Assembly (NCBI GenBank): GCA_012523305.1
Contig: JAAYIV010000134.1
Span: 1 to 36,195 of the forward strand
Direction of reading: 5' to 3'
DNA: 36,195 nt
Source of the DNA: Spirochaetales bacterium
GTDB lineage: Bacteria > Spirochaetota > Spirochaetia > Sphaerochaetales > Sphaerochaetaceae
Shown in pieces: positions 1 to 36,195 of the stretch; positions within the stretch are counted from its first letter, which is position 1, and every line of letters begins with the position of its first letter. Made by a program: the position numbers and the translations under genes. The notes beneath the pieces were generated by a model, which worked only from the letters and a program-made list of their open reading frames with translations, ran no database searches and was not told the DNA's origin.

Positions 1-359
1 AGCATTTTCGAGCAGAGAATCAAACGGTATGTTATCGGTCTGACCACCAGGAATTGCAGCGAACCGTCGGCTTTTTCCCCGGCAACGCTGCCCATTGCAA
101 GGAATATCATGAGGATCGAACCGAGCTGCGTGAAGTTTTTCACGTACTGATCGACAGCGTCGCGATAAGTGATCTCGGTCATGGTGAGCACGATATTCTG
201 GGTTGAACCGATCAATGCCAGAATGTTCGGCATATAAAACGCCGAGAGCGGCGAGAGGATACCAAAGAATCCACAAATGATGGTCCATATTAAAAACCGA
301 TGGGAACGGAAGCTTTCGGTCACTTCTTTCGCCAGAAGAATGTTTATATGGCTATGCAT
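1..359 (-). CDS. ABC-2 type exporter permease, partial (YxlG-like)
   Basis: This is the N-terminal part (about 119 codons) of an ABC-2 type membrane permease that runs off the left edge. The ATG lies inside the last codons of the upstream ATPase gene, giving an 8-base overlap and pointing to translational coupling. The visible protein has a short cytoplasmic lead (MHSHINILLAKEV), a first membrane segment around residues 24-45 (IWTIICGFFGILSPL), a polar loop, and a second hydrophobic stretch (LGSILMIFLAMGSVAGEKADG) followed by LQFLVVRP. The GEK-DGSLQFLVVRP stretch resembles the coupling-helix region of ABC-2 permeases. The order PLDc_N protein, ATPase, permease matches Bacillus yxlE-yxlF-yxlG. 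The substrate cannot be told from sequence. Confidence 0.8.
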   Translation of the reverse strand, partial: MHSHINILLAKEVTESFRSHRFLIWTIICGFFGILSPLSAFYMPNILALIGSTQNIVLTMTEITYRDAVDQYVKNFTQLGSILMIFLAMGSVAGEKADGSLQFLVVRPITYRLILCSKM

Positions 360-1275
360 GCTTACGCTCCTCCTTTATGTGATGCATGAATACATCCTCC
401 AACGTTTCGGCTTGCCTGCTGATGCTGTCCAATTGCAGATCGTGTTCAGCAAGCATCCTCATAATCTGTGAATACTTTTTATGGTAATCTGCCTCTGCGA
501 TGGCCACCTTAAAGTCCGATTCGACGACACCCACAACCGATTGGCTTTCCAAAAGGGTAAGGAATGCACAAGCGCCTGATGAAGTGGCGAATCTCAAACT
601 CATGTATGGTCGCGCATGGGATTCCAGCAGCGATTTCATGTTCTCGTGGAGTATGATCGATCCCTGCGATATGATCGCGACTTCATCACACACACGCTGG
701 ACGTCCTCGAGAATATGGCTGGACATGAAAATGGTCGTCTCTTCTCGCAACCGAGTGATCAAGTCCAAGACATCCTTCCTTCCCACAGGATCAAGGGCGG
801 AAGCAGGTTCGTCCAGCAACGTGACCCTTGGCCGGTGCAGAATTGCTTGTGCGATGCCAAGCCGCTGAAGCATTCCTCCGGAATAACCACCGATTTTTCT
901 ATCCGCCGCGTGCTGCATACCGCACAGTTCGAGCAATTCAGAAATTCTTTGTTCTATCTCGGTGGAAGCCATCCCATAAAGTTTGCCCGAGAACCTCAGC
1001 AGCTCCCTTCCGGTCATCCACGGATAGAATGAAGGCTGTTGGGCAAGATACCCGACATGCTTCTTCATAGCTTCATTTGCCACGCCATTTATTCTGAAGT
1101 TTCCCGAGGTGGGTTCGATGAGACCGGCAAGGATTCTCATCAACGTTGTTTTGCCAGCACCATTTGGACCGAGGAATCCGAAGACAGTCCCTTGTCGTAC
1201 CGACAGGGAAATCCCTTTCAAAGCATCAACCTCCCGATATCGTTTTGTAATGTGATCAACTTCAATCATTGCCAT
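352..1275 (-). CDS. ABC-2 exporter ATP-binding protein (YxlF-like)
   Basis: This is the ATPase of an ABC-2 exporter, about 307 residues. It has Walker A (GPNGAGKTT), a Q-loop (LAQQPSFYPWMTG), the signature GGYSGGMLQRLGIAQ, Walker B (VTLLDEPASALDP) and a switch histidine (SSHILEDV). The C-terminal 80 residues form the regulatory tail usual in this family. An upstream TTG would add seven residues, but a GGAGAA site lies six bases before the ATG at 1275, so that start is preferred. The gene overlaps the PLDc_N gene upstream and the permease downstream. It energises the permease at the cytoplasmic face. Export of a toxic compound or peptide is the usual guess for this family, not something the sequence shows. 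Confidence 0.93.
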   Translation of the reverse strand: MAMIEVDHITKRYREVDALKGISLSVRQGTVFGFLGPNGAGKTTLMRILAGLIEPTSGNFRINGVANEAMKKHVGYLAQQPSFYPWMTGRELLRFSGKLYGMASTEIEQRISELLELCGMQHAADRKIGGYSGGMLQRLGIAQAILHRPRVTLLDEPASALDPVGRKDVLDLITRLREETTIFMSSHILEDVQRVCDEVAIISQGSIILHENMKSLLESHARPYMSLRFATSSGACAFLTLLESQSVVGVVESDFKVAIAEADYHKKYSQIMRMLAEHDLQLDSISRQAETLEDVFMHHIKEERKHA

Positions 1276-1465
1276 GATACTTTCTCCCGTATACAAGGTA
1301 TGCCACCGGACCCAGCAGGTTCACGAACAGGAAGACCAACAGCCAGGCTGTTCTTGATAAACCGTTCAGGGATTCCCGTTTCATCCAGTCTTTCAGGCAC
1401 ACCGCCTTTAAAATCAGTTCCATCACCACGAGCGGGGCTAAAAGCAGTATCATTTCTCCATTCAT
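1262..1465 (-). CDS. Small PLDc_N-domain membrane protein (YxlE-like)
   Basis: This 67-residue protein has two membrane helices (about residues 4-22 and 42-60) joined by a short basic loop. The motif LLGPVAYLVYGRK at the end of the second helix is the hallmark of the phospholipase D nuclease N-terminal (PLDc_N) family. A longer reading frame opens at a TTG at 1546. The ATG at 1465 is chosen because it follows a strong AGGAGG site and gives the usual family length. In Bacillus the homologue YxlE is a small partner of the YxlFG exporter and affects SigY activity. Here the gene overlaps the ATPase start by 14 bases, so it probably belongs to the same transporter. Confidence 0.85.
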   Translation of the reverse strand: MNGEMILLLAPLVVMELILKAVCLKDWMKRESLNGLSRTAWLLVFLFVNLLGPVAYLVYGRKYHGND

Positions 1466-1628
1466 GATTCTCCTCCTTTTTAAGGTACCGAACAGAACCC
1501 GGGAGCGGAATCCAGTTAAATTGCAAGGTAAGTAAAACTGTTGCAACGAATGGATGAATTGCCCGTTCGTACGCGGGACGTACCCCCGGTCTATTCCGGA
1601 TGGATGACCGTTGAATTCCGAACCTACC
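1466..1628. other. Non-coding gap before the exporter genes
   Basis: No gene is seen here. Two TTGCAA hexamers (each self-complementary) sit at 1521-1526 and 1541-1546, exactly 20 bases or two helical turns apart, just upstream of the exporter operon. They could be sites for the neighbouring LuxR-type regulator, but nothing else supports that. Confidence 0.25.
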
Positions 1629-1832
1629 CTATCGCATTCTTCCAGGACAGGTCAGAACCTCCGGGATACTCGAAAGGAATCGGCTGTCCCTGGATTCAAG
1701 GCTGATGAAGAACCTAGCGCCATCAAGGCTCGCATCTCGCTCACAATATCCTTCTTCGAAATCAGGATACTGTCGACCTTTACAACCAAAAAATTTGAGA
1801 ACCAATCTTACAAAACATCTGAATCGTTTCAT
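1629..1832 (-). CDS. Short ORF with strong ribosome site, unknown
   Basis: A 67-codon frame begins at an ATG preceded by AGGAGG with five bases of spacing, between the LuxR-type gene and the exporter genes and on the same strand. The product begins with a basic hydrophobic stretch (MKRFRCFVRLVLKFF), then is polar, and resembles nothing I recognise. In another frame the same strand reads well from about 1790 to 1665 (for example KVDSILISKKDIVSEM). A frameshifted remnant of a longer gene is therefore equally possible. The ribosome site is the only firm evidence. Confidence 0.3.
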   Translation of the reverse strand: MKRFRCFVRLVLKFFGCKGRQYPDFEEGYCERDASLDGARFFISLESRDSRFLSSIPEVLTCPGRMR

Positions 1833-1914
1833 GTATGCCTCCTGAGCGAGACACTACGATTCTGTGGAAATGGTTAATAGTCCGAATTATTACGTAAATA
1901 GCAATATGCAATCA

Positions 1915-2820
1915 TTACGTAGGATTACGTAACGGGAACATCTTGTTGATCAACTCGAGTTTTGTCGATACCGAACACTTTTTGAATATTCGGTAGATAT
2001 GCGTTTCGACGGTTCTTGGGGAGAGCGACAGTTGGAATGCGATTTCCTTGTATGACATGCCGTCCACGAGCAATCTCACTATCTCCTGTTCCCTCTCGGA
2101 GAGCTTGTACCGATCATGGAAATTATCCATCTGATTTCTTTCCCTGATGCCGATGGAGGAAAATTCACGTAGGTAAATCATCGCATCGTTCAGGCACCAT
2201 ACGATGATATACACCGCAGAAACGAAGGGGTCGAACCCAGGCCTGTGCAGGTTTGGAAACACGTTGAAAATGATTGCGTACCAGCTGAAAAACAAGAAGG
2301 CAACTGACGAAATCACCAAGAACGAACGCATTCTTTTTGCTCGGTAGGACTGTTGCTGGCGGATGCGGGCAAAAGCATAGAGAAACGAACTGCCCACCAA
2401 AGCGTTGAAAAGCACGGTGACATAGGGACCGATCACCACCGAACGGAGGAATCCCAAAAAGATCAGCAATCCAAGGGTCCCGCAACCTACAATGACGGAG
2501 ATTTTTTTAGAATCCTTCGAAATCGCGCCAGTGATGATGGTATCGAGAAACAACGGAATCCGATGGAACACCATGATTGTGAACGCATAGCGAATCAGCG
2601 TGTTGACCGTCAATATGGAACGGGCTTCCCGCTTCAACACCGTCAGGTAGACAAACCCGATGAATTGGAAGAGAAACCACATCCACGAAAGACCAATGTA
2701 CCAAAGATACTGGTCGAACATGATGTGGCGATTTGTCTTTCTGGAAACAAGGGTCAGAAAAAAGGTCCCGAACAGGAGAGAAAATCCTACGATATTCAGC
2801 CAGAATGCAACGATTTCCAC
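1915..2820 (-). CDS. Membrane-anchored LuxR-family response regulator
   Basis: This 301-residue regulator has an N-terminal bundle of about seven hydrophobic segments (roughly residues 5-210) and a C-terminal LuxR/FixJ-type helix-turn-helix (about 235-297). The HTH is recognisable from LSEREQEIVRLLVDGMSYKEI and LSPRTVETHIYRIFKK. The start is a GTG, preceded by GTAGGAG at suitable spacing. The membrane part has no enzymatic or receiver motif and probably senses a membrane-soluble or envelope signal directly. It lies upstream of the ABC-2 exporter on the same strand, so control of that exporter is a reasonable inference. Architectures of this type are frequent in spirochaetes. Confidence 0.85.
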   Translation of the reverse strand: MEIVAFWLNIVGFSLLFGTFFLTLVSRKTNRHIMFDQYLWYIGLSWMWFLFQFIGFVYLTVLKREARSILTVNTLIRYAFTIMVFHRIPLFLDTIITGAISKDSKKISVIVGCGTLGLLIFLGFLRSVVIGPYVTVLFNALVGSSFLYAFARIRQQQSYRAKRMRSFLVISSVAFLFFSWYAIIFNVFPNLHRPGFDPFVSAVYIIVWCLNDAMIYLREFSSIGIRERNQMDNFHDRYKLSEREQEIVRLLVDGMSYKEIAFQLSLSPRTVETHIYRIFKKCSVSTKLELINKMFPLRNPT

Positions 2821-2867
2821 AAATCATACTCCTACACCCAGTTTATTCGGTATATGATATTTTGTCG

Positions 2868-2873
2868 ATTATA
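2868..2873 (-). promoter_or_regulatory. Possible -10 element of the LuxR-type gene
   Basis: A perfect TATAAT reads on the minus strand about 48 bases before the GTG start. No good -35 hexamer sits at standard spacing, so the promoter may need an activator or may be a chance match in A+T-rich DNA. Confidence 0.35.
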
Positions 2874-3781
2874 AGTTTTACATCAGCCCATCATCTCTGA
2901 TTCACACGCATCCTTCGTCTGAAAAGGTAAGTAGCCGCATATTTTCTTTGCCCACCATACTTCAATCCATGCGATAATGGAAACACCACATAAATCCTTA
3001 CAGCACTTCAAAAGGAAGTCTGGCTGCCCCATTTTCAATGTGTTCACCAAAAGGACTGTATGGAATCAAGGATATTCCGATATTGCGAGGAGGACCCGAG
3101 AATGTATGGCTCATATGTTGCTTTCATTGCAGAAAAACAAATACTACTCAATACCGCGTTTGTCCTTATTGATTGAAGCAATGAACTTTTTATGTCAACT
3201 TTAATAGAAAGCTACACTTTAATATTGTCACTTGCAGAGAGCTGAAATATGTTTAATGGTGCTTTCATTGCGCATTTCAATGTCGTGGGTGATTTGTTTT
3301 TTCTCGATCATGACTGCTTGAAGCCTTGATGGATTGTGAGAGCAAAAATAGAGAGTGACATGAAAAAATTGGTGGTGGAGGGCCCCAGGGTGACAGGGGA
3401 ATTGGCGGTATTGCAGTTGCTTGAACGAGGTAAGCGACACTTAGGCCAAGATGAATAAGATCCTGCTATCAGTAATAACACCATTATTTTGCCTTCTATG
3501 AAAGACTTTGTCATCTCATACTGAACCTGGGGTTTCACTCGTTCTTGGCTTCCGCAGTTAAGTTGTTAGAAAATGGTCAATAACTAGTTTATGTAAAAAC
3601 AAATAGAAGCCTTATTCATACCACTTTTTCATGCACTAAGTCAGATCTGTTTTCCGTGTTTTTCAGTTCCGTCATCGTGCACCGAATCGTTATAATGCCC
3701 AGATCCAAGACAGATCCGATACGAGCCAAAATATTGCCGAAGTAACTTCATGCGTACGGTATCACTTGAGAACCAACGGGG
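2874..3781. other. Long stretch without a recognisable gene
   Basis: No frame here gives a protein I recognise. Short open frames on both strands (for example 2977-3204 plus and 3228-3538 minus) lack good ribosome sites and recognisable content. A 32-codon plus-strand frame beginning at the ATG at 3360 (MKKLVVEGPR) looks protein-like but is too short to assign. The stretch may hold decayed genes. Confidence 0.5.
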
Positions 3782-3819
3782 TAACGCTTCAGAGCCATTC
3801 AAGTGGCTTTGAAGCGTTA
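3782..3819. repeat. Sixteen-base-pair inverted repeat, 6-nt loop
   Basis: The arms 3782-3797 and 3804-3819 are complementary throughout, with one G-T pair in the middle, and enclose TTCAAG. This is a strong hairpin on either strand. No T-run follows, so it is not a standard terminator. It may be an RNA element, a repeat unit or the scar of a lost mobile element upstream of the XRE-type gene. Confidence 0.7.
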
Positions 3820-3877
3820 GTACACGCAGTATATATCCAGAAGGTTCAAAGTTTGCCTTATTAGCGGTATTTAGATA

Positions 3878-3908
3878 GGAATTATATATACAAAATGTAT
3901 ATAATTCC
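3878..3908. repeat. A+T-rich inverted repeat upstream of the XRE gene
   Basis: GGAATTATATATACA at 3878-3892 pairs with TGTATATAATTCC at 3896-3908, with a two-base insertion in the left arm. It lies 54-84 bases before the XRE start, upstream of its putative promoter. It could be a second operator or an RNA hairpin. Confidence 0.5.
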
Positions 3909-3924
3909 TTTATATGATTATATT

Positions 3925-3955
3925 TAATGAATTTTCATTAGAATTGTGATACAAT
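3925..3955 (+). promoter_or_regulatory. Extended -10 promoter with 7-2-7 operator dyad
   Basis: An extended -10 (TGATACAAT, hexamer 3950-3955) ends six bases before the XRE ATG. A perfect dyad TAATGAA-TT-TTCATTA occupies 3925-3940, where the -35 contacts would lie. There is no recognisable -35 hexamer and no ribosome site. Transcription would begin at or next to the ATG. The dyad is the natural candidate for autorepression by the XRE protein. Confidence 0.55.
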
Positions 3956-3961
3956 GTTTAC

Positions 3962-4201
3962 ATGGATTTGATCGCAGCTATAAAACACCAGATGCAAAGT
4001 GGTAACATCACGCAACTCCGGTTATGCAACCGTATTGGTATTAGTCGTTCATACCTCTATAAAATTCTCAACGGAATCCATATTCCATCGATTTTGATGG
4101 TTGAGAAGATTGCAAAGGGTTTACAAATGCGTCCATCTGATTTGATTCAATTGGCAGAAGAAATAGATCCGGATCTGATTTGCGATCAACAGTGTTCTTA
4201 A
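3962..4201 (+). CDS. XRE-family HTH regulator, 79 aa
   Basis: This is a compact single-domain Cro/CI-type regulator. The helix-turn-helix spans about residues 17-62: LRLCNRIGISRSYLYKILNG contains the turn and recognition helix, and IPSILMVEKIAKGLQMRPSDLI is the usual third and fourth helices. There is no effector or dimerisation domain beyond a short acidic tail. No Shine-Dalgarno sequence precedes the ATG, and the -10 element lies six bases away, which suggests a leaderless message. The gene ends four bases inside the convergent acyltransferase gene. Its targets are unknown; the dyad in its own promoter suggests autoregulation. Confidence 0.85.
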   Translation: MDLIAAIKHQMQSGNITQLRLCNRIGISRSYLYKILNGIHIPSILMVEKIAKGLQMRPSDLIQLAEEIDPDLICDQQCS

Positions 4202-5484
4202 GCTTCAGCCCGTAATGACATCTTCGCCAAGTTATCAAACAGCTCTTCAGTAGCAAGAGCAATTTTCGTTACAGAACACATGGGAGTCTTCGGATAAATG
4301 TAATAGGTATCGTCAAGCGTAGACAGGTCGATACAATCACCTTTACCAAAGTACTCGTATTCGATATGGCAAGAATACATTGAGAGTACGGGTTTCTCCA
4401 ATCTGAAACCTTCATTTTCAAACACGCCTTCAAGAACAAAGCCGCCCGCATCGTGGGTCAACGTAGCGTTTCCCATCGGAATATAACCACGGGCATTGGG
4501 AAGCGCCTCAACATACACGGGTATTTCATACCTATAAGTTCCACGTTCAACCTGATCACGCACCTGAAGTCTCTCGAACTCATACCAATCGGGAATATGG
4601 GGAAATTCAGTATGTAGGGATTGTTCATCATGTGCAGGACGGACAGCTTTCAAATCTCCCAAAACTCCCATCTCCCATTCTTTATGACAATTACCGCACT
4701 TGAGGAGCGCCCCTGAGGTTTCCATCTTATATTCAGTAAGGCAATGAGGGCACTGATAGAGTACCTTGTGAAGCCCTTCTGCCCTCTTAGGGTAATCAAT
4801 CACGATATTATGTTCTTTTTGCCAACGGAACTCATCATATTCAAAGGCTTCACGAATAACATGGTTGATGTTTGAAACCGGCATTTTCTCAATCTTCTCC
4901 GGTGTGAGGATACATGTCATGTCGGCTTCGATGCGATTCCCACGTTTTTTCAAATTCCAACATGGTGAATTAAGATAATGACCGTGCATATTCAACACGA
5001 CGACAGGAACCTTCAGCATCCGAACTATCTTTCCCAATGATGCGGGAAGTACCGCGGTCGTTCCTGCTAACGAATAACGGGCTTCAGGATAGAGCGCCAA
5101 CACATCCTTCTGATCATGAAGCACTTTCTTGATATGGCGTACGGTGTTGAGGTCATTGGTAAACTTTCGTTTGCAAATACATCCGACAGAGCGTAATAAC
5201 CATTCGCGTCCTATGAACCCATCAATCGCAACAACATAATTAGCACGGTTAGGAAACAATGTTGCGGTAGTTACTTTAAAATCGATGAATGCATGATGCG
5301 TGCAGAGTAAAAGAAACGGCGGTTTTATACCGTCCATTCCAACTTTGTTGATCTTTAACTTATGTAACCACACCTCTGGGTAACTCAGCAGCCAGGTGAG
5401 CGGCCTAAGTATATTCATCTGTCTTCTGGGGGGACGGTCCATATCATAACGAGGAGTGTTCCTCAAGCGATCCATTACCTTCAT
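4198..5484 (-). CDS. PlsC-like acyltransferase with zinc-ribbon insert
   Basis: This 428-residue protein has a PlsC/LPLAT acyltransferase core in its first 220 residues. The catalytic HX4D motif is CTHHAFIDFK, and a YPEARYS block corresponds to the family's substrate-binding motif. There is no long N-terminal membrane helix, so it may be peripheral. Around residues 240-268 a treble CPHC ... CGNC pair forms a likely zinc ribbon, followed by about 160 residues unlike standard PlsC. Usual PlsC proteins are 200-260 residues, so the C-terminal half is an added domain. Its ATG overlaps the stop of the dehydrogenase gene by four bases (ATGA), indicating coupled translation. Acyl transfer to a phospholipid or glycolipid precursor is likely; the acceptor is unknown. 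Confidence 0.8.
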   Translation of the reverse strand: MKVMDRLRNTPRYDMDRPPRRQMNILRPLTWLLSYPEVWLHKLKINKVGMDGIKPPFLLLCTHHAFIDFKVTTATLFPNRANYVVAIDGFIGREWLLRSVGCICKRKFTNDLNTVRHIKKVLHDQKDVLALYPEARYSLAGTTAVLPASLGKIVRMLKVPVVVLNMHGHYLNSPCWNLKKRGNRIEADMTCILTPEKIEKMPVSNINHVIREAFEYDEFRWQKEHNIVIDYPKRAEGLHKVLYQCPHCLTEYKMETSGALLKCGNCHKEWEMGVLGDLKAVRPAHDEQSLHTEFPHIPDWYEFERLQVRDQVERGTYRYEIPVYVEALPNARGYIPMGNATLTHDAGGFVLEGVFENEGFRLEKPVLSMYSCHIEYEYFGKGDCIDLSTLDDTYYIYPKTPMCSVTKIALATEELFDNLAKMSLRAEA

Positions 5485-6488
5485 GTTGGCTCCAATGTGC
5501 TACCAGTGGCTACATCCACTTCATTTTTTAATGGCTTGCCAAGTGTAAACCTTGCAAGATTTTCCAGCAATATTTCTACCACTGCGTCTAGCGTCTCGGG
5601 AAGATTGATGTTCCCGGCAACATGTCCAGTTATCATTACCCTTTCATAATCCCACAGCGGATGATCCGGTGCAAGAGGTTCCGGATCGACAACATCCAAA
5701 CCGACACCGAAAAACCATCCACGTTCAAGCATGGTGAGCAAAGCACCCGTATCGATTACCTTCCCCCTGCCGACATTGAGCAATATCGCATTGGGATTGG
5801 TACATTCGAGCAAAGCCAGATCGAAAAGCTTTTCCGTCTGTTGCGAAAGCGGTAATGTGATTGCGATAATATCGGCTTTTCGTATGACATTCGGTAGTTC
5901 AAAGTTTGTATATCGGCTATCAAAGTATTCCGAATCTGAATCAGCTGACCGGTTTATTCCTATCGTCCTAGCTCCAAGCATTTTTACATATCGAGCATAA
6001 CGTGAACCAATATCACCGGTTCCCACTATCATGACCGTTGAATTTTCAAGTGTTTTCTTGGGGAAAGAAGAGCTCCAATGGTGTTCACGTTGTGAGTCCC
6101 TGTATAAATGGAGTGATTTGATGATATTCAGTGTCATGGAAAGCAAATGTTCCGCGACTTCTTTCCCATAGGCACCGACCGCTGATGTGAGCCTGAAAGA
6201 AGCATCGATACCGACAAATCTATCAAAACCGGCAATAGATAGTTGTAGCCATTTGAGGTTGGGAGCTTTTAGTACTAGTTCTGGTTTGACGTACCCGAAT
6301 AGTACAGTCGCCCGTGAAAGCACATCCATATCAATCGTACTCGGAGTACAAAAGACGATCTCCCAATCAGGAATGACAGCTTCGATGGCAGCTTTGTGAT
6401 ATTCTTTCAATGGACAAGAAACCAGCAATGTTGCCAAAGGAACCTCCGAATTACCCGAAAGATGAAATACGGTAACATCATTTACCAT
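5481..6488 (-). CDS. D-2-hydroxyacid dehydrogenase family protein
   Basis: This NAD(P)-dependent oxidoreductase has about 335 residues. The Rossmann fingerprint is VGTGDIGSRYARYVKMLGA, and the catalytic set is visible: Arg in LNVGRGKVIDT, Glu in DVVDPEPLAPDHPLW and His in GHVAG. The N-terminal 100 residues form the substrate half. The start is uncertain. An ATG at 6488 has AAGGA directly abutting it, and a TTG at 6497 has no clear ribosome site. The gene is translationally coupled to the downstream PlsC-like gene. Family members reduce 2-keto acids, but the substrate cannot be predicted. Pairing with a lipid acyltransferase suggests synthesis of a modified lipid. Confidence 0.85.
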   Translation of the reverse strand: MVNDVTVFHLSGNSEVPLATLLVSCPLKEYHKAAIEAVIPDWEIVFCTPSTIDMDVLSRATVLFGYVKPELVLKAPNLKWLQLSIAGFDRFVGIDASFRLTSAVGAYGKEVAEHLLSMTLNIIKSLHLYRDSQREHHWSSSFPKKTLENSTVMIVGTGDIGSRYARYVKMLGARTIGINRSADSDSEYFDSRYTNFELPNVIRKADIIAITLPLSQQTEKLFDLALLECTNPNAILLNVGRGKVIDTGALLTMLERGWFFGVGLDVVDPEPLAPDHPLWDYERVMITGHVAGNINLPETLDAVVEILLENLARFTLGKPLKNEVDVATGSTLEPT

Positions 6489-6535
6489 TCCTTGCAATAA
6501 CTAGTGAATAAAAGTCATGTATTTTCATCTCTATC

Positions 6536-6564
6536 GATAAATTATTATTTTAAAATAATTTCAA
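6536..6564 (-). promoter_or_regulatory. Possible promoter of dehydrogenase-acyltransferase pair
   Basis: On the minus strand a TTGAAA (6559-6564) and a weak TTTATC (6536-6541) stand 17 bases apart. A perfect 16-base palindrome (6544-6559) lies between them. The DNA is almost pure A+T, so chance is a real alternative. Confidence 0.3.
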
Positions 6565-6614
6565 AATCATATTGCCTTTTATTTGATTTCACTGTACTTT
6601 CTAAACGGAAGTTA

Positions 6615-6641
6615 AACCGTGGGTATGTAATACCCGTGGTT
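6615..6641. repeat. Twelve-pair hairpin with 3-nt loop
   Basis: The arms 6615-6626 and 6630-6641 pair throughout, allowing two G-T pairs in the middle. No T-run follows on either strand. It lies between the ABC-F gene end and the divergently placed upstream region of the dehydrogenase gene. No gene is seen from 6565 to 6767. Confidence 0.5.
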
Positions 6642-6767
6642 CTGCATGGTGACGATTCGGACTTGGTGAAAGGCGATTGTACGCATGATCGGTCGACTGA
6701 CAGGCTGGATGGCTACAAGTTTGATGCTAGACGCGGGGGACCGAACGCACCGTTCCTACTTTTTCAA

Positions 6768-8642
6768 CTAATCAATCAATATTGCAAGCTCCTCCCAACG
6801 AATCATAAGATCATCAAGCATATCATTCACATATTGATAGCGTTTTGAAAGTTCTCCGAGTTGCGTCACGTCCACAGTAGCAGAACCGAATTCCATCTCC
6901 AGAGTTTCACGCTCACTCTCCAGCTCAGCTATTTTCGTTTCGATTTCTGCATATTCCTTTTTTTGAGCAAAAGTCGGTCTCGCGTTCATTCTCTTAGGCA
7001 CGTCTGTTCTCTTGTGCTCCTTCGATCCGGTATCCCGGACTGTTGATGTACTTGCATATTCTTTGATCTCTTCGCTGCATTCGCCATAGGACCCCGCGAA
7101 TGCCGTAATGGCTCCATCGGCATCGAAAGCAAACGTCATGGTCGTAACCTTATCCAAAAACGCCCGGTCATGTGAAATCACTAGCATGCATCCGTTAAAG
7201 TTTTTCAAATATTCTTCAAAACGGGACAATGTATCAAGATCAAGGTCATTGGTCGGTTCATCGAGTAATAAGAAATTCGGAGCATGGGCAAGGATTCCTA
7301 TCAGAGCCAATCTTCGCCGTTCTCCACCTGACAACATGCCAATCGGTATTCGGTGGAAAGATTGTTCAAATCCAAAATGCTCCAAAAATTGAGAAGCTGT
7401 TAACTCCTGTTGGCTACCGATGAAGAATCGTTGGGCGATTTCTTCAATATATTCAATTACGATCTGGTTCCGATTCATGTCCCGCTCCAGTTGATCATAA
7501 TAACCGAAGACTGTGTTTACTCCCACATCAACACTTCCCGAGTCACTTTCCAACCTTCCTGCGATAACATCAAAGAAGGTGGTCTTACCTGAGCCGTTTG
7601 GCCCCACGATACCGATCCGATCATGTTTGGAAAATGTATGGGAAAATGGTTGCAAGACCACCCTTCCATCGAATGATTTCGTAATATCCTGTAATTCAAG
7701 AATTTTCTTTCCCAATCTCCGATGGACTGAAGAAAACTCTGTCTGCGCTCCTTTGGAACCGTTAGTGACTTGCAGTTGCATCTGGGAGATCCTTTTGATC
7801 CGACCAGTATCTTTGCCAGTTCTTGCTTTCGGACGATGCTGCATCCACTCCAATTCCTTTTTTAGAATTACTTGCAACTTTTGTTGGTATTGTTGGTGTG
7901 CGTCCAAACGCTGCTGACGCATTTCCAAGTAGCGTTGATAGCCTGCCGGATAATGATACAACCTTTTGTTATCAATTTCTAAAATCGTTGTACAGACGGT
8001 ATCCAACAGATACCTGTCATGACTAACAAAAATGCAAGCTGCTTGCATAGAAATGAGATAGTTCTCCAACCATTCTATCGTCCGGATATCCAAATGATTC
8101 GTAGGTTCATCGAGAAGCAACAAATTGCTATTGGTAGCCAATACACGAGCCAATGCTGCCTTTTTTTGCATTCCACCTGAAAGAACAGCCATTTTCTCAT
8201 CTTGGTCGGGCCCGTCCAACTCATCCAAAAGAGAGATGAATGAACTTTGCATATTCCATGCCCCTGTATGTTCAATGTGGAGTAAAAGCGTAGTCAGCAG
8301 GTCGTTATCTCCGGTACGTAATGCTTCAACATATCGAGATAACAACATGATCGAAGGATGCGTTTCGGCTAGAAAAAAGTCCATTACCGTATCATTCGGT
8401 TTGTAATGCACCTCTTGCGGCAGATATCCTATCTGTATCTCCCTGGATTTGGCAATCGTCCCCGTATCGCTTTGCATCAAGCCACCTATGAGTTTCAACA
8501 GCGTGCTTTTGCCTGTTCCATTTGTACCTATCACACCCGCTTTCTCACCGGCATCCATACCAAATGAAACTGATTCGAAAAGAGGAACATCTTTCAATGT
8601 CTTGGAGACTCCATTCATCGCGAGGATATTGATTGAAGGCAT
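6768..8642 (-). CDS. ABC-F family ATPase (Uup/EttA-like)
   Basis: This 624-residue protein has two ABC ATPase domains and no membrane segment, the mark of ABC-F proteins that act on the ribosome. Domain 1 (about 1-255) has GTNGTGKST, LSGGMQKKAALARVLA and LLLDEPTNHLD. Domain 2 (about 315-530) has GPNGSGKTT, LSGGERRRLALIGILA and LLLDEPTNDLD. A basic linker with helix-forming residues lies between them. The C-terminal segment (about 555-620) is a coiled coil rich in Glu and Lys, as in Uup. Known members resolve stalled or misfolded ribosomal states, or protect from antibiotics; which applies here cannot be told. It follows the exported-protein gene by six bases and probably shares its promoter. 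Confidence 0.92.
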   Translation of the reverse strand: MPSINILAMNGVSKTLKDVPLFESVSFGMDAGEKAGVIGTNGTGKSTLLKLIGGLMQSDTGTIAKSREIQIGYLPQEVHYKPNDTVMDFFLAETHPSIMLLSRYVEALRTGDNDLLTTLLLHIEHTGAWNMQSSFISLLDELDGPDQDEKMAVLSGGMQKKAALARVLATNSNLLLLDEPTNHLDIRTIEWLENYLISMQAACIFVSHDRYLLDTVCTTILEIDNKRLYHYPAGYQRYLEMRQQRLDAHQQYQQKLQVILKKELEWMQHRPKARTGKDTGRIKRISQMQLQVTNGSKGAQTEFSSVHRRLGKKILELQDITKSFDGRVVLQPFSHTFSKHDRIGIVGPNGSGKTTFFDVIAGRLESDSGSVDVGVNTVFGYYDQLERDMNRNQIVIEYIEEIAQRFFIGSQQELTASQFLEHFGFEQSFHRIPIGMLSGGERRRLALIGILAHAPNFLLLDEPTNDLDLDTLSRFEEYLKNFNGCMLVISHDRAFLDKVTTMTFAFDADGAITAFAGSYGECSEEIKEYASTSTVRDTGSKEHKRTDVPKRMNARPTFAQKKEYAEIETKIAELESERETLEMEFGSATVDVTQLGELSKRYQYVNDMLDDLMIRWEELAILID

Positions 8643-8648
8643 AATCGT

Positions 8649-9266
8649 TTATAACGTCAAATCAGAGCTTGGTTGGAAGAAAATCGTATATCCTTCGGCA
8701 TTTGCAAGCAACATTACCGCATACTCACCCTTTACCGCGATATACACAATACCCATATCGACTCCTTCGGAAGAACCCTGGAGCATCAATTCGGCTAACT
8801 CAGGGTAATCGACATCTTCAAAACCTGCAGAACGTAACATACCGACATACCGCTGGGCAACAGCATCATCGACCGGATCAAAAGCATATGAATAATAACC
8901 TGGCATGACAATTTGTAAAACAAGATTACCTTCAGGTTTTGGTACGTTTGATAGTGTTTCGGGCCAACGAAGAGGTCCGCTCGTACTCATGTACATACCG
9001 GATCCATCGGTAGCTTCGAACACCATCGAATCACCTTCAAATTTCCAAAGGCCTTCTTCGGTTTCAAGATACCCCGAATCTTCTGAAAATTGGCCTGAGT
9101 ATCCATCGGTGCCTTCAAGATAGAGGGTTTCCCCGTCTACCCAATATTTGCCTTCTTCGTCTTCGTAATACAGTGGATCAGATGCAATTGCATCATCCGC
9201 GAACCCTACTCCAACTGTAATAAAAAGCACAACCGCTAACAGAATCCATCGATATGTTCTTTGCAT
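8649..9266 (-). CDS. Exported protein of unknown function, 205 aa
   Basis: The first 24 residues are a signal peptide (MQRTYRWILLAVVLFITVGVGFA), with no lipobox cysteine. The next 70 residues are strongly acidic and repeat Tyr/Trp-containing short strands (YYEDEEGKYWVDGETLYLEG and similar), suggesting a small beta-sheet module. The C-terminal 100 residues (from VPKPEGNLVLQI) look like an alpha/beta domain found in lipoproteins of unknown function. The gene has its own promoter at 9285-9313 and is followed after six bases by the ABC-F gene. I do not recognise a family. The location should be periplasm or cell surface. Confidence 0.75.
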   Translation of the reverse strand: MQRTYRWILLAVVLFITVGVGFADDAIASDPLYYEDEEGKYWVDGETLYLEGTDGYSGQFSEDSGYLETEEGLWKFEGDSMVFEATDGSGMYMSTSGPLRWPETLSNVPKPEGNLVLQIVMPGYYSYAFDPVDDAVAQRYVGMLRSAGFEDVDYPELAELMLQGSSEGVDMGIVYIAVKGEYAVMLLANAEGYTIFFQPSSDLTL

Positions 9267-9284
9267 GATACCACCCTCACCATT

Positions 9285-9313
9285 ACTGTATCAAAGGCTG
9301 AATCACTTTACAA
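9285..9313 (-). promoter_or_regulatory. Promoter of exported-protein/ABC-F unit
   Basis: Minus-strand -35 TTGTAA (9308-9313) and -10 TACAGT (9285-9290, preceded by TGA) are separated by 17 bases. This places transcription start about 12 bases upstream of the GGTGAGGGTGG ribosome site of the gene starting at 9266. Confidence 0.6.
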
Positions 9314-9322
9314 TGAAAGACT

Positions 9323-9338
9323 GGTAATTTTAATTACC
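9323..9338. repeat. Perfect 7-2-7 dyad
   Basis: GGTAATT-TT-AATTACC overlaps the stop codon of the 56-residue gene and lies just upstream of the promoter of the exported-protein gene. It is placed as an operator or a weak hairpin could be. The same 7-2-7 geometry, with a different sequence, occurs in the XRE promoter. Confidence 0.45.
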
Positions 9339-9504
9339 GTGAATTTGAATCATCATCCTCAGGGTAACTGTATTCACGATTCAAACCAAATCCGGGATTC
9401 TTAGGATCTTTTTTCTTCTGCTTCGGTGAGGTTTTCACACGCCATTCAGGATCCCGTTCGTAATCAACAGGCCGCTTCAATTGTTCACGGATCTTATCTT
9501 TCAT
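9334..9504 (-). CDS. Small highly charged protein, 56 aa
   Basis: An open frame of 56 codons begins at an ATG with AAGGA five to six bases upstream, 15 bases after the rhodanese stop. The product starts MKDKIREQLKRPVDYERDPE, has a lysine-rich middle (KQKKKDPKNPGFG) and an acidic tail (YPEDDDSNSR). It is soluble, with no cysteine or membrane segment. Codon use is coherent and the frame is unbroken. It resembles short conserved hypothetical proteins with a DPEW-type motif, but I cannot name it. It is probably co-transcribed with the rhodanese gene. Confidence 0.7.
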   Translation of the reverse strand: MKDKIREQLKRPVDYERDPEWRVKTSPKQKKKDPKNPGFGLNREYSYPEDDDSNSR

Positions 9505-9519
9505 ATCATCCTTCTCCGA

Positions 9520-9930
9520 CTACTTCACGATGCCATATGGCCAACCACCTATACCACCGAAATCATACACTGAAGTATATCCGAGTGCGACAAGTTTTTT
9601 TGCTGCCTGCGCACTTCTGTTGCCGCTCCGGCAGTATACAAGGATCATCGCATCCAGATCGGGTAGCATACCGGGACGTTGCGTAGCGGAGATTGTTTCG
9701 TTGGGTAATAGTGTTGCATTTTGTATATGACCTTCAGCATATTCTGAAGAAGTTCTTACATCCAAGATAATCGCATCTGGGTGAGCTTCCATCATCTCTT
9801 TGGCTTCTTGAGCCGATATCTTTTTATATGTACCTTGTGTCGACGTATCATTCGTCTTGGCCGCACATGAAACAAAGACGATTACAATCAATAAAATCAG
9901 GGCTAAGAGCAGTGTGATCTTTGTATTCAT
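9520..9930 (-). CDS. Rhodanese-domain lipoprotein
   Basis: This 136-residue protein begins with a hydrophobic signal ending at FVSC (Cys22), a plausible lipobox, so it should be anchored in the periplasm. Residues 36-133 form one rhodanese domain: AIILDVRTSSEYAEGHI at the N-terminal hallmark and the active-site loop CRSGNRSA with Cys100. The loop length fits a single-domain sulfurtransferase of the PspE/GlpE kind. It could transfer sulfane sulfur or reduce a thiol partner in the envelope. It is followed by the small charged protein gene and has its own promoter, divergent from the GntR operon. Confidence 0.9.
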   Translation of the reverse strand: MNTKITLLLALILLIVIVFVSCAAKTNDTSTQGTYKKISAQEAKEMMEAHPDAIILDVRTSSEYAEGHIQNATLLPNETISATQRPGMLPDLDAMILVYCRSGNRSAQAAKKLVALGYTSVYDFGGIGGWPYGIVK

Positions 9931-9954
9931 CGGTATTGACTCCTTTACCTTCTA

Positions 9955-9983
9955 ATAATCGTTACCAGAACTTGGAAGGTCAA
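9955..9983 (-). promoter_or_regulatory. Promoter of rhodanese unit
   Basis: Minus-strand -35 TTGACC (9978-9983) and -10 GATTAT (9955-9960) are 17 bases apart, followed by AAAGGAG before the ATG at 9930. Confidence 0.5.
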
Positions 9984-10036
9984 GGTATATCGGAATCTTT
10001 TCAGATTGTCTCACCATCAGTAGTATCTGATAGTTG

Positions 10037-10065
10037 TTGACATTGTACTATACTACTAGTACATT
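10037..10065 (+). promoter_or_regulatory. GntR operon promoter with operator in spacer
   Basis: A consensus -35 TTGACA (10037-10042) is followed after 17 bases by -10 TACATT (10060-10065). A perfect inverted repeat TGTACTA-N6-TAGTACA (10044-10063) fills the spacer and overlaps the -10. YtrA-type GntR proteins bind such dyads and repress their own operons, so this is very probably the operator of the first gene. AAAGGAG then precedes the ATG at 10088. Confidence 0.75.
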
Positions 10066-10087
10066 AATACAAAAGGAGTCGTAGTCC

Positions 10088-10507
10088 ATGAAGAATGATG
10101 ATGCTTCACCGATTGAATTTTCATTAGACATGCATAGCGGAGTCCCTTATTACAAACAAATAATTCTTCAAGTCGAAATAGCGATAGCGGATGGACGACT
10201 TAAAAAAGGGATTAAACTGCCTACCGTAAGAGCTCTTGCAGTTGAACTGAGTGTCAATCCCAATACCGTAGCCAGAGCATACAATGAAATGGAAATCAGA
10301 AATATTGTCGTCACCCAACAGGGTTCGGGTACGTTCATCAGTGACAAAGATATCTCTATCGATACCATTGAAAGAGAAAAAATTCTTACCGAGATCACGC
10401 GTTCATATATCTCTAAAGCATCTTCTTACGGGTTTACCCTGGAAGAATTGATTACCCATCTAACCGAACTAGGTTCCGAAATACAACCTAAGGAGACCAT
10501 AATATGA
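10088..10507 (+). CDS. GntR-family regulator, YtrA type
   Basis: This 139-residue repressor has a winged helix-turn-helix at residues 12-85: GVPYYKQIILQVEIAIADG is the opening helix, KLPTVRALAVELSVNPNTVARAYNEME the HTH, and QGSGTFIS the wing. Only a short two-helix tail follows, not the FadR or HutC effector domain. That places it in the YtrA subfamily, which usually controls ABC transporters in the same operon. The dyad in its promoter suggests autorepression. The stop codon overlaps the next start (ATGA), so the regulator and the SPFH gene are translationally coupled. Confidence 0.92.
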   Translation: MKNDDASPIEFSLDMHSGVPYYKQIILQVEIAIADGRLKKGIKLPTVRALAVELSVNPNTVARAYNEMEIRNIVVTQQGSGTFISDKDISIDTIEREKILTEITRSYISKASSYGFTLEELITHLTELGSEIQPKETII

Positions 10508-11595
10508 ATATCTTCATGAAAAAATTTGAACGAATCAAGAATCAAAAAGTATTTACATTGAAAAAAGATTTTTCATTCGGGGCCCTCTCCTTTCTTGTTC
10601 TTGCGCTCTGTCTGGCCATAGGCATAACGATCGTCAACACTATGTATAGTGCGGTGTTTTCTCAAATCATTGTATACATAGCATTTGCGTTCATCATCTC
10701 CGGTCTGATCATAGCATTACTTTCTCTTTGGTCAACGATTATAATTACGGTCGTCCTCATCTGGCTGGCGTTGCTAGGATCTTTCGGATTGATGATGTAT
10801 CCGATTGCCTTGGCCGGAACGGTGGGATTGTTTTTCGGAGCATCGGTCCAACTCATATTGCAATGGGATAAAGTAATAGTCCTTCGGATGGGTAAGTTTA
10901 AGAAAGCACACGGGCCCGGGCTTCTTTTTCTCATTCCAATAATTGATAGGATTGCCGAATTTGTTGACATGCGCATCAGGGCTACCGATTTCAGTGCAGA
11001 AAAAACGCTCACTCGGGATACTGTTCCGGTGCATGTGGATGCCATCGCATTCTGGATGATCTGGGATGCAAAACAAGCAATCCTTGAAGTTGAACAGTAT
11101 ATTGAGGCGGTAGTGTTGTCAGCACAGACAGCTTTACGGGATGCAATCGGAAAGCACGATCTATCCGCTTTGCTTTCACGGCGTGAGGAATTGGGTAAGG
11201 AAATTCAAATCGCACTCGACGCCAAGACAAACCCGTGGGGAGTGACAATCCTTTCGATTGAAATCACCGATATCATCATTCCCAAAGAGCTTGAGGATGC
11301 ATTGAGCAAGCAAGCTCAAGCTGAACGTGAAAAACAATCCCGGGTAATTCTGGCAGCCGCAGAAGTAGAAATTGCCAAGAAATTTGAAGAAGCCGCCAAA
11401 GAATATGAACACAACCCGGTAGCACTCCAATTACGCGGGATGAACATGGTCTATGAGGGGATTCGACAAAACAATTCGATGATGCTGATGCCAGCTTCGA
11501 TTCTCGATAAGATGGACTTAGGAGCTACCTTGGGGACTGCGGCCTTACATAAGATCGAACTAGGAAAAAAGGAACAAAACGATGATCAGAGTTGA
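10504..11595 (+). CDS. SPFH/band 7 (slipin-like) membrane protein
   Basis: This 363-residue protein starts with four hydrophobic segments (about residues 25-118), then enters a stomatin/prohibitin/flotillin (SPFH) domain at WDKVIVLRMGKFKKAHGPGL. Landmarks include FLIPIIDRIAEFVDMR, VDAIAFW, AQTALRDAIGKHDLSALLSRREELG and WGVTILSIEITDIIIPKEL. A charged helix (about 268-300, KQAQAEREKQSRVILAAAEVE) forms the usual oligomerising coiled coil. Most slipins have one membrane hairpin, so four segments is somewhat extended. SPFH proteins form ring-like scaffolds that organise membrane complexes or recruit proteases. Here its stop overlaps the ATPase start by 14 bases, which suggests it is a built-in part of the transporter. 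Confidence 0.9.
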   Translation: MNIFMKKFERIKNQKVFTLKKDFSFGALSFLVLALCLAIGITIVNTMYSAVFSQIIVYIAFAFIISGLIIALLSLWSTIIITVVLIWLALLGSFGLMMYPIALAGTVGLFFGASVQLILQWDKVIVLRMGKFKKAHGPGLLFLIPIIDRIAEFVDMRIRATDFSAEKTLTRDTVPVHVDAIAFWMIWDAKQAILEVEQYIEAVVLSAQTALRDAIGKHDLSALLSRREELGKEIQIALDAKTNPWGVTILSIEITDIIIPKELEDALSKQAQAEREKQSRVILAAAEVEIAKKFEEAAKEYEHNPVALQLRGMNMVYEGIRQNNSMMLMPASILDKMDLGATLGTAALHKIELGKKEQNDDQS

Positions 11596-12268
11596 ACAGG
11601 TGGACAAAACCTATCACACCGGGGATAGTGTGGTAAGAGCTCTCAGGAATGTCTCGATGCACATACCTGACGGACAATTCATTTCGATAGCCGGACCATC
11701 GGGATCGGGAAAGACCACCCTTCTAAACTTAATCGGATGTATAGATTCAGTTGATAAGGGTGAAATATGGATCGATGATAAAGCCGTATCAACATTGGGA
11801 AAACACGGTAAGACTGAGTTCAGGCGATCGCATCTCGGCTTCATTTTTCAAACATACAACCTCATACCCGTTCTCACAGCTTATGAAAACGTAGCATTCG
11901 TCCTTTCGATACTTTCTGTCCCTGAGGAAGAAATAAAAGAGAGAACGTTGCGTATCCTGGAAGAGGTAGGCCTTAAAGGAATGGAACAACGACGTCCTGA
12001 CAAGCTTTCGGGCGGACAACAGCAACGTATCGCAATCGCCAGGGCATTAATCAAACATCCGAAAATCGTGTTGGCTGACGAACCGACTGCAAATCTCGAT
12101 TCAAAAACAGGTAAAGAGATTCTCGCATTGATGAAACAGATGAATCAGCGCTATGGCACGACCTTTGTATTCTCCACACACGATCAAATGGTAATGGATT
12201 ATGCCGGCAGACTGGTACAGCTCCACGACGGACAGATAGTTTCTGACGATTCAAGGAGCACGCAATGA
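11582..12268 (+). CDS. LolD/MacB-type ABC ATPase
   Basis: This 228-residue ATPase is of the LolD/MacB/FtsE class. It has Walker A GPSGSGKTT (38-46), Q-loop FIFQTYNLIPVLTAYENV, the signature KLSGGQQQRIAIARALI, Walker B IVLADEPTANLDSKTG and a switch histidine in STHDQMV. The FQTYNLIPVLTAYENV block is characteristic of ATPases that pair with FtsX-like permeases and act as mechanotransmitters, not as conventional importers. It overlaps both neighbours. By family it should drive extraction of a lipoprotein or hydrophobic substrate from the outer leaflet of the inner membrane. Confidence 0.93.
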   Translation: MIRVEQVDKTYHTGDSVVRALRNVSMHIPDGQFISIAGPSGSGKTTLLNLIGCIDSVDKGEIWIDDKAVSTLGKHGKTEFRRSHLGFIFQTYNLIPVLTAYENVAFVLSILSVPEEEIKERTLRILEEVGLKGMEQRRPDKLSGGQQQRIAIARALIKHPKIVLADEPTANLDSKTGKEILALMKQMNQRYGTTFVFSTHDQMVMDYAGRLVQLHDGQIVSDDSRSTQ

Positions 12269-13518
12269 AATTTATCATTTCGCTCGCTTTTAAGAATCTC
12301 ACCCGCTATAAACGTCGAACGATCATTACTGCGATAGCGATAGCGATCGGACTGATGATGTATATCATCGTCGACAGCATGCTCATGGGTGCGGAGGCAG
12401 AATCGATGAGGAATCTTCGCTGGTACGAAACCGCATCGATTCGTATCATGAATACCGACTACTGGAACGATAGACTGTCATTTCCTTTGGATGAGGGGAT
12501 TCAACATCCTGATAAAATAATTGAAGTGCTTCAGAAAAATGGATATGCAGCGACAAGCCGGATCCAATTCTTCGCCGACATGATCCTATACGGCGAAGAC
12601 TTTGGTGAAGACGGTAATATTCCAGCTCTGGTGACAGCTATAGATACCGAAAGCGACAATGATGTATTCCGATTCGAACACACGCTGGTTAAAGGAACGT
12701 TTTTGGATCCGGATAGACACGAAGCTGTAATCGGTTCGTGGTTTGCCGAGGACATCGGTGCAGAACTCGGTTATCACATCACGTTGCTGGCAAGGGGGAA
12801 AGGGGGATTTTTTGAAGCCATAGACGTAAAAATCGTAGGAATAGTGAATTGCCCGAATCCGAATGTAAACCGTTCATTACTCATGGTCCCCATACAACTT
12901 ATCGACGACTATTTGGCAATGGAAAAAACAGTGACAGAAATTAATATTGCGCTCTCTGACAGGGCTGATATCAACGAGGAGATTGAGAAGGTCAAACAGT
13001 TGGTCGATCCGATTGAAAAGAATATGACAATCGTCGGGTGGGAAGAACTTGCCCAAGATTTCTTGGCTATTGCAGAAGCGAAACGAGGTGGAACATCAAT
13101 CATCTTATTACTGGTTTTTATCATTGCAGCGGTAGGGATATCCAATACGATGCTCATGGCAATTTATGAGCGTATCCGTGAATTGGGAATGATGAGAGCA
13201 CTCGGAATGAGTGATTCGCAAATTAGGTTGACATTCATACTAGAAGCTGGCGGTATCGGGCTTATCGGTTCTATCATCGGAGTTCTATTGGGAGTTTTAG
13301 CCAACATCCCCATGGTTGTCTATGGATTCAATTTCAGTTTTATGCTCCGGGACATGGATATCGGATATAGGATCCAGAGCATTATGCATGGCTCTTGGAA
13401 TCCGATTTCCATACTCGTTGCATTTTTATCCGGATTTATCCTTTCAATGGTTTCTGCCTGGATTCCCACCAGAAGGGCCCTGAAAATGGACATCCCCAAA
13501 TGTTTACAGTATCGCTAA
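12265..13518 (+). CDS. FtsX/LolC-family permease 1
   Basis: This 417-residue permease has the four-helix FtsX/MacB/LolC layout. There is one membrane helix near residues 18-38 (TIITAIAIAIGLMMYIIVDS), a large periplasmic domain (about 40-270, MacB_PCD-like), then three C-terminal helices starting near 280, 330 and 385. The characteristic ISNTMLMAIYERIRELGMMRALGMSDSQI block follows helix 2, and RRALKMDIPKCLQYR ends the protein, close to the family's usual P-x-x-x-L-R-Y ending. The start overlaps the ATPase stop by four bases. With the next gene it gives a LolC/LolE-like permease pair. Confidence 0.92.
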   Translation: MKFIISLAFKNLTRYKRRTIITAIAIAIGLMMYIIVDSMLMGAEAESMRNLRWYETASIRIMNTDYWNDRLSFPLDEGIQHPDKIIEVLQKNGYAATSRIQFFADMILYGEDFGEDGNIPALVTAIDTESDNDVFRFEHTLVKGTFLDPDRHEAVIGSWFAEDIGAELGYHITLLARGKGGFFEAIDVKIVGIVNCPNPNVNRSLLMVPIQLIDDYLAMEKTVTEINIALSDRADINEEIEKVKQLVDPIEKNMTIVGWEELAQDFLAIAEAKRGGTSIILLLVFIIAAVGISNTMLMAIYERIRELGMMRALGMSDSQIRLTFILEAGGIGLIGSIIGVLLGVLANIPMVVYGFNFSFMLRDMDIGYRIQSIMHGSWNPISILVAFLSGFILSMVSAWIPTRRALKMDIPKCLQYR

Positions 13519-13531
13519 AGGAGATTGCAAA

Positions 13532-14761
13532 ATGAAATTGACATCGATTGCGATGAGAAATATCATGCGGAATCTTCGCCGTTCCCTGTTGTCGGGAATT
13601 GCCATAGCCGTTTCAACGATGAGCATCGTATTATTATTTGCCTTCGTGCAGGGAATGATCGATGACATGGCAATGAACATTAAATCATACAGTACAGGCG
13701 AGATCAGGATTCGCAATGAAGCATATTCGGAATATGAGCGATACTCTCCTTTGCACCTCACGGTAGATTGGCCCGAAATACTACCGATCCTTGAACAAAC
13801 CCCAGGCGTGAGTGCTTTTGTCCCGAGAATTCAATTTGCTGCGAGCGCCTACATGAACGGAAGTAATCATGGACTCATGGTAATGGGCAGTGATTTCAAC
13901 TACGAAGATGGGTTTATCGACGTTCGAGAGATACTCAGGGAAGGAAGGCTCTGCGAGCCGGGGAAGAATGAAACGATCATGGGGGCCGGCCTTGCCAATC
14001 GATTACACCTCACCATCGGTGACAAGGTAACCTTGCTTACGAATACTGCTACTCGAGGTAGTAATGCATTTACTCTTACGATAGTAGGCATAGCGGTGTT
14101 TCCGGTAGGAGCAATGAACGCTTCTTATACCATGATTCCTTTGGACAGGGCCCAATATTTCTTGCACATGGATTCTGAAGTGCAAGAAATTCTCGTGATG
14201 GCAGATGATTCGGTCAAGGAAAATACGTTAGCCTCCTTGATAGATCAATCGATACTTGATCATACGGGAGTTCAGACCGAAGTCAAGACATGGAAACAAC
14301 TGAATGATCTCATGACTTTGATGGATATTGCGTCCTATGCCTATTATGTCATCGCATTTTTCTTTTTCATCCTAGGAAGTACGGTGATCATCAATACCAC
14401 GATGATGGTGATCTTTGAACGTATGCGGGAAATCGGGACTCTAGCTGCCATGGGGATGCATGGTAAAGAATTAACACGACTGTTCTTCTTGGAAGGAGCG
14501 ATCATAGGTGCTATCGGGGCAGCAATAGGAGTAATTGTCGGTGTTGTGATTACTTCCTATTTCGGAATAATCGGGTTGGACTTTACCGATGCACTCAGCG
14601 GTATCGATATGGAAATGTCTTCGGTCCTCTATCCTCGTACGGATTATTGGAGAGTCCTGATTATTTATGTATATGCTGTGGCTACCGCTTCGTTGGCTAC
14701 CCTCATCCCGTCCAGACGTGCATCGAAAATTGAACCAGTGGAGGCGTTGCGTTATGTCTAG
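13532..14761 (+). CDS. FtsX/LolC-family permease 2
   Basis: This is a 409-residue paralogue of the preceding permease with the same plan: helix 1 near 18-38, a periplasmic domain to about 265, and three C-terminal helices. The family block is NTTMMVIFERMREIGTLAAMGMHGKEL, and the end is RRASKIEPVEALRYV. It begins 13 bases after the first permease. Two different permeases with one ATPase match LolCDE in Gram-negative bacteria, although LolC/E function in spirochaetes has been shown only for a few proteins. The next gene starts eight bases inside its end. Confidence 0.92.
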   Translation: MKLTSIAMRNIMRNLRRSLLSGIAIAVSTMSIVLLFAFVQGMIDDMAMNIKSYSTGEIRIRNEAYSEYERYSPLHLTVDWPEILPILEQTPGVSAFVPRIQFAASAYMNGSNHGLMVMGSDFNYEDGFIDVREILREGRLCEPGKNETIMGAGLANRLHLTIGDKVTLLTNTATRGSNAFTLTIVGIAVFPVGAMNASYTMIPLDRAQYFLHMDSEVQEILVMADDSVKENTLASLIDQSILDHTGVQTEVKTWKQLNDLMTLMDIASYAYYVIAFFFFILGSTVIINTTMMVIFERMREIGTLAAMGMHGKELTRLFFLEGAIIGAIGAAIGVIVGVVITSYFGIIGLDFTDALSGIDMEMSSVLYPRTDYWRVLIIYVYAVATASLATLIPSRRASKIEPVEALRYV

Positions 14762-15503
14762 AACAAACAAGAAACAAGTAATTATGGTTTTTATGATAGT
14801 CCTATTTTTTTCGAATCTCATCCATGCGATGACGGCTGAAGACATAATCAGGGCAATGGATCAAAATGAAAACTATGCTACCAGCTACATGACGGGATCT
14901 ATTGCAACCACGGATCGTTTTGGTGAAAAAATCACTACATTCAAAGCTTGGTCGCAAGGTGCGTACGATTCGTTGATTGAATTCACCTCTTTAGCTGAAC
15001 GAGGCCAAAAAATATTACGCAATAAAGGTGAGCTATATCTATACTATCCGGATGCTGAAGAATTAATTCGTCTGCAAGGTGCCGCTTTGCGTCAATCAGT
15101 CCTTGGTTCAGACTTATCTTACGAGGACATGACCGGAGAGAAGAACACGCTTGATATGTACACCGTGTCATTTGATAATGAAGATATAGTCCATAATCAA
15201 GCTTGTTATGTATTAACTTTAACAGCAAAATCGCGTACCGTAGCCTACCCAGTCCAGAAGATTTGGGTCGACAAAGAAACCTATATCGTCCATAAAGGAC
15301 AGTATTCGAGTGCGACAGGAAGGTTGCTGAAAGAATTCGAAGTCTTAGAAACAAAAGTCATCGACAACAGAACGATTCCGGTAAAAACCAAGATATCCGA
15401 TATCTTGAAAAAAGATTCCTATACGGTTATGGCCATCGAGGAGTTACAAATCGACATCCCTCTCGATGCGAACATATTCACATTGCAATCTCTCATGTGG
15501 TGA
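14754..15503 (+). CDS. LolA-like periplasmic carrier protein
   Basis: This 249-residue protein has a signal peptide (cleavage near residue 26, NLIHA-MTAEDI) and no lipobox cysteine. The mature part follows the LolA-like 'outer membrane lipoprotein-sorting protein' family (PF17131 type): ATSYMTGSIATTDRFG, YLYYPDAEELIRLQGAALRQSVLGSDLSYEDM, QKIWVDKETYIVHKGQYSS and PVKTKISDILKK. These form an open half-barrel that carries an acyl-bearing substrate across the periplasm. The frame opens earlier, at 14667, but the ATG at 14754 has GGAGG upstream and gives a proper signal peptide. The gene overlaps the permease by eight bases. Confidence 0.88.
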   Translation: MSRTNKKQVIMVFMIVLFFSNLIHAMTAEDIIRAMDQNENYATSYMTGSIATTDRFGEKITTFKAWSQGAYDSLIEFTSLAERGQKILRNKGELYLYYPDAEELIRLQGAALRQSVLGSDLSYEDMTGEKNTLDMYTVSFDNEDIVHNQACYVLTLTAKSRTVAYPVQKIWVDKETYIVHKGQYSSATGRLLKEFEVLETKVIDNRTIPVKTKISDILKKDSYTVMAIEELQIDIPLDANIFTLQSLMW

Positions 15504-15510
15504 GTTCGTT

Positions 15511-16593
15511 ATGCAAAAGAAATTATTAGCCACACTATTATTGATTATAGGTTTCTCTGTACAAATACATCCTGCCGAATCAGCTGTAGATATGAACATG
15601 TTTCTTTCTATGCAACCCGACGCATCCGCACCTAGAACCTGGTTATTCGTACCGAGTGCTCTTATCACTCTCAACCTCACTGAAACAGTCCGTGAAAACC
15701 TACGGGGCGAAATGTCTTTACGCTTTAATTATCCCGGTTCTACCCCTACCATTACCGTGAATGACCTTCTCGACAAGGTCTACGTCAAAGCACGTTTCCC
15801 CCATTTCCAATTCACCTTGGGAAAAACTCGTCTTTCATGGGGAGATGGCGTGTTATTCAACGCAGCGGACGTATTGTTTCCCGTTCGTACGGTTTCAATT
15901 GATGCTTTGAGTTTTCAACAAGCTAAGTCAAATGCGTGGCAAGCCTCCTCGCTTATCCCGATAAGCAGTTTTTCATTTATTGAAACAGCAGCATTATTTA
16001 ATCAACAAGCTCCGCTCTTCCCATTGGAGCAGACCGATTTTGGCCTTCGGTTCTATTCGGGAGAACACTCAGTCAAATTCGAAACAGGTTATGCGAATAG
16101 ATATACGGCACAATTCCGATTGCATATACCCTATATCGCATTGCAAGGGAATATCGGCGCAGATTGGTATCTGGCGGCCTCATGCGAATTACCTGAAAGT
16201 AACGCTGTGCTCAATCATGGTAAAACCTCGTTACAAATCAGTGGCGGATTATATTGGCTCTTACCTGTTCCATACAATGGAACCCTGTCAATTCGAATTG
16301 AAACCATGGTAAGGCCTTGGTTATCATGGAAAGAACAATCGACCGCTCAGCAGTATGCATTGCTGCTGTATTCTGAGATTTCTTATTCACCCGGAAATGA
16401 TTTTTCTATCGGTCTGCGTTCAGTAGTCTCTCCCATTGATCTTTCTGCGATGATAGCACTACACGGCACCTGGAATGTGCTGCAGAATTTTACACTCATG
16501 GCCATAGGGACAACCGCCATAGGAGAACCCCACGACCTATGTTCCCTTGGCTACCCGCTCATGCTGACATTTGGAGCAACGTGGAAATATTGA
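15511..16593 (+). CDS. Outer-membrane beta-barrel protein
   Basis: This 360-residue protein has a signal peptide (LLATLLLIIGFSVQIHPAESA) and then alternating amphipathic strands, ending in FGATWKY with a terminal aromatic residue as needed for outer-membrane insertion. Strand-like segments include VYVKARFPHFQFTLGKTRLSWGDG, FGLRFYSGEHSVKFETGYAN and TLSIRIETMVRPWLSW. The RLSWGDG turn after a KTR strand recalls barrels of the DUF1302/alginate-export type. The gene starts seven bases after the LolA-like gene. It is the last gene of the operon and could be the exit point or the acceptor of the cargo. The frame opens at 15466, but the ATG at 15511 gives the signal peptide. Confidence 0.85.
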   Translation: MQKKLLATLLLIIGFSVQIHPAESAVDMNMFLSMQPDASAPRTWLFVPSALITLNLTETVRENLRGEMSLRFNYPGSTPTITVNDLLDKVYVKARFPHFQFTLGKTRLSWGDGVLFNAADVLFPVRTVSIDALSFQQAKSNAWQASSLIPISSFSFIETAALFNQQAPLFPLEQTDFGLRFYSGEHSVKFETGYANRYTAQFRLHIPYIALQGNIGADWYLAASCELPESNAVLNHGKTSLQISGGLYWLLPVPYNGTLSIRIETMVRPWLSWKEQSTAQQYALLLYSEISYSPGNDFSIGLRSVVSPIDLSAMIALHGTWNVLQNFTLMAIGTTAIGEPHDLCSLGYPLMLTFGATWKY

Positions 16594-16596
16594 ATA

Positions 16597-16983
16597 TCAC
16601 CTGACGATATGTTCTGACATGAAAGAAATAAATCCATCGAAATTGGAGTCATCGCCGGTTGCCTTAATCATGAGGTGGTACCCTTTGTCATCGCCAGTCG
16701 TGATATAAGTCAATGCTGTGGCTCCATCAATCAGTGCCACATCTTCCCAATCATCCGGATTCACTCTATACCATTGATATGTCAGTATATTCTCCAAAAC
16801 AGTAGCATCTTCTTGTACGACGGTGAATTCTGTTACCAATCCATATCCGGCTGCCGGGGCTTTTATACCAGTATTGGACATCGATTCGTCAACATGGTAG
16901 TTCTGGATATAACTATCGGTTGAGCAGTGCTCAGCATACATCTTATTTGAATAGTGGCCATCGTATTGCCCGCCGGTTTATGG
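16597..16983 (-). pseudogene. C-terminal fragment of a surface protein
   Basis: A minus-strand frame of 114 codons from the ATG at 16941 (open back to a TAA near 16980) ends three bases from the barrel gene. The text reads like an Ig-like or bacterial surface module (LTYQWYRVNPDDWEDVALIDGATALTYITTGDDKGYHLMIKATG), a pattern seen in repeats of large secreted proteins. It lacks a signal peptide and a ribosome site. Upstream codons before the ATG (GQYDGHYSNK) still look protein-like up to the stop. I read it as the surviving end of a larger surface protein, with low certainty about the family. Confidence 0.5.
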
Positions 16984-17107
16984 CAAGTCTCACCCAAGTA
17001 TCTGTGGAAAGATCAACACTAAAATTATTCTGTCGTGAATAGCTTGTTGAGACCATCTCATGTCTGAAGAAGAAAGTTTCCTTCAAACGGTTTGTCTTGG
17101 AAGAAAT

Positions 17108-17141
17108 AAAGGCAAGTTGTTATTTATACAATCTTGCCTTT
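17108..17141 (-). terminator. Terminator of the opp operon
   Basis: The arms AAAGGCAAG-TTG (17108-17119) and CAA-T-CTTGCCTTT (17129-17141) form a stem of about 12 pairs with a nine-base loop. On the minus strand TTTATTTCTT follows. It lies 44 bases after the last opp-operon gene. Confidence 0.7.
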
Positions 17142-17184
17142 TGGTATGCGTGCGTATTAGATTCTGACAATCAAGATTGAACTA

Positions 17185-17379
17185 TCATCTGATGAACAAC
17201 CACATGATTCCGTAAACTATTCCGATAAGAATAAGCAACACCGGTAAAAACACGATACCGGCTGCGATCAGCATTGCCAGAAGATCGTGTTTCTCCAATG
17301 GTACTTTCTCTTCTTTGGCATGTCTTTCTTCGATTGCCTTTACGTCAAGAACTCGTTCGATTTTCTTGCGGAAGAACAC
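17185..17379 (-). CDS. Small membrane protein at end of opp operon
   Basis: This 64-residue protein has a charged N-terminal half (FFRKKIERVLDVKAIEERHAKEE) and one long or two short membrane segments in residues 34-62. The start is a GTG with AAGGAG nine bases upstream and lies seven bases after the OppF stop. It is the last gene before the terminator. I do not recognise a family. Its conserved position would suggest a regulatory or assembly subunit of the transporter, but that is inference. Confidence 0.7.
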   Translation of the reverse strand: MFFRKKIERVLDVKAIEERHAKEEKVPLEKHDLLAMLIAAGIVFLPVLLILIGIVYGIMWLFIR

Positions 17380-17385
17380 TAATTA

Positions 17386-18963
17386 TCACTCCTTAGTTTC
17401 CAACAACGGGTGGTGGCACGCCACAAAGTGGTCCTTTTCCAATTCACGCCATTCAGGGACTACCTGTGTACAAATTTCAGTGCAATATCGACACCGAGTG
17501 TGGAATTTGCACCCTTTTGGTGGTTTGATCGGACTGGGGATATCCCCTTCGAGCAAAACCGCTTCTCCGCGTTTGTTTACGTCCGTAGTTGGAATCGCTG
17601 CCAACAATGCTTCGGTATACGGGTGCAACGGTCGTTCGAAGATTCTCTTTGAATCAGCCAGTTCCATAAGATTTCCCAAATACATGACTCCGATACGGTC
17701 GCTGATGTACTTAACTACCGCAAGGTCATGAGAGATAAACAAATAGGTTAATTTTGCCTTTTCCTTTAAGTCTCTCAATAGATTTATTATCTGGGCTTGT
17801 ATCGAAACATCCAAAGCGGAAACAGCCTCGTCACACACGATAAATTGGGGATTGAGGGCTAAAGACCGAGCGATACCGATTCGCTGCCTCTGTCCTCCGG
17901 AGAACTGGTGGGGATAGCGGTGAATCATATACGAAGACAACCCGCAGTCTTCCATGACCTTCATCACATATTCCTGCATCAACTCGCCATCTTCCTTGAA
18001 GAATCGGTGGGCTAACAGACCTTCACCAATAATCTGGCCAACTGTCATCCTTGGATTCAATGAAGAATACGGATCTTGGAAAATGAGTTGAAGATCCTTG
18101 CGAAGCAACCTCATCTCATCGTACTTCAACCGGGAAAGATCGATTCCCGTATCCCGTTGGGCATCGTAATGTTCAAATTCTTCGTTTCCTTTATAATGAG
18201 CTCTCATCTCATCCAACGATGTATGAACGAGCGTCATTTTTTTATCAAGTTCCGCAATCTTTTTCTTTACTTGTTTCTGAGTCGACCTGATTTCCTCTAG
18301 TTTTTTCTGTTGAGATTCAATGGGCTTGCCTTTTTTGCTTGCAAGACGAATTTTCCCTTCCACATCCGTGCCATCAAGCTCCAAATCTTTAATCTTCTCA
18401 TCCAGTTGATGGCGTTCGAGTGCCAGATCGTACCACTTCAAATAAGCTTTGGAGATTTCTTCCATGTCATCGGCGACAATGAATCCACCGATGATCTGCA
18501 CTATGTCCAAATACGCATCTTTTAACCGTTTTTCAGCTGCGGTATATTCATTCTGTGCATCATAAAGCTTGTAACGCGTGTCTTGTTCCGCACCTGATTC
18601 AATTCGTTTTTCCAAATCCTCAAATACGGCTTTCAACTCATCTTTTTTCCGTTGCAATTCCTTGAGGCTGTCTTTTCGTTTTGAAAGAGTCAAAAGAGTC
18701 TCTTTAACATAGGAGGGGGCAAGGTCTTCCAATAACCTTCCATAATACATTGTCTTCCCGTCAGTTTGGTGATAAAGCTGTAACAAAACCCTACCGAATG
18801 TCGACTTCCCACAACCGCTTTCACCTACCAATCCGAGGGTCTCCCCATCAAAAATCTCAACGTCGACGCCATCGAGTGCCTTAACAGATAACCGTTTGTT
18901 CTTGAGAGGGAAATATTGTTTCAGATTTGAAATCTTGAATAATACGTTCTTATCACTTTGCAT
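17386..18963 (-). CDS. oppF: OppF-type ATPase with large coiled-coil insert
   Basis: This is a peptide-ABC ATPase of 525 residues; the family norm is about 320. Walker A is GESGCGKST (47-55), but the Q-loop IFQDPYSSLNPRMT starts only at 294. The usual gap is about 45 residues, and here it is about 240. Residues about 83-280 are an insert rich in Lys, Glu and Leu with heptad-like runs (SLKELQRKKDELKAVFEDLEK and KKLEEIRSTQKQVKKKIAELD), predicted to form a long antiparallel coiled coil. The rest is normal: FSGGQRQ (354-360), Walker B FIVCDEA and SHD histidine 412. A C-terminal oligo_HPY region has cysteines 485, 491, 494 and 498, as in Fe-S-binding Dpp/Opp ATPases. It overlaps OppD by 11 bases. 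Confidence 0.93.
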   Translation of the reverse strand: MQSDKNVLFKISNLKQYFPLKNKRLSVKALDGVDVEIFDGETLGLVGESGCGKSTFGRVLLQLYHQTDGKTMYYGRLLEDLAPSYVKETLLTLSKRKDSLKELQRKKDELKAVFEDLEKRIESGAEQDTRYKLYDAQNEYTAAEKRLKDAYLDIVQIIGGFIVADDMEEISKAYLKWYDLALERHQLDEKIKDLELDGTDVEGKIRLASKKGKPIESQQKKLEEIRSTQKQVKKKIAELDKKMTLVHTSLDEMRAHYKGNEEFEHYDAQRDTGIDLSRLKYDEMRLLRKDLQLIFQDPYSSLNPRMTVGQIIGEGLLAHRFFKEDGELMQEYVMKVMEDCGLSSYMIHRYPHQFSGGQRQRIGIARSLALNPQFIVCDEAVSALDVSIQAQIINLLRDLKEKAKLTYLFISHDLAVVKYISDRIGVMYLGNLMELADSKRIFERPLHPYTEALLAAIPTTDVNKRGEAVLLEGDIPSPIKPPKGCKFHTRCRYCTEICTQVVPEWRELEKDHFVACHHPLLETKE

Positions 18964-19942
18964 TGCGCACCGCCTTGTCCGGATAATGGCACCTGATCAA
19001 ATGGTGTTCATTGACAGGCAATAATTCTGGAAGTTCTTTTCTGCATTTATCTGTTGCGTACTTACACCGTGGAGCAAATTTACATCCCGGCGGCAGATCC
19101 AAGGGATGAGGAACCACGCCCGGTATGACTTCCAACTTGTCACCCGTTTCTGTTTCCAGTCTTGGAATTGATAGCATCAAACCTTCGGTATAAGGGTGTG
19201 AGAATTGACCGTAGGTAAAGATAGTATCTACAGGAGCCATCTCCACCACTTCCCCGCAATACATAACGGCCACATCATCTGCCATTTGATTGATCACTCC
19301 GAGATCATGGGTGATGAATAAGATAGAAGTACCTTTCTCTTTTTTAAGATCATTCATTAATTTTAAGATCTGGGCTTGTATCGTCACATCCAATGCGGTG
19401 GTCGGTTCATCTGCAATCAATAAATCGGGCTTGCATGCCAGAGCCATGGCTATCATGACACGTTGTCGCATCCCTCCTGAGAGTTGATGCGGATATTGTT
19501 TCGCTACTTGTTCCGGATTAGGAATTTTCACATCGCTTAACATTCTGATGGATTCTTTAGCAGCTTGTTTCTTATCCATGTCCTGGTGGACCATGAATGC
19601 TTCGCTTATCTGTTTCTCAACCGTGAAAACCGGATTCAAACTTGTCATGGGTTCTTGGAAAATAACCGAGATGGCATTTCCACGTATCGTATAAAGCTCT
19701 TTGGTGGTCAGAGAAGTAAGTTCTTGACCTTTAAATTCGATGCTACCTTCGGCAATGTATCCGTTACCGTCGAGCAATTTGAGAATACTCATGGCTGAAA
19801 CAGATTTACCGCAACCGCTTTCGCCCACGACCCCGAGGGTTTTCCCGGGATCTACAGCATACGATACTCCGTTAACAGCCTTAACAATACCACGTCGAGT
19901 GGTAAAATATGTATGAAGGTTCTTTATTTCTAAAAGCGCCAC
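18953..19942 (-). CDS. oppD: OppD-type peptide transporter ATPase
   Basis: This is the first ATPase of the peptide importer, about 329 residues and normal in length. Walker A is GESGCGKSV, Q-loop VIFQEPMTSLNPVFTV, signature QLSGGMRQRVMIAMALA, Walker B LLIADEPTTALDVTIQAQ and switch THDLGV. The C-terminal oligo_HPY domain carries CKFAPRCKYATDKC. The frame opens at an ATG at 19963, inside OppC, but TAGGAGG lies downstream of it and seven bases before a GTG at 19942, so the GTG is taken as start. It pairs with OppF, whose nucleotide-binding domain carries the insert. The dimer is therefore asymmetric. Confidence 0.94.
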   Translation of the reverse strand: MALLEIKNLHTYFTTRRGIVKAVNGVSYAVDPGKTLGVVGESGCGKSVSAMSILKLLDGNGYIAEGSIEFKGQELTSLTTKELYTIRGNAISVIFQEPMTSLNPVFTVEKQISEAFMVHQDMDKKQAAKESIRMLSDVKIPNPEQVAKQYPHQLSGGMRQRVMIAMALACKPDLLIADEPTTALDVTIQAQILKLMNDLKKEKGTSILFITHDLGVINQMADDVAVMYCGEVVEMAPVDTIFTYGQFSHPYTEGLMLSIPRLETETGDKLEVIPGVVPHPLDLPPGCKFAPRCKYATDKCRKELPELLPVNEHHLIRCHYPDKAVRNAK

Positions 19943-19952
19943 CGATGGCCTC

Positions 19953-21749
19953 CTACCTGTCATTCGATTTAGGGTCTATGGCATCGCGCATTCCGTCTCC
20001 TGCCATGTTTATGCTGATGGTACAAAGACTCAAGGCAATCGATGGGAACACCCATCTCCACCAGTACTGCGACATAACCGTAGAGTCGTTACACCCGTAT
20101 AGCATATTCCCCCATGTAGCATTCGGTTCGTTAACTCCAAATCCAAGATAGCTGAGCGATGATTCATACAACATGCACAAAGCAAAACTCAAAGTAAGGT
20201 TTACGAGAACAACTGTGATTACATTAGGTAATATATGCTTGAAAATAATTTTTACTTCCTTGATTCCCATTGCCTTTGCCGCCGTAACAAACTCTTGCTC
20301 ACGGGCAGCTAGTATCTGGCCGCGCACAAGACGTGCAAGGCTAGGCCATGACAGCAAACCCAAGATGACCATGATCATGGCAATTCTTCCGGTTTCTGAA
20401 ATCTTGCTTCCGATAATAGCTGAAAGAATCATTGCCAATGGCAAGAATGGAATCGCATTCACCACTTCCGCAAGTCGCATCAGAAGGATATCTATCCTTC
20501 CTCCGTAGTATCCGGAGAATGAACCGATGATGATCCCGATTATTCCGGCAATAACAACCGCGATCGCACCGATTGTCAGTGTGATTCGGCCACCGGAAAC
20601 CAGGCGCGTGAACAAATCCCGACCATATTGATCGGTTCCCATCATATACCCTTTCAAGCCCCAGGTATGGATATTGCCCTTACTGTCGATCGCATAGTTC
20701 TGGAAATAGTCAGAAGACACATCAACTATATCGTTCAACTTCGGGGCATTAGCTTGCTTGAAATTATTCGATCCCCACGACTCGACACTCCCGTCATCCA
20801 ACAGAACGGTAAAGTGACCTCTTCCGGCTGTGATATGAACTGTCCTGCCCTGGATATGCTCGGGGATTTCCAAAATATTGAAGTTGTCACTCCCCCATAC
20901 ATGCACCACACCATCGTTTGTCAGAGCAGCTGTGGCCTTGTCAGTCGTCGCTATGTCAACGACTCTGCCTTGGACTTCCTTGGGGATATAGGAAAATGGA
21001 GTTTCTCGTTGGCTGAGCACCACGACGTTGCGATCTTTTGTAATACCTAAAGCGGTGGTCGTATTGAGAACAACCTTATCCAATGTACCCTGGGCATCAC
21101 CCACGGTGATGTTAACGATGTTCAGGTTGCCCCACACATACATTTTCCCACTATTATCAAGGGCTATCGATACTTGGTGCCCGGCAATTACTTGTTTGAT
21201 GCTTGCCATTGATACTTCCATCGGTACCGGACTCAGCATCAACCGATTGTTTCCCCAAGTAAATACCTGACCTTTATCATTTAGTGCGAGCACATGATCC
21301 AGCCCAGCCGAAACTTGGACCACGCGACCCATATTTTTTGGCATTTCCTGGAGTTTCGCAGATAAGGTCCCCCATTGATAGACGTTCCCATCGTTATCGA
21401 CTCCGACTCCGAACACCGATCCACCGTCAATCTGGGCGGTATTTCCTTTCATTTCTTTAGGAGCTCTCATGAATGACTGTGAAGGTCTTGTGTTTTGTTG
21501 GGTGGGGTCTTGATATTGCAAATCCAAGGGGTAGAAAATCGGAAGTATGAAACATGCAAGGAAAATTGCCACGAAGACATATACTCCAAGCATCGCAGTC
21601 TTTTTTTCACGGAAATTGCGCAGCATGGTCCTGTAAGGACTCTGCATCTGTTCTTCTTCAAGTAAAGATAATTTTGTGTGTTTTTGTCCAAGGAAGAGCA
21701 TGCGCAGCACATCGCCAAAAGTTGATCCATGGTTCTTTTTGTTGCTCAT
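19953..21749 (-). CDS. oppC: OppC-type permease with RCC1-like propeller insert
   Basis: This permease has 598 residues against about 300 for normal OppC. Residues 1-50 are a cytoplasmic lead and 52-72 the first membrane helix. Residues about 105-366 then form an insert with seven repeats of about 40 residues, each with a G-x-(V/I/M)-x-x-WG strand: W126, W165, W206, a degenerate one near 245, W285, W325 and W363. This is the RCC1-type seven-bladed propeller pattern. After it the normal sequence resumes with GTDQYGRDLFTRLVSGGRITL, then membrane helices and the EAA loop (AAKAMGIKEVKIIFKHILPN). Topology puts the propeller on the outer (periplasmic) side, beside the binding protein. The start overlaps nothing and lies 10 bases after OppB. 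Confidence 0.95.
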   Translation of the reverse strand: MSNKKNHGSTFGDVLRMLFLGQKHTKLSLLEEEQMQSPYRTMLRNFREKKTAMLGVYVFVAIFLACFILPIFYPLDLQYQDPTQQNTRPSQSFMRAPKEMKGNTAQIDGGSVFGVGVDNDGNVYQWGTLSAKLQEMPKNMGRVVQVSAGLDHVLALNDKGQVFTWGNNRLMLSPVPMEVSMASIKQVIAGHQVSIALDNSGKMYVWGNLNIVNITVGDAQGTLDKVVLNTTTALGITKDRNVVVLSQRETPFSYIPKEVQGRVVDIATTDKATAALTNDGVVHVWGSDNFNILEIPEHIQGRTVHITAGRGHFTVLLDDGSVESWGSNNFKQANAPKLNDIVDVSSDYFQNYAIDSKGNIHTWGLKGYMMGTDQYGRDLFTRLVSGGRITLTIGAIAVVIAGIIGIIIGSFSGYYGGRIDILLMRLAEVVNAIPFLPLAMILSAIIGSKISETGRIAMIMVILGLLSWPSLARLVRGQILAAREQEFVTAAKAMGIKEVKIIFKHILPNVITVVLVNLTLSFALCMLYESSLSYLGFGVNEPNATWGNMLYGCNDSTVMSQYWWRWVFPSIALSLCTISINMAGDGMRDAIDPKSNDR

Positions 21750-21759
21750 CGTTCTCTCC

Positions 21760-22743
21760 TCAATCCAATTTCACACGTGGATCAGCAAGTCCATATGACA
21801 GATCCATCAACAGGTTTCCAACCAGAGCCAGTACGAGGTAGAACATTACCATCGCAAGAGAAACCGAGAAGTCCTGTTGGTTCAGGGCATCGATGATGAC
21901 CTTACCCATTCCGTTCCATAAGAATGTCCGTTCGATTACCACGGATCCACTGAAGATACTTATGAACCAACCGGTCATGATCGTGATAAAAGGTATCAAT
22001 GCATTACGGAAAGCATGGGAATAAATGACTACTTTTTCACTCAAACCTTTCGCTCTGGCTGTTCTGATATAATCCATGCGCAACGCCTCGATCATCGTTG
22101 CCCTCACATAACGGGTCAATCCGCCTAAAGATGTGAAGACCATAACTATCAACGGTAATGCCATATGGTATAACTTATCCAAGAACATCCGTGTCGCAGT
22201 TCCTTCCATTCCTGGAGTCTGGACACCGCTGATCGGGAATATCGGTATCTTTACGGCAAATAGGAATATGAACAGCAATGCGATTACAAAGAATGGCAGG
22301 CTATAACCAATTATAGTCACCACTTGAACGATACTGTCATAACGACTGCCTCTTCGTACAGCAGTCGAAATACCGAGCGGAATCGTGATCAAGAATACCG
22401 GTATCAATGACCATACATTTAACATGATGGTATTTTTCATCGGTACGCCAATCATATTTCTTACGGGCATCTTATATGTAATGGAATATCCAAAATCACC
22501 TTGCAAGGTGTTGAATAACCATGTGAAATACTGAATGGGAATTGGTTTGTCTAGACCAAGTTTCTTCACAGCCTCTTGGTACCTAGCTTCATATTCCTCC
22601 GGCTTCATGCTCTGTTTGTTACCCTCAAGCATGAGGCGGGCAGGATCGCCTGGAACTGATTTATATAAGGCGAAGATGAGCACCGAAGCGACTAAAAACA
22701 CCACTACGATGTACACCAAGCGTTTAAGAACATATCTTAGCAC
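21760..22743 (-). CDS. oppB: OppB-type permease
   Basis: This is the first permease of the importer, 327 residues with six membrane helices. It has the family's N-terminal helix (LRYVLKRLVYIVVVFLVAS), the SVPGDPARLML motif, a periplasmic loop (YFTWLFNTLQGDFGYSITYKMPV), the EAA loop (RTARAKGLSEKVVIYSHAFRN) and the ending GLADPRVKLD. A longer frame opens at 22800, inside the intergenic hairpin. The GTG at 22743 is chosen because GGAGG lies about ten bases before it and the product then aligns with the family. Length and motifs are normal, in contrast to OppC. Confidence 0.93.
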   Translation of the reverse strand: MLRYVLKRLVYIVVVFLVASVLIFALYKSVPGDPARLMLEGNKQSMKPEEYEARYQEAVKKLGLDKPIPIQYFTWLFNTLQGDFGYSITYKMPVRNMIGVPMKNTIMLNVWSLIPVFLITIPLGISTAVRRGSRYDSIVQVVTIIGYSLPFFVIALLFIFLFAVKIPIFPISGVQTPGMEGTATRMFLDKLYHMALPLIVMVFTSLGGLTRYVRATMIEALRMDYIRTARAKGLSEKVVIYSHAFRNALIPFITIMTGWFISIFSGSVVIERTFLWNGMGKVIIDALNQQDFSVSLAMVMFYLVLALVGNLLMDLSYGLADPRVKLD

Positions 22744-22781
22744 GGACGCTATCCCTCCAAGGAGAATGTGTCTAAAGCAAC

Positions 22782-22815
22782 CCATAGGGCAAGCGGTCAA
22801 ACCGTTGCCCTATGG
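22782..22815 (-). promoter_or_regulatory. Hairpin between oppA and oppB
   Basis: The arms 22782-22792 and 22805-22815 (11 pairs) are extended inward by CGGT/ACCG past a bulged G, with a three-base loop. No T-run follows. Such hairpins after the binding-protein gene commonly stabilise its mRNA or let only part of transcription pass into the permease genes. Confidence 0.65.
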
Positions 22816-22856
22816 TGTTGTGAAATTTCACATGTGTGAATGAATGAATCAAGAAA

Positions 22857-24707
22857 TTACTTCGTAACACTCGCGCGAACGATCGCGTAGCGCCAATCCC
22901 AAGTGGATGACGATTCGTATCCAACGATGCGAGGATTGAAGAAGTCATGATACATGTCGGAATACAATGGGATATCCGGCAACAATTGGTTCCAGCGTTT
23001 CTCAAAGCGGATCCACTTTTCTACCCAACCAGCGAGATCGGTAGGATCGGTTTTCTTCATATCCAAAGCGATGGATTCGAGTTCTTTATCTGCGATGAAG
23101 TTGGTGTTGTAGGTTCCGAAATACTCAGGATCGGTGCTGTAATAGTACCAGTAAGCCTGAGTGGTTGCAAAACCGGTTCCGAGGTTGAACATACCGTATA
23201 CGGGCTTTTCAATGTTCTCTTTGTAGAGGTGATCAAGCAACACGGCGAAGTCAACGGTGGTACCGTTAATTTGCATGCCAATTTTCTTGACTTCAGGAAC
23301 GAGCATAGCAGAGATAAGATCGGAAACCGGGTTGTTTGCAGTATTTGCCCATTCGATTACGAGAGGCATCAACGTACCGTCGACCATCTTGTAACGAAGC
23401 TCATCAACACCCTTCTGGAAGGCTTTGCCGTCTTTGTTGAGAGTCCAGCCGCCATCAACCAATTCCTGCTCAGCCTTCTGGAGGTTGTAAGCATAGGCAT
23501 TGAGTTCCTGGTCGAGCTTAGCAGCATTTTCCTTGTACTCCCACATGGAAGCGCCATAGTACCCATTCACAACGATACCGAAACCGCCGGTGTATTGGCG
23601 AGCGAATTCGTTGCGGTCAAGGCTATAGGCAATTGCACGACGGACATGGTCGAACTGAGTCGGTCCGAAGTCACAAGCAAATGCGATCTTTCCATACCCA
23701 TAGCGGGGATAGAAACTGTAATTGACCAAACCTTCATCATAAAGGTCAAGTCCGCGGTTAATCTGTACGCCGCCGCTGATACCCTGCAGCATGTCGATTG
23801 CACCGGTGCGCAATTCATCCATCTGGGTTGCGGTATTTGTCAATTTGACAATCAAGCGATAGATCGAACCTTTGGCGCCGTCATATTCACCGAGGAATCG
23901 TGGGTTAAGCACAACGCTTGCGGTGCTGTCGGCGGGATTGTAGTTCTCAAACTGGTAAGGACCTGAAGTAACCGTTGGATTGTAGCGATATCCGGTTCCG
24001 GGAGTAAGGATGGTCTTGCGGAGCAAGTCTGCATTGTATGCCGCAGAAAGGGTTGCGCCCTTGCCAGAATCGGTGATATCTACTCCAGGAGCCAATACGT
24101 GCATAGGAATCGGTCCGACCGATACCAACGACAAGTCGAAGAAGTAAGGAAGTTCTTCTGCTTTGATGGTGATCGAGAAGGAATAGTCTCCGAGCAGCCT
24201 GATGCCGCTGAATGAGCGGGTCTTGCCACTGTGGAAATCTTCGAATCCAACATACTCAGGACCGGTACCGTATTGGGCACCAAGTTCTACAGCTTCGGGA
24301 GATGCGGCATAAAGGATGCTAAATACATAATCCTTTGCCGTAATCTTCGAACCGTCGTTGTAGGTGAGGTTCTGGGCAATGTTGAATGTATAGGTTTTTG
24401 TCCCATCAGCATTCACTACTGCTGTGTGCGAGGGTATTGCAATCGGGTTGATGATATAACGACCTTCCTTGGTCCACACAACCGTTGCATAACCACCCAT
24501 CAACTCTTTGAGGTAAGCATTGGTAGCACTATTTGTCCAGCCGTCAAAGAAATCTCCGTTTAATTGAGTAGATGAACCCAAAATAATCTGTGACTTCTCA
24601 ACTGGTGCTGCTGCAGCTGCTGGGGCCGCTTCCGCTCCGCCGCCGGCGAAAACCGACCCGATAGCGACTGCGACGATCAGAAACAGAACAAGCATTCTTT
24701 TTCTCAT
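22857..24707 (-). CDS. oppA: OppA-type peptide-binding protein
   Basis: This 616-residue solute-binding protein of SBP family 5 is the first gene of the operon. A signal peptide (MRKRMLVLFLIVAVAIGSVFA) is followed by GGGAEAAPAAAAAP and has no lipobox cysteine, so it may be a soluble periplasmic protein; that junction is typical of Sphaerochaeta-like spirochaetes. Family features include YTFNIAQNLTYNDGSKITAKDYVFS, SGPYQFENYNPA and RRAIAYSLDRNEFA. The frame opens two codons earlier, but AAGGAG is eight bases from the ATG at 24707 and only two from the other, which decides the start. It probably docks against the RCC1 propeller of OppC. Confidence 0.93.
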   Translation of the reverse strand: MRKRMLVLFLIVAVAIGSVFAGGGAEAAPAAAAAPVEKSQIILGSSTQLNGDFFDGWTNSATNAYLKELMGGYATVVWTKEGRYIINPIAIPSHTAVVNADGTKTYTFNIAQNLTYNDGSKITAKDYVFSILYAASPEAVELGAQYGTGPEYVGFEDFHSGKTRSFSGIRLLGDYSFSITIKAEELPYFFDLSLVSVGPIPMHVLAPGVDITDSGKGATLSAAYNADLLRKTILTPGTGYRYNPTVTSGPYQFENYNPADSTASVVLNPRFLGEYDGAKGSIYRLIVKLTNTATQMDELRTGAIDMLQGISGGVQINRGLDLYDEGLVNYSFYPRYGYGKIAFACDFGPTQFDHVRRAIAYSLDRNEFARQYTGGFGIVVNGYYGASMWEYKENAAKLDQELNAYAYNLQKAEQELVDGGWTLNKDGKAFQKGVDELRYKMVDGTLMPLVIEWANTANNPVSDLISAMLVPEVKKIGMQINGTTVDFAVLLDHLYKENIEKPVYGMFNLGTGFATTQAYWYYYSTDPEYFGTYNTNFIADKELESIALDMKKTDPTDLAGWVEKWIRFEKRWNQLLPDIPLYSDMYHDFFNPRIVGYESSSTWDWRYAIVRASVTK

Positions 24708-24788
24708 ACGCATGTCTCCTTGTGTATGTAATTCCGGTCCATTATTTTCTTCCGACCGAAGTGTTGGTTGCGGAACCGGATTTTCCTA

Positions 24789-24817
24789 AGTATAGAGGAT
24801 TTGTCGCGTACTGTCAA
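24789..24817 (-). promoter_or_regulatory. oppA: Promoter of the opp operon
   Basis: Minus-strand -35 TTGACA (24812-24817) and -10 TATACT (24789-24794) are 17 bases apart, a near-consensus housekeeping promoter. It gives a 5' leader of about 75 bases that can fold locally (CTTC-GGTCG-GAAG). Confidence 0.8.
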
Positions 24818-25060
24818 AATCATTCAATAGAATATGATGAATAAAAATTAGGAATTTATACAAATTCTTTAATTATAAGGACATTAAGTTTTATTAACCA
24901 TGATAATTCTTGATAATTAGATAATTAAGTAACGATATATTACAAAAAATTTTAATCGGTTTCATGCTGTAAAAAGTGTAAAGAGTACTAAATCTTGTAA
25001 ATAGCATCAAGCCCTTGTTATTAATACACAAGATAATCGAATCACTGCCTATGGTATTAA
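24818..25060. other. A+T-rich divergent intergenic region
   Basis: No gene is seen between the opp promoter and the MFS promoter. The DNA is A+T-rich, as expected for upstream regions of two divergent units. Confidence 0.5.
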
Positions 25061-25098
25061 TTGAATCAAGCATGATTTGATGATACAGTGTCGACACT
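25061..25098 (+). promoter_or_regulatory. MFS gene promoter with 12-bp palindrome
   Basis: -35 TTGAAT (25061-25066) and -10 TACAGT (25084-25089) are 17 bases apart. A perfect palindrome AGTGTCGACACT (25087-25098) covers the -10 edge and the expected start of transcription, a position where a bound repressor would block initiation. Confidence 0.6.
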
Positions 25099-25127
25099 AT
25101 CACAAAGCCTTTGAAGGACATACTCGA

Positions 25128-26291
25128 ATGCATCCGATCATTGTGTTTGCTGCTTTTGTGTTTTTTGCAATCTCATACAACATGTTAGGTCCGATTACCG
25201 CTGACATCATGGCATCGACAGGGATGAGCCTGAGCGATTCCGGCCGGATTGTCAGTTTCCAACAAATCGGTTCGCTCATGGCGATCGCCTTATCGTACCT
25301 CGTCCTTCGCAGGATGAAGCAAACTACCGTTGCACTAATCGGATATGGCATTCTGATCGTTTCATTGATCTTTATTGCAGCCAGCCGCTCTGTCATGGCC
25401 CTGTTTATCCTCTATACTGCAATCGGTGTAGGATCTTTCATGGTCGATAGCGGATCCAATGCATTGTTGTCCTCTGAGTACTATCATAAACGGGCCACCT
25501 ATATTTCCATGTTGCATTTCCTTTACAGTGTCGGTGCCATTTTAAGCGGTTATTTGGTACTTCCATTCAAAGGTCCCCAATGGAGATGGGCCTATGCATC
25601 GATAGGGATAATCATAGCAATTATCTTATGTATCGGTATTTTTTTCAAAAAGCATATAAATAAAGATACCCAAGATAATCCCCGGAAAGTAGACGCAACA
25701 CCAAAACCTGTGAAAATTCTCCTTAAAGATCCGGCTTTCTTACTGTACACGACCGTTATAGGACTTTATATGGGAAGCCAGATCATTTGTGCCGCATGGG
25801 TTCCCGTATATGTCGAAACCGAACTGCAATTGGGACCTGCGCTCACGGCCACCTCATTGATGATGTTTTGGGTAGGAACCGCTGCCTCTCGTCTCATTAT
25901 CGGTCCCCTGCTGAAGCGTGGGGCCAAACCCTACACTCTTTCAACCTGGGGCATGGTGCTGGCCGGATTGGGCTTGATAATCGCCACAATCACTGAAAAT
26001 GTAGTGGTTGTGATGGTCGCAATCGGGTTGTGTGGATTTTTCAACGGAGCAACTATCCCGATGTACATGGTGGTTGTTCCTTCATGGTATCCAGGAAACG
26101 CGGCTTTTATCGCAACCAGTTATATATTTGGGGGAACGATTGGCAGGATGGTGTTCCCATATCTGGTAACGCGAATCGCAGAAGGATCTTCACTTGCATT
26201 TTCCTTGCGTTTATCGAGTATCCTTTTATTTGCATGTGCAATCCTCATTGCTCTCGTGAAACGTATTGCTCGAGATCGGACAATAGCATAG
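25128..26291 (+). CDS. MFS transporter
   Basis: This 387-residue protein has about 12 membrane helices in two six-helix halves, separated by a charged loop (KKHINKDTQDNPRKVDATPK, about residues 175-200). The loop between helices 2 and 3 reads LVLRRMKQTT, a weak form of the MFS motif. The frame opens at a TTG at 25077, but AAGGA lies nine bases before the ATG at 25128 and the product then starts at the first helix (MHPIIVFAAFVFF). The substrate is unknown; sugars or small metabolites are the usual cargo of such short single MFS proteins. It is divergent from opp and has its own operator-like palindrome. Confidence 0.88.
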   Translation: MHPIIVFAAFVFFAISYNMLGPITADIMASTGMSLSDSGRIVSFQQIGSLMAIALSYLVLRRMKQTTVALIGYGILIVSLIFIAASRSVMALFILYTAIGVGSFMVDSGSNALLSSEYYHKRATYISMLHFLYSVGAILSGYLVLPFKGPQWRWAYASIGIIIAIILCIGIFFKKHINKDTQDNPRKVDATPKPVKILLKDPAFLLYTTVIGLYMGSQIICAAWVPVYVETELQLGPALTATSLMMFWVGTAASRLIIGPLLKRGAKPYTLSTWGMVLAGLGLIIATITENVVVVMVAIGLCGFFNGATIPMYMVVVPSWYPGNAAFIATSYIFGGTIGRMVFPYLVTRIAEGSSLAFSLRLSSILLFACAILIALVKRIARDRTIA

Positions 26292-26372
26292 AACTCTTTA
26301 AAGTGATCCGTATTTGCATACTTGCCTCATGATATGATATCTTCAATTATATATTACCAGAGGATATTTCAT

Positions 26373-26789
26373 ATGAGATCACACAGAAAGGAATTAAAAT
26401 TTCACCTTCCGACCCGCAGAGGATTGATAAATATCACCTCTCAAGTACAGCAAGCCATTGATGAAAGCGGTGTGAAAGAAGGCCTTGTCTTAGTGAACGC
26501 CATGAACATCACCGCCAGTGTGTTCATCAACGATGATGAATCGGGCTTGCATCACGATTATGAGAAGTGGTTGGAAAAACTAGCTCCTGAAAAACCCTAC
26601 GCCCAATACGAACACAACGGATACGAAGACAATGCCGATGCCCATCTGAAGAGAACTATCATGGGCCGTGAAGTAGTGGTTGCCATCACCAAAGGACAAC
26701 TTGATTTCGGTACGTGGGAACAGATTTTTTACTTTGAGTTTGATGGAAAACGAGATAAGCGGGTATTGGTGAAGATTATCGGGGAATAA
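26373..26789 (+). CDS. yjbQ: YjbQ/UPF0047 family protein
   Basis: This 138-residue protein covers the whole YjbQ (UPF0047) family. It has [23 protein letters not shown], the conserved [50 protein letters not shown], the [24 protein letters not shown] block and RVLVKIIGE at the end. The family forms trimers with a metal-like His/Asp site, and members complement thiamine-phosphate synthase defects; the true reaction is debated. The ATG at 26373 is used because AGAGGA precedes it and the product then has family length. A truncated paralogue lies at 27395. Confidence 0.92.
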
Positions 26790-26824
26790 GGCATCTTATC
26801 TCTTTAAAAGGTAATATGAAATAC

Positions 26825-26854
26825 TTGCATTACACGTATTATATGTAGTACGAT
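26825..26854 (+). promoter_or_regulatory. Promoter of toxin-antitoxin pair
   Basis: -35 TTGCAT (26825-26830) and -10 TACGAT (26849-26854) are 18 bases apart and imply a very short leader before AGGAG and the ATG at 26874. A weak TACA-N9-TGTA dyad lies in the spacer, where the antitoxin could bind. Confidence 0.45.
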
Positions 26855-26873
26855 TATTGCAGGAGAATATGTT

Positions 26874-27113
26874 ATGAGTGAATCTATTTCCGTGCGATTA
26901 CCAAAAGAATTGGTAGAACGTCTAGATAATTTAGCGAAACAAACCGGAAGAACAAAAACCTATTATATCCAGGAAGCTCTCTTGGAAAAAATAAGTGATT
27001 TAGAATTGATATATTTAGCCCAAAAACGCGAAGAAGATCTCAGAGCTGGACGCAGCAAGACGCACACACTTGATGAGGTCATCGAGGCCAATGGCTTGGC
27101 AGACAAAATTTGA
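26874..27113 (+). CDS. RelB-type ribbon-helix-helix antitoxin
   Basis: This 79-residue protein has an N-terminal ribbon-helix-helix: the strand SISVRLPKELVERLDNLAK, then TGRTKTYYIQEALLEKI. The C-terminal half (about 45-79) is the charged, toxin-wrapping segment (HTLDEVIEANGLADKI). It precedes the RelE-type gene, and its stop lies 23 bases inside that gene, the standard antitoxin-first layout with coupled translation. It should repress its own promoter and neutralise the toxin. Confidence 0.92.
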   Translation: MSESISVRLPKELVERLDNLAKQTGRTKTYYIQEALLEKISDLELIYLAQKREEDLRAGRSKTHTLDEVIEANGLADKI

Positions 27114-27363
27114 ATCCCAAGCAGAAAAAGAACTCTCTTCTTTAGATAATTCTGTGAAAATTAGAATCCTGAAATACCTGAGGAAACTTGAGGGATGCGA
27201 AGATCCTCGTACCCTTGGCAAACCGTTGACTGAAAACTTTTATGGTTATTGGAGATACAGAGTCGGCAACTACCGAATTGTCTTTCGGATATGCGATACT
27301 GAATTGGTTATTCTGTTACTCGCCATCCGTAAGAGAGATGTTGTGTATAAGATCAAACCATAG
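27091..27363 (+). CDS. RelE/ParE-type toxin
   Basis: This 90-residue toxin has the RelE fold signature. It starts MAWQTKFESQAEKELSSLD and then has ILKYLRKLE, the core YGYWRYRVGNYRIVFRI and the tail ILLLAIRKRDVVYK. The arginines and tyrosine in RYRVGNYRI correspond to the mRNA-cleaving set of RelE, which cuts messages in the ribosomal A site. The ATG at 27091 gives the usual length; an earlier in-frame start would add seven residues. The pair is complete and looks functional. Confidence 0.92.
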   Translation: MAWQTKFESQAEKELSSLDNSVKIRILKYLRKLEGCEDPRTLGKPLTENFYGYWRYRVGNYRIVFRICDTELVILLLAIRKRDVVYKIKP

Positions 27364-27394
27364 ACTTCCTACCATAATAAAAATACAGAGTCAT

Positions 27395-27556
27395 AAGTTT
27401 TCTTTAGTATCTGCCATGAACATCACCACCTGTGTAACCATTTACGATGATGAACTTGAAATTCACGACGACCATGAGCGTTGGCTTGAAAAATTTGCCC
27501 CGAATTCACGATCAATCGTGTATTGTGAATCAAGTTGGTATGCAACCTGTATATAG
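27395..27556 (+). pseudogene. Truncated YjbQ paralogue
   Basis: The translated stretch FSLVSAMNITTCVTIYDDEL continues to HERWLEKFAP and clearly matches the middle of the YjbQ protein encoded 900 bases upstream ([17 protein letters not shown] and EKWLEKLAP). Both ends of the family are missing. It starts without the first 40 residues and stops about 15 residues after the match. The two copies agree at about two thirds of the positions in the core, so this is an old or foreign paralogue and not a fresh duplication. It immediately follows the toxin gene. Confidence 0.8.
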
Positions 27557-27815
27557 AATTTTTCTTTTTGGTTTTGTGCGATAAAATTATTTTTATTTAT
27601 TTTTTTACATATTTTTCAGTTAGTGTTATTTTAATTTATTTCTATTGTTAATCTTATAGAATGATACAGGTTGACACAGAAAGCTTTTACCAGAATTCTG
27701 GATTGATAAATAAGAATCATTCGTTTATATATAAAACATCTGTTTGATATCACCGGACTGGTAACCCCATGTTTGTCACATACAAAACCAATACACGGTT
27801 CTATCGGAGAATCAT
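27557..27815. other. A+T-rich gap before ankyrin gene
   Basis: No gene is seen. The first 100 bases are strongly A+T-rich with T-runs. A promoter for the ankyrin gene probably lies in the last 100 bases but no convincing hexamer pair stands out. Confidence 0.4.
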
Positions 27816-28988
27816 ATGAAACGTAAAACGACACTTATTATCATCGTCTCAATCATCGTGTTGGTCCTTGCTTTGATAGGCTACAACTTCATGAGATACT
27901 TAGGGGACAACCTTCATGAGGTCGTGCAACGAGGAAATGCATTGTTCGTACGTCTGTCGATTCTAAATGGTGCCGATGTAAATGAGTGCATCCCCGACAA
28001 AATGCGGGGACCCGAAAATGATACGACTCCCCTGATACTTGCCATACAACACAATGCCAATGAAAAAGTGATTCGGCATCTGTTGGAAGCCGGAGCCGAC
28101 TTGAACTTTATATATGACAATGGGAGTTCAGCATTGTTCGAAGCTGCCGAAAGCAACTCCCATCCAGAAGTAATTTCCCTGTTAGTTGAGGCTGGGGCCA
28201 GTGTACATGACTCTTTCACAAGGATAGATGCCCGGGAAGGAACTGCCTTAATGTATGCGATTTTGTATAACTCACCCGAGGTGGTCCAAGCATTGATCGA
28301 TGCCGGCTCAGATGTGAACAAAAAAAATCGTGGAGGCTTCACACCCCTTCATGCTGCCATTATGAGCAGTTCAAATGCTCGAATTGTTCAGGCGTTGCTG
28401 CAAGCCGGAGCCGATGTCAGCTGGCGTACTCCTGCAGGAGAGACCCCGTTGCATATCGTAGTCACTGACGATTTGGCATTCATCAACGATGAAGAAAGCG
28501 ATGTGCCAGAAATTGTCTCACTGTTCATCGAAGCAGGAGTCGACATACACGCCAAAACTAAAAATGGGAAAACCATGTTGCATTACCTAGCAACTAATCG
28601 GGACATATCGGTCATAGAGAAGGTGATCGCCATGGTCGGATCTTCAATCATGAAAGACCCGGCCATCGATGCTTCCGAATATCTTCTGGAAGCAGCCCGG
28701 GCGAATGATAATCCTGATTCAATCCAATTCTTCATTGACATGGGAGCTGATATCAATTCACGTGACGGAACACAGCGCACGGCCTTGATTGTCGCTACCG
28801 AGGAAAATGAAATTCTCCGCTCGTATCATCTTGAAGAAGGATTCACCGACATCATCGGGGTTCTCATTGCAGCAGGCAGCGACATTACGGCCAGGGACGA
28901 CAGGGGAATGACCGCCTACGACCACCTCAAGAAACGCTTCAATGATCAGGTGGATACAGATCCGGTATGGTCGAAATTGAAACTCTAG
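27816..28988 (+). CDS. Membrane-anchored ankyrin-repeat protein
   Basis: This 390-residue protein has an N-terminal membrane helix (residues 6-26, LIIIVSIIVLVLALIGYNFM) with no cleavage site. About eight to nine ankyrin-type repeats follow in an extracytoplasmic or cytoplasmic solenoid. Good repeats read TPLILAIQHNANEKVIRHLLEAGAD, TALMYAILYNSPEVVQALIDAGSDV and GFTPLHAAIMSSSNARIVQALLQAGAD. The segment 265-300 is degenerate. It is a protein-protein interaction module with no catalytic domain. GGAG precedes the ATG. Single gene, no evident operon partner. Confidence 0.9.
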   Translation: MKRKTTLIIIVSIIVLVLALIGYNFMRYLGDNLHEVVQRGNALFVRLSILNGADVNECIPDKMRGPENDTTPLILAIQHNANEKVIRHLLEAGADLNFIYDNGSSALFEAAESNSHPEVISLLVEAGASVHDSFTRIDAREGTALMYAILYNSPEVVQALIDAGSDVNKKNRGGFTPLHAAIMSSSNARIVQALLQAGADVSWRTPAGETPLHIVVTDDLAFINDEESDVPEIVSLFIEAGVDIHAKTKNGKTMLHYLATNRDISVIEKVIAMVGSSIMKDPAIDASEYLLEAARANDNPDSIQFFIDMGADINSRDGTQRTALIVATEENEILRSYHLEEGFTDIIGVLIAAGSDITARDDRGMTAYDHLKKRFNDQVDTDPVWSKLKL

Positions 28989-29287
28989 CACAACGAACTT
29001 TGTGGCACTTTCATACAATCTCCTGCGAGAAATGACACAATAAGGAAGCTTTTCTACACGGTAGCCGTCCCCTTTGATTCATAGTTTTCAGGCATATCGA
29101 CAATTAGTTTGATGATATTGGTGTTTTTGGTAGAAATTATTGATTTTGGATTTGTACTGAAATCAATACGATTCATGATGGCATCCCGTCAAAACCTGTC
29201 GAGGGTGGCATCACATGCTTCTACGGTAATAATAAAATATCGAAAAAGCACTTTTTGCCCATCCGGTGTTTGACGTGTCCGATTTCA
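28989..29287. other. Intergenic region with a short minus-strand frame
   Basis: A 40-codon frame on the minus strand (29176 to 29054) begins MNRIDFSTNPKSI and ends ENYESKGTATV. It reads like protein but has no good ribosome site and no recognised family. It may be the remnant of a gene. Nothing else is seen. Confidence 0.3.
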
Positions 29288-29315
29288 TTGCATATCATAA
29301 GAGTACCATTTTAAT
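29288..29315 (+). promoter_or_regulatory. Possible promoter of cupin-hemerythrin unit
   Basis: -35 TTGCAT (29288-29293) and -10 TTTAAT (29310-29315) are 16 bases apart, about 40 bases before the ATG at 29355, which is preceded by a GGGGG ribosome site. Confidence 0.4.
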
Positions 29316-29354
29316 GTCGTTAATTCTGTTTGTTTTTCAATACAGGGGGCAACT

Positions 29355-29702
29355 ATGTTCGTAGGGCATCGTGATCAGATTGAGAAAAAGGCCATTGTCC
29401 ATCCGGCAATGAAAAATATCGAAAAGCAAGTACTCATCGGACCGGCACAAGGATGGACCGATTATGTGATGCGCCTTTTCACTGTTGGCCCTCATGGCCA
29501 TGCCCCCCGTCATTCGCATCCATGGCCTCATATCATGTACGTTGTCGAAGGAACAGGGAACTTGTTCTTGGAAGGAAAAGATCATCCGCTCAGTGCCGGT
29601 TCAGTGGCATACGTGCCATCCGATGCCGACCATCAGGTACAGAACACGAGCGATGCAGCTATGGTGTTTATCTGTATCGTCCCTGAATATGGAGACAAAT
29701 AA
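29355..29702 (+). CDS. Single-domain cupin
   Basis: This 115-residue cupin has motif 1 HGHAPRHSHPWPHIMYVVEGTG, with metal-binding histidines and the conserved glycine. Motif 2 is AGSVAYVPSDADHQVQN, with the final histidine. It should bind a transition metal in a small beta-barrel. A role in binding or sensing a small ligand or oxidant is likely. It is two bases upstream of the hemerythrin-PAS gene and clearly in the same operon. Similar cupin and DUF438-type pairs are known from anaerobes. Confidence 0.9.
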   Translation: MFVGHRDQIEKKAIVHPAMKNIEKQVLIGPAQGWTDYVMRLFTVGPHGHAPRHSHPWPHIMYVVEGTGNLFLEGKDHPLSAGSVAYVPSDADHQVQNTSDAAMVFICIVPEYGDK

Positions 29703-29704
29703 CA

Positions 29705-30856
29705 ATGACTGATCCAATTAGATTCTCAACGCTTCTGGACTTTTGCCTGGGATTGGCCGATCCTAAAACAAATGCTGCACGTTATGAAAAAGCCAAACCG
29801 CTGATTGCGTCAGCCACGGCTGTAGAAGTCATGTATCTGGTCGATGCAATTATTGAAGCGGTTCCCGATATCGAGGATGCCAAACCAATCGTTACCCGTC
29901 TTCTCAATGTGTTTGGCAACGTGCTGACATCGAACGGATACGTGCCTTCCAAGGATATTCCTTATATCGCGACACTGGTCGAAGAGAATGCGGCAATTGT
30001 CAAAACACTCGACGCGATGAAGTCCGAAGTGACCGCAATCAACAAAGATATCTCAGATAAAACCAGTTGGGATAATATTCGCAAAGGCTTTGATACGCTG
30101 TATGCATGTACACAACACTACACGGACAAGGAGAATATTCTTTTCCCATTTGTCGAACGTTTCATACCGAAATCCGGATGTTTGAAATTGATGTGGTCGA
30201 TTCATGACGATATTCGCCTTGGATTGAAACGAATGGACACGTTATTACATCAGAACGAAATTACTTTAGAAAGCTTCAATTCCCTGGTGGGACAGTTGTT
30301 CTTTGATATCCGGTCAATGGTGTTCAGGGAAGAACGGGTATTGTTGGCAGCGATGGAGGATGTGTTAAATCCGGACCAATTGGAGGAACTGAAACGCTCG
30401 CAATTCGCTCATGGCCAAGTATCATATTCCGGTTTTGCTCAAACAGAGGAAACGATACACCTTGTCACCGGATCTCCGACAGCTACGCAACTGATCCAAA
30501 TATTCAATCACTTGCCTGTCGATATCACACTCGTGGATAAGTATGATCGCGTGGTATATTTCAACACCCCGGAGCATAGGATTTTCCCCAGGACTGCCGC
30601 TGTCGTCGGCAGGACCGTGCAAAACTGCCATCCCCCGAAAAGTGTGCATATCGTGAATAACATTCTTGAAGCTTTTAGGGAAAAGAGGGAAACCAAAGCA
30701 GAATTTTACATCACGATGAAAGGATCATATATCGTAATTACCTATTTTGCCCTGTATGATCAAACAGGTGAGTACGATGGAACGCTAGAGGTATCCCAGG
30801 ACATTACCCATTTAAAGACACTTGAAGGTGAGAAACGGTTGCTTGATTGGCATTAG
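29705..30856 (+). CDS. Hemerythrin-like and PAS protein (DUF438 type)
   Basis: This 383-residue protein has three parts. Residues 1-75 resemble the DUF1858/DUF438 N-terminal domain. Residues about 95-235 are hemerythrin-like, with HYTDKENILFPFVERF, WSIHDDIR and REERVLLAAMEDVL supplying carboxylate and histidine ligands. Residues about 255-378 are a PAS domain of the PAS_10 type, with VDITLVDKYDRVVYFN, RTVQNCHPPKSVHIVNNIL and GTLEVSQDITHL. The known DUF438 family lacks a DNA-binding or kinase output, as here. A sensor or scavenger of O2, NO or redox state is likely, probably with the cupin encoded just upstream. Confidence 0.9.
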   Translation: MTDPIRFSTLLDFCLGLADPKTNAARYEKAKPLIASATAVEVMYLVDAIIEAVPDIEDAKPIVTRLLNVFGNVLTSNGYVPSKDIPYIATLVEENAAIVKTLDAMKSEVTAINKDISDKTSWDNIRKGFDTLYACTQHYTDKENILFPFVERFIPKSGCLKLMWSIHDDIRLGLKRMDTLLHQNEITLESFNSLVGQLFFDIRSMVFREERVLLAAMEDVLNPDQLEELKRSQFAHGQVSYSGFAQTEETIHLVTGSPTATQLIQIFNHLPVDITLVDKYDRVVYFNTPEHRIFPRTAAVVGRTVQNCHPPKSVHIVNNILEAFREKRETKAEFYITMKGSYIVITYFALYDQTGEYDGTLEVSQDITHLKTLEGEKRLLDWH

Positions 30857-30863
30857 ATATGAT

Positions 30864-30892
30864 TTGACACTCCATAGGCTATGGTGCATAGT
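30864..30892 (+). promoter_or_regulatory. VOC gene promoter with palindrome in spacer
   Basis: A consensus -35 TTGACA (30864-30869) and -10 CATAGT (30887-30892) are 17 bases apart. A perfect 13-base palindrome CCATAG-G-CTATGG (30872-30884) sits in the spacer, placed as an operator would be. Confidence 0.5.
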
Positions 30893-30933
30893 GGGCACAT
30901 TGGTATCAAAACGCCATATAATGGAGGAATGAT

Positions 30934-31293
30934 ATGTTTTGTTGGACAACCATCCATGTTTCGAATCTGGAAGAATCGATTCGCTTTTATAGGGACATTG
31001 TCGGCCTGAAGGTAACAACCCGCTACCAAGCAAACGAACAGATCGAAATAGCTTTCCTCGGTGAAGGTGAAACCCTTCTTGAATTATTATATGACGCCTC
31101 TGCCGGAAAGTCGCATGTCGGGGATTCGATTTCTCTTGGATTCAAGACGGATTCACTTGAAAAGAAGATAAAATTCCTCGCGGAACATCACATACCGTTG
31201 CAGAGCAATCCTGTGTGGCCAAATGAGCACCTGGGATTTTTCTATGTCTACGATCCGGATGGTGTCAGAGTTCAATTTGTTGAAAACAGATAA
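30934..31293 (+). CDS. VOC/glyoxalase-family protein
   Basis: This 119-residue protein has a VOC fold with two beta-alpha-beta-beta-beta units. The first runs TTIHVSNLEESIRFYRDIVGLKV and TLLELLYD, the second SISLGFKTDSLEKKIKFL and FFYVYDPDGVRVQFVENR. The metal ligands expected in glyoxalase I-like proteins are His8 and Glu50-51 in the first half and His/Glu near the end (VQFVE). The actual substrate is unknown. GGAGG precedes the ATG at six bases. The gene has its own promoter and ends 10 bases before the convergent flavoprotein gene. Confidence 0.88.
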   Translation: MFCWTTIHVSNLEESIRFYRDIVGLKVTTRYQANEQIEIAFLGEGETLLELLYDASAGKSHVGDSISLGFKTDSLEKKIKFLAEHHIPLQSNPVWPNEHLGFFYVYDPDGVRVQFVENR

Positions 31294-31303
31294 GAGTCCT
31301 ATC

Positions 31304-32926
31304 TCATTTTTTCATCTTCTCAAGTTGTTTTACGGCCCTGTCTGCTGCTAGCTTTCCCGTGAGAATCGATATGGGAAGCCCTGAGGGGCTGAAAGTCCAC
31401 TGCCCCGCTTGTTGGATGCTTGCCACGGGAGTCTCAACAGATTTTTTCATTTTACCCATTTCATGAACAACAGGAATGGATGAATTGGTGAACGCCCATC
31501 CCGTTATCGCTCCGTCGCTATTCCCGGTAAGGCGCTCTATTGTCACAGGAGTAGATGAGAAACTCTCGATGATATGCTTTGATAACTCAGGGAACAACGA
31601 AGACGAAAGGGTTTCAATCATGACCTGAGCACAATACTCCTTGAAAGATTCATACCATCCGGCATCAAAGATAAAACGCGTGACCTTATAATCGAAGAGT
31701 GTGCTGATTATCAATCCGGTCTGACCGTTAGGAGCCAAAGACTCATCTCGCATCACCGGAATCGATATTTCATATGTCGTGTATGTGAAATATTGTCTCA
31801 TCCAATCATATAGCAGTTCTTTTTGTTTTTCAGCGGGTAATTTGATCGAACCATCGAGTATCGATTCCAATGTCGCGTTATCGATATGCGTAAGACCTGG
31901 TTTCAATGGAGTATAAAAGAGATGGGCACTTGAGATGTTTGCAAAATACTGTACGGAAAGATCTACCGATAGGTACAGCGTGAAAATCGAATCACCACCG
32001 ATTTTATCAGCCATTTCAGCTTTTTTCGATTCGAGCAGGGTTCTTGTCTTTTTCAGTTTGATTGACTGATAATCGATTTCATCATATAACGTTTTGAGAT
32101 TCGCAGCCCAGATGAGTTGACCGTATTCATACCGTGTTCCCTTTTGATCTTCAATACGATGGGCTTCAACATCAACTTTCTTCACCGAAGTATCGAGTTG
32201 TATGGTACCGTCATGGCTTTCGATAAAATCGGTCATCGCTTTAGTCAATGAGCCGGTACCACCTTTGGGATAGTTATAATCAAGGTAAAGACTGAAGTAA
32301 CTCAATGCGAAATATGTTGGCGTATCTTTGAAAAAGTGTTGGGCGATAATATCGATTAACGCTTGGTCAGAGGTAAACTTCTTTAGGTGTTGATGTACCG
32401 GGTCGGTGAGTTTACTTACCTTTGGGATCGAACGTACATATTTGAACAACCATGGTACCAAAGTATGTGTCAGATACGAAATGTCATTGAAGTTTTCAAG
32501 GAAAAGAGGATTGTCAATTCCATACAACACCTCCATGTATTCCATGATCTGCTTGATTTCAGCCATGATCGCAGCAATGCTTTCTTCCTCTTTGGGAAAC
32601 AAAGTGCATAATAATTTCTGGTACGCTCCAAGACTTTCATAGTTTTCGACTTTGATCATCTGGTCAGCGACACCGATGGACACGGGGCTTTTTATGTAAT
32701 CGATGTGAATACCGAGTTGTTTCAGCATCGGGAATACGATTCCAGAGCTTTCGATCGAACGAATCCCTTGGTCAAACACAAAGCCGTTTTTTGAAAATGA
32801 ATTTACCAGGCCCCCTGCTTTTGATTGCTGCTCCAACACCAATGTTGATTTGCCCGATCTTGCGCAATAAGAGGCAGCTGTAAGACCAGCTATTCCTCCT
32901 CCGACTACTATCACATCATAATACAT
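31304..32926 (-). CDS. FAD-dependent oxidoreductase, CrtI/CrtISO type
   Basis: This 540-residue flavoprotein has the N-terminal dinucleotide fingerprint VVGGGIAGLTAASYCARSGKSTLVLEQ followed by GGLVNSFSKNGFVFDQGIRS. The C-terminal FAD block is SIQQAGQWTFSPSGLPISILTGKLAADRAV. Length and these motifs put it with phytoene-desaturase, carotenoid-isomerase and retinol-saturase-like enzymes. No other carotenoid gene is in the window, so a carotenoid substrate is not established. It may act on another polyunsaturated or lipid substrate. The gene stands alone, convergent with the VOC gene. AGGAAG precedes the ATG. Confidence 0.88.
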   Translation of the reverse strand: MYYDVIVVGGGIAGLTAASYCARSGKSTLVLEQQSKAGGLVNSFSKNGFVFDQGIRSIESSGIVFPMLKQLGIHIDYIKSPVSIGVADQMIKVENYESLGAYQKLLCTLFPKEEESIAAIMAEIKQIMEYMEVLYGIDNPLFLENFNDISYLTHTLVPWLFKYVRSIPKVSKLTDPVHQHLKKFTSDQALIDIIAQHFFKDTPTYFALSYFSLYLDYNYPKGGTGSLTKAMTDFIESHDGTIQLDTSVKKVDVEAHRIEDQKGTRYEYGQLIWAANLKTLYDEIDYQSIKLKKTRTLLESKKAEMADKIGGDSIFTLYLSVDLSVQYFANISSAHLFYTPLKPGLTHIDNATLESILDGSIKLPAEKQKELLYDWMRQYFTYTTYEISIPVMRDESLAPNGQTGLIISTLFDYKVTRFIFDAGWYESFKEYCAQVMIETLSSSLFPELSKHIIESFSSTPVTIERLTGNSDGAITGWAFTNSSIPVVHEMGKMKKSVETPVASIQQAGQWTFSPSGLPISILTGKLAADRAVKQLEKMKK

Positions 32927-33125
32927 GATTCATCTTCCTGGATTTAAGCCGATAACGTAACAATTCTCTTTTCAACATGTTCAGTATGGATGTAACGAAT
33001 TGTTGGAATCGCCGTCTTGATTGCACTATCATTAGCATAGATCAACCACTAATTCAAGTTTCTGAAATGATACCATCAATGATTTTGGTTTGCGATAGAA
33101 AGATGAGCGAATATCTGTCTTTTTT

Positions 33126-33956
33126 TTATTCAAAAGAGAACACGGCTCCCGCACCGTTCATACGAGTGAAAGCAAACCGATCTTTCATCTGGCCCACCAC
33201 ATCTTCGCCAGTGCAATGAGAAAGACACAGCATTCCTATGTTATATTCCGATAAGGCGTGCATGACCGCCTCTCGACGCTCTTCGGTAGCATTAAATAGG
33301 TGAATACCTCCGAATAATGCTATTATCGGCTCATTGAACCGTGAAGAGACGGTGTCTAACATATTCATGATCCCCGGATGTGAACAACCAGTTATCACTA
33401 CGATTTGATGTGATGTTTTTGCAACCAGCATGATTTCATCATCGAATGAGTCAATCGATTCATCGGTGCCATCTTGAATGACAAACCGCGGGTCCGGTGT
33501 TTCATAAGAACGGGTTCTTTGAAATTCACCCATAAGGAATAATCCGGGAAAAATTTCTACAACAGGTTGGGATAATTCAATATGTCTCATGCCGAACGAT
33601 GCTAGGTCGTCTGCGGAGAAATCAGGCCCCAAATATCTCAATCCGTCAGGATCCTTGGCATATTTTTTGTTGAAAAATCTTGGTCCGGTATAGAATGGGA
33701 TACCATTGCAATCTATCTTGCGGGCGAGATCGACACACCCTCCCGTATGATCATAGTGGGCGTGACTGATTACCAACGCATCAATTTTTGAGAGGTCTTT
33801 ATGCAATTTCACCGCATTTTTTAAAAACGATCCACTCGCTCCGGTATCAAACAATACGGTGTGCCCATTATGTTCGATGAGACATGAAAAGCCGTGTTCA
33901 CATTTCATATCAAGTTGGCCAAACACCCAATTATCCATCAACGTAGTGATTGTCAT
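33126..33956 (-). CDS. MBL-fold metallo-hydrolase
   Basis: This 276-residue protein is a metallo-beta-lactamase fold hydrolase. The metal-binding motif is SHAHYDHTGG, and further ligands lie in ITGCSHPGI and LSHCTGED. The early sequence LMDNWVFGQLDMKCEHGFSCLIEHNGHTVLFDTGAS is typical of the group annotated as 7,8-dihydropterin-6-yl-methyl-aminobenzene phosphate synthase-like hydrolases. The substrate is unknown. The start ATG has GGAG nearby. It is 199 bases from the flavoprotein gene and on the same strand, so a loose pair is possible. Confidence 0.88.
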   Translation of the reverse strand: MTITTLMDNWVFGQLDMKCEHGFSCLIEHNGHTVLFDTGASGSFLKNAVKLHKDLSKIDALVISHAHYDHTGGCVDLARKIDCNGIPFYTGPRFFNKKYAKDPDGLRYLGPDFSADDLASFGMRHIELSQPVVEIFPGLFLMGEFQRTRSYETPDPRFVIQDGTDESIDSFDDEIMLVAKTSHQIVVITGCSHPGIMNMLDTVSSRFNEPIIALFGGIHLFNATEERREAVMHALSEYNIGMLCLSHCTGEDVVGQMKDRFAFTRMNGAGAVFSFE

Positions 33957-34323
33957 CTCCGCTTTCTCCTCTTCGGCATGAGTTTAGCATGAAACAATAA
34001 AGAATTAAAACAGCATTGGTTATCAGTCTGGCATGATGGGCAAACTTGCGAAAATATCTGATCTATCATTGAAATAGATTCACGGTCCGCTTTCCTTCCC
34101 ACACACAATACGAGGACAGATCCGGATACATACCAACAATCCGATAGGATTATCCGTAAGCCGGGTTGGTGTTACTACCCGACCTGATAGCAATCGGGTG
34201 TGGATTCTTCTTGATGGCTTGGGGATTTGAAATAAGGATGCTTGATCCGATACATTTCAGGTATCATGTATCAAGCATAAGTATCCAAATCCATGTAAGA
34301 TGTGTTTGCCGGAGGAACCTTAC
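33957..34323. other. Intergenic region with bulged dyad
   Basis: No gene is seen. A bulged inverted repeat (GCTTGAT...ATACAT at 34240-34255, ATGTATCAAGC at 34266-34276) lies 48 bases upstream of the decayed AraC-type gene and may be the remnant of its control site. A second short hairpin CCCGA...TCGGG is near 34180-34200. Confidence 0.4.
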
Positions 34324-35163
34324 ATGGTACGAAAGTTGAATCAGGTCATCGAATATATTGAAAACCATCTCACCGGACAGCTCACACTCGAAGCTGTAGC
34401 GTAATATGCGGGCGTATAAGATTTTTATTTCAGGAACATATTCTATTTTCTTACAGGAACGACACTCAGCGAATACATCAGACAAAGGAAGCTATCCGAA
34501 GCAAACATGGCATTACTGAGAGGATAGCGGGTGTCATCTATGGATGCCAATCCATGGAAGACTTCAGCAAGGCATTCAGACCGTACCCGTCAGATGTCAT
34601 CAAAAATGGTATATAAATCGTATCCAAAGCTAATTTTTCCATCTCAGTGGAAAAAGGAGTCTCCAAGGATTTCAGGATCGAAGAAAAACCGGCCTTCAAT
34701 CTGGCAGGAGTGAGCAGGCGGATTCCCATGCAATCCAAAGGAGTAAACCAAGAGATTGTCAGACTCACCCGGAGCATCACCGCACTACAACGTAAGATGA
34801 TGCACGCACTACAGAATATTGAGCCGTATGAGATTATGAACGCATCCTATGATGCTGATGCGAACTTCATCAGGGAGGAGGAATGGTTGAACCATATGAT
34901 CGGCGTGTTGACTACTGCCCCGATGATGTGGGCAATTCTCTGGAAAAGGTTCCGGGCAGGGCGACCACTTGGGAGAGGTGTTTCCGTATGACGGACCGTA
35001 TCCCCGCATCAGGTAAGACACCATGGCAAACAGTTATGCTCGATGGTTGCCCTCTGCCCATTACGAATTGATCGATGTCCCTTCGTTTTCATTCACCAAG
35101 ATGGATGAATTAAAAACTGATTACGCTTCAGGAGAAATCTGGATTCCGGTCAAGAAACGATGA
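34324..35163 (+). pseudogene. Decayed AraC/GyrI-like regulator
   Basis: The plus strand encodes the parts of an AraC-family regulator with a C-terminal GyrI-like ligand-binding domain, broken by mutation. The AraC helix-turn-helix start MVRKLNQVIEYIENHLTGQL reads in one frame, with in-frame stops at 34402, 34417 and 34525. A shifted frame then gives YGCQSMEDFSKAF. The ligand domain reads from about 34647 (EEKPAFNLAGVSRRIPMQSKG), changes frame near 34890, and finishes in another frame with TDYASGEIWIPVKKR at 35161. A normal relative would have about 280-290 residues, which the 840 bases match, so no large piece is missing. Confidence 0.88.
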
Positions 35164-35201
35164 ACACCGCATAGCTCTCGTGTTCATGGCCTGACAAACA
35201 G

Positions 35202-35708
35202 TTATTTGAAATAGTAATCAAACATAAAAAGGTTGCATGATAACGAGAATGCCTTGTTCGTCAAATCATACAGCAATGCGAACACAAGCGAGCGCTCCCT
35301 CGTACCGTAATAGGGACCGCCTAAAGAAAGCGGAGTCAGCCGTAAGAATAGTGTATGCGATGGGGCTCCTTTAACAGTCATCATATACCCCAATGTCGCA
35401 TAAGCGTTGTAATAAAGCGGTGCTTTTCCATCATGCATGAACAAGTCCGTCGCCAATGGCAGGGAGATTGCCAGAGCGGCCTTCATATGAGAAAATGGGT
35501 CCGGGGTTAATCGCATCACCATAAAAGCTTCTAATTCCAACCTAGGGGCCGCCGCATAGGAAATGCCCAGCTGCGCATGGGTTCCGGTAGAATCCACGAG
35601 AGATGGAGAAGCGGCCCATGGGGCCACATACAGTGAAAGATGACCTGAAAAGAGAGACGGCATGAAAAGCAATAACATACCGATTATAATCAAAACGGTT
35701 TTTCTCAT
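35202..35708 (-). CDS. Exported protein, barrel-like, 168 aa
   Basis: The first 22 residues are a signal peptide (MRKTVLIIIGMLLLFMPSLFSG). The rest alternates short strands with aromatic ends (LSLYVAPWAAS, LELEAFMVMRL, FLRLTPLSLGG) and closes with LFMFDYYFK, aromatic-rich as in outer-membrane barrels. It has about eight strands' worth of length. The frame opens at a TTG at 35720; the ATG at 35708 has GAGG six bases upstream and is preferred. It follows the partial gene to its right by eight bases and is the last gene of that unit. No specific family is recognised. Confidence 0.65.
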   Translation of the reverse strand: MRKTVLIIIGMLLLFMPSLFSGHLSLYVAPWAASPSLVDSTGTHAQLGISYAAAPRLELEAFMVMRLTPDPFSHMKAALAISLPLATDLFMHDGKAPLYYNAYATLGYMMTVKGAPSHTLFLRLTPLSLGGPYYGTRERSLVFALLYDLTNKAFSLSCNLFMFDYYFK

Positions 35709-35716
35709 AGTGTGCC

Positions 35717-36195
35717 TCAATCGAAATAATGGGTGATTTCAAGTAATCGAAGCGACCACTCATAATCATCTACGCCACTGGGAAGAGCCATCCCGAAACC
35801 AAGAATCGAGATGATTTTCTCGCCGAATGAAAAGGTAAGCGGCTGTATCATCAACCGTAGTCTGTTGCGCTCCGGATGGTATAGATCCACCATATACGAG
35901 CCTCGTATGGAAGGAATCATGACAGAATCACGTCTGAATAACCAAACGAAAGGATGTGAATGAATCGAAAAAAGCCGGAACGCCAAGGCGGCTTCGAATA
36001 CTACCGAATTCTCGTTTGCAAAGAGCGGAGCCAATGCTCCGATCGATAAGGAAGGATTCATGACGCTCCAATCAAATAACGAAATATGGGCATGTAGGCC
36101 AAGATGTTCCTGAGGTAAGAAGACCGAGCCGCTTGAAAATCCATCGATTGTTATTGTATAGGCTGTTGTCCACGTATCACCTGCCGAAAGTGGAG
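35717..36195 (-). CDS. Barrel-like protein, partial at right edge
   Basis: This frame is open to the window end (about 158 residues) and has no start in view; the first in-window ATG, at 36061, is internal, as coherent protein reads upstream of it. The sequence consists of amphipathic strands with aromatic residues (VFLPQEHLGLHAHISLFDW, FRLFSIHSHPFVWLF, RLRLMIQPLTFSFGEKI) and ends LRLLEITHYFD. It looks like the C-terminal part of an outer-membrane beta-barrel or a similar exported beta-protein. It is coupled to the downstream exported-protein gene. Confidence 0.6.
   Translation of the reverse strand, partial: PLSAGDTWTTAYTITIDGFSSGSVFLPQEHLGLHAHISLFDWSVMNPSLSIGALAPLFANENSVVFEAALAFRLFSIHSHPFVWLFRRDSVMIPSIRGSYMVDLYHPERNRLRLMIQPLTFSFGEKIISILGFGMALPSGVDDYEWSLRLLEITHYFD

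Follow-up and report, generated by a model that had tools for sequence, protein, structure and literature searches.

A predicted BLIP-II-like propeller within the OppC permease of an oppABCDF operon in Sphaerochaetaceae

Gene organization and the OppC reading frame

The window, that is, the whole stretch of 36,195 nucleotides analysed here, corresponds to contig C64 of a draft genome of 2.56 Mb, assembled in 187 contigs, and the window genes oppA, oppB, oppC, oppD and oppF lie contiguously on the minus strand, with gaps of 56, 10, -11 and -11 bases. The features of the operon are:

24789..24817, minus strand: promoter-like TTGACA-17-TATACT upstream of oppA (11/12), a consensus match only, in a region where such sites are not in excess overall
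22857..24713, minus strand: OppA, family-5 solute-binding protein with a signal peptide and no lipobox cysteine (Pfam, sequence)
21760..22800, minus strand: OppB permease, which keeps the stretch that aligns with the scoop of E. coli DppB (Pfam, alignment)
19953..21749, minus strand: OppC-type permease of 598 aa, carrying the propeller insert on its periplasmic side (ORF, Pfam, NCBIfam)
18953..19963, minus strand: OppD ATPase, with an 11-base overlap with oppC (Pfam, coordinates)
17386..18963, minus strand: OppF ATPase of 525 aa with a helical insert (Pfam, model)

OppC presents both OppC_N and BPD_transp_1, and the operon encodes a family-5 solute-binding protein (SBP), OppB, OppC and the oligo_HPY ATPases OppD and OppF; by its sequence, it is a predicted Opp/Dpp-type (family-5) peptide ABC importer. 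The other genomes with the propeller present the same oppABCDF order as far as their contigs reach, and their SBPs have signal peptides without a lipobox cysteine. The absence of a lipid anchor on OppA was considered as a reason for a docking domain and dropped, because the uninserted operons of L123, L124 and L131 lack this cysteine too. Relatives of the window operon that are without the propeller (g24; L125:7886-9754 and L127–L130) encode a lipoprotein SBP with the common N-terminal motif NGDFYxGWTNS. Elsewhere in the window, the plus strand encodes a 390-aa ankyrin-repeat protein (27816-28988; PF00023, E 1.5e-41) and a protein with hemerythrin-like and PAS domains (29705-30856), a possible oxygen or redox sensor.

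The oppC gene is a single intact frame of 598 codons with zero internal stops, and is divided into three parts:

21483..21641, minus strand: OppC_N region and TM1, residues 37-89 (Pfam PF12911, E 7.4e-10; hydropathy peak at 54-72)
20646..21479, minus strand: insert, residues ~91-368, seven-bladed BLIP-II/RCC1-type propeller with short linkers (Pfam, AlphaFold model, Foldseek, alignment)
19956..20639, minus strand: permease core, residues 371-598, which starts at GTDQYGRDLF, contains BPD_transp_1 and extends to the C-terminus (Pfam, NCBIfam, structure matches)

The junction of the insert was placed by eye from the alignment with uninserted relatives. Pfam locates BPD_transp_1 at residues 405-594 and RCC1-type repeats at residues ~103-365, and the nearest NCBIfam model, Opp4C (NF045476), scores 308 bits, under its cut-off of 350. 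The WG dipeptides begin at residues 126, 165, 206, 285, 325 and 363, and a degenerate blade lies near residues 242-245, exactly where an earlier note made from the letters of this DNA had placed six intact strands and one degenerate one. That note had also located the repeats between the first membrane helix and GTDQYGRDLF, which is borne out and corresponds to the first periplasmic loop in the Opp/Dpp family. The search with RCC1 profiles that it proposed gave a significant match to RCC1_2 (83.4 bits against a cut-off of 22, E 6.8e-24); WD40_RLD also matched (E 2.4e-34), although its 119.7 bits fall under its own curated cut-off of 150.

Fold and conservation of the insert

The AlphaFold model, built from an alignment of only five orthologues, presents 21 strands arranged as seven three-stranded blades in residues 104-365. 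Its pLDDT ranges from 70 to 92 per ten-residue block in residues 100-360, and the membrane part is modelled with low confidence (pLDDT <50). The blades, delimited by the AlphaFold strands, are:

21369..21440, minus strand: blade 1 (104-127, W126)
21252..21323, minus strand: blade 2 (143-166, W165)
21129..21200, minus strand: blade 3 (184-207, W206)
21018..21083, minus strand: blade 4 (223-244), degenerate, without WG
20892..20963, minus strand: blade 5 (263-286, W285)
20772..20843, minus strand: blade 6 (303-326, W325)
20655..20729, minus strand: blade 7 (341-365, W363), directly joined to the permease core

OppC is thus predicted to contain a complete, closed seven-bladed propeller, and the structure without one that was named beforehand as contradicting this reading was not obtained. 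In Foldseek, the top match was BLIP-II (3qi0_A; E 6.3e-20, TM 0.86 by target length, rmsd 2.1 Å, 26% identity), followed by UVR8 and then RCC1.

The insert sequence is visible in ten of the ~139 Sphaerochaetaceae genomes, a count that includes four close relatives from the contig scan (G021, G121, G094 and G026). These genomes represent six genera, and eight of them, the window included, carry the gene at full length. In an eleventh genome (G098), only the permease core is visible before the contig ends. Across 393 evenly sampled Spirochaetota genomes, the propeller OppC was not found outside this lineage, the three matches at E<=1e-75 all being known lineage members. The propeller OppC is inherited within a small group of related bacteria; within the family, its distribution is patchy (11/139), so that operon loss or lateral transfer is possible.

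The full-length orthologues are 70-92% identical, and the insert is complete in every one of them. Among the orthologue pairs compared, identity is 56-89% for the insert and 90-98% for the permease core; in the pairs with measurable dS, dN/dS is ~0.04-0.28 for the insert and ~0.05-0.08 for the core. Judged by these ratios, the insert is under purifying selection, constrained yet freer to evolve than the core. The β1-β2 turns have a mean conservation of 0.93, with 67% of positions invariant, while the β2-β3 turns on the opposite face have 0.60 and 21%, a difference that points to one functional face. This conserved turn face comprises residues 110-112, 149-151, 190-192, 309-311 and 348-351, and LDH, GHQ and RGH are among its conserved residues. 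This gap may be partly structural, since the β1-β2 turns of RCC1-type repeats hold structurally required Gly and His.

The earlier note had raised the concern of an assembly artefact. The source genome is a draft, and an assembly or gene-prediction error could in principle have fused an RCC1 gene to oppC; this explanation can be practically dismissed, because the same architecture occurs in ten independently assembled genomes. The propeller within OppC is a real, conserved arrangement, and no prior description of RCC1 together with OppC or with Sphaerochaeta was found in the literature searched. At E<=1e-8, the search of the family gave no close stand-alone donor, the one exception being a frame of 2124 aa that matched at 26%, and plasmid matches to the propeller were 23-30% identical, none of them annotated as permease. 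The source genome encodes other RCC1-repeat proteins (G000:C66:5352-6329; G000:C111:61450-62016 and 68265-69062; frames of 489-606 aa), which are not close to the OppC insert.

The insertion site and the OppF insert

Uninserted relatives read PS-xxxx-GTD at the site (L047 reads ...NNPPSWVHPFGTDKYGRD), and in the window the propeller splits PS (89-90) from GTD (371-373). The adjoining ends of a closed propeller would suit insertion into a loop. The same loop holds apparently helical inserts of ~240 aa in L068, L069, L070 and L072; beta-rich inserts of ~220 aa in L056, L058 and L079; a PQQ-like insert in L055 (PQQ_2, E 7.7e-8); and coiled-coil-like inserts in L059 and L061. Inserts without a Pfam match were characterised by reading the sequence. 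As these large inserts are unrelated and occupy the same site in other spirochaetes, the TM1-TM2 loop of OppC is an insertion hot spot, and the earlier statement that OppC proteins have about 300 residues with a short loop there fails as a universal rule in this phylum.

The source genome has a second large OppC (L068:1524-3134, G000:C166), a 537-aa frame with one of the ~240-residue apparently helical inserts. The coiled-coil-like inserts lie at L059:160-2166 (G151), whose insert also seems to contain an additional membrane segment, and at L061:1498-2793 (G473). The L055 gene (760-2193) is the same as L126:7799-9232 (G489). Its insert is another propeller-type repeat in the same Opp permease loop, but of an unrelated and shorter repeat type; as a widespread alternative to the propeller it was rejected, since one genome out of the 26 in its family carries it.

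The ATPase OppF also carries an insert:

18199..18687, minus strand: OppF insert of four long helices, residues 93-255, interrupting the ATPase domain before the Q-loop (model, Pfam)

Pfam splits the ATPase domain around this insert, OppF has ~180 extra residues, and the pLDDT of the insert in the predicted structure is mostly 70-95. In the fold search, no solved fold was found for it, as only ATPase-type matches passed E 0.001. Within Sphaerochaetaceae, full-span OppF matches occur only in propeller genomes (nine, plus one ended by the contig), and the other OppF-type proteins among the matches listed aligned only from about residue 267 on. The OppC and OppF inserts count as one correlated event rather than repeated independent ones, because both belong to one operon lineage, and their co-occurrence may reflect common descent and not a functional link.

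Possible role and comparison with known systems

In E. coli DppABCDF, DppA caps DppB and DppC, DppC pairs with DppF, and a scoop of DppB between TM1 and TM2 enters the cleft of DppA (PMC12136057). The window OppC has acquired a complete BLIP-II-like propeller in its first periplasmic loop. On the Dpp geometry, the propeller would stand in the periplasm by the substrate entrance, since pseudo-symmetry with the DppB scoop should place the TM1-TM2 loop of OppC opposite the scoop at that entrance. The propeller could then use its conserved β1-β2 turn face as a rigid platform to bind another protein, and would hold or orient OppA from the side of OppC while the scoop kept in OppB enters the OppA cleft. 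The helical insert of OppF, which is expected beneath OppC, may be a matching cytoplasmic elaboration. We propose, tentatively and with a probability of about 0.42 for the whole, that the propeller is a periplasmic docking platform beside the substrate entrance, with OppA as its likeliest partner. Purifying selection, the conserved turn face, the BLIP-II-like fold, the kept scoop and the co-occurrence of the OppF insert count for docking; against it, most spirochaete peptide importers work without such a domain. Substitution of the OppB scoop by the propeller was also considered and rejected, because OppB still has its scoop region.

Docking or sensing, both suggested in the earlier note, would fit the modelled geometry, and the partner may be other than OppA. 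It is conceivable, if doubtful, that the propeller docks another periplasmic protein, such as a peptidase, another binding protein or a cell-wall enzyme, and so brings a peptide source beside the importer: BLIP-II, the best structural match, binds secreted class A beta-lactamases, and the conserved turn face is silent on partner identity. However, among the window genes tested, the operon neighbourhoods share no further gene beyond oppABCDF, and BLIP-II's own target is unlikely, given that the aromatic residue of its third turn position is not kept. A ligand sensor or gate, in which a small molecule, a peptide or a wall fragment modulates transport allosterically, we consider distinctly improbable. 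Propellers often bind ligands, and the LDH, GHQ and RGH residues line one face, but no known ligand-binding motif was identified in the propeller, and RCC1/BLIP-II members of known function are mainly protein binders.

The variety of helical, beta-rich, PQQ-like and coiled-coil inserts in other spirochaete OppC proteins would also agree with a loop that merely tolerates large insertions, the propeller being a stable, functionally minor spacer or stabiliser. This reading is rather improbable, since the insert is complete in all full-length orthologues, is under purifying selection and has one face far more conserved than the other. Docking of OppA could also be part of an unlikely, broader scheme of two-sided elaboration, in which the propeller would capture or select loaded OppA and the OppF helical bundle would receive a cytoplasmic regulator; import would then be conditional, and the OppC loop a general plug-in site for docking or sensing modules.

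The periplasmic loops of type I peptide importers are regarded as small, a single scoop making contact with the binding protein. The propeller OppC is a real arrangement within this well-known importer class, for which we infer a docking role. Together, the conserved propeller and the unrelated inserts at the same loop would make this loop an evolvable port for extra domains, and the propeller offers a defined, testable construct with which to ask how docking of the binding protein is tuned by accessory domains.

BLIP-II of Streptomyces exfoliatus (PDB 1jtd, 3qi0) also has seven three-stranded blades of ~39-40 residues each, and matches the OppC propeller by sequence at E 2.2e-17. It has been described as a tight protein binder and a seven-bladed propeller whose blades have only three antiparallel strands (PMC6121496), which matches the OppC model. 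The OppC propeller forms part of a membrane permease, whereas BLIP-II is secreted and acts as a free inhibitor. Its β1-β2 turns read GYF/GNY/GAW/GVY/GIF/GEW, against GSV/GLD/GHQ/NTTT/TDK/GRG/YF in OppC, and in this sequence comparison the aromatic residue at the third position of most BLIP-II turns is absent from the OppC propeller. We take these aromatics to be the beta-lactamase contact residues of BLIP-II, and beta-lactamase inhibition is thus not expected of the OppC propeller.

Eukaryotic RCC1, HERC2 and UVR8 belong to the same RCC1 repeat superfamily (Pfam, Foldseek), but have longer chains per seven blades and TM values of 0.36-0.58, below that of BLIP-II. The blades of eukaryotic RCC1, a Ran exchange factor, are four-stranded and longer, while the OppC model has three strands and ~40 residues per blade; for a bacterial domain predicted to be periplasmic, Ran would not be expected as a partner. 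The earlier note had found the placement striking on the ground that RCC1-type propellers are best known from eukaryotic nuclear proteins. This argument is weak, because most members of the RCC1/BLIP-II group are bacterial (PMC9218822) and the nearest fold is that of the secreted bacterial BLIP-II.

The window operon has the same subunits as E. coli DppABCDF and OppABCDF (PDB 8z1v-8z21). The OppC core matches E. coli OppC (8z21_B, E 1.3e-49) and DppC, and the alignment of OppB with DppB extends through the scoop region; among families, Opp4C is the best match of the permease core, split by the insert. In contrast to the solved E. coli OppC and DppC chains of 302 and 300 aa, the window OppC has ~278 residues inserted between TM1 and GTD, and the window OppF has ~180 additional residues. 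Whereas the scoop of DppB is a short helical motif, the insert of OppC is a propeller by prediction.
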